Source of the DNA: Martinezella lusitana
Lineage (GTDB): Bacteria > Pseudomonadota > Alphaproteobacteria > Rhizobiales > Rhizobiaceae
Reading direction: 5' to 3'
NCBI RefSeq assembly: GCF_016901135.1
Contig: NZ_JAFEVL010000062.1
Location: forward strand, 124,001-188,000
DNA length: 64,000 nt
Shown in pieces: positions 1 to 64,000 of the stretch (position 1 is its first letter; every line of letters begins with the position of its first letter). The notes beneath the pieces are model-generated. The model searched no databases, was not told the DNA's origin, and was given only the letters and a program-made list of their open reading frames with translations. The translations under genes and the position numbers were made by a program.

Positions 1-1
1 A

Positions 2-1648
2 AAGCCCAAAGAGCGCAAGGGTGGCATTCTGGCCGGAACCGACCGTTTCATGGAGCGGCTTGTCGAGGGCTACAGACGCAGTCTCGTCTGGGCCGTGGAT
101 CGCAGCGCCCTGATGCTGCTGGTAACGGTGGTGACGCTGGTGGCGACCGTCGCGCTCTATGTCGTCATTCCCAAGGGTTTCGTACCGGCGCAGGATACGG
201 GGCTGATCACCGCCGTCATCGAAGCGGAGCCGACGACCTCCTTCGAATCCATGACGACGATACAGGCGACCGTTGCCGACCGCTTGCGCAAGGATCCCGA
301 CGTGAAGGGGGTGGTCTCCGTCATCGGCGCCAGCGCCAGCAATCTGACGCTGAACACGGGCAATCTCAGCCTTGTGCTGAAGCCGAGAAACCAGCGCGAC
401 GTTTCCGCCGATCAGATTATTGACCGGATGCGCGGTGAAGTCGACGGTCTGCCCGGTATCCATGTCACGTTCCAGAGCGTGCGCGGCATCTCGATCAGTA
501 CCCGGGCAAGCCGCGCACCCTATCAATACACTTTGACTGGGACGGATACGGCAACGGTGGTCGACTGGGCCGCAAAGCTCACGCAGCGGCTGCAGGAGAG
601 CCCGAAGCTCATCGACGTCACTTCCGAGGTCGAAATGGGCGGCGGCCGCATCTTCGTCGATGTCGATCGCGAAACCGCCTCGCGGCTCGGCGTTTCGATG
701 CAGGCCGTCAGCGATACGTTGAATGATGCGTTCGGCCAGCGTCAGATCGCTACGATCTATGGCCAGGCCAACCAGTATCGCGTTATCCTCGAGGCCGCGC
801 CGCAATACCAGTCCGATCCGAAGTCGCTCGACAAGCTTTACGTTGCAGGGGCCAGCGACACGCAGGTTCCACTTAATGCGTTCACGACAGCGACATTCAC
901 GACGGCGCCCCTGGTCATCAGCCATGACGAGCAGTTTCCGGCCGTGACGATCAGCTTCGATCTCGCCAAGGGCGCTTCGCTGAGCGAGGCCGTGGCAGAG
1001 GTCCAGGCGGCCGAGCTGGACATTGACATGCCTGATACCATCCAGCGCAAATATTCGGGTGATGCCGAGGAATTCGCCTCTTCGCTCGCGGGCGAACCCT
1101 GGCTCATTCTCGCGGCCGTCGTAACGATCTACATCGTGCTCGGCTTGCTCTACGAGAGCGCCGTGCATCCGATTACCATCCTTTCGACGCTGCCTTCGGC
1201 CGGCGTCGGCGCGCTGCTCGCACTGATGCTGTTCGGGCAGGATCTGTCGATCATCGCCTTGATCGGCATCGTGCTACTGATGGGCATCGTGAAGAAGAAT
1301 GCGATCATGATGATCGACTTCGCGCTGGAGGCGGAACGCAAGGAAGGTCTTCCGCCGCGCGAGGCCATTCTCAAGGCCTCGATCCTGCGTTTCCGCCCGA
1401 TCATGATGACGACGCTGGCGGCACTCTTCGGCGCGCTGCCATTGGCCCTGGCGCAAGGCACGGGTGCCGAGCTGCGCATCCCGCTCGGTATTACCATCAT
1501 CGGCGGTCTCGTGCTTTCTCAGCTTCTGACGCTCTATACGACGCCGGTGATCTATCTGGCCTTCGAGCGCCTGCGTGCCCGCATCGTCGGCCGCACGAGC
1601 GGAACGCCGAGCCCGGAGATGGACGAACTGGCGGGTGGTGAGACATGA
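2..1648 (+). CDS. RND efflux permease, MdtB-like (5' truncated by window)
   Basis: This is the C-terminal half (about 548 residues) of an inner-membrane RND proton/drug antiporter. The reading frame is open back to base 2, so the true start lies outside the window and the Met at base 50 is internal. What remains is the second half of the permease: a transmembrane helix at its start (near LMLLVTVVTLVA), the second periplasmic porter/docking domain, and the last membrane bundle with the family signature GIVKKNAIMMIDFALEAER and the following RPIMMTTLAALFGALPLA. Its stop overlaps the start of the next RND gene (ATGA, 1645-1648), so the two are co-translated. In MdtABC-type pumps MdtB and MdtC form one heterotrimer, and this arrangement fits. 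An MFP partner would be expected upstream, outside the window. The substrate is unknown. Confidence 0.9.
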   Translation, partial: KPKERKGGILAGTDRFMERLVEGYRRSLVWAVDRSALMLLVTVVTLVATVALYVVIPKGFVPAQDTGLITAVIEAEPTTSFESMTTIQATVADRLRKDPDVKGVVSVIGASASNLTLNTGNLSLVLKPRNQRDVSADQIIDRMRGEVDGLPGIHVTFQSVRGISISTRASRAPYQYTLTGTDTATVVDWAAKLTQRLQESPKLIDVTSEVEMGGGRIFVDVDRETASRLGVSMQAVSDTLNDAFGQRQIATIYGQANQYRVILEAAPQYQSDPKSLDKLYVAGASDTQVPLNAFTTATFTTAPLVISHDEQFPAVTISFDLAKGASLSEAVAEVQAAELDIDMPDTIQRKYSGDAEEFASSLAGEPWLILAAVVTIYIVLGLLYESAVHPITILSTLPSAGVGALLALMLFGQDLSIIALIGIVLLMGIVKKNAIMMIDFALEAERKEGLPPREAILKASILRFRPIMMTTLAALFGALPLALAQGTGAELRIPLGITIIGGLVLSQLLTLYTTPVIYLAFERLRARIVGRTSGTPSPEMDELAGGET

Positions 1649-4600
1649 ACCTCTCCGAGCCGTTCATCAAGCGCCCTGTCGGGACGACGCTTCTGGCGAT
1701 CGGGCTGATGATCCTCGGCATCGTCGCCTATCGTTTCCTGCCGGTGGCAAGCCTGCCGACCGTCGATCTGCCGACGATCGTCGTCTCCGCCGGCCGCCCG
1801 GGCGCCGATCCCGCCAGCATGGCGGCAAGCGTCGCGGCGCCGCTCGAGCGCCATCTCGGCACCATTGCCGGCATCACGCAGCTGACCTCGGTCAGCTCGC
1901 TCGGCTCGAGCACCATCATCGCGCAATTCGATCTCTCGCGCAGTGTCGATGGCGCGGCGCAGGATGTGCAGGCCGCTTTGAATGCGGCCGCGACCGACTT
2001 GCCGGGCGACCTGCCGACATTGCCGTCCTTCCGCAAGATCAATCCGGCTGCGGCTCCCGTCCTGATCCTGGCGCTGACGTCAGACAATGTCGCGCCGAGC
2101 GCCATATATGATGCGGCGGATACGGTGGTCGTGCAGCGTATCTCGCAGGTGGATGGTGTCGGCGGCGTGACGGTCAGCGGTGCCGATCAGCCGGCGGTGC
2201 GGGTCAGGCTGGATCCCGACCGTCTCTCGGCGATGGGCCTGTCGCTCGATGCCGTCCGCACGGCGATCGTCAACGCCAACGTGCTCGGTCCTTTCGGCTC
2301 TATCGACGGCGCCAGCGGCGCCTTCTCCATTGCAGTGAACAGTCAGTTGCGGACGCCGGAAGCCTATGGAAGGCTCATCGTGCAGAGTGGCGATGGCACG
2401 GCCGTCCGCCTGTCGGATATCGCGACCGTCGAGCCGGGCGTGCGCAACAGCCGCTCCGATGCGTGGTACGACGGCAAGCCCGCCGTGCTTCTCAACATCA
2501 CCAAGCAGGCGGATGCGAACGTCATTGCCACCGTCGATGGTGTCAAGGAGCTGATCCCCGAGCTGCAGAGGCTCATCCCCGCCGGCGTCAAGATAGCAGT
2601 CCTTTCCGACCGCACCACGACGATCCATGCCAGCGTCAACGATATGCAGTGGACCCTGCTCGCTACCATCTGCCTGGTCATGGCCGTGGTCTTCGTCTTT
2701 CTGCGGCGTGCCACGCCGACAGTTGCAGCAGGCGTCACCGTGCCGCTCTCATTGGCCGGAACCTTTGCCGCGATGTGGCTGTTCGGACTGTCCATAGACA
2801 ACCTTTCTCTCATGGCGCTCGCCGTCTCGGTGGGCTTCGTCGTCGATGATGCCATCGTCATGATCGAGAACATCTATGCCAATCTGGAAACCGGCATGAA
2901 GCCGATGCGGGCGGCGCTCGAAGGGGCAAGGCAGATCGGCTTCACGGTCGTTTCCATCAGCCTGTCACTACTCGCCGCCTTCATTCCCCTGTTCTTCATG
3001 GGCGGCATCGTCGGCCGTTTCTTCCAGACTTTCTCGCTGACGCTCGGATTTACTATTGTCGTTTCAACGCTGGTGTCGCTGACGCTCACGCCGATGATCT
3101 GCGGCCATCGCCTTCGCCAGCACGACATTGATGCCCGGCCCGGCCCGTTTGGCCGCATCGTCGAAGGCACACTGGGCGCTATTATCGGCTTTTATGGCCG
3201 CACCCTGAAAGCAGTGCTGCATCACCGCGTGCTATCAGTGCTTGTTATCATCGCCTGCGTCGTGATGTCGGCCTATCTCTACGTTAAGGTGCCGAAGGGT
3301 TTCATTCCTCAGGACGATACAGGCTTCATCCAGGGCGGGACGCAGGCTGCGACCGATATTTCCTATCCGGCCATGGTCAAATTGCAGCAGCAGGCGGCGG
3401 ATATCGTCGCCCAGGACCCTGCGGTCTCGGGTCTTGGTTCTTCCGTGGGCGGCGGCGGCTTTTCCAGCTCCATCAATCGCGGGCAGCTCCTCATTTCGCT
3501 CAAGCCGGAAGGGGAGCGTGCGCCGACGGCTGATGTCATCGACCGGCTTCGCAAGCAACTCATGGCCGTTCCAGGGCTTAGCACCTTCCTGTTTTCGCCC
3601 GGCGACATCCGTGCCGGGGCTCGCCAGTCGCAGTCGCAATATCAGTTCACGCTCTGGGGCGCGAATTATGACGAGCTGGTGGATTGGGCGCCGAAGGTGC
3701 TGGAACGCATGCAAGCTCTTCCGGGGCTGACCGATGTCGCGACCGACAGGCAGCCCAACGGCCTGCAGGCGACCGTCAATATCGACCGGAGCCTCGCTTC
3801 CCAACTCGGGGTCAACATTCAGTCCATCGATGCCGCACTGAACAACGCCTTCGCTCAGCGGCAGATCTCGACGATCTATACGCAGCGCAATCAGTATCGT
3901 GTCGTGCTGGAGGCTAATCCGAACTACGCCCTCGATCCGCATGATATTTCCAAGCTCTATGTGCCGGCCTCCGGTGGCACGCAGGTCCCCCTCAGCGCCG
4001 TCGCATCGATCGACCGGACGCTTGCGCCGCTGGTGGTCAATCATCAGGGCCAATATCCGTCCGTCACCATTTCCTACAATCTGGCGCTCAACACACCGCT
4101 GCAGGTGGCGAACGACGCCATCCAGAAAGCGGTGCTCGACATGCACCTGCCCGACACACTGCATGCGGATTTCGCCGGCGATGCTGCAAGCGTCACACAG
4201 TCGTCCAGCAGCCAGCCGCTCCTGCTTCTGGCAGCGCTTCTGACGGTCTACATCGTTCTCGGCATTCTCTATGAAAGCCTGGCGCATCCGCTGACGATCA
4301 TCTCGACGCTACCATCAGCCGGCCTGGGCGCCCTGCTGGCGCTCGTGATCAGCGGTACGGAACTGACGATCATCGCCTTCATCGGCATTATCCTGCTGAT
4401 CGGCATCGTCAAGAAGAACGGGATCATGATGGTGGACTTCGCCCTGCAGGGTGAGCGCACGCTCGGCCTATCCTCGGAGGAAGCGATCTATCAAGCCTGC
4501 CTCAAGCGTTTCCGTCCGATCCTAATGACGACGCTGGCCGCGCTCATGGGGGCTATCCCGTTGATCATCGCGACCGGCCCAGGTTCGGAGCTTCGCCGTC

Positions 4601-4752
4601 CGCTGGGTATCACCATCGTCGGCGGCCTTGTCGTGTCGCAGGTGTTGACGCTCTACACGACGCCGATCATCTATCTGATGCTTGCCAAGCTGCATGCACG
4701 ATGGTCGCCGAAGCAAGAGCCGGCACCGCCGATGTCTTCGCTGTCAACTTGA
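1645..4752 (+). CDS. RND efflux permease, MdtC-like
   Basis: A complete 1035-residue RND transporter, the usual length for the HAE1 family. The N-terminus (MNLSEPFIKRPVGTTLL) is the standard cytoplasmic start plus TM1. The TM4 proton-relay signature VGFVVDDAIVMIENI carries the paired Asp residues near residues 405-406, and the second-half motif GIVKKNGIMMVDFAL is present. It overlaps the preceding RND gene by 4 bp, giving two homologous permeases in one operon as in mdtBC systems. The two share clear repeated blocks, for example FAQRQISTIYTQRNQYRVVLEA against FGQRQIATIYGQANQYRVILEA, so the pair arose by duplication. It acts in the inner membrane with a periplasmic adaptor and an outer-membrane channel. 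Drug specificity cannot be read from sequence. Confidence 0.93.
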   Translation: MNLSEPFIKRPVGTTLLAIGLMILGIVAYRFLPVASLPTVDLPTIVVSAGRPGADPASMAASVAAPLERHLGTIAGITQLTSVSSLGSSTIIAQFDLSRSVDGAAQDVQAALNAAATDLPGDLPTLPSFRKINPAAAPVLILALTSDNVAPSAIYDAADTVVVQRISQVDGVGGVTVSGADQPAVRVRLDPDRLSAMGLSLDAVRTAIVNANVLGPFGSIDGASGAFSIAVNSQLRTPEAYGRLIVQSGDGTAVRLSDIATVEPGVRNSRSDAWYDGKPAVLLNITKQADANVIATVDGVKELIPELQRLIPAGVKIAVLSDRTTTIHASVNDMQWTLLATICLVMAVVFVFLRRATPTVAAGVTVPLSLAGTFAAMWLFGLSIDNLSLMALAVSVGFVVDDAIVMIENIYANLETGMKPMRAALEGARQIGFTVVSISLSLLAAFIPLFFMGGIVGRFFQTFSLTLGFTIVVSTLVSLTLTPMICGHRLRQHDIDARPGPFGRIVEGTLGAIIGFYGRTLKAVLHHRVLSVLVIIACVVMSAYLYVKVPKGFIPQDDTGFIQGGTQAATDISYPAMVKLQQQAADIVAQDPAVSGLGSSVGGGGFSSSINRGQLLISLKPEGERAPTADVIDRLRKQLMAVPGLSTFLFSPGDIRAGARQSQSQYQFTLWGANYDELVDWAPKVLERMQALPGLTDVATDRQPNGLQATVNIDRSLASQLGVNIQSIDAALNNAFAQRQISTIYTQRNQYRVVLEANPNYALDPHDISKLYVPASGGTQVPLSAVASIDRTLAPLVVNHQGQYPSVTISYNLALNTPLQVANDAIQKAVLDMHLPDTLHADFAGDAASVTQSSSSQPLLLLAALLTVYIVLGILYESLAHPLTIISTLPSAGLGALLALVISGTELTIIAFIGIILLIGIVKKNGIMMVDFALQGERTLGLSSEEAIYQACLKRFRPILMTTLAALMGAIPLIIATGPGSELRRPLGITIVGGLVVSQVLTLYTTPIIYLMLAKLHARWSPKQEPAPPMSSLST

Positions 4753-4773
4753 GTTAGCGGCATATGGATCGGA

Positions 4774-5199
4774 TCAGTCCTGATAGTTCCACGGATTGAC
4801 GATTGCTATTCCGGTGTCCAGGAAATCCGGCACGTTGCGTGTTGCAAGCGTTGCTCCTCGCGACGCTACAATTGCGGCGATCTGAGCATCGAACTGGTTG
4901 ATTGGCTTGCCAGCCCGCCGCCGCGATGTTGCAATGAAGGAATAAGCTCCCGCAGCTTCGCTATCGAAGGGAAGAACTCTTCCGGCGAAATCCTCTTCGA
5001 ATATCGGGAGAATGGCAGCTTCCAATTCGCTTCGGCGTCGGCCCTCGGGCAGTAGCCGGAGGCCGTAAAGGATTTCCGCCTGCGTCGTTGCCGTCGTAAA
5101 GATGGCGAGAGGAGGCTGGGCGGCGAGCCACGCTTCAACCATTGGCGATGGTGATGGCGCCAGTAGTTCCGAAATGACATTCGTGTCGAGAATGATCAT
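4774..5199 (-). CDS. vapC: PIN-domain toxin, FitB/VapC family
   Basis: A 141-residue PIN-domain ribonuclease, the toxin of a type II toxin-antitoxin pair. The N-terminus MIILDTNVISELL is typical of the FitB-like subgroup. The acidic Mg-binding residues expected of PIN nucleases are visible: Asp5, Glu42 (in TTQAEILYGL), Asp104 (in NQFDAQIAA) and Asp125 (in RNVPDF). In this family the toxin cleaves RNA, often tRNA or rRNA; the target here is unknown. Its ATG overlaps the antitoxin stop by 4 bp (5196-5199), so translation is coupled and antitoxin is made first. All catalytic residues are intact, so it should be active. Confidence 0.92.
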   Translation of the reverse strand: MIILDTNVISELLAPSPSPMVEAWLAAQPPLAIFTTATTQAEILYGLRLLPEGRRRSELEAAILPIFEEDFAGRVLPFDSEAAGAYSFIATSRRRAGKPINQFDAQIAAIVASRGATLATRNVPDFLDTGIAIVNPWNYQD

Positions 5200-5441
5200 G
5201 GATCGAGATCGACCGGGCGGATTGGTTCGCGTGGGGCAATATCCAGCACGACCCCACCGCTTGCAGCCATGCGACGACGAATTGTCTCGGCCAAATTGGG
5301 CTGACGCTTTTCCTCGGTCGATAAGGCCGCTCGCAGGATGTCTCGCGCCTCATCCTCCATCGATCGCCCGTGTGCGGCGGCGCGAATGCGCAGCCGGGTC
5401 TTTAGATGATCGTCGATGTTGCGGATCGTCATACTGGCCAT
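5196..5441 (-). CDS. vapB: Antitoxin of the PIN toxin, FitA-like
   Basis: An 81-residue antitoxin. The first 45 residues (MTIRNIDDHLKTRLRIRAAAHGRSMEDEARDIL, read in two pieces) have the beta-strand/helix/helix pattern of a ribbon-helix-helix DNA-binding domain with the FitA-type 'HGRSMEDEAR' turn. The C-terminal tail (GVVLDIAPREPIRP) is the segment that in FitAB complexes wraps into the PIN active site. A second Met four residues in (5432) is an alternative start; the first is preferred because AGGAC lies seven bases upstream. The ribosome-binding site lies next to and partly inside a 15-bp inverted repeat, so repressor binding would also cover the translation start region. Confidence 0.9.
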   Translation of the reverse strand: MASMTIRNIDDHLKTRLRIRAAAHGRSMEDEARDILRAALSTEEKRQPNLAETIRRRMAASGGVVLDIAPREPIRPVDLDP

Positions 5442-5450
5442 AGAAATGTC

Positions 5451-5487
5451 CTGTCATCAATGATTGCATATTAATCATTGATGACAG
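5451..5487. promoter_or_regulatory. Perfect 15-bp inverted repeat, likely operator of the toxin-antitoxin operon
   Basis: CTGTCATCAATGATT (5451-5465) and its exact reverse complement (5473-5487) are separated by 7 bp (GCATATT). The repeat sits directly upstream of the antitoxin start (5441) and touches its ribosome-binding site. FitAB and VapBC complexes bind inverted repeats in their own promoters, so autoregulation is the natural reading. Each arm also contains the internal short palindrome ATCAATGAT (one base off perfect). Confidence 0.75.
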
Positions 5488-5573
5488 ATTTGGCAAATCA
5501 AGACGAAGCAGCCGATCCGTGATCGAGGTCTCAACCGCCCGCTCTCTTTTTCGCGAGAGCGAGTGGAGAGGCC

Positions 5574-8500
5574 TTAATGCGCCACGTCAGGGTTGGCGGC
5601 CTCCGGCGCTGCCGTCGACCGAACATTGCCCTTGAAGATGCGGCGGACCGAGACGAACAGCAGCGGGATGAAGAAGACGCCGAGCACGGTCGCCGAGATC
5701 ATGCCGCCCATAACGCCGATACCGATCGAGTTCTGGCTGCCTGATCCCGCGCCATTGGCAATCGCCAACGGCATGACGCCGAGAATGAAGGCGAGCGAGG
5801 TCATCAGGATCGGTCGCAGGCGCTGGCGAGCTGCCTCCAGCGTCGCCTCGATCAGCCCCTTGCCCTGGTTCTGCTGCTCGATGGCAAATTCGACGATCAG
5901 GATGGCGTTCTTGGCCGCCAGACCGATTGTCGTCAGCAGGCCCACCTTGAAGTAGACGTCGTTTGACTGGCCGAACAGGGTTGCGCCCAGTAGCGCGCCG
6001 AAGATGCCGATCGGAACCGACAGCATGACGGCAAGCGGGATCGACCAGCTTTCATAGAGAGCAGCGAGCGCTAGGAACACGACCAGGATGGAGATCGCAT
6101 AGAGCTGGGTCGCCTGGTTGCCCGAGAGCTTTTCCTGGGCCGACAGGCTGGTCCATTCATGGCTGAAGCCGGGCGGCAGGGTCGCCATGATCTTGTCGAT
6201 CTCGTTCATGGCATCGCCCGACGAGACGCCCGGTGCTGCCGCGCCCTGGATTTCGACGGCAGACGAGCCGTTATAGCGTTCGAGCCGCGGCGAACCGTAG
6301 GTCCAGTCGCCGCTGGCGAAGGCCGAGAACGGCACCATGTCGCCGCCGGAGTTGCGGACGTACCAGCGGCCGAAATCCTCGGGCTGCATGCGGAAGTCCT
6401 TGTCGGCCTGTACGTAGACGGGCTTGACGCGGCCGCGGTCGATGAAGTCGTTGACGTAGGTGCCGCCCCAGGCGGTCGACAGCGTCGAGTCGATATCAGA
6501 CAGGGTGATATTGAGCGCGCTCGCCTTTTCCTGATCGATGTTTACGGAGTATTGCGGCGTATCTTCCTGGCCGTTCGGGCGAGTGCCGAAGAGCTTCGGA
6601 CTTTTGCCGGCTGCGCCGAGCAACTGGTTGCGGGCTGCGATGAGCGCGGCATGACCGGCGCCGTTGACGTCCTTGATGAAGAAGTCGAAACCGCTGGAAC
6701 TGCCGAAGCCGGGGATCGCCGGCGGCGCAAGCGCGAAGACGCTGCCGTCCTTGATCTTCGAAAAAGCACCCATGGCGCGACCGGCGATCGCCTGCGCCTT
6801 CGATTGCGGTGTCGAACGCTTGTCGAAGTCCTTCAATCTGACGAAGACGATACCGACGTTCTGGCCCTGACCGCTGAAGCCGAAGCCCGCCACGGCGAAT
6901 GCGCCGTCGACATAGTCCTTCTCGGTGTTGAGGTAATAGTCCTTCACCTGATTGAGCACAGCCCAGGTGCGGGAATCCGTGGCGCCGGGGGGGAGCTGAA
7001 TGGCGGTCAGCAGGATGCCCTGGTCCTCATCCGGCAGGAACGAGCTGGGAAGGCGGTTGAACAGATAGGCGACGGCGCCGCCGATCAGGACGAATATCAG
7101 CAGGAAGACGGCGGTGTAACGAATCATGCCGTTAATGCTGCGCTGGTAGCGATGCGTCGCCCGCTCGAAGTTGCGGTTGAACCAGCCGAACAGGCCTCGT
7201 TCCTTGGCCCCGTGTTCGGGCTTTTTGAGTAGGGTAGCGCAAAGGGCCGGCGTTAGGATCAAGGCGACGATGACAGAGAGCACCATCGCCGAGACGATCG
7301 TTACCGAGAACTGTCGGTAGATGATGCCGACCGAGCCGGAGAAGAAAGCCATCGGGATGAACACGGCCGACAGCACCGTGGCGATGCCGATCAGCGCGCC
7401 GGTGATTTCCTGCATCGACTTGATCGTCGCCTCGCGCGGCGACAATCCCTCTTCCTCCATGACGCGCTCGACATTCTCGACGACGACGATGGCGTCGTCG
7501 ACCAACAGACCGATGGCGAGCACCATGCCGAACATGGTGAGCGTATTGATCGAATAGCCGAACAGCGACAGCACGCCGAAGGTGCCGAGCAGGACGACGG
7601 GGACGGCGAGCGTCGGGATCAGAGTAGCGCGGATGTTCTGCAGGAAGACGAACATGACGATGAAGACGAGCACGATGGCTTCGAACAGCGTCTTGACCAC
7701 GTCTTCGATCGACAGCTTGACGAACGGTGTCGTGTCGTAGGGATAGACGATCTCGACATTCGGCGGCAGGGTCTGGCTCAGATTGGTAATAGTCGATCTG
7801 ACCGCCTCGGCCGTGCTGATGGCGTTGGCGCCGGAAGCGAGCATCACGGCAAGACCGGACGAGGGATGGCCGTTATAGGTGCTCGACGTCGTATAGGACG
7901 ATGCCCCGAGCTCGACGGTGGCGACATCGTTCAAACGCACCAGCGAACCATTGGACAGGCTCTTCAGGATGATATTTTCGAACTGCTCCGGCGTCTGCAA
8001 GCGGCTCTTGGCCGTAACAGTCGCGTTGAGCTGCTGACCCTTGCGTTGCGGCAGCGCACCGAGCTGGCCGGCAGAAACCTGCGAGTTCTGCGCCTCGATC
8101 GCGCTGGTGACGTCGCTGACCATCAGCTGATATTTGGCGAGCTTGTCCGGATTGACCCAGATGCGCATGGCATAGCCGGCACCGAAGATCTGGGTGTTGC
8201 CGACACCGTCGATGCGCTTCAGCGTATCGTTGAGCGTGCTGGAAACATAGTCCGCCAGGTCGTTGGAGTTCAGCTTGTTGTCGGTCGAGACGAAGCCGAC
8301 GACCATGAGGAAGTTCGACGTCGACTTTGAAACGGTTATGCCGGTCGATTGCACGGTCTGCGGCAGCTGTGCGGTGACGAGCTGCAGCTTGTTCTGCACC
8401 TGCATCTGCGCGACGTCCGGATCGGCCTTGTTGGTGAAGGTCACCGAGATCGAGGCCTGGCCCGTCGAGGTCGAGGTCGAGGTCATGTAATCGAGATTGT

Positions 8501-8717
8501 CGATACCCGTCATGCCTTGCTCGATGACCTTGGTCACCGAGTTTTCGACGGTTGCGGCATCGGCGCCGGGATAGGTGGCGCTGATGCTCACCGTGGTGGG
8601 CGCGATTTGCGGATATTGCGAGATCGACAGTGTGAGGATCGACAACGCGCCCGCGAGCATGATGACGATGGCGATAACCCAGGCAAAGATCGGCCGGTCA
8701 ATGAAAAAACGAGACAT
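5574..8717 (-). CDS. RND efflux permease, AcrB/MexB family
   Basis: A 1047-residue HAE1-family RND transporter, the length expected for AcrB homologues. It begins [23 protein letters not shown]. The TM4 relay [21 protein letters not shown] carries the Asp pair, and the C-terminal half has the expected [10 protein letters not shown] and [18 protein letters not shown] blocks. The ATG at 8717 is preferred over an in-frame TTG one codon upstream because GAGGTGG precedes it by about 5 bp. It lies 9 bp downstream of its periplasmic adaptor gene, forming a two-gene operon with no outer-membrane channel gene attached. Relatives in rhizobia and agrobacteria expel flavonoids, bile salts and antibiotics. 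Regulation is probably by the divergent TetR repressor. Confidence 0.95.
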
Positions 8718-8726
8718 CAAACCACC

Positions 8727-10031
8727 TCACTTCTGAGCGCCGGAGGCGGCCTTGATATCGGTCTTTTCCAATTCGGCCTGCTGCTGTGCGGGCTTGGCGT
8801 CGGCTGTTGCCTGCTTCACCTCGCCGGTCGCATCATCGATGGTCACGGGGGAGACAGTGACTTCCTGGCCGTCGCGGACACGCTGGCTGCCTTCGACGAT
8901 CACGCGGTCGCCGTCCGTCATGCCCTCATTGACAAGCCAGCTGTTGCCGATGCTGCGCTGTACCTTCAATACGCGCTGCTGCACCTTGCCGTCGGCAGCC
9001 ACGAACATGGCTGTAGGCTCGCCCTTGGTGTTGCGGAAAACGGCGCGCTGGGGCACGAGGAAGCTGTTTTCGGCAATGCCTTCCTGAATGGTGGCGCGCA
9101 CATACATGCCGGGCAGCAGTATACGATCGGGGTTGGGGAAGACGGCGCGCACGGTGATGGTGCCGACGGTTTCGGCGACAGCGGCCTCAGCAAACTCGAG
9201 CTTGCCGGCTTCCTTATATTGGCTGCCGTCTTCCAGCGTCAGATGCACGGAGACGTTGTCGCCGCTGGTTTTCAATCGGCCCTCGGCGATGGCACGACGG
9301 AATTCAAGCAGGTTCGTGCTCGACTGCGTGACGTCGACATTGATCGGATCGAGTTGGCGGATGGTGGTCAGTGCGGTCGTCTGGTCCGCGGTGACGAGGG
9401 CGCCAACGGTGACTGCGGAAGCATCGACACGGCCGGCGATCGGCGCGCGCATCTTGGTGTAGTCGAGATTGATGCGTGCTGTTTCCAGGGCCGCTTTCGC
9501 AGATGCCACGTCGGCATTCGCCTGAGCCAAAGTGGACACTGCATCGTCCAGATTTTGCTTGCTGACCGCGTCCTGTGCCGTGAGGCTCTTATAACGATCC
9601 ACCTTCGACTGAGCGCTCGGCAAGGCCCCTTCCGCCTTCTGCAAGGAAGCGACCGCGCTGTCATAGGATGCCTGGTAGGAGGCCGGATCGATCTCGTAGA
9701 GCACGTCGGCCGCCTTCACCTCGCTGCCTTCCTTGAAGTTACGGCTGCGAATGATGCCGCCGACCTGCGGTCGCACTTCGGCGACAAGATAGGCGCTGGT
9801 ACGGCCGGGCAGCTCGGCGGTGATTGCCACCGATTGCGGGTGCAGCGCCATGGCGCTGACTTCGATCTTGACGGCCGGCATGCCGCTTTGAGCATTCTTC
9901 TGCTCATTGCAGCCGACAAGCAGCATCGTGGCAGCGATCCCTGCGACGATCATCGCGGTTCGGGTGGCCAGGAGGCCGGTGGATGCCGCGGGATATATGG
10001 ATGCGGAGGTGAAAGAGGCACGCTTTCGCAC
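8727..10031 (-). CDS. RND periplasmic adaptor lipoprotein, AcrA family
   Basis: A 434-residue membrane-fusion protein that links the RND permease to an outer-membrane channel. The start is the GTG at 10031, because AGGAA lies 8 bp upstream; the frame remains open further upstream but runs into the divergent regulator. A basic N-terminus is followed by a hydrophobic segment and a lipobox (LLVGC), so it is a lipoprotein anchored by Cys. The following regions are as in AcrA: a lipoyl/beta-barrel part (VAEVRPQVGGIIRSRNF), an alpha-helical hairpin around residues 110-190 (SYDSAVASLQKAEGALPSAQ), and the second lipoyl half (ARINLDYTKMRAPIAGRV). The C-terminus is Ala/Lys/Gln-rich and probably disordered. 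Confidence 0.95.
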   Translation of the reverse strand: MRKRASFTSASIYPAASTGLLATRTAMIVAGIAATMLLVGCNEQKNAQSGMPAVKIEVSAMALHPQSVAITAELPGRTSAYLVAEVRPQVGGIIRSRNFKEGSEVKAADVLYEIDPASYQASYDSAVASLQKAEGALPSAQSKVDRYKSLTAQDAVSKQNLDDAVSTLAQANADVASAKAALETARINLDYTKMRAPIAGRVDASAVTVGALVTADQTTALTTIRQLDPINVDVTQSSTNLLEFRRAIAEGRLKTSGDNVSVHLTLEDGSQYKEAGKLEFAEAAVAETVGTITVRAVFPNPDRILLPGMYVRATIQEGIAENSFLVPQRAVFRNTKGEPTAMFVAADGKVQQRVLKVQRSIGNSWLVNEGMTDGDRVIVEGSQRVRDGQEVTVSPVTIDDATGEVKQATADAKPAQQQAELEKTDIKAASGAQK

Positions 10032-10059
10032 GTTGCTATTTCCTGTTGCCTTATTTACA

Positions 10060-10073
10060 GTACGATGTCGTAC
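10060..10073. promoter_or_regulatory. Palindromic operator between efflux operon and TetR gene
   Basis: GTACGA-TG-TCGTAC is a perfect 6-2-6 palindrome located 29 bp upstream of the adaptor GTG and 55 bp upstream of the TetR ATG. Divergent TetR/efflux pairs are usually controlled from one shared palindrome, and this is the only strong one in the 96-bp intergenic region. It is therefore the best candidate for repression of both genes. Confidence 0.65.
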
Positions 10074-10127
10074 GGAAAATATTTGTATTGCTCCAAATGT
10101 CAATCTCATTCGGCTGTTGAGGTCAAG

Positions 10128-10811
10128 ATGGAAGTGCGGACGAAGGAACGGGGAGGCAACGCGGATCAGGCTGCGACACGCCGCCCGCGCGGTCGTCCGA
10201 AAACCGTGAACGACGATACGCGGCGCATGGAGATCGTCGGCGAGGCTCGCGCGACATTCTACGAGCTGGGATATGGCGGCACGACGATGGATCTGGTTGC
10301 CGCCCGGTGCAGGATTTCGAAGCAGACCCTCTATCGATTGTTTCCAAGCAAGACCGATCTCTTCATGGCGATCATCGCCGATCATCGCGCCTCGATGCTG
10401 GCCTTGCCGCGTGACGCGGATGAGAATCTACCGCTCGGCGAGGCGCTTGAGCAGATCTTCATGATCGATATCGATGAAACCAAGGAGCGAGAACGCGAGG
10501 CCTTCATTCATCTCGCCATCAGCGAATCGCAGCAATTTCCGGAGGTTGCAACGCTGATGCACACCTACGGCGCAAAGCAATCGCAGCAGATGCTTGCCGG
10601 CTGGCTCAGCCAGCAGCAGCAGCGCGGTCTTATCGAGATTGCCGATGTTGCAAGCGGCGCGCGCATGCTGATGAACATGATCTTCGGCGCCATGATCTCG
10701 AAGCCGAGTCATCCGAATGACTGGCCCGATCGGGAAACGCGCTTGCGACATTTGCGTCAATGTATTGCAATCTTCGTGGCAGGTGTGCAGCCCCGCACGA
10801 GTGGCCGCTAG
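10128..10811 (+). CDS. TetR-family repressor of the AcrAB-like pump
   Basis: A 227-residue TetR/AcrR regulator. After a basic, disordered N-terminus (RRPRGRPKTVNDDTRR) comes the HTH domain at about residues 40-85, with the recognition segment GGTTMDLVAARCRISKQTLYRLFPSKTDLF. The remainder is a helical ligand-binding domain. The ATG at 10128 has GAGG five to eight bases upstream. The gene is divergent from the pump operon with a palindrome between, as for AcrR, TtgR or AmeR. By family logic a pump substrate binds the C-terminal domain and releases the operator. A long frame running antisense through the whole adaptor gene is open upstream of this start but is a shadow. Confidence 0.93.
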   Translation: MEVRTKERGGNADQAATRRPRGRPKTVNDDTRRMEIVGEARATFYELGYGGTTMDLVAARCRISKQTLYRLFPSKTDLFMAIIADHRASMLALPRDADENLPLGEALEQIFMIDIDETKEREREAFIHLAISESQQFPEVATLMHTYGAKQSQQMLAGWLSQQQQRGLIEIADVASGARMLMNMIFGAMISKPSHPNDWPDRETRLRHLRQCIAIFVAGVQPRTSGR

Positions 10812-10837
10812 GTCGCCTCGTTCTCAGCGCCTCAAAG

Positions 10838-10879
10838 AAAAATGCCGATATGGCTTACTTGACCATACCGGCATTTTTT
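10838..10879. terminator. Bidirectional terminator between convergent genes
   Basis: The arms ATGCCGATATGG (10842-10853) and CCATACCGGCAT (10863-10874) form a stem with one G-T pair and a 9-base loop. A-runs lie on the left and a T-run on the right (10873-10879), so it can work in both directions. It lies between the TetR gene and the converging 80-residue protein gene. Confidence 0.8.
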
Positions 10880-10911
10880 CAGGCCCCCCGCCAGAACCCG
10901 AACCGGTGCGC

Positions 10912-11154
10912 TCAATGCGCAACGGCCATGTTTGCCCTGTCCGCGCCCTCTTCGAACAAAGGCGTCTGCAACCCGTTTGCATACATTTCCTGCAACACGG
11001 CCCCGAGCGCCAGATCCAGGCACCAGACCGGGAATTCCGCGTCGAGATTTTTGGCGCTTTGCCGCGCATAAGTGATGAGTCGTGCGATCGACGCCAGTTC
11101 CTTGAGCGAGTCCGGATCCTGGTTTGTCACTCCGATCGAAAGTACTGCTGTCAT
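10912..11154 (-). CDS. Small protein of unknown function (80 aa)
   Basis: I do not recognise this family. The start is placed at the ATG 11154 because GAGGG lies about 7 bp upstream; a longer frame begins at 11211 but has no such signal. The protein is soluble and acidic, with no signal peptide. Its N-terminal half looks helical (DPDSLKELASIARLITYARQ), and a short hydrophobic stretch (EFPVWCLDLALGAVLQEMY) carries the single Cys. It lies 230 bp downstream of, and on the same strand as, a YcaO-family gene. It has its own upstream region with three tandem 12-bp repeats, suggesting separate regulation. A link to the YcaO enzyme is possible but not shown. Confidence 0.6.
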   Translation of the reverse strand: MTAVLSIGVTNQDPDSLKELASIARLITYARQSAKNLDAEFPVWCLDLALGAVLQEMYANGLQTPLFEEGADRANMAVAH

Positions 11155-11244
11155 TTCATACCCTCTATTGCCCCCTGTTCCCGGTGGTGAATTGCATCCT
11201 GCCGAGAACATGAGCAGACATTAACGTATGTTCCGGGGGTTGGC

Positions 11245-11276
11245 GCGTGACATGCAGCGTGACACGAGGCGTGATT
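11245..11276. promoter_or_regulatory. Three tandem 12-bp-spaced repeats upstream of the 80-aa gene
   Basis: GCGTGACA occurs at 11245-11252 and 11257-11264, and GCGTGATT at 11269-11276, each separated by 4 bp. The register is exactly 12 bp. They lie about 90-120 bp upstream of the 80-residue gene (minus strand). Direct repeats of this kind usually bind an activator or a cooperative repressor. The protein that binds them is unknown. Confidence 0.5.
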
Positions 11277-11384
11277 GTGCGACGATCTTATAAATGCAAT
11301 TTCAGGACGTTAGAATGGCAAAATGCACCGGTCGGCGGCCGGAAACTTCAGGTCTCCAAGCTCGATTTCCGGGCATATGCGTCG

Positions 11385-12641
11385 TCACAGCAGATGCAGG
11401 GATTTCGAAAGAGCCCTGTGACCGTACCGGCGCTTGCGGTCGCCTGGCGGGTTTTCGAGCTCTGGTACCACGATTTTTGCAACCGAGAAGGGCAAGGAGG
11501 TATGAGCCAGAGGAAGCGCTATTGCGGAGGCGATGCCTGCGTGGCGCATGTGATCGACCGTCAGCTCCAACAAGGCCTCGGCGCCTTTCGGCAAGGGGGC
11601 ATCGAGCCTGGCTGTGGGTTTTGGGGCAGCATCGAAGCAGCTTCGGATGCTATCAGGCAGTTCCCGGGCAAAACTTTCCGGTTCTATATCGTCGCGGCCG
11701 CCGCTGATGAAGGTGAGGCGCGACTGCGCGGCTTCCGTCACGGCGCGGATCACTGCCCGGACCGGCGATGGATGTGCTCCGCTGCCGACCGTGACACCGA
11801 GATAGCGCACGCGTCTCGCAGCGGCGATATCGCTGGGACCGAGCAGAGCGGTGACGGCCGGGATGCCGATATCGCTGGTGATGTCGAAGAGGCGCAATGT
11901 CAGCCCGGCGGAATCGATCCTGGCCGTCAACTCGTTCAGCACCGGATCGTGGAAGGAGGCAGGGTCGATGCAGGCGTCCATGCGCTGCTCTGATGTGGAG
12001 ATGTCCCAGAGTACCACAGCGTCGCGCTCGATGCGCTCCAGCACGCCGTGCAGGATGGCCTCGGCGAAGGTGTTGCCGGAAGCCAGCCCGTCGGATGATT
12101 GCCAGAAGCGCTTAGCGCGAATGGTGCGATCGAGTGCTACGGCTTCGACGGGAATCCAGACGGCCTCTCCACTGATGAGATCGTGACCCTCGGCCCAGGC
12201 AATGTCCTCGTCATCGGCGATATCGGCCTGGCCGCTGGCAATGAGCTGCGGCAGCGCATCGGTGCGGCGTCCTTCGGCCACCAGCCGCTCGCGACTGGTG
12301 TTTACAGTTTCCAGGGCGGGTGCACTGGCCGTGGCCCGTTCCAGTGCCTCCATCGCGGCCGAGACCTTGGCATCGAGATCGGTGATGCCCTTGCCGTTGT
12401 GGACGACGATCGAGCGGGCGTTCGGGCTGATTGCCTGCCAAACGGGAATGCCGAGCCTGTCGAGCCCCGTCAGGCGCGCGAGACGGGTAACGCCGTGGAC
12501 CAGGAGGCACGGCTCGATCCGCCGAAAGGTTTCCTCGGCTGAGCAGGCGCGATCCGAATAGGGAGATGCGGCAAGTGCGGATGCCTTCCGGCCCGAATGT
12601 CTGGCAAGAAATTCGGCAAGGGAAGGATCCACGGTCATCAT
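11385..12641 (-). CDS. YcaO-family protein
   Basis: A 418-residue YcaO-domain protein. YcaO enzymes use ATP to activate backbone amides, making azolines, thioamides or amidines in peptides, or acting with TfuA-type partners. Features typical of the family are visible: the N-terminal 'VHGVTRLARLTGLDRLGIPVWQ' block, 'GKGITDLDAKVSAAMEALER' with the conserved Glu residues near 92-96 that bind Mg-ATP, 'AEAILHGVLERIERDAV' near 196-212, and a Pro-containing C-terminus. There is no TfuA gene or obvious modified-peptide gene next to it; the nearest small gene on the strand is the 80-residue one downstream. Two Met codons open the frame (12641 and 12638). The substrate is unknown. Confidence 0.85.
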   Translation of the reverse strand: MMTVDPSLAEFLARHSGRKASALAASPYSDRACSAEETFRRIEPCLLVHGVTRLARLTGLDRLGIPVWQAISPNARSIVVHNGKGITDLDAKVSAAMEALERATASAPALETVNTSRERLVAEGRRTDALPQLIASGQADIADDEDIAWAEGHDLISGEAVWIPVEAVALDRTIRAKRFWQSSDGLASGNTFAEAILHGVLERIERDAVVLWDISTSEQRMDACIDPASFHDPVLNELTARIDSAGLTLRLFDITSDIGIPAVTALLGPSDIAAARRVRYLGVTVGSGAHPSPVRAVIRAVTEAAQSRLTFISGGRDDIEPESFARELPDSIRSCFDAAPKPTARLDAPLPKGAEALLELTVDHMRHAGIASAIALPLAHTSLPFSVAKIVVPELENPPGDRKRRYGHRALSKSLHLL

Positions 12642-12812
12642 TGCCGCCGAAGGGTTAGATCATTGATCGGCCGGGTTTCCCTGCTTGCCTATGCGGGCGT
12701 CAGCTTTCGATGGGAAACAGCGTCAGCACAAAGCGCAGCTGTAACTGTCGAGGCGACCAACAGCGTTTCTGTCGGTTCGCGCCTCGACCATGTTCGATGC
12801 GGCGCCTAAAGG

Positions 12813-13271
12813 TCAGTTGCGAAGGCCTATCGATGCGTCGGCTGCGTGCGGCACATGGCCCGCGAGCGATTCGGAGGCGTTTGACAATGACTTGATCAGC
12901 GTCAGCACGGACTGACGTATGCCGGGATCGTTGATCTTCATGAACGCCTTGTTGAGGCTCAGACCTTCCTTGGAGGTCAGAAACTCGGACAGATCCTCCA
13001 GGCCGTTGATCGCGCCCAGACCATCCGTGTTGAGCGGCTGCGTATTGTCTTGCTGGAAGAAAAAGGCCACCGGTACGGCCAGAACGTTGGCTATGGCCTG
13101 CAGTCGGCTGGCGCCGATGCGGTTGGTGCCCTTTTCATATTTCTGCACCTGTTGAAAGGTGACGCCGATCTGTTCGGCGAGCCGCTCCTGGCTCATGCCG
13201 AGCATGAGTCGACGCGTGCGAACGCGGGAGCCGACATAGGCGTCGATCGGATTCGGTACTTTTGCACTCAC
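12813..13271 (-). CDS. XRE-family regulator, PraR/PhrR-like
   Basis: A 152-residue DNA-binding protein. Residues 8-70 are a lambda-repressor-type HTH (VGSRVRTRRLMLGMSQERLAEQIGVTFQQVQKYEKG, in two pieces) very like the rhizobial PraR/PhrR proteins, which act in stress response, biofilm and quorum sensing. The C-terminal half (EFLTSKEGLSLNKAFMKINDP) also follows that family, but the tail is longer and divergent, so this is likely a paralogue rather than PraR itself. The start is the GTG at 13271, supported by AAGGAG 8 bp upstream. It lies 171 bp upstream of the YcaO gene on the same strand and might be its regulator. The 188 bp upstream are AT-rich and hold its promoter region. Confidence 0.85.
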   Translation of the reverse strand: MSAKVPNPIDAYVGSRVRTRRLMLGMSQERLAEQIGVTFQQVQKYEKGTNRIGASRLQAIANVLAVPVAFFFQQDNTQPLNTDGLGAINGLEDLSEFLTSKEGLSLNKAFMKINDPGIRQSVLTLIKSLSNASESLAGHVPHAADASIGLRN

Positions 13272-13459
13272 TGCGCAATCTCCTTTTCAAACAGGGGACC
13301 AAGCGGATGCCACCTTAGTTGTGACACTATAGGGGCAAGGAACCTTCGCCCAATCTGCCCGTACAATGTGTGTTAAATATGGGTAAAATTCAACCAAAAG
13401 TCTTTTTGTAAAGTTTTTGTGGCAGTGAAGGCCAAATAAACGCAGAAAGACGCGTCGCG

Positions 13460-13768
13460 TCAATGCGGATTAAAAACGGAAGATGATCTGCAATTATAGA
13501 CCGGGCATTGCGGATTGTCTCTGGTCGGCACGGAGGTACGGGCCGCATAACCGCTCACGCCGCATTGCTCGCTATCGGAGACATAACGGTCATACAATGT
13601 GAGGCGGCCGTCTCTCGAGGGATAACGCAATATGACGGCGCGTTCGCCGGCAATGAGCTGCTGCACGGATGCGCAACTTCGGCTCATCGACTCGTAGCGA
13701 GAGATGGCCCAGGCCGGCCCGGCGGTTGCGATCGTCATTAGAATCAGCGCTGCAGCTACGCTTCTCAT
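13460..13768 (-). CDS. Small secreted protein, rhizobial hypothetical family
   Basis: A 102-residue protein with a clear signal peptide (MRSVAAALILMTIATAGPAWA, about 21 residues in two readings). The mature part has five Cys residues, so disulphides in the periplasm are likely. The pattern SCxxVQQLIxxxxAVILRYPSxxxxxLTLYDRYVSD is one I recognise from many short rhizobial proteins of unknown function. No enzyme motif is visible. It stands alone, with an AT-rich stretch and the XRE gene downstream on the same strand and the ABC importer divergent on the other side. Confidence 0.8.
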   Translation of the reverse strand: MRSVAAALILMTIATAGPAWAISRYESMSRSCASVQQLIAGERAVILRYPSRDGRLTLYDRYVSDSEQCGVSGYAARTSVPTRDNPQCPVYNCRSSSVFNPH

Positions 13769-13877
13769 CCGTCATCCCCCGATGAACATACAGCTCTTAA
13801 ATATATCGCTGTAGTAGAAATACCAAGATCAGAAGATGCTTACCGTTGCAAAGCTGGTCCGGCCGCAACGGTGTCTT

Positions 13878-13902
13878 GGCAATGGCGGCAACCGCCATTG
13901 TC
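13878..13902 (+). repeat. Stem-loop upstream of the ABC importer
   Basis: CAATGGCGG (13880-13888) and CCGCCATTG (13892-13900) form a perfect 9-bp stem with a CAA loop, extended by a G-T and a G-C pair. It is not followed by a T-run. It may belong to the 5' leader of the importer or end a short upstream transcript. Confidence 0.5.
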
Positions 13903-13948
13903 CCTGTGTCGTTTTTTCAAGCGCGCCCCAAAAGCCCTTTCAGCTCAT

Positions 13949-14013
13949 TGAAAGGTTGGATGTGCATGTCTCTCCCGCTTCAGGAGGAAGCGTATGCCGC
14001 GCGGTGACCAACC
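13949..14013 (+). ncRNA. Structured leader upstream of first binding-protein gene (candidate riboswitch)
   Basis: Starting at TGAAAGGTTG (13949-13958), the leader can fold as an outer stem GGTTGG/CCAACC (13954-13959 with 14008-14013), a middle stem GCAT/ATGC and an inner hairpin GCTTC/GAAGC (13977-13981 with 13987-13991) with a purine loop. Key sequence blocks TGAAAGGTTG and GGAGGAAGC recur at the same place before the second paralogue (15189 and 15225). The downstream gene has the NMT1 domain, and a known RNA class ('NMT1 motif', reported to sense xanthine) is named after just this association. I cannot confirm membership by eye. Confidence 0.4.
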
Positions 14014-14043
14014 GGCACCGGCACATAAGAAGAGGAGAACTTC

Positions 14044-15057
14044 ATGCGCCCATCCAGCATTCTCACATATTCAATGGCTCTTTCCCTTGCCATGACCGCC
14101 GCGTCTTTCACCGCAACGGCGGCGCTTGCCGCTGACAAGATCTCCATCATGGTGGGCGGCTACGAGAAGCAGATCTATCTGCCGGCCAAGCTTGCGGAGG
14201 CGCTCGGCTATTTCAAGGATGAAGGTCTCAATGTCGAGCTCCTCAACGAGCCTGCCGGTGTCGATGCGGAAAACGAGATGCTCGCCGGCGCGGTACAGGG
14301 TGTCGTCGGTTTCTACGATCATTGCATCGATCTCCAGGGCAAGGGCAAATTCGTCGAATCCGTCGTGCAGTTCAGCCAGGCGCCGGGCGAAGTGGAGCTG
14401 GTGTCGGCCAAGCATCCGGAGATCAAGTCGCCCGCCGATTTCAAGGGCAAGAGCCTCGGCGTCACCGGCCTCGGTTCCTCCACCAATTTCCTGACGCAAT
14501 ATCTTGCGGTCAAGAATGGCCTCAAGCTCAGTGACTTCACCTCGGTTCCGGTCGGCGCCGGACAGACTTTCATCGCCGCCTTGCAACAGGACGCCATCCA
14601 GGCCGGAATGACGACGGAGCCGACGATTTCGCACCTGTTGAAGACCGGCGAAGCCAAGGTCCTCATCGACATGCGTACCATGGCCGGAACGAAGGCGGTC
14701 CTCGGCGGCACCTATCCCGCCGCCTCGCTCTATATGCAGGCGTCCTGGATCAACGATCACAAGGAGGAGACGCAGAAGCTGGCAAATGCCTTCGTCAAGA
14801 CGCTGCACTTCATCAACACTCACTCCGCTGCCGAGATCGCCGATAAGATGCCGAAGGACTTCTATGTCGGCGACAAGGAGGGTTATGTGAAGGCGCTCGA
14901 AAACGGCAAGGCGATGTTCACCCCGGACGGTGTGATGCCGGAAGACGGCCCGAAGACCGTTCTTGCCGTTCTTTCCGAGTTTTCCAAGAATGTGCAGGGC
15001 AAGACGATCGACCTGTCGAAGACCTACACGACGGAATTCGCCAAGAACGCCAAGTAA
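14044..15057 (+). CDS. ABC importer substrate-binding protein, NMT1/SsuA type (copy 1)
   Basis: A 337-residue periplasmic binding protein. The N-terminus has a signal peptide ending near AALAADK, so the mature protein starts around residue 30. The fold is that of the NMT1/THI5/SsuA family (KLAEALGYFKDEGLNVELLNEPAG, then GKSLGVTGLGSSTNFLTQYLA and VGAGQTFIAALQQDAIQAGMTTEP). Such proteins bind sulfonates, thiamine pyrimidine precursors, purines or similar small organics; the ligand is not readable here. A strong ribosome-binding site (GAGGAG) precedes the ATG. It is followed by a near-identical paralogue and then the ATPase and permease. Confidence 0.92.
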   Translation: MRPSSILTYSMALSLAMTAASFTATAALAADKISIMVGGYEKQIYLPAKLAEALGYFKDEGLNVELLNEPAGVDAENEMLAGAVQGVVGFYDHCIDLQGKGKFVESVVQFSQAPGEVELVSAKHPEIKSPADFKGKSLGVTGLGSSTNFLTQYLAVKNGLKLSDFTSVPVGAGQTFIAALQQDAIQAGMTTEPTISHLLKTGEAKVLIDMRTMAGTKAVLGGTYPAASLYMQASWINDHKEETQKLANAFVKTLHFINTHSAAEIADKMPKDFYVGDKEGYVKALENGKAMFTPDGVMPEDGPKTVLAVLSEFSKNVQGKTIDLSKTYTTEFAKNAK

Positions 15058-15103
15058 ACCGCTGCCGATCTGAAGCTTCGTTTTCGTCTTGATGGCGAAG
15101 GCG

Positions 15104-15136
15104 CGCGCCGGCGGCTGTATTTGTGTTGCCGGCGCG
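15104..15136 (+). repeat. Stem-loop after binding-protein gene 1
   Basis: CGCGCCGGC (15104-15112) and GCCGGCGCG (15128-15136) form a perfect 9-bp GC-rich stem with a 15-base loop, 47 bp after the stop of the first binding-protein gene. Without a T-run it may stabilise the upstream mRNA or attenuate read-through into the second paralogue. Confidence 0.55.
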
Positions 15137-15188
15137 AGTGAAATAAAATTGCAATGTCGCCTTTTGAGCTTTCGCACTGAAAGCTGAC

Positions 15189-15261
15189 TGAAAGGTTGCC
15201 CGCGCTAGGTTCGTCGAGCTTCGTGGAGGAAGCAGATGTTCTGCGGCGTCGTGTGACGCAA
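15189..15261 (+). ncRNA. Structured leader upstream of second binding-protein gene (same type as 13949-14013)
   Basis: This leader repeats the arrangement of the first copy: TGAAAGGTTG at 15189-15198, the hairpin GCTTC/GAAGC at 15218-15222 with 15229-15233, the GGAGGAAGC block, and complementary flanks (CCGC 15200-15203 with GCGG 15243-15246; TTGC with GCAA 15258-15261). Unpaired blocks match copy 1 while stem sequences differ, which is what a conserved RNA structure looks like. It ends about 25 bp before the ATG. Confidence 0.4.
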
Positions 15262-15286
15262 GCACTAAAACAGGAGGAGACATTTT

Positions 15287-16300
15287 ATGCGTTCATCGCG
15301 CGCCTTTTTTCATACCGTAGCCCTTTCCCTCGTCATATCAGCTGCTTCCCTTGCAGCCACGGCGGCACAGGCGGCCGACAAGATTTCCATCATGGTGGGC
15401 GGCTATGAAAAGCAGATCTATCTGCCGGCCAAGCTCGCCGAATCCCTCGGTTACTTCAAGGATGAAGGCCTCGAGGTCGAGCTTCTCAACGAATCGGCCG
15501 GCGTCGATGCCGAAAACCAGTTGCTGGCCGGTGCCGTCCAGGGTGTCGTCGGCTTCTACGACCATTGTGTCGACCTGCAGGCCAAGGGCAAGTTCATCAA
15601 GTCGGTGGTGCAGTTCAGCCAGGCGCCCGGCGAAGTCGAGCTGGTCTCGAGCAAGCATCCGGAAATCAAGTCCTTCGCGGATATGAAGGGCAAGAGCGTC
15701 GGCGTTACCGGCCTCGGTTCGTCCACCAACTTCCTGACGCTCTACATGGCGTCCAAGGCCGGCCTTTCGCCGGCTGACGTGACCCCGGTTCCGGTGGGTG
15801 CCGGCCAGACCTTCATCGCCGCCATGCAGCAGGACGCCATCCAGGCCGGCATGACCACCGAGCCGACGATCTCGCGTCTGCTGAAGACGGGCGAAGCCAA
15901 GGTTCTCGTCGATCTGCGTACGCTCAAGGGCACCGAGGAAGCTCTCGGCGGCACCTATCCGGCAGCATCCCTCTACATGGATGCCGCATGGGTCGATGCC
16001 CATAAGGAAGAAGTGCAGAAGCTCGCCAACGCCTTCGTCAAGACGCTGCGCTTCATCAACACCCATTCCGCCGCCGAGATTGCCGACAAGATGCCGAAGG
16101 ATTTCTACGTCGGCGACAAGGATGGCTACATCAAGGCCCTGGACGCAGGCAAGGAAATGTTCACGCCGGATGGCGTGATGCCGGAAGATGGTCCGAAGAC
16201 CGTTCTCGCCGTGCTCTCCGCGTTCTCCAAGAACGTCAAGGGCAAGACGATCGACCTGTCGAAGACCTACACGACGGAATTCGTCAAGAACGTCAAGTAA
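15287..16300 (+). CDS. ABC importer substrate-binding protein, NMT1/SsuA type (copy 2)
   Basis: A tandem paralogue of the preceding gene, also 337 residues, with about four in five residues the same by eye. A signal peptide ends at AAQAADK. Substitutions are spread along the chain (for example ESLGYFKDEGLEVELLNESAG against EALGYFKDEGLNVELLNEPAG), so this is an old duplication, not an assembly artefact. The ribosome-binding site is AGGAGGAG. Keeping both copies before a single ATPase and permease suggests that two related ligands or affinities share one transporter. Confidence 0.92.
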   Translation: MRSSRAFFHTVALSLVISAASLAATAAQAADKISIMVGGYEKQIYLPAKLAESLGYFKDEGLEVELLNESAGVDAENQLLAGAVQGVVGFYDHCVDLQAKGKFIKSVVQFSQAPGEVELVSSKHPEIKSFADMKGKSVGVTGLGSSTNFLTLYMASKAGLSPADVTPVPVGAGQTFIAAMQQDAIQAGMTTEPTISRLLKTGEAKVLVDLRTLKGTEEALGGTYPAASLYMDAAWVDAHKEEVQKLANAFVKTLRFINTHSAAEIADKMPKDFYVGDKDGYIKALDAGKEMFTPDGVMPEDGPKTVLAVLSAFSKNVKGKTIDLSKTYTTEFVKNVK

Positions 16301-16311
16301 GCAGTCATAAC

Positions 16312-16339
16312 GCCGCTTCCGGCTGGTGTTGGAAGCGGC
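16312..16339 (+). repeat. Intercistronic stem-loop between binding protein and ATPase
   Basis: GCCGCTTCC (16312-16320) and GGAAGCGGC (16331-16339) form a perfect 9-bp stem with a 10-base loop. Stem-loops at this position commonly protect the abundant binding-protein mRNA and lower expression of the downstream ATPase and permease. Confidence 0.6.
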
Positions 16340-16391
16340 AGTTCACCGGGCTTTGCGTGCATGCCCTAAGGCACGCGTGAGGATCAGCACC

Positions 16392-17210
16392 ATGCAACAG
16401 GATGGACGCCGGACATCGGCGATCGAGCTCATCAATGTCAGCCGCCGTTTCGTTTCACCGACCGGCAAGTCGCTGACGGCACTTCGCGATTTCAACATGA
16501 CCGTCGAACGCGGTGAATTCGTCGCCGTCGTCGGCCCGACGGGCTGCGGCAAGTCGACGACGCTCAACCTCGTCACCGGCCTTGCCAGGCCCAGCGCCGG
16601 CGAAGTCCGCCTGATGGGCGGCCCGGTCAACGGCATCGACCCGCGCGTCGGCTTCGTCTTCCAGACGGATGCGCTCTTCCCCTGGAAGAACGTTATCGAC
16701 AATGTCATGTCCGGCCCGCTGTTCCGCGGCAAGTCCAAAGCAGAGGCCGAGAAGAGCGCCAAGGACTGGCTTGCCCGCGTCGGCCTCACGAAATTCCTGC
16801 ATCACTATCCACATCAGCTCTCGGGCGGCATGCGCAAGCGCGTCTCGCTGGCGCAGACCTTCATCAACGAGCCGGAAATCCTGCTGATGGACGAGCCGTT
16901 CTCGGCTCTCGACGTGCAGACCCGCACGGTCATGCATGAAGAACTGCTGAAGCTCTGGGCCGAACGGCAGGCTTCCGTGGTGTTCGTCACGCACGATCTC
17001 GAAGAGGCTGTCGCACTGGCTGACAAGGTCTATGTGCTGACGGCGGGACCTGCGACGGTGAAGTCGGTCTACAAGATCGACCTGCCACGTCCGCGCGTCG
17101 TCTCGGAGATCCGCTACGAGCAGAACTTCATCGATTATTGCAAGACGATCTGGGACGACCTTCGCGAAGAGGTCGAAACCAGCTATCGCCGTGCCGCCCA
17201 AGCGGCATAA
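16392..17210 (+). CDS. ABC transporter ATPase, SsuB/TauB/NrtD type
   Basis: A 272-residue nucleotide-binding subunit. Walker A is VVGPTGCGKSTTLNL (near residue 50), the Q-loop is FVFQTDALFPWKN, the ABC signature is QLSGGMRKRVSLAQ, Walker B is ILLMDEPFSALD, and the H-loop is VFVTHDLEEAV. The FPWKN segment after the Q-loop is typical of the nitrate/sulfonate/taurine group. The ATG at 16392 is chosen because GAGG precedes it by about 9 bp; an upstream GTG in frame at 16326 lacks a signal. It energises import together with the permease at 17225. Confidence 0.94.
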   Translation: MQQDGRRTSAIELINVSRRFVSPTGKSLTALRDFNMTVERGEFVAVVGPTGCGKSTTLNLVTGLARPSAGEVRLMGGPVNGIDPRVGFVFQTDALFPWKNVIDNVMSGPLFRGKSKAEAEKSAKDWLARVGLTKFLHHYPHQLSGGMRKRVSLAQTFINEPEILLMDEPFSALDVQTRTVMHEELLKLWAERQASVVFVTHDLEEAVALADKVYVLTAGPATVKSVYKIDLPRPRVVSEIRYEQNFIDYCKTIWDDLREEVETSYRRAAQAA

Positions 17211-17224
17211 GGGGAGGATTGATC

Positions 17225-18106
17225 ATGGCAAACACAGCCCTTGAGACAGGCAATGCGCCGATCTTCCGCGCCGGTACCTCGGATGCGGAAATCGAAGCAG
17301 CAGCGATGAAGGCAATGTCACGCCGCAAATATGTCGTGCTGTTCTGGCAGGTCGCGATCCTCGTGGCGATCCTTGGCCTCTGGCAGCTTGCTTCGGATCT
17401 GCACTGGATCGATCCGTTCTTCTATTCCAGCCCGACCGCCATCGGCTACAGGCTCTATGAATGGGTCACGGAGGGCACCGAAAACGGCTCGCTCTGGTAT
17501 CATCTTGGCGTCACCATGGAAGAAGCGTTGATCGGCTTCGTCATCGGTTCGATCACCGGCGTTCTCGTCGGTGTCGCCCTTGGCCGCAACAGGCTGGCCT
17601 CCGATATTCTGTCGATCTACATCAAGGCGATCAATTCGATCCCGCGCGTCGTGCTGGCGCCGATCTTCGTGATGATCATGGGTCTCGGCCTGCCTTCCAA
17701 GGTGGCGCTCGCCTTCATCATGGTGTTCTTCGTCGTATTCGCCAATGCCTTCCAGGGCGTGCGCGAGGCCGACCGCAACATGATCGCCAATGCGCGCATC
17801 CTCGGCGCCTCGAACTGGCAGGTCACCCGCAACGTGATCCTGCCGTCGGCGATGAGCTGGATCTTCGCAAGCCTGCACGTCTCCTTCTCGTTTGCCATCA
17901 TCGGCGCGATCGTCGGCGAATTCGTCGGCTCGCTGGCCGGCGTCGGCTACCTGATCTCGATCGCCAAGGGCACCTATGACGCTGCCGGCCTCTATGCCGC
18001 GATCATCCTGGTGATGCTGGTGACGCTCGGCGCCGAATATGTGATGACCCTGGTGGAAAACCGCATCACCCGCTGGCGTCCGCAACAGCATATGGACACG
18101 CAATAA
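17225..18106 (+). CDS. ABC transporter permease, SsuC/TauC type
   Basis: A 293-residue membrane subunit with about six transmembrane helices. The EAA-loop motif that contacts the ATPase is seen in NMIANARILGASNWQVTRNVILPSAMSWI. The start at 17225 is supported by GGGGAGG eight or so bases upstream, 14 bp after the ATPase stop. The N-terminal cytoplasmic extension (about 35 residues) is longer than in many homologues. It is the last gene of the importer operon and is followed by a strong terminator. Confidence 0.94.
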   Translation: MANTALETGNAPIFRAGTSDAEIEAAAMKAMSRRKYVVLFWQVAILVAILGLWQLASDLHWIDPFFYSSPTAIGYRLYEWVTEGTENGSLWYHLGVTMEEALIGFVIGSITGVLVGVALGRNRLASDILSIYIKAINSIPRVVLAPIFVMIMGLGLPSKVALAFIMVFFVVFANAFQGVREADRNMIANARILGASNWQVTRNVILPSAMSWIFASLHVSFSFAIIGAIVGEFVGSLAGVGYLISIAKGTYDAAGLYAAIILVMLVTLGAEYVMTLVENRITRWRPQQHMDTQ

Positions 18107-18136
18107 GCCGCGACTTTTTTGGCGCCTCCCAAGGCC

Positions 18137-18167
18137 GGGGCCGGGCAAGATGCCCGGCCCCTTTTTT
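18137..18167 (+). terminator. Rho-independent terminator of the ABC importer operon
   Basis: GGGGCCGGGCA (18137-18147), loop AGA, then TGCCCGGCCCC (18151-18161) and six T (18162-18167). A perfect 11-bp stem followed by a T-run, 30 bp after the permease stop. Confidence 0.95.
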
Positions 18168-18187
18168 GTTGCGCTGGCGTGAGAGAT

Positions 18188-18227
18188 CCCCTCTCCCCGC
18201 TTGCGGGGAGAGGGCTGGGGTGAGGGG
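18188..18227. repeat. Rhizobial-type palindromic intergenic repeat, copy A
   Basis: The core CCTCTCCCCGC...GCGGGGAGAGG is a hairpin followed by the conserved flank CTGGGGTGAGGGG. It is one of four copies of the same element in this window (see 18316, 26309 and 26403). This copy and copy B point towards each other about 90 bp apart. Confidence 0.85.
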
Positions 18228-18315
18228 CTGCGGAGTATCGACTTGATGGAGAGCCATGATTGGTTTCGCATGAGAGGAGCCGCAGACAAGGTGCTTCTAT
18301 GGACTTCGCGAATAG

Positions 18316-18355
18316 CCCCTCACCCTAACCCTCTCCCCGCGGGCGGGGAGAGGGG
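18316..18355. repeat. Rhizobial-type palindromic intergenic repeat, copy B
   Basis: The same element as copy A in the opposite orientation: CCCCTCACCCTAACC flank followed by the CTCTCCCCGC/GCGGGGAGAG hairpin. The 317-bp gap between the ABC permease and the sensor kinase holds the operon terminator and these two copies; I see nothing else in it. Confidence 0.85.
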
Positions 18356-18423
18356 ACTATCCCGCAACTACCGCACTCCAGAACCAGGGATCGCGACGTA
18401 AATTCCCGACTTAACTTCGCCGT

Positions 18424-19839
18424 TCAAACCGCCGGCAGCCGCACGCTGACCAACAGCCCGCCGCCGGCCGCTTCGCCAAGCGCGACCGAGCCGTCGGCGC
18501 CGTCGACGACCTCGCGGACGATGGCAAGCCCGAGACCGCTACCTTCGGGTTCGGTGCCCATGATGCGATAGAAGCGCTCGAATACCTGGGCACGCTCGGT
18601 TTCCGGAATGCCCGGACCGTTATCCTCGACCCATAGGAGGGCCGTATCGCCTTCCCGTCCGATGCCGACCGTCACGCGCCCGCCTGGCTGCGTGTACCGC
18701 AAGGCATTGTCGACGAGGTTGACCAGCATCTCGCGCAGCATGGTGCCGTCGCCCTCGATGCGCACCGGCGTTTCGTCGGCTTCCAGCCCGAGGTCGATAT
18801 TGTGCCGCAAGGCCTCTTCGGCAAGATTTTCCAGCACCCGCCTGGCGGTATCCGCGAGGTCGATCGTGTCGTCTCGTGGCCGGCGGCTGCCGGGTTCGGC
18901 GCGCGCGAGGGTGAGAAGCTGGCTCGCAAGCCGGGTGACCTGCCGCGTGCTCGAACGCAGCGCCAGCAAGGCCTCATCGCGCCTGGCGCTATCCGTCTCG
19001 CGTGCGGCAACGCTTGCCTGCGTCGAAATCAGCGCGAGCGGCGTGCGCAACTGATGGGCGGCATTCGAGACGAAGCGGCGCTGCGCCGCCATCTGGTTCT
19101 GTACCCGCTCCATGTGATCATTGAGGGCATGGACGAGCGGCCGCAGCTCGTTCTGCACCATGTCGGGCTCCAGCGGATCCAGGCGCTGACGCCCGCGCTC
19201 GCGCACGGCGTCGCGCAGCCTCAGTACCGGCGTGAGGCCGCGTTGCAGGCCGATGATGGTCACCAGGCCGGCAAGCAGGACAAGAACGAGCTGCTTGGTG
19301 AAATCCGACAGCCACAGCCTGCGGCGCATGGCATATTGGCTGTTGTGGGTGACGGCGACGGTGACGGAAATCGTGCCGTCCTGATCGAGGCCGACCACCG
19401 GATGGCTCAGCATCAGGGCCCGTATCCCGTCGACCCGAAAGGTCGTGTCCTCGCCGACCTGCTCCCGTTTCGGATGGGGCAGATCGGGATAGCCGGCGAT
19501 GAGGTTTCCCCATGCCGTCACCACTTGGTAGAAGACGCGGTCGCCATAGCCGGTATCGAACATTTCAAGCGCCGCCGGCGGGATATCGATCTGCACGGTG
19601 CCGCTGCCATCGACATGCACGGCTTCGGCGATGACACGGGCCGATGAGAGCAACGTGCGATCGGTGACGAGATCGGCCGTGGCGTCGGCCGAGCGGAAGC
19701 TGAGATAGAGGTTGATGCAGATCGCCCCGATCAGCGTCAGGACCACCCAGGCAAACAGCTGCGCCCGCAGGCTGTTCCTCAGCGCGTTTACGGCGCGGCC
19801 CAGGCGTTGTTTCGGCGGGGGAGCGTCCTCATTGTGCAT
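18424..19839 (-). CDS. Sensor histidine kinase, TctE-like
   Basis: A 471-residue membrane kinase. TM1 is at about residues 28-48 (FAWVVLTLIGAICINLYLSF), a periplasmic sensor region of roughly 130 residues follows, and TM2 is near QLVLVLLAGLVTIIGL. A HAMP-like linker leads to the H-box NAAHQLRTPLALI and the ATP-binding N, G1, F and G2 boxes (NLVDNALRYT, EDNGPGIP, FERFYR, GSGLGLAIV). The start 19839 is chosen over an in-frame codon at 19920 because it overlaps the regulator stop by only 11 bp. It autophosphorylates and passes phosphate to the regulator encoded just upstream. TctE itself controls tricarboxylate uptake, but no tct transporter genes are nearby, so the signal is open. Confidence 0.92.
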   Translation of the reverse strand: MHNEDAPPPKQRLGRAVNALRNSLRAQLFAWVVLTLIGAICINLYLSFRSADATADLVTDRTLLSSARVIAEAVHVDGSGTVQIDIPPAALEMFDTGYGDRVFYQVVTAWGNLIAGYPDLPHPKREQVGEDTTFRVDGIRALMLSHPVVGLDQDGTISVTVAVTHNSQYAMRRRLWLSDFTKQLVLVLLAGLVTIIGLQRGLTPVLRLRDAVRERGRQRLDPLEPDMVQNELRPLVHALNDHMERVQNQMAAQRRFVSNAAHQLRTPLALISTQASVAARETDSARRDEALLALRSSTRQVTRLASQLLTLARAEPGSRRPRDDTIDLADTARRVLENLAEEALRHNIDLGLEADETPVRIEGDGTMLREMLVNLVDNALRYTQPGGRVTVGIGREGDTALLWVEDNGPGIPETERAQVFERFYRIMGTEPEGSGLGLAIVREVVDGADGSVALGEAAGGGLLVSVRLPAV

Positions 19840-20497
19840 GGCGAAGGAGATAGCCCAGGCCGCGCAGCGTCGCGATCTGCACGGTGCTGCCTTCGAGTTT
19901 CTTGCGGACGCGATGCACATAGATTTCGATGGCGCTGGTATCGGCGAGATCGTCGAAGCCGAAGACGCTTTCCGACAGCGTGGTCTTGGTCACGGTCGTG
20001 CCGGCCTTCATGACCAGGTGTTCGAGCACGGCATGTTCGCGCGGCGTCAGCGCCAGGGCCTCGCCGGCGAGATAGAATTGTCGCGTCCCGCCATCGAACA
20101 AAAGGTCGCCGACGGCGATCTCCGGCGCGGCGTGATCGTGGCCACGGCGGACGGCGGCGCGGATGCGGGCCTCCAGTTCGGCGATCTCGAAAGGCTTGGC
20201 GAGGTAGTCGTCGGCGCCGCTGTCGAGGCCGGCAACCCGGCCGTCGAGGCTGGCATTGGCCGTGAGGATGATGACCGGCACCTTGTTGCCGTTCTGGCGC
20301 ACGCGCTTCAACAGGGTCAACCCATCCATTTTCGGCAGCGACAGATCCAGGATGACAGCGGCATAGGCTGCGACCCTCAGCATGTGCTCGGCGTCCTCGC
20401 CGTCATAGGCGATGTCGACGGCATATTGCGCCTGACGCAGCGCCTTGCCGAGCCAGGACGCCAGTTCGCGGTTGTCTTCGACGATCAGCAGCCTCAT
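19829..20497 (-). CDS. OmpR-family response regulator, TctD-like
   Basis: A 222-residue response regulator: a receiver domain with Asp51 as phosphoacceptor (AAVILDLSLPKMDG), conserved Lys near 101 (DDYLAKPF), then a winged-helix DNA-binding domain (TPREHAVLEHLVMKAGTTVTKTTLSESVFG). The start 20497 gives the normal MRLLIVEDN beginning; a longer frame to 20515 adds six residues. It is the first gene of a two-gene operon with the kinase and is divergent from nothing on its 5' side: the next upstream gene (hydrolase) is on the same strand, ending 64 bp away. Confidence 0.93.
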   Translation of the reverse strand: MRLLIVEDNRELASWLGKALRQAQYAVDIAYDGEDAEHMLRVAAYAAVILDLSLPKMDGLTLLKRVRQNGNKVPVIILTANASLDGRVAGLDSGADDYLAKPFEIAELEARIRAAVRRGHDHAAPEIAVGDLLFDGGTRQFYLAGEALALTPREHAVLEHLVMKAGTTVTKTTLSESVFGFDDLADTSAIEIYVHRVRKKLEGSTVQIATLRGLGYLLRHAQ

Positions 20498-20560
20498 GCC
20501 ACGACTATACAACAAGTGCCGGATATGGCGAGTATTTCCGGCTAACGCTGCGGCGCGATT

Positions 20561-22351
20561 TCATCGCCTGCCGAGCCTCAATCCCATCTCCCTGACCTCC
20601 CGCAGATACACTTTTCGCGCGTAGGGCGGGGTGAGATTGTGGTCTGCCTCGGGGATGATGGTGAGGCGGATATCCGGAAAATGTTTCAGGCCGGCGGCGT
20701 TTTCGCCGAACTGCTCATGGAGGTGATCGAGGCCGATATCATGGGCGCTGTAGATCAGGGAGATGTCGACCCGGCGCTTGGCGAGCGCGTGGAAGCCGCT
20801 GATGACGGGTTCGTGCGCACCGGCGAGGAAGGGAAAGAGACTGAACAGCGGACGGCACAATCGCACCGCGCGCCGGCCCAGTACCGTCGCCATGTTGCGC
20901 ATCGCGCTTCCCGCATCGATCTGGCCGCCGTAGAGCCGCTTCAGCGTTTCCAGCTGCAGGAATTTCCGCCCGTAGGTTTCGAGCGACCGTGGCGCGAAGC
21001 GCAGGGCTTCGTCGACCGATTGGGTCTCGTCCCAGAAGAAACTGTAAGGGTTGACGGTGATCAGGCCGTTGCACCTGATATCACGCAAGGCGGCCTGGAA
21101 GGCGAGATAGCCGCCGCTGCAACGGCCGACGACAAACGCCGGCAGCAGGTTTCGCGCCTCCAGCAGGTCGAGCGCGTCGGCGACATCCCGTTGCTGGTCG
21201 CGGGAATACAGCACCTGCTCCGGAGCATCGGGAAGCGGCGGGCTGTCGCCGACGTTGGCTGTGTCGAAGCGCAAGGAAGCGATGCCGTCGTGGGCAAGCG
21301 CGCGTGCCATGGCAACCGACATCCGGCCCCAGCCGGCATGGCGGTCGTAGGCGGTGGTCAGGAGCAGTGCCGTCGCACCGGTCCGGGCGCCTATGGGTTC
21401 GCAGAGCACACCGTAAATGCGCTCGCCGGCGCCGAAACGCACCGGTGTCTCGCGAAAGCCGTCACCGACGAGCGGTTCGGCATCGGGCCTCATGAGATTG
21501 ATAGAAACCGCCGCTGTGGGCTTTACGACAATCGACTTCACCCATTCGAGGACCCTGTGCCCCGCCACCATCGGCATGACGGCGACGGTGGGGTTCGACA
21601 CCAGGTCGTCGTAACCCTCATAGGTAGCCTGCTCGACATGCGGGACGAGCGTCTCGAGGTGGCGGGAAAAGTCCGCGTCTCCCGGGCGGCCAGGTCGCAT
21701 CAGCACGAGGCCGTTCGGCGCGCCGAGCGCCGAGAGCGTCATCAGATTGAGCTTCTTGACGGCATCAGCGATGCTGTCCGGCATGCGCAGGCTGGCGACG
21801 GTGACACCTTCGGTCTGACGCTGGGCCTCCGGAAGTCCCATGCCCTCGTCAATCATCTTCGACCAGACGGTCAATTCACGCAGATAGGCACGGCCGGAAA
21901 CGACCGGCGCGAGAAAGGCGATCCCATCTACATCGGACAGACGCTCGGCGAGCGTCGTGGCTATGCTGCCGCCAAGACCCTGGCTGATGAGAATCAGCCT
22001 TTCGAAGCCGGAGAGCGACTTCAACGTGGAGACGGCGGCGAGCGCAGTTTCTTCCCACAAGACCAGGCCCCGACCGTCATCGGCGACGTCAAGCGCATCG
22101 CCGGTGCCGGCATAGTCGAAACGCAGGCTGGATATGCCGATATCGGCAAGACCCTCCGCCAGGATGCGCCAGAACTTGCGGACGCACATTTCCTCGAAGC
22201 CCCAGGGGCTGAGGAACAGCACGGCAGTTGCGCTTGGAGGCACAGCAGCGGGCGTGAACAGGCCGACGGTGCCGGCGAAGGTCACCGGCACGGCTGCCGC
22301 CTTCATGCGCTTCGATTTATCGTGCTGTTCGGCGGCTCCCCAACCAGCCAT
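20561..22351 (-). CDS. Tandem-domain alpha/beta hydrolase of a polysaccharide locus
   Basis: A 596-residue protein with two alpha/beta-hydrolase domains in one chain (about residues 20-280 and 300-596). Each starts with a similar strand block (ATAVLFLSPWGFEEMCVRKFW and ATALLLTTAYDRHAGWGRMS), then a 'SSLRFDYAGTGDS'-like segment. The nucleophile elbow is unusual: domain 1 reads SQGLGG with no Ser, Cys or Asp in place, and domain 2 reads GRCSGG with Cys at the nucleophile position. The late His is visible in domain 2 (PEADHNLTP). I infer that domain 1 is structural and domain 2 is active. The ATG 22351 has AAGGAGAC just upstream. It lies 10 bp after the flippase gene, so an acyl or ester change on an exported glycan is plausible. 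Confidence 0.75.
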   Translation of the reverse strand: MAGWGAAEQHDKSKRMKAAAVPVTFAGTVGLFTPAAVPPSATAVLFLSPWGFEEMCVRKFWRILAEGLADIGISSLRFDYAGTGDALDVADDGRGLVLWEETALAAVSTLKSLSGFERLILISQGLGGSIATTLAERLSDVDGIAFLAPVVSGRAYLRELTVWSKMIDEGMGLPEAQRQTEGVTVASLRMPDSIADAVKKLNLMTLSALGAPNGLVLMRPGRPGDADFSRHLETLVPHVEQATYEGYDDLVSNPTVAVMPMVAGHRVLEWVKSIVVKPTAAVSINLMRPDAEPLVGDGFRETPVRFGAGERIYGVLCEPIGARTGATALLLTTAYDRHAGWGRMSVAMARALAHDGIASLRFDTANVGDSPPLPDAPEQVLYSRDQQRDVADALDLLEARNLLPAFVVGRCSGGYLAFQAALRDIRCNGLITVNPYSFFWDETQSVDEALRFAPRSLETYGRKFLQLETLKRLYGGQIDAGSAMRNMATVLGRRAVRLCRPLFSLFPFLAGAHEPVISGFHALAKRRVDISLIYSAHDIGLDHLHEQFGENAAGLKHFPDIRLTIIPEADHNLTPPYARKVYLREVREMGLRLGRR

Positions 22352-22361
22352 GACGGTCTCC

Positions 22362-23876
22362 TTACATTCGGCGGGGCGCCAGTAACGCCAGAGCTTGAAC
22401 GGCAATCGGATTGATGCGGGCGGGCAATCGCGCCGCGATTTTCTGCAGGACGTCGACGTCCTCCGCCGGCACGGCTTTCAGCAGCCTGAGAGCGATGCCA
22501 TAGGCCAGAGCGCCGGCGATGACGGCGCCCACGAGGCCTGCGACGCCGGGCAGGGCTTGAACGAAGCCATAGGCGGCGGCGGCACACAGAATGGCCGCAG
22601 CCGTCACCTTGGCGAGGTTGACGAGCATGCCCCGCGTCGAGCCCTCGAATTCCATGCGACGGACCATCAGGAGGCACATGACAGTGAAGGCCAGCAGCCG
22701 AACCAGCGCGGCGCCTTCGCCGCCGTAGAAGGGCACCGCGATCAGGCAACCGACGACCATGACGACGCTGGCGATCCCACCGATGATGGTGCGTTCGCGC
22801 GCACGATCGAGGGAATAGAGATATTGCGTGCAGATCTGCATGAAGACATAGGGCACCGCGGTCAGCGACAGCAGCGCCACCATGCCGCCGCTCGGAGCGA
22901 ACGGCTCGCCGAAAATCGTCACCACCAGCTCAGGCGCGATGGCCGCAAGGCCGAAGCTCATCGGCAGAGTGATGTAGGCTATGCTGCGCGCCACGCCCGC
23001 GAAGACGTGAACCGGCAGCTTGTCGGATGCCCGCGCATGCATCTGTTCGGAATAATAGGGCAGCAAGCTGCCGCTCAGCTGCACCGGCAGCTGCAGCGCC
23101 AGATTGGCGAGCGACAGGCCGACGGCATAAAAGCCGACCGCTTCGATGCCCCAGTAATGCTGCAGGAACAGCAACTCGATGCGGTTGAGGAAGATCGAGC
23201 TGTTGATGAGTTCGATCGAGAGAACGAGGGATGAACTGATGAGAGCGGAAAGGCCGACGCCGCAGCTGTTTTTCCGCGCAATGGCGATCCTGAGGGTTGC
23301 GATGAACATCGGCAACTGGCCGATCGCATAGCCGGCAAGCGCGCCGCTGACGCCGAAGAAGATGGCGCCGGCGAGCACGGTGGCGAGCTGCAGCACCGAA
23401 CTTGTCACGGTGATGCGCAGGAACGTGCCGAGCTGTTGTTCGCCGATCAGGTAGTTCTTGCTATAGGCGCCGAATGACTGAAGAACGAAAAACACGCCGG
23501 TGATGGCGATGACGGCGGACGCGTCGCCGGCCCAATGCAACCGCTCCGCATCCCAGTAGTAGGCAGCATAGCCGGCGAGCAGGATCAGGGTCGCGAGGAT
23601 GGTCGGCTGCAGGAGATAGGCGGCAAAGCCCAGTCGTTCCTCGGCCGAATAGCCCCGTCCCTTCAATTGCGGCAGGATACGCAGCAGCGTAACGCCGGCG
23701 CCGAGCTCGGCGATGAGCGCTCCCGTCGTGGTCAGCCACAGCGAAAAGGCGATGATGCCGTTGGCTTCCGGGCCAAGCAGGCGTGCCGCAATGATCGAAC
23801 AGGCAAAGCCGGTCGCGAGCAGGGTCAATCCCGCCGCCGCGTTCAAAACCGAATTCGCCATGATGCTCTTCGTCAT
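22362..23876 (-). CDS. Oligosaccharide flippase, MOP/PST family
   Basis: About 504 residues, with 12 to 14 predicted hydrophobic helices along the chain. The N-terminus (NSVLNAAAGLTLLATGFACSIIAARLLGPEANGIIAFSLWL, in pieces) shows the RLLGP-x-x-xG-x-xAF pattern of Wzx/PST polysaccharide exporters, which flip lipid-linked sugars across the inner membrane. The ATG 23876 is my choice; a further Met lies at 23861 and an in-frame GTG at 23915. It is first in a two-gene unit with the tandem hydrolase. The C-terminus carries a soluble tail of about 40 residues. Confidence 0.85.
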   Translation of the reverse strand: MTKSIMANSVLNAAAGLTLLATGFACSIIAARLLGPEANGIIAFSLWLTTTGALIAELGAGVTLLRILPQLKGRGYSAEERLGFAAYLLQPTILATLILLAGYAAYYWDAERLHWAGDASAVIAITGVFFVLQSFGAYSKNYLIGEQQLGTFLRITVTSSVLQLATVLAGAIFFGVSGALAGYAIGQLPMFIATLRIAIARKNSCGVGLSALISSSLVLSIELINSSIFLNRIELLFLQHYWGIEAVGFYAVGLSLANLALQLPVQLSGSLLPYYSEQMHARASDKLPVHVFAGVARSIAYITLPMSFGLAAIAPELVVTIFGEPFAPSGGMVALLSLTAVPYVFMQICTQYLYSLDRARERTIIGGIASVVMVVGCLIAVPFYGGEGAALVRLLAFTVMCLLMVRRMEFEGSTRGMLVNLAKVTAAAILCAAAAYGFVQALPGVAGLVGAVIAGALAYGIALRLLKAVPAEDVDVLQKIAARLPARINPIAVQALALLAPRRM

Positions 23877-24061
23877 GAAGACAGACCGTTCCTCAATTCG
23901 CCGAAACCAACGCACATATCGGCTCTTCGTGGAGATAACGTCTGCTCTATTTCATATGCCTTAATATTTAGCGTTTAATGCTGCTGTAAGTTGATTTTTT
24001 ACTTCGGCTAATATTCGTTCCTTCTGATGTTGGCCGTCTGGGGCTTGTCCGGAGGGTTTCA

Positions 24062-24916
24062 TTGTTCAGCCTCATCGTTTGCACGATCGATCGTTTTGAC
24101 CAGCTGGAGCGGTTGTTCCGGTCGCTGGCCGAACAGCATCACAAGGATTTCGAGGTCGTTCTCGTCGATCAGAACGCCGATGATCGACTATCCGGGCTCA
24201 TCGACCGCTTTTCGCCTCTCTTCCCGATCCGGCATATCCGTTCGCCCAAGGGGCTTTCGCGGGCGCGCAACAACGGCCTGGCGGCGGCCACGGGTGACTA
24301 TATCTGCTTTCCCGACGATGATTGCTGGTACGAAGCCGATACGCTCGCCGCTGCCGGGACGCTGTTTGCCGCGCACCCCGAACTTGCGATCGTCACGGGC
24401 CGTACCCTCGACGCCGAGGGGCTCGCCTCCGTCAGCCCGACCGGCGAGACGCGGCGTGCCCTCACGCGCTGGAACTATCTGAGATGCGGCAACTCAAACG
24501 GCATCTTCGTGCGCCGCGCGGCGCTTGCCGATATCGGCGGCTTCGATGAAAACCTCGGCGTCGGCTCGGAATCACCCTTCCAGAGCGGCGAGGAGGCGGA
24601 TTTCCTGCTGCGCGCGCTCGCTGTCGGCAAGCGGGCGATGTTCTTCCCGGAGCTGATCGTCCATCACGATCAGGTCACCAGCGAATATGGTCCGCGGCAG
24701 GTGGAGCGGGCGCGCAAATATGGCCGCGGCTTCGGCGCCCTGATGCGCAAGCAGGCTTTCCCGCTGCCCTATGTCGTCTATCGGCTGTTCCGGCCCGTTG
24801 CCGGCTGGCTGGCGGCCCTTGCCAGATTCAATCCCGATGCGGCGCGCTACAAGCGCGCTTGGCTTCTGGGCATTCTGGAAGGTTATGCGACCTGGCCGCG
24901 CTGGCGCAGGAGCTGA
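24062..24916 (+). CDS. Glycosyltransferase family 2
   Basis: A 284-residue GT-A fold transferase. The N-terminus (FSLIVCTIDRFDQLERLFRSL) binds the nucleotide sugar, and the metal-binding DXD-type motif is FPDDDCWYE near residue 85. The central GGFDENLGVGSESPFQSGEEADFLLRAL is the acceptor-side block with the ED-type catalytic residues. The start is a TTG at 24062; GGAGGG lies 5 bp upstream, which decides it. It is divergent from the flippase gene and convergent with the next glycosyltransferase, whose stop overlaps its 3' end by 34 bp. It probably adds one sugar of the polysaccharide made by this locus. Confidence 0.9.
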   Translation: MFSLIVCTIDRFDQLERLFRSLAEQHHKDFEVVLVDQNADDRLSGLIDRFSPLFPIRHIRSPKGLSRARNNGLAAATGDYICFPDDDCWYEADTLAAAGTLFAAHPELAIVTGRTLDAEGLASVSPTGETRRALTRWNYLRCGNSNGIFVRRAALADIGGFDENLGVGSESPFQSGEEADFLLRALAVGKRAMFFPELIVHHDQVTSEYGPRQVERARKYGRGFGALMRKQAFPLPYVVYRLFRPVAGWLAALARFNPDAARYKRAWLLGILEGYATWPRWRRS

Positions 24917-26085
24917 GGCGATTTGCCCTTGGGCGTGATGGTTTCGGCGTAGACATCCATGTAGCGCTGCGCGACCTCATCCCATGCATAGGCGCGGGCG
25001 TCGCTGAGCAGCTCCTGCCTCAAGCTCAGGTCATCTGCCTCAAGGCGCTCGAAAGCCGCGGTGAGGGTATCGGCAGCCGTTTCCGGATCGGAGAAATCCG
25101 AAAGCATCAGCGCCGGGTGGGTCTCGGCCAGGGCCTTGTAGGCGTCGTTGGCATTCAGCACCGGCAGCAGGCCGGCGCTCATGGCCTCGATCGCCACCAG
25201 GCCGAAACCTTCGTATTCGGAGGCCGAAGCGAAGAGCGAAGCGCGGGCGATGATGTTGCGGATCGAGCCGTCGTCGATCGCCACATGCAGGGAGACGTTT
25301 CGTTCGAGGCCGCGTGCGGCAATTTCCTTCTCCAATGTCGGCTGATCGAGATCCGACACGGCGCCGATGATGTCGAGATGCCAGTCGTCATGGCGCGCCG
25401 CGAGCGCCTTCATCACGTCGAGCATGCGGTCGAGCCGTTTGTTGACCGAGAAGCGGCCGATGGTGACGATGCGGCGGCGGGCTTCCAATGCGGCGCAGTT
25501 GGCGAACTTGCTGACATCGGCGCCGTTTTCGATCAGGCGGACACGAGTTTTTGCGATATTGGAAAATAGCCGCGCGTCGGACTGGCTGCAGCAAATGAGA
25601 TAGTTGTAGCCGAGCGCCGATAGCCGTGTTGCCGTATTGAACCAGACTTTTTTGATGGCGGCATATTTCGGCGTGTGGAAGAAGCCGCCGTGCGTGGTTG
25701 CGACCATGGGGCGCCGATGCATCAGCTTGCCCCAGGCAAGCGCATCGAAGAAGAAATCGACGGCGTGGACATGCACGAGATCAGCGTCGGCAACATGACG
25801 GAACACCTGCGGCGCCAGCGGATAACGGCTGGAGCCGGACCAGGGGATACGCACGACCTCGATGCCATCGATCGTTTCGGTCGGCGCCAGCTGGCGGCCC
25901 GGGTCGGAAAACAGGCTGTCGCAGGTGACGACGCGCACGTGATAGCCGCGGGAGATCAACTGCCGGCAGAGATTGGCAACGACGTCTTCCAGGCCGCCCT
26001 TGTTCGGCAGGAACTGGCGTACGACATGCACGATCAGCGGCCCGGCCTGCTTGTTTGCCTGATTGTCAGCAATAGCCGATGTCAT
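24883..26085 (-). CDS. Glycosyltransferase family 4
   Basis: A 400-residue GT-B fold transferase. The N-terminal domain starts PLIVHVVRQFLPNKGGLEDVVANLCRQL (in pieces), the glycine loop that touches the acceptor. The C-terminal domain has the retaining-GT4 signature FASASEYEGFGLVAIEAMSAG, with the EX7E glutamates near residues 295-303. Its 3' end overlaps the convergent GT2 gene by 34 bp. With the GT2, flippase and hydrolase it makes a small surface-polysaccharide module bracketed by repeat pairs A/B and C/D. Confidence 0.9.
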   Translation of the reverse strand: MTSAIADNQANKQAGPLIVHVVRQFLPNKGGLEDVVANLCRQLISRGYHVRVVTCDSLFSDPGRQLAPTETIDGIEVVRIPWSGSSRYPLAPQVFRHVADADLVHVHAVDFFFDALAWGKLMHRRPMVATTHGGFFHTPKYAAIKKVWFNTATRLSALGYNYLICCSQSDARLFSNIAKTRVRLIENGADVSKFANCAALEARRRIVTIGRFSVNKRLDRMLDVMKALAARHDDWHLDIIGAVSDLDQPTLEKEIAARGLERNVSLHVAIDDGSIRNIIARASLFASASEYEGFGLVAIEAMSAGLLPVLNANDAYKALAETHPALMLSDFSDPETAADTLTAAFERLEADDLSLRQELLSDARAYAWDEVAQRYMDVYAETITPKGKSPQLLRQRGQVA

Positions 26086-26308
26086 CGATCCACCTTAAAC
26101 CCCTATGCCGCGCCAAGCGACAGCAATCCGGCGCTGCAGCGCGCCGCCCGTTGATCAGTCGGCAAAGCAGATCATCCGGTCGGTTAAAAAAGGCTTAATC
26201 GCCGGTCGAAAGCCAAGCGGCTTTAGGCAAGAGGGTTAATATCGGAGCGTTGCATAAGGGGATTGTGCTTGTCAGGTGAGTGTGTTGATGCCGGATTATA
26301 GCGTGTGG

Positions 26309-26350
26309 CCCCTCACCCCAACCCTCTCCCCGCAATGCGGGGAGAGGGGA
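26309..26350. repeat. Rhizobial-type palindromic intergenic repeat, copy C
   Basis: CCCCTCACCCCAACC flank followed by the hairpin CCTCTCCCCGC/GCGGGGAGAGG. It is the same element as copies A, B and D. The 414-bp gap 26086-26499 holds copies C and D in inverted orientation, 52 bp apart; I see no gene in it. Confidence 0.85.
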
Positions 26351-26402
26351 CTGTTCCGGTATTTGCCGTACGATCGCGCCCGGGCACAAAACTCAGTGAA
26401 CT

Positions 26403-26443
26403 CCCTCTCCCGGTCAGAACGGGGAGAGGGTTGGGGTGAGGGG
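26403..26443. repeat. Rhizobial-type palindromic intergenic repeat, copy D
   Basis: The element in the opposite orientation to copy C: hairpin CCCTCTCC/GGAGAGGG with the flank TTGGGGTGAGGGG. The hairpin loop region differs (CGGTCAGAACG), so the copies are diverged and not recent. Confidence 0.85.
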
Positions 26444-26499
26444 CAATCCTGCGAACGCAGCTTTAACCGTGGCGCATGCTGATCCGAAGTCTGGATCTC

Positions 26500-26736
26500 T
26501 CAAAACGCTCGGAACGTCAGCGTCGTCAGCGAGCGGACGATGCCTGGGATATGGGCGATGTTATCGTTGATGAACTTGCCGATATCCTGCTCTTCCTTGA
26601 TGTAGACCTTCAGCAGCAGGTCGTATTCGCCGCTGGTGGAATACAGCTCCGAGACCAGCTCCGTCTGGTAGATTGCGTCGGCGACCTCGTAGGTCTTGCC
26701 GGGAGCGCATTGGAGCTGAACGAAAATGGGCTTCAT
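26500..26736 (-). CDS. Stand-alone Lrp/AsnC ligand-binding (RAM) domain protein
   Basis: A 78-residue protein that consists only of the alpha-beta RAM domain of Lrp/AsnC regulators (MKPIFVQLQCAPGKTYEVAD, then GEYDLLLKVYIKEEQDIGKFI). The DNA-binding HTH is absent from the gene and from the sequence upstream. Such short proteins form octamers that bind amino acids, and can assemble with full-length Lrp proteins. It is divergent from the amine oxidase operon with 207 bp between, so it may sense lysine, pipecolate or a related amino acid for that pathway. That link is inferred from position. Confidence 0.85.
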   Translation of the reverse strand: MKPIFVQLQCAPGKTYEVADAIYQTELVSELYSTSGEYDLLLKVYIKEEQDIGKFINDNIAHIPGIVRSLTTLTFRAF

Positions 26737-26757
26737 GAGACTGTCCTGCTTCTGTCC

Positions 26758-26803
26758 GCGACCGCGATGGCGGTGTGCTTTTGCCTGCGACCGCGATGGC
26801 GGT
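26758..26803. repeat. Two direct copies of a 17-bp palindromic unit in the divergent promoter region
   Basis: GCGACCGCGATGGCGGT occurs at 26758-26774 and 26787-26803, a spacing of 29 bp. Inside each, ACCGC-GATG-GCGGT is an inverted repeat. They lie just upstream of the Lrp-like gene (ATG at 26736, minus strand) and about 140-190 bp upstream of the oxidase. They may be paired operator sites or two small hairpins in the 5' leader of the Lrp-like mRNA. Confidence 0.6.
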
Positions 26804-26943
26804 CGGTGCTTTCTCTATAATGCTCGAAAGCGCCATGGCCATGCAAGTTTTTCTCTGTCCACCGGATGTCGCTCTTGCCGCTTCCGCAAGTTCGAACGTG
26901 GCGCTAGATTAGCCGGATTGCCTTCATCGATTGGACCGATCTC

Positions 26944-28227
26944 ATGCTGAATGACCCACGTTCCCACGGTCTTTGGGAAAAGACCGCCCCGCCACCGCCG
27001 GTGACGAAGCCGCTTGCCGGCGATGTCCACGCCGATGTCGTGGTGGTCGGCGGCGGTTATACCGGATTGTCGGCGGCGCTGCATCTTGCCGAGGCGGGCA
27101 GCAGTGTCGTGCTGCTGGAGGCCAATGAAATCGGCTTCGGCGGCGCCGGGCGCAATGTCGGCCTCATCAATGCCGGCATGTGGGTGATGCCGGATGATCT
27201 GCCGGGCGAGCTCGGCCCCGTTCACGGCGAGCGGCTTCTCGACCTACTCGGCAATGCGCCGAAGCTTGTCATGGAGCTGATCGACAAGCACGGCATCGCC
27301 TGCGAACTCGAGCGCAACGGCACGCTGCATTGCGCTGTCGGCCCCGAGGGCTTGAAGGAGATCGAGGAGCGGGCGCGGCAATGGAGCAAGCGCGGTGCGC
27401 CGGTAACGGTTCTCGACGCGAACGAGACAGAGCGGCGCATCGGCAGCTCCGCCTATGCCGGGGCCTTGCTCGACATGCGCGCCGGCACTCTGCAGCCGCT
27501 CGCCTATGCGCGAGGTCTGGCGCATGCCGTGGTCAAGGCGGGTGTTGCGGTTCATACCGGCAGCCGCGTGACGGCGACGGAAAGGAGCGGCGCGAAATGG
27601 GTGGTTTCGACCGCTGACGGCAAGGTCACTGCCGATTGGATCATCGTCGCGACGGACGCCTACAGCACCGGCCCGTGGGAGCAGGTGCGAAACGAGCAGG
27701 TGCATCTTCCCTATTTCAATTTTGCCACCGTGCCGCTCGGCGACAACTTGCGCAAATCCGTCCTACCCGGCCGGGAGGGGGCATGGGACACCAAGGAAGT
27801 CCTCTCGTCTTTCCGCATGGATCAAGCCGGCCGGCTCGTTTTCGGCAGCGTCGGGGCGTTGCGCAATACCGGCCTTGCCGTGCACAAGAACTGGGCCCGG
27901 CGTTCCCTCAGAAAGCTCTTCCCGCAACTCGAGGATATCTCGTTCGAATGCGAATGGTATGGCAAGATCGGCATGACCGACAATGCGTTGCCGCGCTTTC
28001 ACAAGCTTGCGCCCAACGTCGTCGGCTTTTCCGGCTATAATGGTCGCGGCATCGCGCCCGGCACCGTGTTCGGAAAAGTGCTTGCGAGCCACATCCTCGG
28101 CCAGATCTCCGAGGCCGACCTGCCGCTGCCGGTGACGGATATCGTGGAACCCGGCTTCAGGGCCGTCAAGGAAGTGTGGTACGAGGCCGGCGCCCAGGCT
28201 GCACATTTTGTCGGCGCAAGGGTTTAA
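26944..28227 (+). CDS. FAD-dependent amine oxidase, probably L-pipecolate oxidase (AmaA-like)
   Basis: A 427-residue DAO-family flavoprotein. The N-terminal dinucleotide fold is VVVVGGGYTGLSAALHLAEAG (residues about 33-52), followed by EANEIGFGGAGRNVGLINAG, the segment that positions FAD in PuuB/DadA/AmaA-type enzymes. The C-terminal GFSGYNGRGIAPGTVFGK is the second FAD contact. Members oxidise secondary or primary amines to imines with O2 or a quinone. Context points to L-pipecolate: the next genes encode an ALDH7-type dehydrogenase and an Ldh_2-type imine reductase, the set used for D-lysine through pipecolate in pseudomonads. The length matches AmaA there (about 428). An alternative is gamma-glutamylputrescine oxidase. 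Confidence 0.8.
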   Translation: MLNDPRSHGLWEKTAPPPPVTKPLAGDVHADVVVVGGGYTGLSAALHLAEAGSSVVLLEANEIGFGGAGRNVGLINAGMWVMPDDLPGELGPVHGERLLDLLGNAPKLVMELIDKHGIACELERNGTLHCAVGPEGLKEIEERARQWSKRGAPVTVLDANETERRIGSSAYAGALLDMRAGTLQPLAYARGLAHAVVKAGVAVHTGSRVTATERSGAKWVVSTADGKVTADWIIVATDAYSTGPWEQVRNEQVHLPYFNFATVPLGDNLRKSVLPGREGAWDTKEVLSSFRMDQAGRLVFGSVGALRNTGLAVHKNWARRSLRKLFPQLEDISFECEWYGKIGMTDNALPRFHKLAPNVVGFSGYNGRGIAPGTVFGKVLASHILGQISEADLPLPVTDIVEPGFRAVKEVWYEAGAQAAHFVGARV

Positions 28228-28275
28228 GGCAATTCCAGGAAAAGTGCGCAGCGGTTTTCCGTCCGGAATTGCGGA
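28228..28275. repeat. Interspersed rhizobial element (AATTCC...GGAATT type), copy 1
   Basis: GGCAATTCCAGGAAAA...GGTTTTCCGTCCGGAATTGC is an imperfect inverted repeat immediately after the oxidase stop. Related sequences occur at 57424 and 59361. I know this short mosaic element to be frequent between genes in Rhizobium genomes; its function is not established. Confidence 0.65.
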
Positions 28276-28329
28276 AAAGCAGAGAGATAGAACAACAACC
28301 GAACCATCATTACAGGAAGAGGAAACGAG

Positions 28330-29865
28330 ATGACCGCGACACTCGATCTTGCCGCCGAGACCAAGGCGATATTGACGGAACTCGGTGTTGCAGCCGATCG
28401 CTATACGGGCGGCACGCTCGCCGTCACCTCTCCGGTGACCGGCGCCGAAATCGGCCGGCTCAAGGAGCATTCGGCCGCCGAGGCGAAGGCTGCAATCGAG
28501 AAGGCGCATGAGGCGTTTCTGGCATGGCGCGACGTGCCGGCCCCGAAGCGTGGCGAGCTGGTCCGCCTGCTCGGCGAAGAGCTGCGCGCCGGCAAGGCGG
28601 CGCTGGGCCGCCTGGTTTCCGTCGAGGTCGGCAAGATCACCTCCGAGGGCCTCGGCGAAGTCCAGGAAATGATCGACATCTGCGACTTCGCCGTCGGTCT
28701 CTCGCGCCAGCTCTACGGTCTGACCATTGCCACCGAGCGCTCTGAACACCGGATGATGGAAAGCTGGCATCCGCTTGGGCCGATCGGCATCATCTCCGCC
28801 TTCAATTTCCCGGTCGCCGTCTGGTCGTGGAATGCGGCGCTTGCCATGGTCTGCGGCAATTCGACGATCTGGAAGCCTTCGGAAAAGACGCCGCTGACGG
28901 CGCTTGCCGTGCAGGCTCTGTTCGAAAAGGCGCTGAAGCGTTATGTCGCCGAGGGCGGCGAGGCGCCGGCCAATCTCTCGACGCTGCTGATCGGCGGTCG
29001 TGATCTCGGCGAATTGCTGGTCGATCACCCGAAGGTTCCCCTGGTTTCGGCGACCGGATCGACAGCCATGGGCCGTGCCGTCGGTCCGCGCCTTGCCGGC
29101 CGCTTCGCCCGCGCCATCCTCGAGCTTGGCGGCAACAATGCCGCCCTCGTCTGCCCGTCGGCGGATCTCGATTTGACGTTGCGCGGTGTCGCTTTCTCGG
29201 CCATGGGCACAGCAGGCCAGCGCTGCACGTCGCTACGTCGTCTCTTCGTCCATGAAAGCGTCTATGATCAGCTCGTGCCGCGCCTGCAGAAGGCCTATGG
29301 CTCGGTGACAATAGGCAATCCGCTGGAGGCGGGGACGCTTGTCGGCCCGCTGATCGACAAGCACGCCTTCGACAGGATGCAGGTGGCGCTTGCGGAAGCC
29401 AAGGCGGCCGGCGGCACGATCACCGGCGGTGAGCGTGTAGAGAACGGATCGGCTGATGCCTTCTATGTTCGCCCGGCCCTGGTCGAGATGCCCGCGCAGA
29501 CCGGCCCGGTCGAGCAGGAGACCTTCGCGCCGATCCTCTACGTGATGAAGTACGGCGATTTCGACAGCGCCTTGACGCTGCATAATGCCGTGCCGCAGGG
29601 CCTGTCGTCGTCGATCTTCACCAACGACATGCGCGAGGCCGAGACTTTCGTTTCTTCGCGCGGTTCGGATTGCGGCATCGCCAATGTCAATCTTGGCCCC
29701 TCCGGTGCCGAAATCGGCGGCGCTTTCGGTGGCGAGAAGGAAACGGGCGGCGGCCGCGAATCCGGGTCGGATGCCTGGAAAGCCTATATGCGCCGGGCGA
29801 CCAACACCATCAATTACGGCCGCACCCTGCCGCTGGCGCAGGGCGTCAAGTTCGACGTGGAATAG
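28330..29865 (+). CDS. amaB: ALDH7-type aldehyde dehydrogenase, probably piperideine-6-carboxylate/aminoadipate semialdehyde dehydrogenase
   Basis: A 511-residue NAD(P)-dependent aldehyde dehydrogenase of the ALDH7 (antiquitin) group. The catalytic Cys299 sits in GTAGQRCTSLRR and the general base Glu265 in LELGGNNA. The N-terminal 'MMESWHPLGPIGIISAFNFPVAVWSWNAALA' block and the C-terminal 'GEKETGGGRESGSDAWKAYMRR' are hallmarks of this subgroup. It oxidises alpha-aminoadipate semialdehyde (open form of piperideine-6-carboxylate) to alpha-aminoadipate, the step after pipecolate oxidase. GGAAGAGG precedes the ATG. It is 102 bp downstream of the oxidase and part of the same operon. Confidence 0.87.
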   Translation: MTATLDLAAETKAILTELGVAADRYTGGTLAVTSPVTGAEIGRLKEHSAAEAKAAIEKAHEAFLAWRDVPAPKRGELVRLLGEELRAGKAALGRLVSVEVGKITSEGLGEVQEMIDICDFAVGLSRQLYGLTIATERSEHRMMESWHPLGPIGIISAFNFPVAVWSWNAALAMVCGNSTIWKPSEKTPLTALAVQALFEKALKRYVAEGGEAPANLSTLLIGGRDLGELLVDHPKVPLVSATGSTAMGRAVGPRLAGRFARAILELGGNNAALVCPSADLDLTLRGVAFSAMGTAGQRCTSLRRLFVHESVYDQLVPRLQKAYGSVTIGNPLEAGTLVGPLIDKHAFDRMQVALAEAKAAGGTITGGERVENGSADAFYVRPALVEMPAQTGPVEQETFAPILYVMKYGDFDSALTLHNAVPQGLSSSIFTNDMREAETFVSSRGSDCGIANVNLGPSGAEIGGAFGGEKETGGGRESGSDAWKAYMRRATNTINYGRTLPLAQGVKFDVE

Positions 29866-29947
29866 CCGGAGTTTGTTGCATTGCGATGGGGAGGGCGAAG
29901 GCGTAGAAAGTCTTCATCCTCCTCATTTGTTCTCAAGGTCTCGTCTC

Positions 29948-30937
29948 ATGTATCTGTCGCTTGCCGAAGCTGAAACGCTTGTCGTGGAGGCACTGCAGCG
30001 AAGCAGGGTGAGCGCTGACAACGCCCGCTCCGTGGCCGTCGCACTCGTTGCGGCGGAGGCCGCCGGGCAGAGTGGTCACGGCCTGCGGCGCGTCCTCGCC
30101 TATGCCGGGCATGCAAAGGCGGGCAAGACCGATGGTTTCGCCGTGCCGCAGATGAGCCGGCCCTTTCCCGCCGTTCTGCGCATCGATGCCGGTTATGGCT
30201 ACGCTTATCCCGCCCTCGATCTTGCCGTCGGCGAGCTTCCAACCATCGCCCGCGAGCAGGGGATCGCCCTTGCTGCCATCAGCCGCTCGCATCATGCCGG
30301 CGTGATGGGCCTGACGGTGGAGCGTTTCGCCGATCAGGGACTGGTGGCGCTGATGGTCGCCAATGCGCCGGCGTCCATGGCGCCCTGGGGCGGCAAGACG
30401 CCGGTCTTCGGCACCAATCCCATTGCATTTGCCGCGCCGCTTCCTGACGACGACCCGATCGTGATCGATCTGGCGCTATCGAAAGTGGCGCGCGGCAAGG
30501 TGATGGCCGCGCGACAGAAGGGTTCGCCCATCCCGGCCGATTGGGCTTTCGACCGCGAGGGCAAGCCGACCACCAATGCCGAGGAGGCGCTTGCCGGCAC
30601 GATGATCCCTGCCGGCGATTCGAAGGGAGCGGCGCTGGCGCTGATGGTGGAAATCCTCGCCGCCGGTCTCACCGGCGCCAACTACGCCTTCGAGGCGTCT
30701 TCGCTCTTCGACGACAAGGGCGCGCCGCCGGGGCTCGGCCACACGATCATCGCCATCAATCCGGCGGCGATGAGTGCTGCCGACACCGCGCAGCGGCTTG
30801 CATTGCTCGCAAGCGAGATCACCCAAGATCCCAACGTCCGCCTGCCCGGGCGGCGCGGGCAGAGCTCGAGGCGTGAGGCAATCGCCAATGGGATTCTGGT
30901 TGAGGACGAGGTGATCGAGGCGATCAAGGGGCTTTGA
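29948..30937 (+). CDS. dpkA: Ldh_2-family reductase, probably delta1-piperideine-2-carboxylate reductase
   Basis: A 329-residue member of the malate/L-lactate dehydrogenase-like family (Ldh_2), which uses NAD(P)H in a non-Rossmann fold. Family marks include GHGLRRVLAYAGHAKAG near residue 40, the active-site His in AAISRSHHAGVMGLTVE and the cofactor segment PWGGKTPVFGTNPIAFAAP. In pseudomonads DpkA (about 334 residues) reduces piperideine-2-carboxylate from D-lysine to L-pipecolate, the substrate of the first enzyme of this operon. The start 29948 has AAGG about 8 bp upstream; the frame is open further 5' but overlaps the dehydrogenase. Another imine or keto-acid reductase role is possible. 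Confidence 0.75.
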   Translation: MYLSLAEAETLVVEALQRSRVSADNARSVAVALVAAEAAGQSGHGLRRVLAYAGHAKAGKTDGFAVPQMSRPFPAVLRIDAGYGYAYPALDLAVGELPTIAREQGIALAAISRSHHAGVMGLTVERFADQGLVALMVANAPASMAPWGGKTPVFGTNPIAFAAPLPDDDPIVIDLALSKVARGKVMAARQKGSPIPADWAFDREGKPTTNAEEALAGTMIPAGDSKGAALALMVEILAAGLTGANYAFEASSLFDDKGAPPGLGHTIIAINPAAMSAADTAQRLALLASEITQDPNVRLPGRRGQSSRREAIANGILVEDEVIEAIKGL

Positions 30938-31009
30938 AGCGCTGAAGATGATGGTCAGGTGAATGTGTTTCTGCCGTGCTCTCACGCTAAGATGAATTGG
31001 TGCAAGGAG

Positions 31010-31043
31010 GCAGCTCCTTCTCCCCTCGGGGAGAAGGAGCTGC
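31010..31043. terminator. Perfect 16-bp hairpin between convergent genes
   Basis: GCAGCTCCTTCTCCCC (31010-31025) and its exact complement (31028-31043) leave a 2-base TC loop. It sits between the reductase stop (30937) and the glycoamylase-like stop (31097). No T-run follows, so it is either a terminator of weak type or a member of a dispersed hairpin family; the CTTCTCCCC/GGGGAGAAG core resembles the larger A-D repeats. Confidence 0.55.
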
Positions 31044-31096
31044 GCAGCAACGTTGCTATGTCGACAAGGATGCCTGACGACTACCGGCGATCAAAA

Positions 31097-32422
31097 TCAG
31101 GCGATGGCGGGCGTTGCCTGTTTTTCGTCGAGCCAGCCGCCGGTGAAGCCCGCGCGTTCCAAGCCATGGCGAAGGATCGGCGATTGCCGCATGAGGTTCC
31201 AGATCAAGCCGGTGCGGGCATTTTCGATCATCATGACCAGCAGGCCCTGGTCGATGGCGACCGAGCGGTCATCCACCCAGCCTTCCGGGCCTGGCCCCTT
31301 GACGCTCGGATTGAAGCCGCCGGGAAAGCGGCCGCCGAGCAGCAGGTTGGGATAGGTCGAAAGCAGCGCCTTCGTGCCGTCGAGCGCAGCCTGACGGTCG
31401 AAAGGCAGGCACGACAGCGGTCCCCAGGGGGCGATCGTGCCGTCGTCGGGGCCGAGTGGCGCCCCGCGCGCGGCATAGCCGAAAACTTTCTGGCCATGTC
31501 GCCGGCTATGTTTCGTTCCGGTCGGATTGGGGCCATCGCAGGCCGAGAGGCCCCAGATATCCTTCCCATAGCCAACGAAATGGCCGGGATTGCGGTCCGT
31601 ATAGTCGCGCTGAACGGCGATTGCCGTCTGCGTATTGCGAAAATAGTCGATTTCCTTGTCGGCCACGTGCTTGTCGCGGATGTCGCGAAAATCGATCCAG
31701 GCATGCGAAAACAGATGGATGAACAGCGGCCCCGCATAGAGATAGGGCTTATCCTTGACCATCATCCAGGTGTAGGTCGAGGCGAAGGCGTCGTAGCTCG
31801 ACGAGGGGATGGGATGTGTGGGCGAGCCGAGCGCCATGACGTAGAGGAAGATCGCTTCGTCATAGCCCTGATAGCGCCAGCGCAGGAAACCGCTCGCCGG
31901 CTTCCAGCCCATGCTGATCGTCGGTCCCTTGTTCAGGGCCCAATGCCAATCGCAGCGCTCGTAGAGAAAGGTTGCCTGTTTGCGGATGTCCTGTTCGGTC
32001 TGGCTAGGGCCATCGAAGTAGGCGGCGGCCGTCAATACGCCGAGCAGCATCAAGCCGGTGTCGATCGTCGAAAGCTCGCTGTTCCAGGCGCGCTTGCCGG
32101 TCTCCATGTAGAGGAAGTGGTAGTAGAAGCCGCGATGGCCGGTGGCGCCGCGTTCCGTGCCCTGCTGGCTGTCGGCGAAGAAATCGAGCACGGTCAGCAC
32201 CCGTTTCGCCGCATCGGCGCGGTCGATCCAGCCGCGCTCGACGGCGACCGGATAGCTCGACAGCGCAAAGCCGACGGCGGCAATGCTGCTGTGGCTCGTC
32301 TTGATTGACGTATCTGCCACCAGCCCATTTTCCGGATTGGTGTGAAGCATGAAATAATCGAATGCGGAACGTTGCAATCGATCGATCAGCGCGTCGTCGG
32401 TGTCGTTTACCTGCTGCAGCAT
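31097..32422 (-). CDS. Glycoamylase-like (PF10091/GH144-type) hydrolase, cytoplasmic
   Basis: A 441-residue (alpha/alpha)6-barrel protein of the glycoamylase-like family. Marker segments are 'RSAFDYFMLHTNPENGLVADTS' at the N-terminus, 'TGHRGFYYHFLYMETGKRAWNSELSTIDTGLMLLGVL' near residues 92-130, 'GYDEAIFLYVMALGSPTHPIP' near 187 and 'VDDRSVAIDQGLLVMMIENARTG' near the end. Characterised relatives (GH144) cut beta-1,2-glucans, and the fold also occurs in cyclic beta-1,2-glucan synthase. Rhizobia make such glucans, so turnover of that polymer is a fair guess. No signal peptide is visible, so it would act in the cytosol. It appears to be a single-gene unit. Confidence 0.8.
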   Translation of the reverse strand: MLQQVNDTDDALIDRLQRSAFDYFMLHTNPENGLVADTSIKTSHSSIAAVGFALSSYPVAVERGWIDRADAAKRVLTVLDFFADSQQGTERGATGHRGFYYHFLYMETGKRAWNSELSTIDTGLMLLGVLTAAAYFDGPSQTEQDIRKQATFLYERCDWHWALNKGPTISMGWKPASGFLRWRYQGYDEAIFLYVMALGSPTHPIPSSSYDAFASTYTWMMVKDKPYLYAGPLFIHLFSHAWIDFRDIRDKHVADKEIDYFRNTQTAIAVQRDYTDRNPGHFVGYGKDIWGLSACDGPNPTGTKHSRRHGQKVFGYAARGAPLGPDDGTIAPWGPLSCLPFDRQAALDGTKALLSTYPNLLLGGRFPGGFNPSVKGPGPEGWVDDRSVAIDQGLLVMMIENARTGLIWNLMRQSPILRHGLERAGFTGGWLDEKQATPAIA

Positions 32423-32645
32423 CTTCTACCCATCTCCTCGATGCTCCTGTTACCTGCTGAGCATAGGAGCTTGGATAGTTGCAAATCAAACATGATTAAC
32501 GCTGCCACGCTTTTATGGAGGATTGTTTAAGATCAGGGCGTTGGCGCGCACATCATCGTCAATATTGATGGCGGAAAGCACCATCTCCCGGCCATCGGGC
32601 AATAAGATGTGAACCCCGCGCCAGGGATCAAGGCGCTGCTGTCAG

Positions 32646-33236
32646 TTAAATGATTCGCGCCGGCGGGACGCTTTCTTCGATTGCCGCTCCCAGCCGCTCC
32701 TTCAGCCGCGCCAAGGTTCGGCCGAAAATCGCATCGTCCCCAAGCGCCCTTGCCAGCGTCAATGCACCCTGGATGCCGACCACTACTTCTTCGGCAAGCA
32801 TTCTTGCTTCCGCAGCAGCCAGGCCGGCTCTCGTCAAAGCACCGGCGAGTGCTTCGATCCAGCGCTGGAAATAGTTCTGAATGGCGCTCGAGAAGCGATC
32901 GCGCGTTTCGTCCAGCGCGAAGGCTCCGATGAGGCAGACACGGCGGCCGGAGCGGAAATAGGTATCCGTCGTCTCCCACATGCGGGCAATGGCGGCGCGA
33001 GGATCGCCCTCTTCGAGCGGCCTGAACATTTCCGTGACGAACCAGGCGTCGATATGGGCCATGATCTCGGCCGCCATCTGTTCCTTACCACCGGGAAAGA
33101 AATGATAGAGGCTGCCCTTCGACAGTTTGGTGCGCGCCGTGATGCTGCTCATCGACGCACCCTCGTAGCCGAGTTCGCGGAAGACCTCGGCCACAAGGGC
33201 AACGGCATCGGGCTTTTCGAAGACGATGCGCGTCAT
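32646..33236 (-). CDS. TetR-family regulator (NemR-like group)
   Basis: A 196-residue TetR regulator. The HTH lies at residues 1-50 (DAVALVAEVFRELGYEGASMSSITARTKLSKGSLYHFFPGGKEQM, in pieces), and the C-terminal domain has the 'CLIGAFALDETRDRFSSAIQNYFQRW' pattern of the YsiA/NemR-type subgroup. The ATG lies one base after the stop of the DUF1348 gene (TGAAATG), so the two are co-translated and it likely represses its own operon from the paired sites at 33714-33750. The 223 bp between this gene and the glycoamylase-like gene hold no gene that I can support. Confidence 0.9.
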   Translation of the reverse strand: MTRIVFEKPDAVALVAEVFRELGYEGASMSSITARTKLSKGSLYHFFPGGKEQMAAEIMAHIDAWFVTEMFRPLEEGDPRAAIARMWETTDTYFRSGRRVCLIGAFALDETRDRFSSAIQNYFQRWIEALAGALTRAGLAAAEARMLAEEVVVGIQGALTLARALGDDAIFGRTLARLKERLGAAIEESVPPARII

Positions 33237-33237
33237 T

Positions 33238-33702
33238 TCAAAGGCTGAGATCCGACAGGCCGGGGTGGTCGTCGGGGCGCCGGCCAAGCGGCCAGTGGAA
33301 CTTCCGCTCATTTTCCTTGATCGGCATGTCGTTGATGGAGGCAAAACGGCGCTGCATCAGTCCATCAGCGTCGAATTCCCAATTCTCGTTGCCGTAGGAG
33401 CGGAACCAGTGGCCGCTATCGTCGTGCCATTCATAGGCGAAACGCACCGCGATGCGATTGCCCTCGAAGGCCCAGAGCTCCTTGATCAGCCGGTAGTCCA
33501 GCTCCCTTGCCCATTTGCGCGTGAGGAACTCAACGATCTCCTTGCGGCCGCGCGGGAATTCGGCGCGGTTCCGCCATTGGCTGTCTTCCGTATAGACCTT
33601 GGAGACGCGCTCGGGATCGCGGCTGTTCCAGCCGTCTTCGGCCATTCGGACCTTGGCGATCGCGGTTTCGCGGGTGAAGGGTGGGACAAGCGGGTTCGGC
33701 AT
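33238..33702 (-). CDS. DUF1348 / SnoaL-like NTF2-fold protein
   Basis: A 154-residue protein of the nuclear-transport-factor-2 superfamily, DUF1348 branch. The block '[29 protein letters not shown]' and '[42 protein letters not shown]' are family hallmarks. The cone-shaped fold forms a pocket used by relatives as enzymes or small-molecule binders; no activity is established for DUF1348. It is the first gene of an operon with the TetR gene, as is common for this family, pointing to a stress or electrophile response. Confidence 0.88.
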
Positions 33703-33711
33703 GATGTACTC

Positions 33712-33754
33712 CTTCTAAACCGATTGGTATTTTATAGACCGATCGGTTTAGAAG
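33712..33754. promoter_or_regulatory. Two TetR-type operators upstream of the DUF1348-tetR operon
   Basis: Two related half-palindromes, TAAACCGATTGGTATT (33717-33732) and TAGACCGATCGGTTTA (33735-33750), lie 18 bp apart. The whole region is also framed by a 13-bp inverted repeat, CTTCTAAACCGAT (33712-33724) and ATCGGTTTAGAAG (33742-33754). The ACCGATCGGT core resembles the TAGACC-N-GGTCTA boxes of NemR-like TetR proteins. They begin 10 bp upstream of the ATG, so binding would block transcription. Confidence 0.75.
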
Positions 33755-33789
33755 ATCAAGCCGGCACGAGCCCATCTGGTGCGAGCGCC

Positions 33790-34653
33790 CTAGCGCGCGA
33801 ATTTCCTGGCGCCGGCGACGCAGGCGACGACGCCGATCGTGACAGCAAGCATGGACCAGCTGACGCTTTCCTTGAGCAATGCTGCTGCAAGCGCGAAACC
33901 GAAGAAGGGCTGCAGGAATTGCAACTGGCCGACGGCTGCGATGCCGCCTTGCACCAAGCCGCGATACCAGAAGACGAAGCCGATCAGCATGCTGAAGAGC
34001 GAGACATAGCTGAGGCCGATCCAGGCCGGTTCGCCGATGCCGTCGATGGTGTGCGGCATGGTGGCGATGCAGAGCGCGCCGGTGACCGGCAGGGACAGAA
34101 CCAGCGCCCAGCAGATGACCTGCCAGCCGCCGAGCCGGCGCGACAGCACCGCACCTTCGGCATAACCGAGTCCGCAGACGAGAATGGCTGCGAGCATCAG
34201 CAGATCGCCGACCGGCGAGGCCGATACGCCCTGTGCAAGGGCATAGCCGCTGACGAGGGCGCTGCCGATGGCCGAGAATATCCAGAAGGTCGGGCGTGGC
34301 CGTTCGCCGCCGCGCAGCACGCCGAAGATGGCGGTCGCGACCGGCAGCAACCCGATGAAGACGATCGAATGGGCTGATGTGACATGCTTGAGCGCCAGCG
34401 CCGTCAGCAGGGGAAAACCGACGACGCAGCCGAGCGCGACGATCGCCAGTGACACGACATCACCGCGGGCGGGGCGTTTTTCGCGAAAGGCGAGCAACAG
34501 GCATAGGCCCAATAGGCCGGCGATGACGGCGCGAGCGACGGTCAGGAACAGCGGATCGAAATCCATGACGGCCACCCGCGTCGCCGGCAGCGATCCGCTG
34601 AAGATCACCACCCCTATCAACCCGTAGATCCATCCTATCGTTGCCTTGTCCAT
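33790..34653 (-). CDS. DMT-superfamily exporter (EamA family)
   Basis: A 287-residue inner-membrane protein with ten hydrophobic helices in two five-helix EamA repeats (first near residues 5-140, second near 150-284). The segment 'GGIAAVGQLQFLQPFFGFALAAALLKESVSW' is the usual end of the second repeat. EamA proteins export amino acids or metabolites. It is divergent from a MocR-type regulator, and such pairs usually mean that the regulator controls the transporter, with PLP or an amino acid as signal. Confidence 0.9.
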   Translation of the reverse strand: MDKATIGWIYGLIGVVIFSGSLPATRVAVMDFDPLFLTVARAVIAGLLGLCLLLAFREKRPARGDVVSLAIVALGCVVGFPLLTALALKHVTSAHSIVFIGLLPVATAIFGVLRGGERPRPTFWIFSAIGSALVSGYALAQGVSASPVGDLLMLAAILVCGLGYAEGAVLSRRLGGWQVICWALVLSLPVTGALCIATMPHTIDGIGEPAWIGLSYVSLFSMLIGFVFWYRGLVQGGIAAVGQLQFLQPFFGFALAAALLKESVSWSMLAVTIGVVACVAGARKFAR

Positions 34654-34710
34654 TGCGCATGCTCCTTCTTGATACCAGCGGTATCGGTGAAGTCGACTGG
34701 CTATTCCAGA

Positions 34711-34759
34711 GACAGTACAGTACAGTTGATGAGAACTGTTATGGCATAAGGGACAGTAC
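34711..34759. promoter_or_regulatory. Direct-repeat operator of the MocR-type regulator
   Basis: GACAGTAC occurs at 34711-34718 and again at 34752-34759, 41 bp apart, with an extra AGTACAG step after the first. Between them an inverted ACTGT (34733-34737) is present. MocR/PdxR-type regulators bind spaced direct repeats in the divergent region. The second copy touches the ATG of the regulator gene, which would give autorepression. Confidence 0.6.
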
Positions 34760-34761
34760 GG

Positions 34762-36234
34762 ATGGACGATGCATTGGCGGTAAGCGCGGTCGGCGGCACG
34801 CGTATCGAAGGTGTGATGGCAGCGATTTCCGATCGCATCGCGGCCCGCAGCCTGATGCCAGGCGCGCGGCTTCCCTCCGTTCGCAGCTTTGCCAAGACGA
34901 TGCAGGTATCGGTCTCCACCGTGGTCGAGGCCTATGAGCGGCTTGCCGCCGAAGGCGTGATCCGTTCGCGGCCGGGCTCCGGATTCTATGTGTGCGGACC
35001 GCTGCCGCCGCTTTCATTGTCCGAGGTTGGAGCGAGATCGGACCGCAATGTCGATCCGCTTTGGATCTCGCGGCAATCGCTCGAGATGGGCGATGATGTC
35101 TTGAAGCCCGGCTGCGGCTGGCTTCCGGCATCCTGGCTGCCGCAGGCGGCGCTGCGCCGCGCGATGAGGACGCTTGCTCGCGGAGACCTCGGAACGCTCG
35201 CCAATTACGGAACGCCGCTCGGCTTGCCGCCGTTGCGGCAGTTGCTCGCCAGGCGGCTGGGCGAGCACGGCATCACCGTGCCTCCGGACCAGATCATGCT
35301 AACGGAGTCCGGCACGCAGGCGATTGATCTGCTCTGCCGTTTCCTGCTTGAGCCCGGCGACACTGTGCTGGTGGACGATCCCTGCTATTTCAATTTCCAT
35401 GCGCTGCTGCGTGCGCACCGCGTCAATGTCGTCGCCGTGCCCTACACGCCGACGGGGCCGGATGTCGAGCTGTTCGGTCAAGCACTCGAACGGCACAAGC
35501 CCCGGCTCTACATCACCAATTCCGCTATCCACAATCCGACGGGTGCCGTGCTGTCGCCCGTGACGGCGCATCGCCTGCTGAAGCTGGCTGATGCGTCTGG
35601 CCTGGTTATCATCGAGGACGATATCTTTTCCGATTTCGAGAATGTCCCGGCACCGCGGCTTGCCGCTTATGACGGGCTCGACCGGGTGATCCATATAGGC
35701 AGCTTTTCGAAGACGCTCTCGGCCTCGGTGCGGTGCGGCTTCATCGCCGCGCGGCCGGACTGGATCGACGGGCTCGTCGATCTCAAGGTCGCCAGCAGCT
35801 TCAGTTGCGGACAATTGTCAGCGGAGCTCGTCTATCTGGCGCTGAAGGACGGCAGCTATCGCAAGCATGTCGAGGCGTTGCGCGTCCGGCTTGCCAGGAC
35901 CATGAGTGAGGTAACAGCGCAGCTGGAGGCCATCGGCATCACGCCCTGGCTCAAGCCGCAGGCGGGCATGCTCCTCTGGTGCCGGTTGCCGGAGGGCCTG
36001 GATGCGGCCGATGTCGCCCGCGCCTGCCTTGCTGAAGGCATTATCCTGGCTCCCGGCAATGCCTTCAGCGTAGCGGATAATGCCGGCAGCTTCATGCGCT
36101 TCAATGTCGCGCAATCGACCGACGCCCGGATCTTCGACGTGCTGGAGAGATCCATGCGGAGGCTGAGGACGGATCGTCCGACTGTCGTCGGAGCTCGCGG
36201 TTCTTCGAGGACGCAGGAAAACCCCGCGATGTGA
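34762..36234 (+). CDS. MocR/PdxR-type regulator (GntR HTH fused to aminotransferase domain)
   Basis: A 490-residue fusion. Residues 12-78 are a GntR winged helix (RIAARSLMPGARLPSVRSFAKTMQVSVSTVVEAYERLAAEGVI, in pieces). From about 110 onward is a fold-type I aminotransferase domain with PLP-binding Lys317 in HIGSFSKTLSA, Asn258-Pro (IHNPTG) and Asp286 (IIEDDIF). These proteins use PLP as effector or react with an amino compound to alter DNA binding. It is divergent from an EamA exporter, with direct repeats between. I expect control of that exporter and of itself. Confidence 0.93.
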   Translation: MDDALAVSAVGGTRIEGVMAAISDRIAARSLMPGARLPSVRSFAKTMQVSVSTVVEAYERLAAEGVIRSRPGSGFYVCGPLPPLSLSEVGARSDRNVDPLWISRQSLEMGDDVLKPGCGWLPASWLPQAALRRAMRTLARGDLGTLANYGTPLGLPPLRQLLARRLGEHGITVPPDQIMLTESGTQAIDLLCRFLLEPGDTVLVDDPCYFNFHALLRAHRVNVVAVPYTPTGPDVELFGQALERHKPRLYITNSAIHNPTGAVLSPVTAHRLLKLADASGLVIIEDDIFSDFENVPAPRLAAYDGLDRVIHIGSFSKTLSASVRCGFIAARPDWIDGLVDLKVASSFSCGQLSAELVYLALKDGSYRKHVEALRVRLARTMSEVTAQLEAIGITPWLKPQAGMLLWCRLPEGLDAADVARACLAEGIILAPGNAFSVADNAGSFMRFNVAQSTDARIFDVLERSMRRLRTDRPTVVGARGSSRTQENPAM

Positions 36235-36279
36235 ACGTTCCGCCCATTCGCGGGCGCTCACATCGCGGGGTCTTATGCC

Positions 36280-36708
36280 TTACTTGGCAAACAGGCTGTT
36301 GATGTCGGCGAAGGCCTTCATCTCGATGGCGTTTCCGCTCGGATCCTTGAAGAACATGGTTGCCTGTTCCCCTGGCTCGCCCCGGAAGCGGATATAGGGC
36401 TTGATAACGAAGTCTATGTTGGCTTTGGTCAGTTTCTCGGCCGCCGCCTCCCATTCCTCCATCGACAGAACGACGCCGAAATGGCGCACGGGAACGCCGT
36501 GACCATCGACGGCATTCGCCGCCACTTCACCGGTTTCTCCTGGAGCCAGGTGGGCGACGACCTGATGGCCATAGAAATTGAAATCTATCCAGTCGGGAGA
36601 GCTCCGGCCCTCAGGGCAGCCAAGAAGGCCGCCGTAGAACGTGCGGGCGGCAGCGAGATCGTTGACGGGAAATGCGAGATGGAAGGGGTGAAGAGGTGCT
36701 GCACTCAT
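36280..36708 (-). CDS. VOC-superfamily (glyoxalase/bleomycin resistance) protein
   Basis: A 142-residue protein with two beta-alpha-beta-beta-beta repeats. The metal-ligand positions are recognisable: His in '[12 protein letters not shown]' (about residue 10), His in 'HFGVVLSM' near the middle and Glu in '[10 protein letters not shown]' near residue 130. It belongs to the glyoxalase/fosfomycin/dioxygenase fold group; the substrate is unknown. The ATG 36708 has GGAG 7 bp upstream; a longer frame to 36756 would run through the divergent promoter. It is divergent from a LysR regulator which probably controls it. Confidence 0.88.
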
Positions 36709-36756
36709 GATCGTCTCCAGATGTGCGAACTCAATGCAGCGATCAATAAGGTACAT

Positions 36757-36772
36757 TTTTTCCTATGAAAAA
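36757..36772. promoter_or_regulatory. Palindrome between VOC gene and LysR gene
   Basis: TTTTTC-CTAT-GAAAAA is a perfect 6-4-6 inverted repeat and contains the T-N11-A pattern of LysR-type sites. It lies 49 bp upstream of the VOC ATG and 42 bp upstream of the LysR ATG, in an AT-rich divergent region. Confidence 0.5.
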
Positions 36773-36813
36773 CTGTATATTGTGAGACTGAGAAAAAGGA
36801 AAAATTATGAATC

Positions 36814-37671
36814 ATGATACCCGAACTGAAAACGCTTGTTGCCGTCGCTCGCTTTGGGACATTTGCCGCCGCGGGTGACCGGATCGGACTGACGCAAGCG
36901 GCCGTCAGCGGCCAGATGAAGCGTCTCGAGGAAAGGCTCGGCGTTCAACTGTTCGAGCGAACGGGCCGTTCCGCCACGTTGAATGCCGCGGGATTGCGAA
37001 CGCTGGAACGCGCCAAGGGCATCATAGCGATGTTCGAGCGCATCGCCGATCCGGCCGACGAGGTTTCGGGCGGCCAACTGCGCATCGGCGCCATTGCCTC
37101 CGTCCAGTCGACGGTGCTTGCGCGTGCGCTCGTGCCGTTCCGGCAGCGGTTTGCGAACCATCATGTTCATATCGTTCCGGGTGTCTCCCTTCACTTGCTC
37201 GATCTGCTTGATGCCGGCGAGCTTGATCTAGCCGTGCTCATCGAGCCTCCTTTCGGCATGCCCAAGGATCTTGTGTGGCAGCCCCTGCTGCGCGAGCCGT
37301 ATGTGCTGGCGGTTCCCGAGCGGCTGGAGGGCGATGACTGGCAGACATTACTCCGGGAGCAGCCATTCATCCGCTATGATCGCAGCTCGTTTGGCGGCCG
37401 GCAGGTCGATCGGTTCCTGCGGTCCCATGCGATAGCGCCCAACGAATCCGTGGAGATCGATGACATAGCCGCGTTGCTGGCTCTGGTCGGGCAAGGGCTC
37501 GGGGTGGCGCTTCTGCCGATCGTCGATGGCAGCCCGCCCCTTATGCCGTCCGTGCGTGCGGTGTCGCTCGCCGCGTCGACATTCTATCGCGAGATCGGAA
37601 TATTGCGGTCGCGCGACGGCAACCCTGCGAGCGCGTACCTTGCCGACTGCCTGATCGGGGTGCGGCTCTGA
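36814..37671 (+). CDS. LysR-family regulator
   Basis: A 285-residue LysR regulator: an N-terminal HTH at residues 1-60 (LVAVARFGTFAAAGDRIGLTQAAVSGQMKRLEERLGVQLFERTGR, in pieces) and a periplasmic-binding-protein-like effector domain from about residue 88. It is divergent from the VOC gene, so it is the likely regulator of that gene. An ATG at 36807, with better spacing from AAAAAGGA, opens a different 24-codon frame that overlaps the 5' end of this gene; it may be chance or a small leader. The 176 bp downstream hold the promoter of the two-component operon. Confidence 0.92.
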   Translation: MIPELKTLVAVARFGTFAAAGDRIGLTQAAVSGQMKRLEERLGVQLFERTGRSATLNAAGLRTLERAKGIIAMFERIADPADEVSGGQLRIGAIASVQSTVLARALVPFRQRFANHHVHIVPGVSLHLLDLLDAGELDLAVLIEPPFGMPKDLVWQPLLREPYVLAVPERLEGDDWQTLLREQPFIRYDRSSFGGRQVDRFLRSHAIAPNESVEIDDIAALLALVGQGLGVALLPIVDGSPPLMPSVRAVSLAASTFYREIGILRSRDGNPASAYLADCLIGVRL

Positions 37672-37847
37672 GATTGCTTGACGGGGTAATTTCATCCCTC
37701 CGAACTGGCGGCATGGCCCTCGGGACGGCGATGTCCTTTTCTTCGGCTCTTGCCAGGCGGAAATGATCCGTCATAGCTTTGCCACAAGGTCGCTCCAATT
37801 GCGGCTCACATCGGCTATGAAATTTTCTCGGCTAAGTGAGGTCGATC

Positions 37848-38504
37848 GTGCGTGTTCTGCTTGTTGAAGACGACAATATTCTCGGCTCATCGCTCAAGAA
37901 GGCCCTGGAAAAACATGCCTACGGCGTCGACTGGATGCGGGACGGCGAATCCGGCCTCGAGGCTGCGCAGCATTCCCACTTTGCGGCGATCGTTCTTGAT
38001 ATCAATCTGCCGCAGCTCGGCGGCATGGAGGTTCTGCGGCGCATCCGGCAGCGTGGCAACGCGGTGCCCGTGCTGCTGTTGACGGCGCTCGATTCCGTGC
38101 GTCAGAAGGTTGAGGGGCTGGATGAGGGCGCCGATGACTATCTGGTCAAGCCGTTCGATCTCGACGAGTTGCTTGCCCGGCTGCGCGCGCTGATCCGCCG
38201 GCGCGACGGCCGCACCGAAAGCGTCATTCGATGCGGCGATGTGGAGGTCGATCCTTCTGCCATGGTCGCTCGAAAGGACAATGTGCAGGTGCATACCACG
38301 GCGAAGGAGTTCCATCTGCTGAAGCTTCTCATGGAGCGCAGCGGCCGCTATGTGACGAAGAACGATATCGAGTATGCGCTTTATGACGCCGAAAACACCG
38401 TCGAGAGCAATACGATCGAAGTCACTATCTACAATCTGCGCAAGAAGCTCGGCACCGACTTCATCAAGTCGATCCGCGGTGTCGGCTACATGATCGAGCG
38501 ATGA
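37848..38504 (+). CDS. OmpR-family response regulator controlling the downstream operon (PmrA/QseB-like)
   Basis: A 218-residue response regulator: receiver with Asp51 (AIVLDINLPQLGG), Lys in DDYLVKPF, then a winged-helix domain (HTTAKEFHLLKLLMERSGRYVTKNDIEYALY) with the recognition helix VESNTIEVTIYNLRKKLG. The GTG at 37848 is chosen because GAGG lies seven bases upstream and the product then starts MRVLLVEDD; a GTG at 37836 would add four residues. Its stop overlaps the kinase start (ATGA). Direct repeats with an 11-bp step lie just downstream of the kinase gene, in front of the metabolic operon, and are the likely binding site. Confidence 0.92.
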   Translation: MRVLLVEDDNILGSSLKKALEKHAYGVDWMRDGESGLEAAQHSHFAAIVLDINLPQLGGMEVLRRIRQRGNAVPVLLLTALDSVRQKVEGLDEGADDYLVKPFDLDELLARLRALIRRRDGRTESVIRCGDVEVDPSAMVARKDNVQVHTTAKEFHLLKLLMERSGRYVTKNDIEYALYDAENTVESNTIEVTIYNLRKKLGTDFIKSIRGVGYMIER

Positions 38505-39877
38505 ACAACTCCACGCTTACCCGCAAGCTGTTTCTCCGGATCGCGCCGGTCGTCGTAGTGACGATCGTCGTGATTGCCGCCTTTGCCTTCAACAGCGCGA
38601 CCCGCGAGATCAACAATATCTACGATGCCCAGCTGATCGATGATGCGAATGTGATCTGGAGCCTGCTGCGCCGTCCCCTTGAAAGGGCGCCCGACCACGC
38701 GGCAAAGCAGATCGACGACATCGACTTCAACATGGACAATCAGCTGGCCTTCAACGAGGACGCCGACGATTATGCCGACGCGCACATGTTTCGCGCCTGG
38801 GTCGATGGCAATATCCGCTTCTACAGCAGCACGGCCTTTCTTTCCGATGTGCCGCAACAGAAGGTGGGGTTCACGACCCTGGCATATGGTGGAGAGGAGT
38901 GGCGCGTCTATTCGCTGCCGATCCCGAATTCGACCATCGTCATAGAGCTTGGCGAGAAGATCGCGCTTCGTGAAACGCTCGTCTCCAACATTCTGCTCAA
39001 TCTCTTCTTCCCGCTGCTGATGCTCGTGCCGGTCATCGGCTTCCTCATCTGGCTCGGCATCAACAGCGGCCTGCGTACGATTCACGGGCTGGTGCGGCAG
39101 ATCCGCACCCGATCGCCGGAGGATCTCTCGGCCATTCCCGTCGAAAGCTTGCCGCGAGATCTCCTGCCGCTCGGCCGGTCGATCAACCAGCTGCTGGAGA
39201 AGCTCGGCCAGTCGCTGACGCTTGAGCGGCGCTTTTCCGATCTTGCCGCGCATCAGTTGCGCACGCCCCAGGCCAGCGTGAAACTGTTGCTGCAGATGCT
39301 TGGAAACAGCGACAGCGAGAATGAACGGCAGGCGATCGTTGCCGATCTCGTTGCCAGCAACAACCGCGCCATTCATCTGATTGAGCAGCTGCTGCGACTG
39401 GCGAGGGTCAGTCATCATCCGCTCAATCCGACGTCGGTGACGCTCTATCATCTGGTGGCGTCGGTGCTTGCCGAATTCGGCAATATCATCACCAGCCGCG
39501 AGCTCGACGTGGTGCTGCAGGGAGATGAAACACTGCAGGTCCAGACCGACGAATCGCTGATCCACATGATGATCAGCAACCTCCTGGACAATGCCATCAA
39601 ATACACGCCCGTCGGCGGCGAGATCAAGGTTTCGATCACGTCGGAAGACGGTTTCGGCCGGATTTCGATCAGTGACAGCGGGCCTGGTATTCCGCCCCAG
39701 GAAAGGGAAGCGGTGTTCCAGCGGTTCTATCGGCTGAATACGCTTCACACGGAAGGCGCCGGCCTCGGGCTCGCCATCGTCGCGGATACGGCAGACCGGC
39801 TCTCGGCGACAGTCGAGCTTTCAACGCCGCGTCGGGGCAAGGGTCTCCAGGTCGACCTGAGATTGCTCGCAAGCTAA
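38501..39877 (+). CDS. Sensor histidine kinase with acidic periplasmic domain
   Basis: A 458-residue kinase. TM1 is at residues 13-31 and TM2 at about 165-187, enclosing a periplasmic domain of some 130 residues with a markedly acidic stretch (IDDIDFNMDNQLAFNEDADD, residues 71-90). The phosphorylated His251 is in AAHQLRTPQAS; N, G1, F and G2 boxes follow (NLLDNAIKYTP, DSGPGIP, FQRFYR, GAGLGLAIV). Acidic sensor patches in PhoQ and PmrB bind cations or cationic peptides, so a similar signal is possible but is inference. It is co-translated with the regulator and lies 103 bp before the HAD phosphatase gene. Confidence 0.92.
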   Translation: MNNSTLTRKLFLRIAPVVVVTIVVIAAFAFNSATREINNIYDAQLIDDANVIWSLLRRPLERAPDHAAKQIDDIDFNMDNQLAFNEDADDYADAHMFRAWVDGNIRFYSSTAFLSDVPQQKVGFTTLAYGGEEWRVYSLPIPNSTIVIELGEKIALRETLVSNILLNLFFPLLMLVPVIGFLIWLGINSGLRTIHGLVRQIRTRSPEDLSAIPVESLPRDLLPLGRSINQLLEKLGQSLTLERRFSDLAAHQLRTPQASVKLLLQMLGNSDSENERQAIVADLVASNNRAIHLIEQLLRLARVSHHPLNPTSVTLYHLVASVLAEFGNIITSRELDVVLQGDETLQVQTDESLIHMMISNLLDNAIKYTPVGGEIKVSITSEDGFGRISISDSGPGIPPQEREAVFQRFYRLNTLHTEGAGLGLAIVADTADRLSATVELSTPRRGKGLQVDLRLLAS

Positions 39878-39896
39878 AAATCAACTTCACATCGCT

Positions 39897-39935
39897 TTTC
39901 ATTTTCGCATCATTTTCAGCTCATACCCGGCTCAT
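39897..39935 (+). promoter_or_regulatory. Four 11-bp-spaced direct repeats, likely response-regulator box
   Basis: Hexamers TTTCAT (39897), CATCAT (39908), GCTCAT (39919) and GCTCAT (39930) recur with 5-bp spacers, an exact 11-bp register. They share the pattern NNTCAT. OmpR/PhoB/PmrA regulators bind such head-to-tail repeats. The array lies 46 bp upstream of the HAD phosphatase ATG and directly after the gene for a matching kinase/regulator pair. Confidence 0.7.
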
Positions 39936-39980
39936 CTGAGGTTGTTAGACGCAACTAGGGATAAGGCGAAAGGGTATTTC

Positions 39981-40664
39981 ATGCAGGTGTTTTGCGATTT
40001 TGATGGAACCATATCCATCGAAGACGCGACGGATATGGTGTTGTCCCGTTTCGCCGGTTCCGAGTGGGAAGACATAGAGCAGCTGTGGAAGCAGGGGCTG
40101 ATCGGCTCCGGCGAGTGCATGCGTCGGCAGATCGCTCTCATTCAGGCAAGCAGGGCGGAACTGGATCGGCTTCTCGACACTGTGTCGATCGACCCGGGTT
40201 TCGAAGGCTTCCTGTCGTATTGCCGCGGCGGCGAGATGCCGGTGACCATCGTCAGCGACGGTGTCGATTACTTCATCCGCCGCATTCTGGCGCGTCATGG
40301 CATCGACGGCCTGCCGATCGTTGCCAACGTGCTCACCTGTAGCTTCGCCCAGGACCGCGAGTCCTATTCACTGTTCCCGCCGTTCTCGGCAGCCGGCTGC
40401 TTATCCGGTTCAGGCGTCTGCAAATGCCGCGTTGTCGATAGCGTCGAGCTGCAGGTCTACATCGGCGATGGGCGAAGCGATTTTTGCGTTTCCGACAAGG
40501 TCGACCTCGTTTTCGCAAAGGCCAAGCTTGCCGAGTACTGCGATGAAAACGGCATTCCCTATGTCGCTTTCGAAGATTTTTCCGATCTGCTTCCGAAGAT
40601 GGAAGCAGTTCTACCCAGCGTCGTACGGCGCCCCCGTGTGCTGCCGCATTCCAAGACAGCATGA
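39981..40664 (+). CDS. HAD-family phosphatase, MtnX-like
   Basis: A 227-residue HAD hydrolase of the MtnX/phosphoserine-phosphatase-like group. Motif I is FCDFDGTIS (Asp6 nucleophile, Asp8 acid), motif II the Ser in IVSDGVDYF, and motif IV is YIGDGRSDF, so all Mg and phosphate ligands are present. A Cys-rich segment (GCLSGSGVCKC) is also typical of MtnX relatives. The ATG 39981 has AAAGGG upstream; 13 in-frame residues 5' are excluded. It is the first gene of the nine-gene operon, so a phosphorylated small molecule is probably dephosphorylated in that pathway. No other methionine-salvage genes are near, so the true MtnX reaction is unlikely. Confidence 0.85.
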   Translation: MQVFCDFDGTISIEDATDMVLSRFAGSEWEDIEQLWKQGLIGSGECMRRQIALIQASRAELDRLLDTVSIDPGFEGFLSYCRGGEMPVTIVSDGVDYFIRRILARHGIDGLPIVANVLTCSFAQDRESYSLFPPFSAAGCLSGSGVCKCRVVDSVELQVYIGDGRSDFCVSDKVDLVFAKAKLAEYCDENGIPYVAFEDFSDLLPKMEAVLPSVVRRPRVLPHSKTA

Positions 40665-40684
40665 ATCTGACTGAGAGGCATTGA

Positions 40685-42106
40685 ATGAAAACGAATGTAG
40701 CCGAAGCCTTCAGTGGCGACACGCAAGCGCCCGTCCGTTCCGAGGAGGAGTTGCGTGTCCTCGAAGAGACCTACTGCTCGCACGGCGATACGGTCCACTA
40801 CACGGACAAGCCAAAATTCTTTGAAGAATGCGAAGGCTCCTTTGTCTACGACCGCACAGGAACACCGTTTCTGGATCTGCAGATGTGGTATTCCGCCGTC
40901 AATTTCGGCTATCGCAACGAGCGCCTGAACAACGCTGCGCATCGCCAGCTCGACCGGCTGCCGCAGGTCGCATCGCAATATCTGCATCGTGAAAAGGTGG
41001 AGCTTGCGGCGATGATCGCCCAGGATGCCGAACTCAAGTTCGGGCACAAGGGCCGCGTTCACTTCAACGTCGGCGGTTCGCAGGCCGTCGAGGATTCGCT
41101 GAAGCTGGTGCGCAATTACACCGGCGGCAAGAGCCTGATGTTCGCCTTCGAAGGCGGCTATCACGGCCGCACGCTTGGCGCTTCGGCGATCACCTCGAGC
41201 TATCGCTATCGCCGCCGCTACGGTCATTTCGGGGATCGGGCGCAGTTCGTCGAATTTCCCTATCACTTCCGCGGCCCGAAAGGCATGTCGAAGGAAGAAT
41301 ACGGGCACTACTGCGTCCAGAAATTCGCCCGTCTGTTCGAGAGCGAATACAACGGCGTCTGGGATCCGAAGGCCGGCAAGTCGGAATATGCCGCTTTCTA
41401 TATCGAGCCGATCCAGGGTACGGGCGGCTACGTCATTCCGCCGATGAACTTCTTCGTCGAGCTGAAGAAGGTGCTGGACGAACACGGCATCCTGCTCGTC
41501 GTCGACGAAATCCAGATGGGCGTCTACCGCACCGGCAAGCTCTGGTCGATCGAGCATTTCGGTGTCTCGCCCGATATCCTGGTTTTCGGCAAGGCCATCA
41601 CCAACGGGCTCAATCCGCTTTCCGGCGTATGGGCAAGGGAAGAGATGATCAACCCGACCATCTTCCCGCCCGGCTCGACGCATTCGACATTCGCCAGCAA
41701 CCCGATGGGGACCGCCGTGGCACTCGAAACGATGAAGATGTTGGAGGAGGAGGATTTCGGCGCGGCCATCATGGCCAAGGGCGCCTATTTCCTCGATGGG
41801 CTGAAACAATTGCAGAAGCGCCATGCCATCGTCGGCGAAGTCGACGGGCTGGGCCTCGCCCTGCGGATGGAAATCTGCAAGGACGACAGCTACACGCCCG
41901 ACAAGGCGACGATGGACTGGCTCTGCGACGAAGGCATGAAGGCCGACCTGCAGGTCGGCGCAAAGATGTACGGCCTCGTGCTTGACGTCGGCGGCTACCA
42001 CAAGAACGTCATCACCTTCGCGCCCAACCTGCTGATCACCCGCGAAGAGATCGATCTGGCTCTCGCCCTGCTCGATCAGCTTCTAACCCGCGCCGCCCGG
42101 AGATAA
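40685..42106 (+). CDS. Class III PLP-dependent aminotransferase
   Basis: A 473-residue fold-type I enzyme of the ornithine/acetylornithine/GABA aminotransferase class. PLP Lys303 is in FGKAITNGLNP, Asp274 in LVVDEIQMGVYRTG, and the glycine block FEGGYHGRTLGA (155-166) binds the phosphate. The N-terminal extension of about 45 residues and the 'QMWYSAVNFGYRN' segment are unlike the common ArgD/GabT enzymes. It moves an amino group to or from an omega-amine, aldehyde or keto acid. It sits 20 bp after the phosphatase gene and 4 bp before the arginase-like gene; together they could make or process a diamine or amino-alcohol. Specificity is unknown. Confidence 0.9.
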   Translation: MKTNVAEAFSGDTQAPVRSEEELRVLEETYCSHGDTVHYTDKPKFFEECEGSFVYDRTGTPFLDLQMWYSAVNFGYRNERLNNAAHRQLDRLPQVASQYLHREKVELAAMIAQDAELKFGHKGRVHFNVGGSQAVEDSLKLVRNYTGGKSLMFAFEGGYHGRTLGASAITSSYRYRRRYGHFGDRAQFVEFPYHFRGPKGMSKEEYGHYCVQKFARLFESEYNGVWDPKAGKSEYAAFYIEPIQGTGGYVIPPMNFFVELKKVLDEHGILLVVDEIQMGVYRTGKLWSIEHFGVSPDILVFGKAITNGLNPLSGVWAREEMINPTIFPPGSTHSTFASNPMGTAVALETMKMLEEEDFGAAIMAKGAYFLDGLKQLQKRHAIVGEVDGLGLALRMEICKDDSYTPDKATMDWLCDEGMKADLQVGAKMYGLVLDVGGYHKNVITFAPNLLITREEIDLALALLDQLLTRAARR

Positions 42107-42110
42107 GACG

Positions 42111-43064
42111 GTGCAACTCCTGCTTCTTCATCTCGATGATGCGTTGGAGTTGCAGCCTGATTTCGTGCGCGCCTGCAAGTTCGCGGGCGCGTACCAGTAT
42201 TTCGACAAGAATGCGGGCCGAGAGATTAGGCTCTGGGGCAAGCAGAAAGCACTTGCCGAACTCGGCCGTGAAATCGTCAAGAATACACCCGCGACGGGCA
42301 AGGATCCGCAGCTCTGTTTCATGGGATCCGGCGATTTCCATCACATCACGGCGATGCTGCTCGAAGGCGCGTTGGAGCGGCAATCCGGCGCGGCGACGTT
42401 GATCCATTTCGACAATCATCCGGATTGGGTGACTTTCGACGGCGGCATGCATTGCGGCTCCTGGGTCAATACCGCCCTTGCCAATCCCCGCATCCAGAAG
42501 GTCATCACGATAGGCGTCTGCAGCCACGATCTTCGCAGCCCGGAACGCAAAGGGGCGAACCTGCACTGGCTCGGCGAAGGCAAGCTCGAGCTCTATCCTT
42601 ACGAACATCCGCCGAGCCGCGTGCTGGCCGACTATGGCAGTGGCGCCAGCTATCGACAGGAAAAAGGCGCATTGCACTGGAAATCGATCTCGGAGATCGG
42701 CGAGGAGAATTTCATCGACCGCATGCTCAGCCGTATTCGCACCGAGGCTGTCTATGTGACGATCGACAAGGATGTCCTTGCCGCGGACGACGCCGTCACG
42801 AACTGGGATCAGGGCCGCATGCGGCTGCCCTATCTGCTGGCACTGATCAGCGAAATCGGCAGCCGTCATCGCATCATCGGCGCTGACGTCATCGGTGACT
42901 ATTCCGCTCCGAGCTACGCCGGTAGCCTTAGGACCCAGCTGATGAAGCGAGCCGAGATCTTCATCGATCAGCCGCGCGTCCGGCAGGGAGCTGAAACGAC
43001 CAGAAACATCAACAGTGCGGCCAATCACGCGCTGCTGGAAGTGCTGGCGGAGTACATGCAATGA
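42111..43064 (+). CDS. Arginase/ureohydrolase-family protein
   Basis: A 317-residue protein with the metal-site motifs of the arginase fold in altered form: GSGDFHHIT (72-80, in place of GGDHS), HFDNHPDW (99-106, giving the Asp-x-His-x-Asp set) and TIDKDVL (217-223, the Asp-x-Asp pair). All six expected metal ligands can be assigned, so hydrolase activity on a guanidino, amidino or acetyl-amino group is plausible; arginases, agmatinases and some deacetylases share this core. It starts with GTG at 42111, with GGAG 8 bp upstream. Its stop overlaps the next start (ATGA). It differs from true arginases throughout the active-site loops, so the substrate is open. Confidence 0.8.
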   Translation: MQLLLLHLDDALELQPDFVRACKFAGAYQYFDKNAGREIRLWGKQKALAELGREIVKNTPATGKDPQLCFMGSGDFHHITAMLLEGALERQSGAATLIHFDNHPDWVTFDGGMHCGSWVNTALANPRIQKVITIGVCSHDLRSPERKGANLHWLGEGKLELYPYEHPPSRVLADYGSGASYRQEKGALHWKSISEIGEENFIDRMLSRIRTEAVYVTIDKDVLAADDAVTNWDQGRMRLPYLLALISEIGSRHRIIGADVIGDYSAPSYAGSLRTQLMKRAEIFIDQPRVRQGAETTRNINSAANHALLEVLAEYMQ

Positions 43065-43414
43065 GTGGCATCCTGACCCTTCCCATGCTTGGGCTCATAC
43101 TCTTCTGCGTGCTGGCGGAGACGGCCCGCGAGGTTTGCTTCAAGCAATCGGCCAGCGAGCATACGCTGCTTTCGGCAATGGCGAAGCCGGTTACCTGGCT
43201 CGGTATCGTGTTCTGGGCCGTGGAGCTTTTTGCATGGACGGCTGTTCTCGAGCACGTTCCGCTCACCATCGCCTTTCCCCTTATGGCGTTGAGCTATGTC
43301 GTCATCGTGTTCGCCGGCGCCGTGATCTTCAAAGAAAATATCAACCTACGCCATGCAACGGGCGTGTTCCTCGTGACCGCCGGCGTGGCCTGTGTGGGAG
43401 TTACCGGACTATGA
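43061..43414 (+). CDS. SMR/EamA-like half-transporter subunit 1
   Basis: A 117-residue protein with four transmembrane helices, the size and pattern of small multidrug resistance and ArnE/ArnF proteins. The end of the last helices (FPLMALSYVVIVFAGAVIFKENINLRHATGVFLVTAGVA, in pieces) follows the 'PLxxLxYVxxxxxxxxxFxExxxxxxxxGxxLIxxGV' pattern. It overlaps the genes on both sides by 4 bp. A second such subunit is encoded further down the operon (46217), and the two probably pair to flip or export a product, as ArnE and ArnF do with a lipid-linked aminosugar. Confidence 0.85.
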   Translation: MSGILTLPMLGLILFCVLAETAREVCFKQSASEHTLLSAMAKPVTWLGIVFWAVELFAWTAVLEHVPLTIAFPLMALSYVVIVFAGAVIFKENINLRHATGVFLVTAGVACVGVTGL

Positions 43415-44283
43415 AAATCTTTGCGCACACCAGATGGGATGTGGCGCCGGTTCTGGCTGCCGTCGCGCATCTTGCTTTCGATGTCTATCTGATCGTCGGC
43501 TTCGAAAGCCGTCCCCTGTGGCTCTCGGCGGTTCTTGGCTGCCTGTATGCCGTGTCGATCTCCTGGAACATCAACAGCATATCCCACAATTTCATCCATA
43601 CGCCCTATTTCAAGCCGCGCTGGATGAACTATGCCTTCAGCCTGCTGGAGTCGGTCGCGATCGGCTTCTCGCAGACCTATTATCACTGGGTGCATATGCG
43701 CCATCATTCCGGCAACAGCGACCGGCCGGACGAAAAGGGCGATACCATCGATCTGCTGTCGATCTATCGCCACGGCCGTGACGGTCAGCCCGAGAATGTG
43801 TGGTCCTACACATTTATGAGCTTCTTCCGCGACAGTCTCGGCGATATCCACAAGGCTATCTCCCGCAACCGCCCGTTCGATGCGGCCTGGGGTCGGTTCG
43901 AGCTCTTTTTCTTCCTCGGTCTTGCAGCTGTCGCGCTGCTTTATGACTGGAAGGCGGTGCTGTTCTTCGTGCCGTTCTATTATCTCGGCAATTGCCTGTC
44001 GTCCTTGAACGGCTACTACGAACATCTGAACGGCGACCCGGACGAGCCGATCGCCTGGGGCGTTTCCAGCCACAAGTCGTTCTACAACTGGCTGTGGTTC
44101 GGCAACGGCTATCATGCCGAACATCATTACCGGCCGCGTACCCACTGGACGAAACTGCCGACGCTACACGAGCAGATCAAGGAAGAGCAGGAAAAAGCCG
44201 GTACGCATGTCATCAGCACATGCCACGCACTCGGCTTCATGGCCAAGGAGAACCGGCAGTCGGAGCTCTCTCATGAAAGCTGA
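43411..44283 (+). CDS. Membrane fatty-acid desaturase/hydroxylase
   Basis: A 290-residue membrane di-iron enzyme. Its three histidine clusters are HNFIH (59-63), HMRHH (95-99) and HAEHH (235-239), the ligands of the di-iron centre, among four to six hydrophobic segments. Enzymes of this fold desaturate or hydroxylate acyl chains, or oxidise amines and alkanes, with O2. The start 43411 overlaps the preceding gene (ATGA). Unlike housekeeping desaturases it lies inside a biosynthetic operon, so its substrate is likely the acyl group attached or used by the pathway. The last 11 bp overlap the next gene. Confidence 0.88.
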   Translation: MKIFAHTRWDVAPVLAAVAHLAFDVYLIVGFESRPLWLSAVLGCLYAVSISWNINSISHNFIHTPYFKPRWMNYAFSLLESVAIGFSQTYYHWVHMRHHSGNSDRPDEKGDTIDLLSIYRHGRDGQPENVWSYTFMSFFRDSLGDIHKAISRNRPFDAAWGRFELFFFLGLAAVALLYDWKAVLFFVPFYYLGNCLSSLNGYYEHLNGDPDEPIAWGVSSHKSFYNWLWFGNGYHAEHHYRPRTHWTKLPTLHEQIKEEQEKAGTHVISTCHALGFMAKENRQSELSHES

Positions 44284-45088
44284 TGGGTTGAGCTTCTTCA
44301 TGGAGGGCTCAAATGGAAAAGGCGTGCTTCTTGTACACGGACTGACGGGCGCACCGGCTGAAATGAAGCTGATCGCCCGCCAACTCAATCGCAAGGGTTA
44401 CAGCATCTATGCACCGTTGCTGGCCGGTCACGGCGTCGATGTCGGCACGCTGCGGCGCACCCGCTGGGAAGATTGGCTCGATAGCGTCGTCGAGGCCTCG
44501 GCGTTGCTCGCCACGCGAACGCAGGAGGTTTTTGCCGCCGGCATCTGCGTCGGCGGAAAGCTGGCGCTGCTGGCCGCCGAACAGCAGCCGAAGGCGATCG
44601 ACGCGGTGGCTATCTATTCGCCCTGCTTTCACTATGACGGCTGGGATGTTCCCTTCTACTATCCGCTATTGTCGTCGCAGATCGGCTGGCTGTCCCGCAT
44701 TCCCTTCCTCGATCGCCTGAGCTTCAAGGAGACGGCCTCCCTCGGGATCAAGGACCAGCGGATGCGCCGGCTGATCGAAGGCATGGCAGGTGAAGGCATT
44801 CTGGAGAAATTCCCCGGCAAGGGGCTGGTCGAGATGCATCGGCTGGGCAAGACCCTCCGCGGCATGCTGCCGGGGATCCAGACACCGACGCTGATCCTCC
44901 ACGCCGAGGACGACGACCTCAGCAGTCCGAAACACGCACGCTACATCTCCGATCACATCGGCGGCCCGCATGAGCTGAAATGGATCAAGGACAGCTATCA
45001 CATGATCCATGTGGACCGACAGCATCGGCAGGTAGCGGATTTTACCGCAGATTTCTTCGAGGCGCGCCATGTCGCAGCCGCTGCTTAA
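44273..45088 (+). CDS. Alpha/beta hydrolase with Cys at the nucleophile elbow
   Basis: A 271-residue single-domain alpha/beta hydrolase of the carboxylesterase/monoacylglycerol-lipase size. The oxyanion segment is VLLVHGLTG (18-26); the nucleophile elbow reads GICVGG (90-95), with Cys92 where Ser is usual. The acid and base are visible in LILHAEDDDLSSP and DSYHMIHVDR, so the triad Cys-Asp-His is complete. Cys nucleophiles in this fold occur in dienelactone hydrolases and PHA-synthase relatives, and favour acyl transfer over hydrolysis. It overlaps the desaturase gene by 11 bp and the acyltransferase gene by 20 bp. I infer a role in releasing or transferring an acyl chain. Confidence 0.85.
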   Translation: MKADGLSFFMEGSNGKGVLLVHGLTGAPAEMKLIARQLNRKGYSIYAPLLAGHGVDVGTLRRTRWEDWLDSVVEASALLATRTQEVFAAGICVGGKLALLAAEQQPKAIDAVAIYSPCFHYDGWDVPFYYPLLSSQIGWLSRIPFLDRLSFKETASLGIKDQRMRRLIEGMAGEGILEKFPGKGLVEMHRLGKTLRGMLPGIQTPTLILHAEDDDLSSPKHARYISDHIGGPHELKWIKDSYHMIHVDRQHRQVADFTADFFEARHVAAAA

Positions 45089-46217
45089 AACCGTGCCCAG
45101 ACCAACGGGCAATCCGGTGGCCGAGGTTCACTTCAGCATCCGTGCGATCGGCCGCGATGCCTGGAACGCTTGTTTTCAGGGGAAGGTCGAGGATTATGAT
45201 TGCCTGCTTGCCATCGAGGAAGCCGGCATCGAAGGTTTCGAGTGGCGCTATATTACCGTCGTCGAGGACGGGCGCGTGAGCGCCGCCATGCCGGCTTTTC
45301 TGTGCCTCTACGCCCTGGACACGACGCTGGAAGAGGGCTTCCTGCGCAGGTCCGTCCGCCGCGTGCAGCGCTATTTCCCGAATTTTCTGAAGCTGCGCCT
45401 CGCCTGCCTGGGATCACCCTGCACCGAGACGGGCGCGATCGGCTTTCACCCCGACGTGCCGGACGAGCGCCGTGGCATGCTGTTTGCGGAGATGCTGTCT
45501 TTCTTCGAGCAGTTTGCCGTGACGGAAGATTGTGCGCTCGTCGGCCTCAAGGATATTCCGGAACAGGTTTCCGCCGAGCTTGGCGAGCCGCTTTCCGCAC
45601 ATGGCTATGCCTCGATCGGTGGTCTGCCGACGGCCTGGCTCGACATCGATTTCAAGACGATCGACGACTATCTCGCCAAGCTTTCCTCCGGCACCCGCAA
45701 GGACATGCGGCGCAAGCTGAAGTCCTTCGAACAGGTCAGGGTCGAGATCCGGACGGATTTCGGCGCGTTCCTGCCCGAGGTGATGGCGCTCTATCACGAC
45801 ACGCGAAACCGCAGCGACTGGCAGTTCGAGGAGCTCACCCCCGAATATTTCGAGGGAGTTCTCACCCGCATGGCCGGCCGTTCCTACTGCGCCTTCTACT
45901 TCATCGAGGACAAGCTGCTCGCCGCCAATCTGATCGTGCATGGTGAACATGTCGCCATCGACAAGTTCTTCTGCATGGATGGCGAAAAGGGCCGGCCGTA
46001 CAATCTCTATTTCCTGAGCTGGTTCACGAACCTGCGCTATTGCCTGGATCATGGCATAAGCCGCTATCAAAGCGGCCAGGCCTATTATGAGAACAAGATC
46101 AGGCTCGGCAGCAAGCTGACGCCCAACGCCATGTTCTTTCGCCATCGCAATCCCTTCCTTCAGAGACTGCTGCGGCTGGTGTCGCCGCTGTTCTCGACAG
46201 ATGAGGCAGGTGCGTGA
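45069..46217 (+). CDS. GNAT/FemAB-like N-acyltransferase
   Basis: A 382-residue protein with the layout of FemAB/'CelD-like' GNAT enzymes: an N-terminal half-domain and a second GNAT domain with 'LSSGTRKDMRRKLKSFEQ' near residue 205-222 and 'YLSW..YLDHGISRYQSGQAYYENKIRLG' near the end (fragments quoted). Such proteins transfer aminoacyl or fatty acyl groups to amines; several bacterial relatives make N-acyl amino acids. GAGG lies just upstream of the ATG. It follows the hydrolase with a 20-bp overlap and precedes the second SMR subunit with a 1-bp overlap, so it is translationally coupled. It is the best candidate to join the amine and the acyl chain. Confidence 0.8.
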   Translation: MSQPLLKTVPRPTGNPVAEVHFSIRAIGRDAWNACFQGKVEDYDCLLAIEEAGIEGFEWRYITVVEDGRVSAAMPAFLCLYALDTTLEEGFLRRSVRRVQRYFPNFLKLRLACLGSPCTETGAIGFHPDVPDERRGMLFAEMLSFFEQFAVTEDCALVGLKDIPEQVSAELGEPLSAHGYASIGGLPTAWLDIDFKTIDDYLAKLSSGTRKDMRRKLKSFEQVRVEIRTDFGAFLPEVMALYHDTRNRSDWQFEELTPEYFEGVLTRMAGRSYCAFYFIEDKLLAANLIVHGEHVAIDKFFCMDGEKGRPYNLYFLSWFTNLRYCLDHGISRYQSGQAYYENKIRLGSKLTPNAMFFRHRNPFLQRLLRLVSPLFSTDEAGA

Positions 46218-46642
46218 TGCCGATGCGTTTTTCCTGGCTTGCCGTGCCGGTGCTCAACACGCTGTTCCAGTTCTTCATCAAGCATGGGGCGGAGCAATTG
46301 GGCGATGGCGGCGCAGAGGCGTGGCTGTGGCAGGCGCTCTCCTCCTACTGGATATTGGCGGCGATCGCGGTCGAAATCGCCTGCTTCTTCATCTGGATGA
46401 ATGTGCTTGCCGAACTCGATCTCAGCCGGGCCTTTCCGCTTTCGGGCATCAGCTACGTGCTGATCATCGCGACCGGCTGGTTCGTCTTCGGCGAGCGGAT
46501 CGTCGCCCTGCAGGTGATCGGCAGCGGCTTGATCCTGACGGGTGTCTGGCTGATCGCGAGCGCCAACGTGGAAGCCGAGGATGATGGCGACTGGAACGCG
46601 AAGCGCGCCGCACCGCGCACCGTTGCCGGCAAGGATAGATGA
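46217..46642 (+). CDS. SMR/EamA-like half-transporter subunit 2
   Basis: A 141-residue protein with four transmembrane helices, similar in plan to subunit 1 (43061): 'LNTLFQFFIKHGAEQLG' at the start and 'LSRAFPLSGISYVLIIATGWFVFGERIVALQVIGSGLILTGV' (in pieces) at the end. The C-terminal 25 residues are charged and cytoplasmic. The ATG 46217 overlaps the upstream stop by one base (TGATG). Two unequal SMR-type subunits in one operon suggest a heterodimer like ArnE/ArnF or EbrAB, moving the pathway product or its lipid carrier across the inner membrane. Confidence 0.85.
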   Translation: MPMRFSWLAVPVLNTLFQFFIKHGAEQLGDGGAEAWLWQALSSYWILAAIAVEIACFFIWMNVLAELDLSRAFPLSGISYVLIIATGWFVFGERIVALQVIGSGLILTGVWLIASANVEAEDDGDWNAKRAAPRTVAGKDR

Positions 46643-47982
46643 TGTCCAACCTGCAAGCTGAAAATCGCCCCAAAGGCAAGGGGTTTGCCGTTTTCTCCAG
46701 CCTTGCGGACTGGTGCCTGAAACGCGCTCTTTCATCCATCGTCACGCGCGGTGCGCTGACCGTGACGACCGCAAGCGGCCGTGTCTTCACATTCGGCGAT
46801 GGCACCGGCGAAGCGGTGCATGTCCGTTTCACCGATAACCGGGCGCAATGGGCACTCCTGATCGATGCCGATAAGAGGCTTGGCGAGCTCTACATGGACG
46901 GCCGGTTTATCGTCGAGCAGGGCTCCCTCTACGACTTCGTCGCCATGATGCTGCGGGAGGCGCAGAACAGCACCCACCCGGTGATCGCGCGCGTCATCGA
47001 TCATGCCCGAACCAAGCTGCGAATATTCCGTCATCGCAACCTTCCGGGTCGTTCAAGGGCGAATGTCGCGCATCACTACGATCTCGACGGCCGGCTCTAC
47101 GAACTCTTCCTCGACCCGGACCGGCAGTATTCCTGCGCTTATTTCGAGCATGCCGACCAGTCTCTCGAAGAGGCGCAGATCGCCAAGAAAAGGCATCTGG
47201 CCGCCAAGCTTGTGATCGAGCCGGACAACAGCATTCTCGATATCGGCTGCGGCTGGGGCGGCCTTGCGCTGCACCTGGCCGAACATGCGCCTGGAGGTTA
47301 CGTGCTCGGTGTGACGCTGTCCGAAGAGCAGCACGCCTACGCCTCCAAGCGCGTGGCCGACACGGCTGGCGGAACGCCGGCGGAAGTTCAATTCGCGCTG
47401 AGAGACTATCGCAGCCTGACCGGCCGCTTCGACAGGATCGTCTCGGTCGGCATGTTCGAGCATGTCGGTCTCGCGTCCTACCGCACCTTCTTCCGCAAGT
47501 GTGCAGAATTGCTTGAGGATGACGGCATCATGGTGCTTCACACCATCGGCTGCTCGGCGACGCCCGGCTTCACCACGCCGTGGCTCGACAAATACATCTT
47601 CCCTGGCGGCTATATTCCGGCACTTTCGGAAATCGTGCCGGAAATTGAGGCGGCCGGGCTTGCGATCACCGATGTCGAGGTGTTGCGCCTGCACTATGCG
47701 AAGACGCTCGAAAGCTGGCGGGCGCGTTTCTTGGCGCGCTGGCCCGAGGCCGCGCAGCTTTACGACGAGCGCTTCTGCCGCATGTGGGAATATTATCTTT
47801 CGACGGCGGAGGCTGCCTTCCGCTATGAAGATCTCGTCGTCTTCCAGATCCAGATGGCCAAGCGCAACGACGTCATTCCGCTCACGCGAAACTACATCGC
47901 TGATCACGAAGTGCGCAGCGCCTCAAAAATCGATGTTGAAGGTTCTGTTGAGGGTAAAGCCGATAATATTCTGATCGGGTGA
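46639..47982 (+). CDS. Cyclopropane-fatty-acyl-phospholipid synthase-like methyltransferase
   Basis: A 447-residue SAM-dependent enzyme of the CFA-synthase family. The SAM motif is ILDIGCGWGGLALHLAE (199-215), preceded by 'HYDLDGRLYELFLDPDRQYSCAYF' (146-169) and followed by 'GMFEHVG' with the bicarbonate-site Glu. Such enzymes add a methylene or methyl to the double bond of an acyl chain, and the operon also contains a desaturase that could create that bond. It begins with two ATG codons (46639 and 46642) and overlaps the upstream stop. The last 60 bp overlap the converging OmpV gene. Genomes of this group usually carry a separate housekeeping cfa gene, but that cannot be checked here. Confidence 0.9.
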   Translation: MMSNLQAENRPKGKGFAVFSSLADWCLKRALSSIVTRGALTVTTASGRVFTFGDGTGEAVHVRFTDNRAQWALLIDADKRLGELYMDGRFIVEQGSLYDFVAMMLREAQNSTHPVIARVIDHARTKLRIFRHRNLPGRSRANVAHHYDLDGRLYELFLDPDRQYSCAYFEHADQSLEEAQIAKKRHLAAKLVIEPDNSILDIGCGWGGLALHLAEHAPGGYVLGVTLSEEQHAYASKRVADTAGGTPAEVQFALRDYRSLTGRFDRIVSVGMFEHVGLASYRTFFRKCAELLEDDGIMVLHTIGCSATPGFTTPWLDKYIFPGGYIPALSEIVPEIEAAGLAITDVEVLRLHYAKTLESWRARFLARWPEAAQLYDERFCRMWEYYLSTAEAAFRYEDLVVFQIQMAKRNDVIPLTRNYIADHEVRSASKIDVEGSVEGKADNILIG

Positions 47983-48771
47983 GCCGAACTGCGAGGTGAT
48001 CGGGCTGTCGGCAGCATCGCCCACCAGACGGTTATATTTCTCGTAGACCTGCACGCTCCACGCGGGCGAGACCGTATAGGTAGCAGCCACCGTGAAACCG
48101 ACAGATTTCAGGCCGGCACCGGCGTCGAAGGCGCTGACATGACCGTTCCTCGCGGCTTGACCCGCTGAGATGCCAAAGTTGCTGCGCATGTAGATGGAGT
48201 TTGCCAGTGATAGGCGAGGCCCGGCGGACAGGAGCCATTTGTCGCCAACGGGCTGAAACCAATCGAGCCCCAGATCACCGACCAGGCCGTCGCCGCCCCA
48301 AAGGGACTGGCGCACTTCCGTCCGAAACCGAAGCTGATTTTCCATCAACCAATATTGTGCGAAGCCGCCGGCATCGAAATTCCAGCGCACCCTGCGCTGG
48401 CTCTGCAGGTGCAGATTATTGAGGTCCAGGCGGTCATCTCTCAAGCCAACCACGGGACCAATTTCGAGACCGCCGAGGTCGAAGAGAGTATAGTCGAAGT
48501 TGTCGTCCGGGGCGCTGTATTCCGGGGCTTCACCAAGGCGATGGAAATCGAAAGAGGGCAAGGCGCTGAAGGAATGATGCTTCGATCCTTCGTAGTTGGG
48601 GCCATACTCCACGGTGGCTCCGAGCGTCACAACCCAAGTGTCGGATGAGGACTTTGTGGTGTCCTGCGCCATGGACGATGTTGGAAACGCACCGATTGCG
48701 GACGCTATCAGAAGACCCATTCCGGCCATTGTCGGCAACCGGGCAGGGAAAGATGTCCCAACACTTAACAC
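47923..48771 (-). CDS. MipA/OmpV-family outer-membrane protein
   Basis: About 282 residues, with a signal peptide ending near SSMAQDT and then a 12-strand-type beta-barrel with alternating hydrophobic residues and a terminal Phe (TLNRTFNIDF), the outer-membrane insertion signal. Marker blocks are 'VTLGATVEYGPNYEGSKHHSFSALPSFDF' and 'GPVVGLRDDR'. OmpV/MipA proteins scaffold murein synthases or act as porins. The frame starts with GTG at 48771; an ATG at 48729 is an alternative but would remove the only positively charged residue of the signal peptide. Its 3' end overlaps the converging CFA-synthase-like gene by 60 bp. The 483 bp upstream (48772-49254) contain no gene that I can support. Confidence 0.87.
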   Translation of the reverse strand: MLSVGTSFPARLPTMAGMGLLIASAIGAFPTSSMAQDTTKSSSDTWVVTLGATVEYGPNYEGSKHHSFSALPSFDFHRLGEAPEYSAPDDNFDYTLFDLGGLEIGPVVGLRDDRLDLNNLHLQSQRRVRWNFDAGGFAQYWLMENQLRFRTEVRQSLWGGDGLVGDLGLDWFQPVGDKWLLSAGPRLSLANSIYMRSNFGISAGQAARNGHVSAFDAGAGLKSVGFTVAATYTVSPAWSVQVYEKYNRLVGDAADSPITSQFGSPDQNIIGFTLNRTFNIDF

Positions 48772-49254
48772 TCTGACAACACCCGATCCCTGATCGCCCT
48801 TGCGGCACTACTATCACAGCTCAAGGTTCCGAAAATAGCAAAAATTTTTAGCGCAAACATTACGCCCGGCTGACGGCTGGAACGTTTTGCACCGTTTGCG
48901 GAAGATTGATCGCGGTGATGGGAGGCTTCCTTCTGTCCCTGGAGACGACGGAGGGTGTCGATGTTGTCGCATTCACTTGCTGGCAATCGAGATGCTCTCC
49001 GTCATAGACGAGTGAATCCTCTGCTGCCGTCAATGATCGCAAAGGATGCAGGTGAGAATAGAGATGTAACATTTCATGAACCTGAAACCCCCAAGCCCAA
49101 GCGCGGCCTGATTGTTCGTTCATTGCAGTTGGACCGTGCCGATTTTATCACTAGATAGCGAATGTCCTCATTTCGGACAGAGCTTCGGGCGACGACAGAT
49201 CCCTTCCTGGCGTGGAAGGGGCGACATGAAGATATGGCAGGCAGGCGATAGGAC

Positions 49255-50001
49255 ATGAACGATCAAGGATCTCGCAAACCGGGCATTACGGGGTGGTTAA
49301 GCCGCAACGAGCCCCTGTTGCTTGTAATGTTCGCCGCCCTTTCAGGCGGAGTTCTTCTGTTCGTCTATCTGACGGGCGAGGTTCTCGAGGGAAGTACAAG
49401 GGGATTTGACGAGGCGATCTTGCTGGCGCTTCGCCAGCCTAGTGACCTGTCTACTCCCATAGGGCCGAGCTGGCTGACCCATGCCGTCAAGGACATTACA
49501 AGTCTCGGCGGCACCACCGTCCTCGCGATGATGACGGTCCTGGTGACGGTCTATCTGTTGCTCGACCGGCGGCGCGCCATTGCCATCTTCGTATTAGCTT
49601 CGGTGCTTGGCGGATGGGCGCTGAGCACGACGTTGAAGCTCGGCGTTGCGCGGCCACGGCCGGATATCGTGCCGCATCTGGTCGAGGTTCATGATCTGAG
49701 CTTCCCGAGCGGCCATGCGATGGTATCGGCGGTTACCTATCTGACGCTTGCAGCGCTCATTTCCGGTACGCGACGCTATCGCTCGACGCGCATCTTCACC
49801 GTCGCGGTCGGCATCCTGCTGACATTGATGATCGGCGCGAGCCGGGTCTATCTCGGCGTGCACTATCCGACTGATGTTCTCGGCGGCTGGTGCGCCGGGG
49901 CAACCTGGGCGCTCGGCTGCTGGATCATCGCCCGCCGCTACATCTCGCCATCCCGAGGCACCGAAGGTTCGGCGCGGATCGACGCCAGCTCGGTTAATTA
50001 A
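49255..50001 (+). CDS. PAP2-family membrane phosphatase
   Basis: A 248-residue inner-membrane protein with about six helices and the three PAP2 phosphatase motifs: KLGVARPRP (128-136), PSGH (151-154) and SRVYLGVHYPTD (196-207). The family removes phosphate from lipid phosphates such as phosphatidic acid, undecaprenyl pyrophosphate or lipid A. GATAGGAC lies just before the ATG. It is a single gene, convergent with the DUF1007 gene. It may be the undecaprenyl-pyrophosphatase type, but specificity within PAP2 cannot be read from sequence. Confidence 0.92.
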   Translation: MNDQGSRKPGITGWLSRNEPLLLVMFAALSGGVLLFVYLTGEVLEGSTRGFDEAILLALRQPSDLSTPIGPSWLTHAVKDITSLGGTTVLAMMTVLVTVYLLLDRRRAIAIFVLASVLGGWALSTTLKLGVARPRPDIVPHLVEVHDLSFPSGHAMVSAVTYLTLAALISGTRRYRSTRIFTVAVGILLTLMIGASRVYLGVHYPTDVLGGWCAGATWALGCWIIARRYISPSRGTEGSARIDASSVN

Positions 50002-50040
50002 GGTGATGGCATCAGGCCGGAGGCGATCCCTCGCGCAGCA

Positions 50041-50682
50041 TCAGCACTGGACCTCCAGCCTCGTTGCCACGAGGAGCGAGTAGTCCGTGCCCTTCGGATC
50101 ACTGAAGAACATGCTGGTGAGGGCTGCCTGGTTCTCCGCCATGACTTCCTTGGGGTTGGGCCTCACAACCTTGCTCTTGCAGCGGCCGGAGGCTGTTCCC
50201 GAGAGGGTCATATCGTTGTCTGTGGCGAAATCGACCGCCGTGTAGAGCGTCTTGTCATAAATCCCGAAGATCGTGGTACCCTTGAGGAAGGTCTTCTGCT
50301 CGGGCTTCAATGAAAAGGTAAGGGTCAGCGAACCGTCCTTGTAGTCGGCCTGGATCGCATCGGGCTTGGCCATCGGTATCGCTTTGCCGTTGCTGGTGAC
50401 ATTCGTATAATAGCCGTACTGCGCAAGCGAATCCCTGACCGTCTTGCCGACGGCCTTGAGTTCGCTCGCGGTGAGCGTCTGGTCGCCAGCCTTGTCGTAA
50501 TCCATGAGGACCGAGGAGGAAAACACCTCATCGAAGCTCCAGAGGTTGCGCAGCTCGCTGATCGAGCCGTCGGGCGCCGCAACGACCTCGAACTTGGCAT
50601 CGATGAATATATGCGGATGGGCAAGGGCGGGCACGGGCAGAAGCGACAGCATCGCGATCAGCAGGGGCGTCTTTCTTTTCAT
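50041..50682 (-). CDS. DUF1007-family secreted protein with EF-hand-like motif
   Basis: About 213 residues from the Met at 50682, which gives a normal signal peptide (MKRKTPLLIAMLSLLPVPALA); an ATG at 50703 is also possible, and neither has a good ribosome-binding site. The mature protein starts HPHIFIDAKFEV, typical of DUF1007, where the N-terminal His residues may bind metal. An EF-hand-like loop, DYDKAGDQTLTASEL, lies near residue 68. DUF1007 genes usually neighbour a nickel/cobalt exporter (NicO/RcnA), but none is here. Two Cys residues near the end could form a disulphide. Confidence 0.85.
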   Translation of the reverse strand: MKRKTPLLIAMLSLLPVPALAHPHIFIDAKFEVVAAPDGSISELRNLWSFDEVFSSSVLMDYDKAGDQTLTASELKAVGKTVRDSLAQYGYYTNVTSNGKAIPMAKPDAIQADYKDGSLTLTFSLKPEQKTFLKGTTIFGIYDKTLYTAVDFATDNDMTLSGTASGRCKSKVVRPNPKEVMAENQAALTSMFFSDPKGTDYSLLVATRLEVQC

Positions 50683-51066
50683 GCGAACAATACCGCGTTC
50701 CATCCGTCAGTTCGATGTACAGACCTGAACGTCAATTGAGACTGATTTGAGACCCGCATCCCCTAGTGGCTCAAGGGACGATCGGCAAGAGGCGAAGCAT
50801 GCCTGCCGTCACAGCACCAAGCGAGATAGTCATTGACTCCTATCCCCGGCGTGAGGATGTAAAGCATCATGTCCGGATATGTGTGTATGCCTCAATCCCA
50901 AACGTTTCTGCGGCACCATGCCACTAGAAGGGCAATCACGCCCATCAAGTGTGCGTTGAGCCGGGACCGCCATGGTCGCTATCTTGGAAACGCCATCGGC
51001 GCGTTTCCGGGAGGTCGACGTCGGTCGATCGCCGAGCCAAACACAACCGCCGCTTGTCTTTGACCG

Positions 51067-51503
51067 ATGGCCGAACTTGCTGTCTACCTCAGTTTGTTCA
51101 TGGCCGCTTTTGCGGCGGCCACCATCCTGCCGATGCAGTCTGAGGCTGCCTAGTCGGCTTGCTGCTGACGGAAGAATATGCAGCCCCTGTATTCGTGGCC
51201 GTCGCCAGCGTCGGCAACGTCCTCGGCTCGTTGCTCAACTGGATATTCGGTCGCGGCATAGAGCGTTTCCGCTCGCGGCGATGGTTCCCCGTTGGCGAAC
51301 AGGCGATGGACCGGGCGCAGGAGTTGTACCGACGCTATGGACGATGGTCGCTGCTGGCAAGTTGGCTGCCGATCGTTGGTGATCCGATCACCGTTGCCGC
51401 CGGCGTCTTGCGTGAGCCGCTGCCGACATTCCTGTTGCTGGTGACCGTCGCGAAGGTCGGGCGGTATATTGCAATCGCCGCCGCGACGACGAGCTTGGTG
51501 TGA
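51067..51503 (+). pseudogene. DedA/YqaA-family membrane protein, broken by a one-base frameshift
   Basis: Frame 1 reads MAELAVYLSLFMAAFAAATILPMQSEAA and then a stop (TAG, 51151-51153). The correct continuation, VGLLLTEEYAAPVFVAVASVGNVLG, runs in another frame from about 51153 to 51503. One missing base near 51150 explains this, since 'SEAVLVGLL' is what YqaA-type proteins have at this place. The restored protein would be about 145 residues with the PVGEQAMDRAQELYRRYGRWSLLASWLPIVGDP block of the family, which acts in membrane lipid homeostasis. It may be a real pseudogene or a sequencing error. The 363 bp before it (50704-51066) hold nothing that I can support. Confidence 0.75.
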
Positions 51504-51600
51504 TGATGTCACTCATATGGGGCACCTGACCTGAATAGGGCGCAAGTTCCATAATTTGGGCTCAGCTTGAGATCCTCCGTAATCGACCAATTCCTTCACA

Positions 51601-51765
51601 GCGAAGGCATTGCGAAAAGATGGATTGCCTCCTCGCGATCAGGTCAAGATCGCCACCAAGTTCGGTTGGGACGTCGATCCGGATACGGGCATCAAGAGTG
51701 GCAATGTCAACAGCAGGCCGGGGAAGAGCGTATCCATCGGCCTGCGTGACCGGGCGCATCGATCA
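51601..51765 (+). pseudogene. Aldo/keto reductase remnant
   Basis: A short open stretch encodes ALRKDGLPPRDQVKIATKFGW and DVDPDTGIKSGNVNSRP, which matches the third-strand region of aldo/keto reductases (normally '...RDQVVIATKFGF...SRPEHI'). Nothing before or after it continues the family, and it has no start or catalytic Tyr. I read it as a decayed fragment. It lies between the broken DedA-like gene and the Crp/Fnr gene. Confidence 0.6.
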
Positions 51766-51788
51766 TGATCCGTGGCTGTTGGTATCAA

Positions 51789-52541
51789 CTATCGCAGATA
51801 CGACGAATCGAAATCAGCCAAACGCTCCAGCCTCTTGGCGTCGAGGAGTTCCACCGATCCTTCATGAAACGTCATTGCGTTCAACTCGCGTAATTGCCTG
51901 AGAACGCGATTGAAATGGACTGCGGTCAAACCCAGTGCATCGGCGATCAGTGACTGAGTTAGGGGACATTGATATGCCGTCTTCGTCCCTAAACCCACGA
52001 GACTCAGTCGCGAGCCCAGTTCAAGGAAGAAATGGGCCACCCTATCGATGGGTCGGCGCCGGCCGACGTCAACCAGATGCTGGACGACAATAGCCTCGTC
52101 CCTCAATGTCGACCAGAGTATCGACATGGCAAGACGGCCATTGCCATCAAACGCTTCAAGCAGGTCCTGGAGGTTTATCTCTCCGACCTCGACGCGTGTT
52201 ATGGCGCAAAGGCTATCATCGGAATTGGGAAGCAGAAGCCGCCGAATGCCAATGAGATCGCCCGGAACGTAGAAATTGATGACCTGCCGTGTCCCATTGC
52301 GCATAAGCTTATAGGAGCACGCCCAACCCGAGCAGAGGATATATGCATTTTGGAGCTGCTGCCCCTCGTGGATGATGTCGCATCCCTTCGTAAAGACGCG
52401 CTTGCGGATTTCGAGCGAGTCCAAGGCCGCCTTGTCTTCAGGCAAGAAGGCGATATGCGTGTCAAGGTTACGCGCGTTCGTGCTTGTCGGGAGGGGAAGA
52501 GGTCTCGTTTTGGCCCCGAGCAGGGATAGATCATGTGGCAT
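51789..52541 (-). CDS. Crp/Fnr-family transcription regulator
   Basis: About 250 residues from the Met at 52541 (an in-frame GTG at 52571 adds ten). The N-terminal cyclic-nucleotide-type beta-roll runs from about residue 30 to 140 (GCDIIHEGQQLQNAYILCSGWACSYKLMRNGTRQVINFYVPGDLIG, in pieces), followed by a long dimer helix. The C-terminal winged helix has CPLTQSLIADALGLTAVHFNRVLRQLRE. The four-Cys iron-sulphur site of FNR is absent and the cAMP-binding Arg/Glu set is not obvious, so it is of the rhizobial FnrN-unlike 'Crp/Fnr' type with unknown signal. The 451 bp upstream to the next gene hold no other gene that I can support. Confidence 0.88.
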   Translation of the reverse strand: MPHDLSLLGAKTRPLPLPTSTNARNLDTHIAFLPEDKAALDSLEIRKRVFTKGCDIIHEGQQLQNAYILCSGWACSYKLMRNGTRQVINFYVPGDLIGIRRLLLPNSDDSLCAITRVEVGEINLQDLLEAFDGNGRLAMSILWSTLRDEAIVVQHLVDVGRRRPIDRVAHFFLELGSRLSLVGLGTKTAYQCPLTQSLIADALGLTAVHFNRVLRQLRELNAMTFHEGSVELLDAKRLERLADFDSSYLR

Positions 52542-52992
52542 GAAGATGCTTTCAAGGTTCGATCGGTACACAACCCCCTGCCGCAGATATTGTACCGGAA
52601 CGTTCCACTCACAAGTTTAACCCAGATTAACAAATGGTAGGGAAACGAAGGATCGTCGCATGTCAAATGGCATGGATTCTTCAAGATTTGCAAGGTGTTA
52701 GAAGCCTAAGCGTCCGTTCTGCCGTTCCTCACCGATCATGCACTTCTTAGTGAAACAGACGTGATTGGCGCCCACCGCAAGTGCTGCGGCTGTGTATCGG
52801 GGTGGCAAACGAATTGAGGCTGACGCCGCGCGCGGCGGAAAAATTCCAATGCATTGATTGAGATCATATCGAGGCCGCACGGAACAGCTCATGACTGGAG
52901 CGTGCACAAGTTTCTACTAACCGGTGCACTTTCGGAAACTTGAAACCATGCCCGTTCAAGAAAACCGGCAACAGCTCCTAATGGAGATTGAG

Positions 52993-53391
52993 ATGTTCAG
53001 AATGCCCAAACCAACCATTGTCCTCGCCCTCGTGGGAACGAGTCTCGCGGCTCTCGCGGCTTCATCTGTTCCTAGCTTTGCCGCACCCACCACCTGCGCC
53101 GGAGACCTTCGGCTCACGAGAATGGAGTTGCGCGACACCCCGGACGGTCAACACAAGAATGAAGCCATGGGACTCTATTCCTCGGCGATCAACGCGTACG
53201 ACAATGGGCAGCAGAGACAATGCCTGGGAGACCTAAATAAGGCCGGTACCGTACTTGCCTCCACCTCCATGTACCCCTTTGATCCAGGCAATGTTGGTGT
53301 GGTGGACCCGCCCTCAAATGCGGGACACCACCAAGGCGAACATGATCATGACCACGACCATGGCCATGATCATGGCCACGGGCGTGGCTAG
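52993..53391 (+). CDS. Secreted protein with His/Asp-rich tail
   Basis: A 132-residue protein. I do not recognise the family. It has a signal peptide (FRMPKPTIVLALVGTSLAAL...SFAAP, about 32 residues), a small central region with two Cys residues, and a tail of alternating His with Asp, Gly and Glu (GHHQGEHDHDHDHGHDHGHG). Such tails bind Zn, Ni or Cu, so it could be a periplasmic metal store or chaperone. The start 52993 has GGAG close upstream; an in-frame ATG at 52981 would add four residues. It appears monocistronic, with a strong hairpin 36 bp after its stop. Confidence 0.7.
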   Translation: MFRMPKPTIVLALVGTSLAALAASSVPSFAAPTTCAGDLRLTRMELRDTPDGQHKNEAMGLYSSAINAYDNGQQRQCLGDLNKAGTVLASTSMYPFDPGNVGVVDPPSNAGHHQGEHDHDHDHGHDHGHGRG

Positions 53392-53426
53392 ACCCGTATC
53401 GCCAAATAGGACGAACGAATAGGTGG

Positions 53427-53460
53427 GACACGGCCCGCAACGCGAGTTGCGGGCCGTGTC
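53427..53460. terminator. Perfect 15-bp hairpin with GCGA tetraloop
   Basis: GACACGGCCCGCAAC (53427-53441), loop GCGA, then its exact complement (53446-53460). The GNRA-type loop makes it very stable. No T-run follows (TTACCG), so it may be a processing or stabilising element, or a terminator helped by the stem alone, for the His-rich protein gene. Confidence 0.65.
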
Positions 53461-53574
53461 TTACCGAGGTCTGGCTACGCAAAGCACTGGATACGACAGG
53501 CCGTTCCGACACAAATGAGTTGCCAGTGATTTCCGCTTGGTCCACAAGCGTTACAGGATTATCGGAAGGCGGTT

Positions 53575-54717
53575 ATGCGGTATCTGAGGACAGGGCCGCG
53601 GCGGGCACAGGTTCCCCTCACGGACATCAAACGCGCTAAGACGGTCGGTCTGCGTTCCGGCGAAATCGCCGACCGAAATATCCGCGTCATCCTGGAAGCG
53701 ATAAGGCGTCATGGTCCGCTGACGCGGCTTGAGCTCGGGCAGCATTGCGGACTGAGCGGCCCGGGAATCACCAACATATTGCGCAGGCTCGCTGATGATG
53801 GCCTGATCAGTTCCAACAGGCGCAACAATGGTGTTGGAGGCGCGTCCTCCGCCGAGTTCGCCTTGCGGCCGGAAGGGGCTTTTTCGATAGGCATCCGCCT
53901 GCGCCCATCGCACGGCGAAATCGTCCTGATCGATCTTAGCGGCCAGGTGCATGAGCGCCGGACATTCAGCGTGACGGACGCAGCCGTCGATACCGCAAAG
54001 GCTGCCGTTGACGATCTCATGCAAGGCGAAGCAAGGTCCTTGCGGATCTTCGGGCTCGGCATCGCCGCGAACGGCTGGACCGACGAGCAGACCGACCGGC
54101 TCGCCGCCATGCTGACGCTGCCACGCATATTCGCCGAGAACGAATGCACGGCCGCCCTCCTTGCGGAGCGCACGATGGGCAATGCCGTGCCGCTGGACGC
54201 GCTGGCGATGATCATCATCGACGAAGACGTCCAGGCTGGCTACCTCATCCGCGGAATACCCTTTTCAGGCGTTCATGGCAGAGCCGGCAGCATCGGCGAA
54301 ATGCACACCGGCGCCGACAACGTTCCCCTCGATGGCGCTGTCGGTTTCGGCGCCTTGAGGGCGATGTTGAGCCAAGAGGACTTCGAACGCATGCGCGAGG
54401 GATACGAACTACCGAGATCGCCGGCGCTCGACAAATGGGTTCGCAGCGCGGCCGGCCATCTCCTCGACCCGATCCTTGCCATTGCCGGCTTCATTGCGCC
54501 CAGCACGATCATGATCGGAGGGGATTTGCCGCGCGGCCTCATCGAATCCCTCATTCATCAACTATCGATCGAACGCCGGGATACCACTGTCCGCCCGTTT
54601 TTGACCCCCTGGATTTCTCCGATGAAACCCGCGAGTTTCAGTGGCGGCGGTATCGCACTGGGCGCCGCCCTTTTGCCCTTCCTCGACGCATTGCTGCCGC
54701 CGCCAGCGGCAGGCTAG
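53575..54717 (+). CDS. ROK-family transcription regulator 1 (degenerate kinase domain)
   Basis: A 380-residue ROK protein: an N-terminal winged HTH (NIRVILEAIRRHGPLTRLELGQHCGLSGPGITNILRRLADDGLI, in pieces) at about residues 35-80, then an actin-like ROK domain. The usual phosphate loop DxGGT is replaced (GIRLRPSHGEIVLIDLSG) and the zinc motif CXCGXXGCXE is missing (GRAGSIGEMHTG in its place), so it should not phosphorylate sugar. It begins the sugar locus and converges on the Gfo/Idh/MocA gene 88 bp away. Repression of the ABC importer, with a sugar or sugar phosphate as inducer, is the likely role. Confidence 0.87.
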   Translation: MRYLRTGPRRAQVPLTDIKRAKTVGLRSGEIADRNIRVILEAIRRHGPLTRLELGQHCGLSGPGITNILRRLADDGLISSNRRNNGVGGASSAEFALRPEGAFSIGIRLRPSHGEIVLIDLSGQVHERRTFSVTDAAVDTAKAAVDDLMQGEARSLRIFGLGIAANGWTDEQTDRLAAMLTLPRIFAENECTAALLAERTMGNAVPLDALAMIIIDEDVQAGYLIRGIPFSGVHGRAGSIGEMHTGADNVPLDGAVGFGALRAMLSQEDFERMREGYELPRSPALDKWVRSAAGHLLDPILAIAGFIAPSTIMIGGDLPRGLIESLIHQLSIERRDTTVRPFLTPWISPMKPASFSGGGIALGAALLPFLDALLPPPAAG

Positions 54718-54804
54718 GGCAGACGAAATTGAAGAACGAGAGCGTGGTGACCACTCGAACAAAAGACCATCACGCTCCCGTGGTTACACGCTTGGTCGGC
54801 GATG

Positions 54805-55851
54805 TCAGGCAAGCGCCTCGTCCGCATGGCTGAGATCGGAGGCGATCGCTTGGTCGAGAACCTTCTGGATATTGGCAGCCCGCCGGAAGGACGGCTCCTG
54901 GGTCTTGCCCGCCCGCACGGCCTGGACGAAACGCTGATAGTTGGTCTCGACCGGGTCGAACGCGACATCGCGCCACGTCGCCGTGTGCACATCCTCTCCA
55001 AGGCAGGCGCGCAATGTCGATTTGCCGGTATCGTACATAATCTCGATCGAGCCGGTCTCGCCGTAAACGCGCAGCCGTAGCTGGTCCATCTGGCCGGCCG
55101 CCGTCCGTGTCGCCTGGATGGTGCCGATGGCGCCGCTGCTGAAATCGACATTCATGATGAAGCTGTCGTTCGCGTCGAGATCATATTCGCCGATCTTGTG
55201 ACCCGGGGCCTTGTTGAATGTCTTCAGGCGGGCGAAGACATGTGCCACGTCGAGTCCGGAGCCATAGGACGTGAAATCGACAATATGGATGCCGATGTCG
55301 CCGAGCGCACCGTTCGAGCCATGCTTCTTGCTCAACCGCCACAGCCATTTACTTTCCGTTTTCCAGTCGCCCCAGTGCCGGCCGACCAGCCAGCTTTGCA
55401 GATGCGAGGCTTCGACATGCCGAACTTCGCCGATTTCTCCCGCCAGTACCATCTGGCGTCCCTTCTGAAGAGCCGGTGAGTTGCGATAGGTGAAGTTGAC
55501 CATGCCGACCTTGCCTGAACGTTCCATCGCGTCGGCCATCTCCACTGCCTTGACGGCATCCGTCGCCAGCGGCTTTTCGCAAAAGACGTGCTTGCCGGCG
55601 GCGATCGCCTGCAGGGTCGTCGGATGGTGAATGCGGTCCGGCGTCACGTTGGCGACGGCATCGAATTCTCCCCACGCCAGCGCTTCCTCCAGCGAGCCGA
55701 AGTGATTGGGAATGCCGTGCTGCGAGCAAAATGTAGCGAGACGTTCGGGGTCTATGTCGACGCCCCCCACAACGCTGACGCCGTCAATTTCCTTGAATCT
55801 TGTGGCGTGCTGGTTGGCCATGCCGCCGGTGCCGAGAATGAGCAAACGCAT
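54805..55851 (-). CDS. Gfo/Idh/MocA-family oxidoreductase
   Basis: A 348-residue NAD(P)-dependent dehydrogenase. The Rossmann start is MRLLILGTGGMANQHATRF, and the catalytic Lys-Pro pair is in VFCEKPLATDAVKA near residue 95. The second-domain motif with Asp and His (SNGALGDIGIHIVDFTSY) lies near 180. The family oxidises sugars, inositols or sugar alcohols and works with isomerases such as the one encoded at 60781. It is divergent from the ABC importer operon, with 270 bp between that hold a candidate promoter. Its 3' end faces ROK regulator 1. Confidence 0.9.
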   Translation of the reverse strand: MRLLILGTGGMANQHATRFKEIDGVSVVGGVDIDPERLATFCSQHGIPNHFGSLEEALAWGEFDAVANVTPDRIHHPTTLQAIAAGKHVFCEKPLATDAVKAVEMADAMERSGKVGMVNFTYRNSPALQKGRQMVLAGEIGEVRHVEASHLQSWLVGRHWGDWKTESKWLWRLSKKHGSNGALGDIGIHIVDFTSYGSGLDVAHVFARLKTFNKAPGHKIGEYDLDANDSFIMNVDFSSGAIGTIQATRTAAGQMDQLRLRVYGETGSIEIMYDTGKSTLRACLGEDVHTATWRDVAFDPVETNYQRFVQAVRAGKTQEPSFRRAANIQKVLDQAIASDLSHADEALA

Positions 55852-56015
55852 AATGTCCTCCTGGATCTAACAGCCGGCTATCGTCATAGCCGAAGGAAAA
55901 GCATCTCCATCGCGACCGCAGCATCTGCGGTCGTGTGTTTCACTATCTGGAAAAGGGCATTCGTCCCTTCAGCTCGTGTTGAAAGCCGCCATCCTTGGAT
56001 CCTCCATCCCGTGGC

Positions 56016-56046
56016 TTGACATCAAATCAAAGTAACTTAATCTATT
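56016..56046 (+). promoter_or_regulatory. Candidate promoter of the sugar ABC operon
   Basis: TTGACA (56016-56021) is followed 17-19 bp later by AATCTA/TCTATT (56039-56046) in a locally AT-rich stretch. It is the only clear -35-like hexamer in the divergent region 55852-56121 upstream of the binding-protein gene. The spacing is good but the -10 match is weak. Confidence 0.4.
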
Positions 56047-56121
56047 TAATGCAGCATGGAAATGAGGAGAGGTCAACTGACCACCAGGCTGCATCCATTC
56101 ACAATGGGGAGGAGACCCATC

Positions 56122-57420
56122 ATGATCAGAGCAACCGTCAGCGCGCTTGCGCTGGGCTCGGCGTTGTTGTCAGTGCATGCCGTCTTCGCACAGGAATTGG
56201 CGACGAAGGACCGGATCGGCCTTGCCGATGCGCCCAAGACGCTCGTTGTCCGTCTGACGAACGACAGCCCGAATAATGCCGATCCGGCGATTGCCGACGG
56301 TTACCAGAAACTCTTCGTCGACTTCATCAAAAAGCATCCGGACTGGAAGCTGCAGCTGCAGTTCATGTCAACAGACATCGGCACCGAGCAGGCGAAAATG
56401 CTCGAGCAGGCCAAGGCCGGGAATGCGCCGGATTGCGCGGCGGTCGATTCCTTCGTCCTGTCGCAGTTCATGGTCAATCACGTCCTCGCCGATTTCACGC
56501 CGTATTTCTCAAAGGATGAAGTCGCCGATCTCTTCCCTTTCATCCGCACCGGCATCCTCGACAAGGACGGAACGATCCGCGCCTGGTGGTGGGATACGGA
56601 TCTTCGCGTGCTCTATCGCAACAAGTCCATCGTTCCCGATGCGCCGAAGACCTGGGACGACCTGAAGACAGCGGCACTCTCCTCCGTCAAGCAGGGAATG
56701 GAAGGGGTCATCTTCAATGGCGGCCGCTACGAGGGAGCCACTTTCGATTGGCTGGCAAACTACTGGGCCCTTGGCGGCAAGCTGGTGGATGACAGCGGCA
56801 AGCCTGTCTTTGGCGAGGGGGAGAACAAGGAGAAATTTCTCAAGGCTCTGAATTACTACAAGGATCTCGTCGCTTCCGGCGCCGCGCCGAAGCGGGTGAC
56901 CACCATTGCCAACTATGATGATCTGAACGCTGCCGCTGCCGCCGGCACGACTGCGCTCTTTATCGGCGGCAACTGGCAATATGCGCAGCTGAAGGCAACG
57001 CTGGACGAGGCCGACTTCAACAACTGGACGTTTTCGCCGATCCCCGGCCCGACAGCGGATCACCGCTCTACCGGTACCGGCGGCTGGACGATTGCCGCCT
57101 TCAGCAAGGACAAGGACAAGGTGGAGATGTGCGCCAATCTCGCTCGTGAGGTCTACATGGGCCCGGCAAACGCACTGCAGCAGCAGCTTCCGACCAGGAA
57201 GTCGCTATTCGATAAATATCCGGTCTTCGCCACGGATGCGAACAAGACCTTCTCTCAGGCATTGGCCGACGGGCAAGCACGGCCCGGTGTGCCGATCTAT
57301 CCCGAGATCTCCAATCAGATCCAGATCATGATGGGTGACGTCCTTTCCGGCACCAAGCAGCCGGAAGAAGCGCTCGATGCTGCCTTTAAGGCGACGATGG
57401 AGGCTTACAAGCGTCTCTAG
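56122..57420 (+). CDS. ABC sugar importer substrate-binding protein (family 1)
   Basis: A 432-residue periplasmic binding protein with a signal peptide (MIRATVSALALGSALLSVHAVFAQ, in pieces). The extracellular solute-binding family 1 pattern is clear: 'EQAKMLEQAKAGNAPDCAAVDSF', 'PKTWDDLKTAA' and 'AALFIGGNWQYAQLK'-type segments. Such proteins feed UgpB/MalE-type CUT1 importers for oligosaccharides, glycerol-phosphate or sugar alcohols. GGGGAGGAG lies 7 bp before the ATG at 56122. It is followed by two permeases, a second ROK regulator, an isomerase and the ATPase in one direction. Confidence 0.92.
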   Translation: MIRATVSALALGSALLSVHAVFAQELATKDRIGLADAPKTLVVRLTNDSPNNADPAIADGYQKLFVDFIKKHPDWKLQLQFMSTDIGTEQAKMLEQAKAGNAPDCAAVDSFVLSQFMVNHVLADFTPYFSKDEVADLFPFIRTGILDKDGTIRAWWWDTDLRVLYRNKSIVPDAPKTWDDLKTAALSSVKQGMEGVIFNGGRYEGATFDWLANYWALGGKLVDDSGKPVFGEGENKEKFLKALNYYKDLVASGAAPKRVTTIANYDDLNAAAAAGTTALFIGGNWQYAQLKATLDEADFNNWTFSPIPGPTADHRSTGTGGWTIAAFSKDKDKVEMCANLAREVYMGPANALQQQLPTRKSLFDKYPVFATDANKTFSQALADGQARPGVPIYPEISNQIQIMMGDVLSGTKQPEEALDAAFKATMEAYKRL

Positions 57421-57423
57421 CCG

Positions 57424-57467
57424 AAGCAATTCGGACGAAAGCGTAAGCGGCTTTCCGACCGGGATTG
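57424..57467. repeat. Interspersed rhizobial element, copy 2
   Basis: AAGCAATTCGGACGAAAGCG...GGCTTTCCGACCGGGATTG has the same build as the elements at 28228 and 59361: AATT-containing ends and an internal GAAA/TTTC pair around a GC-rich centre. It lies directly after the binding-protein stop. Confidence 0.5.
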
Positions 57468-57477
57468 TTTGATGAAG

Positions 57478-57516
57478 GGATCGGCTCTGCGACCCAGTGA
57501 TGGTTTGAGCCGATCC
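57478..57516 (+). repeat. Stem-loop between binding-protein and permease genes
   Basis: GGATCGGCTC (57478-57487) and GAGCCGATCC (57507-57516) form a perfect 10-bp stem with a 19-base loop. As in many sugar ABC operons it probably raises the ratio of binding protein to membrane components by protecting the upstream mRNA. Confidence 0.6.
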
Positions 57517-57577
57517 AGCCGCGGCGATGTCTCCCTGGGCGTCGTCAATCGCCATCAAAATGCGGATAGAGAAGCTC

Positions 57578-58507
57578 ATGAGTCCCATCGCAATTGAGGC
57601 AGCAAGTCCGTCGCCCAGCAGATCGTTCGCGCGTCGCTTTGCCGGTGCGCCGCTGCCGTGGATGATGCCGGCAATCATCGTCATCGGCCTGTTTTATCTC
57701 TATCCGGTGTTCGACGTCTTCCGCCTGTCGCTGACCAACGCGACCCTTATCGGCGACAACCAGCAATACACGCTGGACTCCGTCGTCAACACCCTGAGCT
57801 CCCCGCAGCTTCCCGACATTCTCTGGGCGACCCTCGTCTTTGTCGGCGGCAGCGTCGTAGGGCAGCAGGTTCTCGGTCTTGCAGTCGCCGTGGTCGTCGT
57901 TCGCGGCGAACACCGCGGCCTGTTCGGCACCGCCATCCTGCGGACGACAGCGCTGGTCGCCTGGGTCGTGCCGGGGATTGCCGGCGGCATCATCTGGCAG
58001 ATGCTGTTTTCCGAGGCGCCCTATGGCGCCCTCAACAGTATCCTGCGTCTCATGCATCTGCCCGCCGTCGCCTGGTTGTCCGATCCGGCGATCGCGCCCT
58101 GGTCGGCGCTCTTGTCCAACATCTGGCGCGGCACGGCTTTCTCCATGGTGGTCATGTATGCGGCGTTGAAGGCCATCGACCCCTCGCTCTACGAGGCTGC
58201 GGAAGTCGATGGCGCGACAGGGTGGCAACGGTTCATATTCGTGACCTTGCCGCAGCTGCGTTCGGCCATTCTCGTCAATATGATCCTCATCACCATCATG
58301 ACGGTCAACACCTTCGATGCCATCATCACGCTGACAGGCGGCGGCCCTGGGCGGGCAACCGAAGTCATCTCCCTCTACGTCTTCAATATCGTCTTCAGGA
58401 ATTATGACCTGTCCGGGGGCAGCGTGCTTTCGGTGCTGATGCTGTTCATCAGTCTCGGTCTCGCCCTTGTCTACGCGTCGTTTCTGCCCAAGGAGGAACA
58501 GCAATGA
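57578..58507 (+). CDS. ABC sugar importer permease 1 (MalF/UgpA type)
   Basis: A 309-residue permease with six main helices. The EAA motif contacting the ATPase is LYEAAEVDGATGWQRFIFVTLPQL near residues 205-228. The start at 57578 is chosen because the first helix then follows a normal basic N-terminus; an in-frame ATG at 57560 and a codon at 57527 are possible. The ribosome-binding site is weak. It overlaps the second permease by 4 bp (ATGA). Confidence 0.9.
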   Translation: MSPIAIEAASPSPSRSFARRFAGAPLPWMMPAIIVIGLFYLYPVFDVFRLSLTNATLIGDNQQYTLDSVVNTLSSPQLPDILWATLVFVGGSVVGQQVLGLAVAVVVVRGEHRGLFGTAILRTTALVAWVVPGIAGGIIWQMLFSEAPYGALNSILRLMHLPAVAWLSDPAIAPWSALLSNIWRGTAFSMVVMYAALKAIDPSLYEAAEVDGATGWQRFIFVTLPQLRSAILVNMILITIMTVNTFDAIITLTGGGPGRATEVISLYVFNIVFRNYDLSGGSVLSVLMLFISLGLALVYASFLPKEEQQ

Positions 58508-59346
58508 GTGTCAGAACGGGCAGCCGCCTCGGCGATCTCATCAGCTATCTCTTCATGCTCGTGATGTTCGTCTTCTTTGCCGGACCGCTTTCCTACCTGC
58601 TGTCGATGGCGATGCGAGACCGTCGGGAAATCTATCGCGGCGTTGCGAGGTACATCCCGAACAATCCGACCTTCGAGAATTTCGTGACCGTGCTGAACAA
58701 CAGCTATTTCCAACTTTATCTCTGGAATGGCCTGAAGCTTGCGGCCTTAAGCGGCCTCGGCGTTCTCATCGTTGCGCTTCCGGCCGCCTATGCTTTTTCC
58801 CGCTTCCAGTTCCGCGGCAAGGGCCTGTCGATGATGGGGCTGTTGATGTTCCAGATGATCTCGCCGCTTGTGATCATGGTCCCTCTCTATCGCTATATGA
58901 ACCGGCTCGGCCTGCTCGACACGCATTTCGCCGTAGTCATGGTCTATGTCGCGCTCGGCGTGCCGGTGGCGACGTGGTTGTTGAAGAATGCGGTGGACAG
59001 GATACCGCGCAGCCTCGACGAAGCGGCGATGATCGACGGCTGCAACAGTTTCTCGGTTTTCTGGCGCATCATACTGCCGTTGTCGGCACCGGGGATCGCA
59101 TCGGTCTTCATCATCACCGTCATCGCGGGATGGTCGCAATTCCTCGTGCCGTTTCTGCTTCTCACGCAGAACAATCTGATGCCGATTGGCGTCGGAATCT
59201 TCAATTTCAAGGGAATGCAGACCGATTCCTCCGTCCAGTTGCTGGCCGCCGCCTGCCTGATCTCCGTTGTACCGGCGATCATCGCCTTCCTGTCACTGCA
59301 GCGGCTGATCCTTGGGGCGATGACCAGCGGGGCGATAAAGGGCTGA
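58504..59346 (+). CDS. ABC sugar importer permease 2 (MalG/UgpE type)
   Basis: A 280-residue permease with six helices and the EAA motif SLDEAAMIDGCNSFSVFWRIILPLSAPG near residues 172-200. Together with permease 1 it forms the heterodimeric channel of a CUT1 importer. Its gene overlaps permease 1 by 4 bp and is followed by a copy of the interspersed repeat before the second ROK gene. Confidence 0.92.
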   Translation: MSVRTGSRLGDLISYLFMLVMFVFFAGPLSYLLSMAMRDRREIYRGVARYIPNNPTFENFVTVLNNSYFQLYLWNGLKLAALSGLGVLIVALPAAYAFSRFQFRGKGLSMMGLLMFQMISPLVIMVPLYRYMNRLGLLDTHFAVVMVYVALGVPVATWLLKNAVDRIPRSLDEAAMIDGCNSFSVFWRIILPLSAPGIASVFIITVIAGWSQFLVPFLLLTQNNLMPIGVGIFNFKGMQTDSSVQLLAAACLISVVPAIIAFLSLQRLILGAMTSGAIKG

Positions 59347-59360
59347 TGATGTTGGTCAAA

Positions 59361-59420
59361 GTCATTCCAGGAAAAGCGCTTGAGCGGCTCTCCGTGCGAG
59401 ATTGCGAACAACAAGGAGCG
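59361..59420. repeat. Interspersed rhizobial element, copy 3
   Basis: GTCATTCCAGGAAAAGCGCTTGAGCGG...GCGAGATTGCGAACAACAAGG resembles the element at 28228 (ATTCCAGGAAAAG-GC block and ATTGCG-AA-AACAA block in the same order). It fills most of the gap between permease 2 and ROK regulator 2. Confidence 0.6.
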
Positions 59421-59494
59421 GTTTTGAGATTTCGTGACGAGCCGAACTGCCCTAACGAACTGGGTAAGGATTTCGGACGAGGGAATATTCAAAC

Positions 59495-60742
59495 ATGACG
59501 CAGACCGACGACGGGCACATCTTTCTCAACCTATCCGGCGCAAATGTCGGGGACGCCGGCGAGCACAACCGGGCCGTCGTGCTTCGGTGCATTCACCGTC
59601 AGGCACCGATTTCGCGCGCCGAAATTGCCCGCCAGACCGGCTTCACCAAGCCCGCGATTGCCCGGATCGTCGATCGGTTGCTGGATGAGGGCCTGATTAT
59701 CGAGGCGCGCAGGCGGCACGGCCTCAGGGGCCAGCCGGCAATCGAGCTGGAGATCAATCCCGACGCCTATTTTGCGATCGGCGTCAACATCGATCGCGAT
59801 CATCTGACCATCCTTGCCGTCGATGCGGTCGGCAACGTTCGGGCGCGCGTCAATTATGAGAAACGTTTCATCCTTCCCGGCGAATTCATGCAGCTCACGG
59901 CCGATGCCATCTCCCATTTCCAGCGGAGCCGGCTGATCGACGAGGCTCGCCTCGCCGGGATCGGTCTGGCCATGCCCGACTGGCTTGGCGAAATCTCGCT
60001 GCTTGGAAAGCCGCCGGAATATGAGGAATGGACGGCGTTCGACGTACGCGCCGCGCTGGAAGGATTGACGCCGCATCCGGTTTTCATCGAAAACGAGGCC
60101 AATGCCGCAGCGCTCGCCGAGTTGGAATACGGACTTGGCGCGGAGAGCAACAGTTTCTTCTACATCGCCATCAACGCCTGCCCCGGCGGCGGCCTCGTTC
60201 TGGACGGCAACGGCCACCGCGGCGCGATGGGTCTGAGCGGAGAGATCGGCTGGTTGCCGATCGTCGATTCCACCCATAGCAGCGCCACACGGGTGCAGCT
60301 TCTGGGCCAGATTTTCTCGCTGTTTTTTCTCTACGATTTTCTGGAAAAGCACGGTGTGCAGGCCCGCACGCCGCAGGATCTTGTTGCCCTCGATTCCGAC
60401 GGGCGGCGGCTGGTCTCGCAGTGGCTGATGGAGATGAGCGTTCATCTTGCCGTCGCCGTCAAGCATATCGGCGCGATCGTCGATCCGGATGCCGTCTTGG
60501 TCGGAGGCAGGCTGCCAATCCGCATGGTCGATGAATTGCTGCGTTACGTACACGAACATCTGCATCGATCGGACGCCAATCTGCCCTCGATCCACCGCGC
60601 CTCGCTGGGAGAGGATGCGTCGGCATTGGGAGCAGCGGCAATGCCAATGGCAACAGCGCTGATGCTTGCTTCGGCAAATCCCGCGCAGCGCACCCGTTCG
60701 CCGCTCAAGTTTATGGATCGTTCAAGTTCATGGACCGTTTGA
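59495..60742 (+). CDS. ROK-family transcription regulator 2
   Basis: A 415-residue ROK protein. The HTH is at residues 25-75 (VVLRCIHRQAPISRAEIARQTGFTKPAIARIVDRLLDEGLI, in pieces). The ROK domain follows, again with an altered phosphate loop (GVNIDRDHLTILAVDAVG) and no CXCGXXGCXE zinc site (GLSGEIGWLPIVDS there). It therefore should act as a sensor, not a kinase. It lies inside the importer operon between permease 2 and the isomerase, so it is transcribed with its probable targets. Two such regulators in one locus suggest two inducers or layered control. Confidence 0.88.
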   Translation: MTQTDDGHIFLNLSGANVGDAGEHNRAVVLRCIHRQAPISRAEIARQTGFTKPAIARIVDRLLDEGLIIEARRRHGLRGQPAIELEINPDAYFAIGVNIDRDHLTILAVDAVGNVRARVNYEKRFILPGEFMQLTADAISHFQRSRLIDEARLAGIGLAMPDWLGEISLLGKPPEYEEWTAFDVRAALEGLTPHPVFIENEANAAALAELEYGLGAESNSFFYIAINACPGGGLVLDGNGHRGAMGLSGEIGWLPIVDSTHSSATRVQLLGQIFSLFFLYDFLEKHGVQARTPQDLVALDSDGRRLVSQWLMEMSVHLAVAVKHIGAIVDPDAVLVGGRLPIRMVDELLRYVHEHLHRSDANLPSIHRASLGEDASALGAAAMPMATALMLASANPAQRTRSPLKFMDRSSSWTV

Positions 60743-60780
60743 CCGCGTAGGACCATTCAAGATCATCAGGGAGGATTTCG

Positions 60781-61635
60781 ATGAAGATCGGTTTTTACAC
60801 ATCAACATTCAATGATCGGCCTTTGGAGGAGGTTGTCGACTTCGCGGCGGCCGCGGGCTTCGATGCAATCGAGATCGATGTCAGGGGCCATATACAATCG
60901 CCGGAGAAAGTGGCCGGGGCCGTCGCGCTGGCGCGCAGCCGCAATCTTTTCGTCTCATCCGTGGCCTATTTCGGCAACCAGCTCGATCCCGATCCATCGA
61001 ACCGCGCTGAGCTCCATGCGACGACTGCGGAGTTTGCACAGGCGATCGGCGAGGCGGGCGTTCCGATATTCGTGATCTTTCCGGGGCGCGACGATACGGC
61101 AAGCGACGCCGAAAACTATGATGCCTTTGCCGAATACGCCAATGGGCTGATCGCGGCGACGCGATCGAGCGGGCTCATATTCGCCATTGAGAACTGGCCG
61201 GGTCCGCGCGACAATTTCGTCGGCACGACGCCAAGTGGCTGGAGGGAGCTTTTCGACAGAATTCCCGATCACCGCTTCGGCCTCGAATTCGATCCATCGC
61301 ATCTGATCCGCATCGGGATCGACCCATACAAGGCCCTGGAGGAGGTCCTGGATCGGGTTGTTATCCTGCATGCCAAGGACACGGCGATCGATGCATCCGC
61401 GCAGCAGGCCGTCGGTTACCACGGCAAGGGATGGTGGCAATACAAGCTGCCCGGCAAGGGCGTGCTCGACTGGCCGCGGTTCCTGCGCCAGGCGCGCACC
61501 GCGAACTTCGATGGAACGCTCTCCATCGAACATGAGGATGCCGCCTATGGCTGGCCGGGCAAGGATCTCGAAGCCCGCAAGGAGGGGGAGCGGCAAGGCC
61601 TCGTCTATCTGCGAGGGGTGATCGACGCTCTCTAA
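60781..61635 (+). CDS. Sugar phosphate isomerase/epimerase (AP-endonuclease-2-like TIM barrel)
   Basis: A 284-residue TIM-barrel protein of the xylose-isomerase-like family. The metal ligands appear in order: Glu in 'FAIENWPGPRDNF', Asp in 'LEFDPSHLIRIG', His in 'ILHAKDTAID' and Glu in 'LSIEHEDAAYGW'. Members (IolE, IolI, DTE, ketose epimerases) isomerise or dehydrate sugars and inositols and often pair with Gfo/Idh/MocA dehydrogenases, one of which is at 54805. GGGAGG lies ahead of the ATG. The exact substrate is unknown. Confidence 0.9.
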   Translation: MKIGFYTSTFNDRPLEEVVDFAAAAGFDAIEIDVRGHIQSPEKVAGAVALARSRNLFVSSVAYFGNQLDPDPSNRAELHATTAEFAQAIGEAGVPIFVIFPGRDDTASDAENYDAFAEYANGLIAATRSSGLIFAIENWPGPRDNFVGTTPSGWRELFDRIPDHRFGLEFDPSHLIRIGIDPYKALEEVLDRVVILHAKDTAIDASAQQAVGYHGKGWWQYKLPGKGVLDWPRFLRQARTANFDGTLSIEHEDAAYGWPGKDLEARKEGERQGLVYLRGVIDAL

Positions 61636-61658
61636 TGGCCTGTAACCCGGGAGGATGA

Positions 61659-62729
61659 ATGGCAATGGCACATGTCTTGGTCAACAATGCGCGTAAGGAC
61701 TATGGAGCGTTCAAGGCGATCAAAGGGGTGTCCGTCGATATAAAGGACGGCGAGTTCGTCGTCCTCGTCGGACCGTCCGGCTGCGGGAAGTCGACGCTCC
61801 TGCGCATGATTGCCGGCCTGGAGGGTATTACATCGGGCGAGATCCATATCGGCAAGCATGTCGTCAATGAACTGGCGCCGAAGGACCGGGATATCGCCAT
61901 GGTCTTCCAGAACTATGCGCTCTATCCGCATATGACCGTGGCTCAGAACATGGGATTTTCGCTGCGGCTGAAGCGGATGCCGAGAACCGATATTGCCGCT
62001 CGTGTCGGCAATGCTGCACGGATCCTGGGGCTGGAAACCCTCCTCGAACGATATCCGAAGCAGCTTTCGGGTGGACAGCGCCAGCGCGTCGCGATGGGCC
62101 GCGCCATTGTTCGCGATCCGGCGGTGTTTCTGTTCGACGAGCCGTTGTCCAATCTCGACGCCAAGCTGAGGGTTCAAATGCGCTCGGAAATCAAGGAGCT
62201 TCATCAGCGCCTAAGAACCACCACCATCTACGTCACCCATGACCAGATCGAGGCGATGACGATGGCCGACAAGATCGTTGTCATGAAGGATGGCCGCGTC
62301 GAGCAATCCGGATCCCCGCTCGACCTTTACGACCGGCCGGGCAACCTCTTCGTTGCCGGCTTCATCGGCTCGCCGGCGATGAACTTCATCAACGGAACCA
62401 TGACGCCCGAGGGATTCCGGACGGCAGACGGCATGGTCTTGCCAAGCGACCGAACGATGGCGGAGGCGGTGACGTATGGGATTCGCCCCGAAGATATCCG
62501 GCTCGATCCAGCGGGTGTGCCTGTCTCGATCGTGGTGGTCGAGCCTACGGGATCGGAAACGCTCGTCGTGGCCAAGCTGGGTGAACAGACGATCAGTTGC
62601 GTGTTCCGGGAAAGGATCAAGGCGAAGCCCGGGGACCTGCTGCACGTTTCGCCGAACCGGCCGACGATCCATCTCTTCGACAGGGAAGGGAGCCGTCTTG
62701 AGGCGGGCGAGGCCGTGACATCATATTGA
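61659..62729 (+). CDS. ABC sugar importer ATPase (UgpC/MalK type)
   Basis: A 356-residue ATPase of CUT1 importers. Walker A is VLVGPSGCGKSTLLRM, the signature is QLSGGQRQRVAMGRA, Walker B is VFLFDEPLSNLDAKLR and the H-loop is IYVTHDQIEAMTM. The C-terminal 120 residues form the OB-type regulatory domain of MalK/UgpC (YGIRPEDIRLDP). Two starts are possible, ATG 61659 and ATG 61665; GGGAGG lies 4 and 10 bp upstream respectively. It closes the sugar operon. Confidence 0.93.
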   Translation: MAMAHVLVNNARKDYGAFKAIKGVSVDIKDGEFVVLVGPSGCGKSTLLRMIAGLEGITSGEIHIGKHVVNELAPKDRDIAMVFQNYALYPHMTVAQNMGFSLRLKRMPRTDIAARVGNAARILGLETLLERYPKQLSGGQRQRVAMGRAIVRDPAVFLFDEPLSNLDAKLRVQMRSEIKELHQRLRTTTIYVTHDQIEAMTMADKIVVMKDGRVEQSGSPLDLYDRPGNLFVAGFIGSPAMNFINGTMTPEGFRTADGMVLPSDRTMAEAVTYGIRPEDIRLDPAGVPVSIVVVEPTGSETLVVAKLGEQTISCVFRERIKAKPGDLLHVSPNRPTIHLFDREGSRLEAGEAVTSY

Positions 62730-62967
62730 ACGTCTCGCTGTCGCTGCGCGAGGCATGGCGCGCAGCCGGCTTATACGCGCAGTTCATCGTTCTCCTACCC
62801 GCCGACCGGCCCGTTCGGTCGAAGGCTGGCGGTTGCGGATATTGTCAATTCGACGTGCGAACGCCAGGGTTTGGAGCCGCGGCTGCGATCAGGCATGAAT
62901 GATCTGGGCTATATCGATTTGGAACAGAGGACTTTGCAAACCATCGACAACCCGTTCGGCACGAGGT

Positions 62968-63010
62968 TGTCACCCATGTCTTAGGGACAAACTGTTACCT
63001 ATGTCTTCGG
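62968..63010. mobile_element. Probable end fragment of an IS481-type insertion sequence
   Basis: Two related 18-bp units, TGTCACCCATGTCTTAGG (62968-62985) and TGTTACCTATGTCTTCGG (62993-63010), repeat in the same direction with a 25-bp step. I recognise TGT(C/T)ACC(C/T)ATGTCT units as the terminal repeats of IS481-like elements in rhizobia. No transposase gene is near, so this looks like a solo end left by decay or excision, 19 bp from the tRNA-Gly gene. The region 62730-62967 otherwise holds nothing that I can support. Confidence 0.55.
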
Positions 63011-63028
63011 TATGGACAAAAGAGAAAC

Positions 63029-63103
63029 TGGAGCGGGCGAAGGGATTCGAACCCTCGACCCCAACCTTGGCAAGGTTGTGCTCTACCCCTGAGCTACACC
63101 CGC
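63029..63103 (-). tRNA. tRNA-Gly (anticodon GCC)
   Basis: The minus strand reads GCGGGTGTAGCTCAGGGGT at its 5' end and folds as a full cloverleaf: a 7-bp acceptor stem GCGGGTG/CGCCCGC with one G-T pair, a D arm GCTC/GAGC, an anticodon arm with loop TTGCCAA and a T arm ending in TTCGAATCC. The anticodon GCC (63069-63071) reads GGC and GGU glycine codons. The 3' CCA is encoded (63029-63031). Confidence 0.97.
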
Positions 63104-63347
63104 TCATTTCAACAGTGGTCCGGGGTAGTGTGTTGGACCGCTGGGCGTCGTCTTGCGGCGACGGGCGCTATATGGCCTAACCATTTTTCAAATGCAACAA
63201 GGAAATGACGAGTTGGCGAAGAAAAATCGCGGGTTCTTTTCGGTAGCCGCCGGAAAGCCCGGAAACGCCGGTCTTCGTCGTCTGGAAGATTGCAATGGAA
63301 TTATGGGCGACGTATCAGGGGCGGAGCCATTTCCATTGCGAGACGCC

Positions 63348-63857
63348 ATGACCGAGACCAACCCGAAAGACCGCGACGATCTTTTCCGTTTCCTGGATGG
63401 TCTCGGCATTGCCCACAGCACCAAGGATCACGCCCCGGTCTTCACCGTCGCCGAATCGGTGTCGTTGCGGGACGAGATCCCCGGCGGCCATACGAAGAAC
63501 CTGTTCGTGAAGGACAAGAAGGACAATTTCTTCCTGTTGACCGTCGAGGAAAACGCGGCAGTGGATCTGAAGACGGTGCATACGCTGATCGGCGCCGCCA
63601 GCAAGGTCTCCTTCGGCAAACCGGAAAAGCTGATGGAATATTTGGGCGTTGCTCCCGGCTCGGTGACGGCGTTCGGCGCGATCAACGATACCGAAAAGAA
63701 TGTCACCTTCGTCCTCGATGCCGATCTGATGGCGCATGACATCGTCAATTGCCATCCCTTGTCGAACGATGCGACGACGTCGATTGCCAGCGCCGATCTC
63801 TTGCGTTTCATGGAAGCGACGGGTCATGTGCCGCTAGTCTTGAAAGTGACGGGCTAA
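63348..63857 (+). CDS. Prolyl-tRNA editing protein ProX (YbaK/ProXp family)
   Basis: A 169-residue trans-editing domain. It removes wrongly attached Ala or Cys from tRNA-Pro. Family marks are the VFTVAESVSLRDEIPGGHTKNLFVKDKKDNFFLLTVE block (in pieces) with the conserved Lys-Asn-Leu-Phe, 'KVSFGKPEKLMEYLGVAPGSVTAFG' and 'VTFVLDADLMAHDIVNCHPLSNDATTSI'. The length matches the ProX/PrdX group. The Met at 63348 is chosen for family length; an upstream Met at 63303 is possible and neither has a strong ribosome-binding site. It stands alone, with 143 bp of unannotated sequence to the window end. Confidence 0.9.
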   Translation: MTETNPKDRDDLFRFLDGLGIAHSTKDHAPVFTVAESVSLRDEIPGGHTKNLFVKDKKDNFFLLTVEENAAVDLKTVHTLIGAASKVSFGKPEKLMEYLGVAPGSVTAFGAINDTEKNVTFVLDADLMAHDIVNCHPLSNDATTSIASADLLRFMEATGHVPLVLKVTG

Positions 63858-64000
63858 CGTACGATTTTAGCGCTAAGATCAGAGCGATCCGACTTCTCTT
63901 CGAATGGTCCGATCGCTTAAGCTATTTCATCGAGCGCGATGTCATGCAGGGCCGGTTGGCTTGCATGGAAATCATGCTTCTAAAGTTTAGGATGCCGGCA

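Follow-up and report, generated by a model that had tools for sequence, protein, structure and literature searches.

Background

Several described systems resemble, in part, a nine-gene operon located in the window, the 64,000-nucleotide stretch of DNA analysed here, from the root-nodule bacterium Martinezella lusitana. The PmrAB-regulated arn (Und-P-Ara4N) operon likewise involves two small SMR subunits, to which those of the window are nearest (ArnE and ArnF), an aminotransferase and, as a neighbour, a PmrA/QseB-like two-component system. However, the aminotransferase of the window (AT3) is a class III enzyme rather than of the ArnB type, with a DegT aminotransferase added only in some other clusters, and neither Arn sugar enzymes nor ArnT were among the Pfam and NCBIfam matches of the nine proteins (for AT3, its best 25 NCBIfam matches). 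MprF (LpiA) combines a tandem-GNAT fold with a proposed flippase, and the structure model of the transferase encoded here (FEM) matches the MprF soluble domains. The likeness is one of fold only, since Pfam gave FEM neither an MprF-type family match at E <= 0.01 nor a membrane domain fused to it, and the locus differs further in using separate genes and additional core enzymes. DevABC-TolC, the heterocyst glycolipid exporter, has a counterpart in the ABC exporter genes found beside the core in some relatives, although those tested scored below the DevA and DevC cut-offs and the operon in the window has no such exporter.

The ornithine lipid systems (OlsBA, OlsF) would share with this locus N-acylation and a cationic lipid, both of which are proposals here; FEM matched no OlsB-type family (Pfam and NCBIfam, E <= 0.01), and no OlsA-like acyltransferase was found among the nine proteins. 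R. tropici CIAT 899 is known to have ornithine lipids (PMC3557214); the passages of that article consulted gave nothing on the operon. Judged from sequence, none of the tested hallmarks of Arn, MprF or Ols is present in the operon. No description of the gene set was found in the literature searched, which lay largely outside subscription journals, and its absence from print is weakly supported.

Results

Organisation of the operon

The nine tightly packed genes of the original prediction were borne out by ORF coordinates, intergenic spacing and family matches (Table 1). All lie on the forward strand between positions 39981 and 47982, with gaps of 20 and 4 bp followed, in gene order, by overlaps of 4, 4, 11, 20, 1-4 and 1-4 bp. 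Two flanking features did not form part of that prediction and are also present in most relatives' loci: immediately upstream, and on the operon's strand, lies a two-component system (37836-39877), while a MipA gene runs antisense at 47923-48771.

Table 1. Features of the operon and its flanks; Pfam accessions for genes 1-9 are those whose gathering cut-off was exceeded
Feature	Position	Strand	Evidence
Response regulator, OmpR-type	37836..38504	+	Nearest NCBIfam models QseB, PmrA, both below cut-off
Sensor histidine kinase	38501..39877	+	Nearest models QseC, CzcS-type, PmrB, below cut-offs
Four TCAT units, 11 bp apart	39899..39935	+	Candidate site of OmpR-type regulator
g1 HAD, MtnX-like HAD-IB phosphatase, 227 aa	39981..40664	+	PF06888/PF12710; TIGR01489; DFDGT, GDGRSD motifs conserved
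g2 AT3, class III PLP aminotransferase, 473 aa	40685..42106	+	PF00202
g3 ARG, divergent ureohydrolase-fold enzyme, 317 aa	42111..43064	+	PF00491; GSGDFHH, DNHPDW, DKD motifs
g4 SMR1, SMR/EamA subunit nearest ArnE, 117 aa	43061..43414	+	Acidic E20 in first segment
g5 DES, FA_desaturase-family enzyme, 290 aa, accessory	43411..44283	+	PF00487
g6 ABH, alpha/beta hydrolase, 271 aa	44273..45088	+	PF12146; motif GICVGG (Cys nucleophile)
g7 FEM, FemAB_like tandem-GNAT transferase, 382 aa	45069..46217	+	PF04339/PF13480
g8 SMR2, SMR/EamA subunit nearest ArnF, ~141 aa	46217..46642 (or GTG 46214)	+	PF00892
g9 CFA, cyclopropane fatty acid synthase paralogue, 446 aa, accessory	46642..47982 (or ATG 46639)	+	PF02353
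MipA/OmpV family protein	47923..48771	-	PF06629, 134 bits; 3' end overlaps g9

Conservation of a seven-gene core

Seven of the genes form a core in the fixed order HAD, AT3, ARG, SMR1, ABH, FEM, SMR2, which was found in 73 of 74 named loci; these were retrieved through the FEM protein, which is thus present by construction, and L107 and L108 were not counted as additional to the Pleomorphomonas oryzae loci L099 and L105. The hosts comprise Rhizobium, Phyllobacterium, Agrobacterium, Ochrobactrum/Brucella, Pleomorphomonas, one Brevundimonas and one Riflebacteria MAG. The arrangement is not attributable to chance, as other taxonomic orders keep the gene order and so does a second phylum, in which identity of the seven proteins is 34-66% (L104). 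All seven core genes also occur, rearranged, in other families of Proteobacteria (L139-L141, L144, L147-L152, L230 and Xanthomonas sacchari).

AT3 is the most conserved core gene. Across 398 genomes sampled from the phylum, the window's own among them, the 16 genomes positive for ARG all fell among the 26 positive for AT3; within the fetched neighbourhoods, HAD lay near AT3 in 24 of these 26 and ABH in 22, three of the four misses being at contig ends. The core was confirmed in seven of the eight plasmid regions viewed. FEM was detected at E <= 1e-10 in 19 genomes, comprising seven with most of the core, two with FEM and ABH only (L114, L115) and ten apparently with FEM alone (G073, G190, G212 and G240 being represented by short loci only). 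Four genomes holding most of the core (G121, G198, G150 and G988) had no AT3 orthologue at E <= 1e-50, and DES of L109 has as its neighbour a class III enzyme resembling glutamate-1-semialdehyde aminomutase. Partial sets indicate that the core splits: HAD, AT3 and ABH are found with neither ARG nor SMR nearby in L181, L183 and L185, and in Bartonella AT3, FEM and ARG form a compact unit with no HAD, ABH or SMR gene nearby. The same compact unit is seen in L148-L150.

The comparison of synteny, named beforehand as the check on whether the genes belong together, found not scattered genes without co-occurrence but the seven core genes together across distant lineages, even where rearranged, and did not refute the single functional unit that the original prediction had proposed. 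Gene content and order thereby support the core of the operon as one functional unit.

Core enzymes

HAD scored 106 bits against TIGR01489 (cut-off 81.6). AT3 retains the lysine of its FGKA motif and, in at least 97% of 78 alignment rows, has Thr at the NVIT motif, aligned with an Arg of the solved relatives 9wqz, 7vno, 9wrf and 5wya. In this alignment it lacks the C-terminal Arg of GABA-aminotransferase-type enzymes, which marks class III aminotransferases of the 2-oxoglutarate/alpha-amino-acid type. ARG scored 40.7 bits against PF00491 (cut-off 22), and its AF2 model (pLDDT 92) matches agmatinases, both the fold and the metal-ligand motifs of the ureohydrolase superfamily being present: GSGDFHH and DNHPDW occur in 80 of 80 rows, and DKD is invariant in 25 rows.

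The original prediction assigned FEM as a GNAT-like acyltransferase. The structure model upholds the tandem-GNAT part, being of the FemX type with FemX and Sbb17 as best matches, followed by MprF/A-PGS synthase domains. As FemX and Sbb17 are aminoacyl-tRNA-dependent, N-acylation is not established, and the modelled fold suggests that the donor may be aminoacyl rather than acyl. PF04339 and PF13480 were the sole Pfam matches of FEM at E <= 0.01, and NCBIfam gave none.

SMR1 lies slightly under the EamA cut-off (26.4 against 28.2). Against the ArnE and ArnF models SMR1 scored 50.6 and 43.1 bits and SMR2 20.6 and 42.9 bits, both thus being far under the equivalog cut-offs of 92 (ArnE) and 99 (ArnF). 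Among 96 rows in pairwise alignment, the E20 position of SMR1 was Glu in 75, Asp in 16, Ala in two and unaligned in three, an acidic residue thus occurring in 91 of the 93 aligned. The matching position of SMR2 was Asn in 67, Asp in 12, Glu in seven, Ser in seven, Gly in one and unaligned in two, so that the rhizobial rows have no acid there (Asn in 67 and Ser in seven of the 96). The two proteins would form an ArnE/ArnF-like heterodimer.

Accessory and neighbouring genes

DES is present in 61 of the 74 named loci and CFA in 46. Since both are optional, the desaturation and cyclopropanation originally predicted stand as accessory functions, not as core chemistry. CFA scored 297 bits against PF02353 (cut-off 27), 592.4 against NF053839 (cut-off 600) and 302.4 against NF008686 (cut-off 400). 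Elsewhere, an acyl carrier protein (ACP) and ketosynthase (KS) lie beside AT3 or HAD in L144, L185, L186 and Xanthomonas. KS was rejected as a fixed partner: a protein at least 50% identical to that of L144 was found in only eight of the 25 genomes, L144's among them, that have a complete or partial cluster, six times inside the cluster and twice elsewhere in the genome (L225, L226), and near none of the 74 named loci. DES, CFA, KS and ACP are all missing near many intact cores, such as L096-L099 and L104.

ABC/TolC exporter genes adjoin the core in A. salinitolerans, A. tumefaciens, Xanthomonas and L182, and the ATPase and permease of the two exporters tested (L182 and L235) had DevA and DevC as best models. 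MipA is found in 57 of the 74 named loci. On the Agrobacterium plasmid pAt2788a the core locus runs on into MipA, EptA and DgkA; eptA and dgkA were rejected as regular partners, as this was the one record.

The upstream two-component system

A response regulator homologue was present somewhere in 67 of the 74 named loci, and a same-strand histidine kinase within 1.5 kb upstream of HAD likewise in 67 (66 by script, plus L033); in some loci the system is NtrBC-like rather than PmrAB/QseBC-like. Scanning the genome for the TCAT repeats with up to two mismatches gave seven matches, of which the one in the window was perfect and three overlapping ones represent a single site near polysaccharide-type genes; a control pattern gave none. 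When 400 nt spanning the start of HAD were scanned, the strict motif was counted in 38 of the 66 named loci with an adjacent kinase and in none of the eight others; L033, which has both kinase and site, fell among these eight by miscount, probably owing to an over-long HAD ORF. The background was 11 of 1480 pieces, and the motif is largely confined to Rhizobium and close relatives.

Proposed function

The operon is tentatively read, at a little below even chances, as a stress-regulated pathway to a positively charged, acyl-containing envelope molecule, or amino-lipid. AT3 would aminate a small, possibly phosphorylated, carbonyl compound and HAD would remove the phosphate; one idea, based on the gene families, is that the two make serinol from dihydroxyacetone phosphate. 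FEM would form the amide, ARG would take a blocking or donor group off a nitrogen and ABH would work with FEM on the acyl intermediate; the resulting cationic molecule would be flipped across the inner membrane by the SMR1/SMR2 pair. DES and CFA would edit the chain in rhizobia; in other bacteria ACP and ketosynthase would supply it, and an ABC/TolC exporter would carry the product on. The pathway would be turned on by the PmrAB/QseBC- or NtrBC-like two-component system. Substrates, reaction order, product, regulation and phenotype are all predicted in this scheme.

An acyl component is favoured by the nature of the accessories, and less directly so for cores with none of them nearby. A regulated pathway to a cationic amino-lipid is favoured by these chain-making and chain-editing genes together with the enzyme that would form an amine, the pair resembling a flippase and regulation of the envelope type; in L183 the N-terminal half of FEM is fused to ABH, which is counted in favour of the two acting together. 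The two-component system, MipA, the ABC/TolC exporters of relatives and the single eptA-dgkA record suggest envelope remodelling or secretion. Counted against the amino-lipid are the intact cores with no acyl-chain accessory nearby, the four genomes in which no AT3 orthologue was found, the differing class III enzyme of L109, the split cores, the non-acidic SMR2 of rhizobia, the aminoacyl-tRNA users among the fold relatives of FEM and the confinement of EptA and DgkA to one record.

Secretion could instead mean a specialised metabolite, such as a fatty amine, amide or lipopeptide-like antibiotic or signal, pumped out by the SMR pair with or without the ABC/TolC exporter, the two-component system controlling production rather than envelope charge. 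The patchy distribution fits this (within the genus 45 of 100 genomes have ARG, within the phylum 16 of 398), as do the 34 plasmid records carrying AT3, 17 of them predicted conjugative, and the adjacent tripartite exporters and ACP and KS genes, all of these being typical of specialised-metabolite clusters. It is nevertheless rather unlikely, as MipA, the PmrAB/QseBC-like regulators and, once, EptA and DgkA all point to the envelope, the DevA/DevC match of both tested exporters is of glycolipid-export type, and the regions, as far as they were annotated, showed neither an NRPS nor a large PKS.

The fold matches of FEM, the retained ureohydrolase fold and metal motifs of ARG, and the compact AT3-FEM-ARG units would also suit a divided MprF-like system, in which FEM charges an amino-lipid or small amine, the product of AT3 and HAD, with an aminoacyl group taken from a tRNA, ARG trims the product (for instance arginyl to ornithinyl) and the SMR pair is a separate flippase, counterpart to the MprF domain. 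This is improbable given the lack of an MprF-type family match, and the FEM fold is also common to the acetyl-CoA-binding tandem GNAT 2wpw/2wpx. Least probable, and by our estimate very much so, is catabolism or detoxification of amines or guanidines, with ARG hydrolysing a guanidino compound, AT3 deaminating, HAD dephosphorylating, the SMR proteins exporting toxic amines, and DES and CFA only tuning membrane fluidity under the same regulator. The fold neighbours of ARG (agmatinase, proclavaminate amidinohydrolase, guanidinases) and the nearest named models and structures of AT3, which include aminobutyrate aminotransferases and amino-acid racemases, are in keeping with it. Yet ARG falls far under both agmatinase cut-offs (31.3 against 174.3 for TIGR01230; 26.7 against 302 for NF002564), AT3 lacks the Arg of its solved relatives at the NVI[R/T] position, FEM and ABH are as constant as other core genes, which is unexpected in catabolism, and ACP and KS, exporter and two-component genes lie beside the core in places.

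If the amino-lipid reading is right, genes currently labelled separately as 'MtnX-like phosphatase', 'class III aminotransferase', 'arginase family', 'EamA transporter', 'GNAT' and 'alpha/beta fold hydrolase' form one pathway, which symbionts, agrobacteria associated with plants and Xanthomonas have in common and of which plasmids of bat Bartonella carry a part. The predictions would then be a regulator-target pair and a new lipid of the envelope, or else a lipid-like compound that is secreted, and the pathway might account for some of the envelope robustness of stress-tolerant bean symbionts. A broader and more doubtful extension would be a modular, partly plasmid-borne machine for an undescribed cationic envelope lipid across Proteobacteria and possibly Riflebacteria, comprising a head-group module (AT3-FEM-ARG), a release and flip module (HAD-ABH-SMR1-SMR2), plug-in DES/CFA or ACP/KS and plug-in exporters. 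If true, bacteria would have one more way of making their surface positively charged, in addition to Arn/EptA, MprF and ornithine lipids.

Related genes elsewhere in the genome

Contig C54 of the same genome carries another full gene of the CMAS family; two chromosomal cfa genes are reported for CIAT 899 and PRF 81 in PMC3557214. An EptA_B_N-family gene is found on another contig of the window's genome.

Composition and distribution of the operon

The window comes from a Rhizobium near R. lusitanum, the top named homologue of its FEM protein being that of R. lusitanum P1-7 (96% identical). The nine-gene operon of the original prediction was recovered in its gene families, its place and its tight packing (Table). 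No published description of this gene set was found in a literature search that left most subscription journals uncovered, and within those bounds it stands as undescribed.

Table. Features of the operon and its surroundings in the window
Feature	Coordinates	Strand	Description
RR/HK	37836-39877	+	Two-component system
TCAT array	39899-39935		TCAT units with 11 bp spacing, between HK and HAD
Nine-gene operon	39981-47982	+	First two gaps 20 and 4 bp; later neighbours overlap by 1-20 bp
HAD		+	MtnX-like HAD-IB phosphatase
AT3		+	Class III aminotransferase
ARG		+	Arginase-fold enzyme
SMR1		+	SMR/EamA subunit
DES		+	FA_desaturase
ABH		+	Alpha/beta hydrolase
FEM		+	FemAB_like/GNAT
SMR2		+	Second SMR/EamA subunit
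CFA		+	CFA synthase
MipA	47923-48771		Antisense gene, 3' end overlapping CFA
PAP2	49255-50001		PAP2-family phosphatase gene, downstream of MipA

Scanning a species-genome collection with FEM, a search limited to close relatives, yielded 74 named loci, some recorded to higher rank only. FEM, as the search query, is present in 74/74 by construction, with identity dropping to 43%; HAD, AT3, SMR1, ABH and SMR2 are likewise in all 74, and the order of the six is identical throughout. ARG keeps its place in 73, the sole absence being Ochrobactrum sp. Q0168, where the AT3-SMR1 interval of only ~0.1 kb (L089:8696-8805) contains no ARG match. The genera represented are Rhizobium, Pararhizobium, Neorhizobium, Agrobacterium, Allorhizobium, Phyllobacterium, Ochrobactrum/Brucella and Pleomorphomonas, together with one Brevundimonas MAG and one Candidatus Riflebacteria MAG. 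The contig of the latter (L104) carries all seven core genes, with AT3 66% identical; inter-phylum transfer and mis-binning by MAG contamination are both possible.

Distribution is patchy, with 45 positives (scored by ARG) among 100 genus genomes and 2 among the 289 genomes of a class sample; the window's own genome is included in each count. AT3 was found on 34 plasmid records, 17 of them predicted conjugative; among eight plasmid regions viewed, seven hold the core and that of Bartonella a part of it.

Rearranged and partial clusters

Across a phylum sample of 398 genomes, own genome included, AT3 orthologues (E <= 1e-110) occur in 26 and ARG homologues in 16, all 16 falling within the 26. 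Within the fetched neighbourhood, HAD lies near AT3 in 24/26 and ABH in 22/26, three of the four ABH misses being contig ends. Gene order varies: regions L140 and L141 read ARG-SMR1-SMR2 // HAD-AT3-ABH-FEM, L151 and L152 read ABH-SMR1-SMR2-DegT-HAD-AT3-FEM-ARG, and in L148 and L150 HAD-ABH-SMR1-SMR2-DegT is convergent with AT3-FEM-ARG. The Xanthomonas sacchari R1 cluster comprises HAD, AT3, KS, ACP, FEM, ARG, DegT, two SMRs, ABH, HlyD, an ABC ATPase, TolC and a histidine kinase, and a plasmid of the Bartonella bat isolate HY406, the one record examined of five from Bartonella, has AT3-FEM-ARG adjoining an MBOAT O-acyltransferase (L233:10926-16929); a further neighbouring protein there is possibly AlgJ-like, judging by the start of its sequence. 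The proposal of a single pathway is supported both by the core order common to distant genera and by recurrence of the same families when rearranged.

Genomes G121, G198, G150 and G988 carry most of the core genes and lack any AT3 match at E <= 1e-50. In regions L109-L111, the class III enzyme beside DES is merely 22-23% identical to AT3; the one tested (L109:13296-15840) is glutamate-1-semialdehyde-aminomutase-like, and its genome has no AT3 orthologue at E <= 1e-50. Regions L181, L183 and L185 have HAD-AT3-ABH with ARG and SMR absent nearby; their genomes gave no ARG match and have a FEM-like gene on a different contig, which in G348 adjoins an SMR-type gene (L227). In view of such departures, the core genes behave as modules used together. 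Separately, a 55%-identical AT3 relative (L187:8912-10291) has no other core genes in the fetched region, and could reveal the role of AT3 on its own.

Conserved residues and predicted folds

The operon enzymes look active yet divergent. HAD keeps DFDGT and GDGRSD motifs. AT3 keeps the PLP lysine (FGKA); of its 473 columns, 303 reach a conservation of at least 97% over 78 mainly rhizobial rows. It has Thr at a position held by Arg in four solved relatives. Arginine there is a trait of 2-oxoglutarate/alpha-amino-acid enzymes, so the substitution argues against AT3 being a plain member of that class. Structural matches to the predicted ARG model (pLDDT 92) include agmatinase, proclavaminate amidinohydrolase and guanidinases; GSGDFHH and DNHPDW are present in 80/80 rows, and the ARG protein scores far under the agmatinase cut-off. 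As the predicted FEM model (pLDDT 88) matches FemX, Sbb17, the clavulanate tandem GNAT and MprF synthase domains, its donor may be acyl or aminoacyl. The ABH nucleophile is Cys in 75/96 sequences and Ser in 21/96. Glu/Asp occupies the SMR1 E20 position in 91 of the 93 rows with an aligned residue (96 rows in total); the SMR2 counterpart of this position is Asn in 67/96, Ser in 7/96 and Asp/Glu in 19/96.

Proposed pathway and alternatives

Desaturation and cyclopropanation had been predicted as pathway steps, but are not supported as steps of the core: DES is found in 61/74 named loci and CFA in 46/74 (outside the operon in L102, cut by a contig end in L080). Beyond the named loci, an ACP and FabF-like ketosynthase adjoin HAD/AT3 in L144, L185, L186 and Xanthomonas, the L144 and L185 ketosynthases being 51% identical. 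In L183:7864-9465, ABH and the N-terminal FEM half form a natural fusion. Two further genomes have reading frames of 502 aa and 538 aa containing matches to the same half, the comparison there covering the FEM part. These accessories, neighbours and fusion speak for a product containing an acyl group and for ABH as the partner of FEM, falling short of proof because many intact cores lack nearby accessories. A further KS and ACP locus, in G121 (L226:1367-12071), reads as containing genes resembling sphingolipid synthesis.

In the favoured interpretation, the operon encodes a regulated pathway of the envelope that would make a cationic amino-lipid, a plausible product. AT3 would perform an amination and HAD a dephosphorylation, FEM together with ABH would form an amide, ARG would trim, and the SMR1/SMR2 pair would flip the product; chain editing by DES and CFA, or alternatively chain supply by ACP and KS, would be optional, as would onward export. 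The main rival is a secreted metabolite, and a narrower variant is a split MprF-like system. The operon may work in the manner of the known systems Arn, MprF and Ols, yet was assigned to none of them, since its SMR proteins score under the ArnE/ArnF cut-offs, FEM by sequence matches neither the MprF-type nor the OlsB-type family, and the partner genes of all three are absent from the operon.

Regulation and neighbouring genes

The two-component system directly upstream is nearest to QseBC and PmrAB; distant clusters have NtrBC-like pairs in its place. MipA is present in 57/74 named loci, as well as beside L139-L141 and L191. On Agrobacterium fabrum pAt2788a (L231:16097-19284), the operon is followed by MipA, EptA (phosphoethanolamine-lipid A transferase, exceeding an NCBIfam cut-off) and DgkA (diacylglycerol kinase), a continuation seen in none of the other loci examined. 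TolC and an ABC exporter join the cluster on plasmids of A. salinitolerans and A. tumefaciens H13-3; the best models for the ABC ATPase and permease of A. tumefaciens H13-3 and region L182 are DevA/DevC, under cut-offs. The PAP2-family gene is retained in part of the Rhizobium loci.

The TCAT array, by its sequence a likely candidate for an OmpR-type regulator site, is for the most part preserved across an alignment of the window with 14 loci, and weaker in L073 and L079. On reading the window's own genome, a similar array was seen near polysaccharide-type genes (G000:C65:217400-217440).
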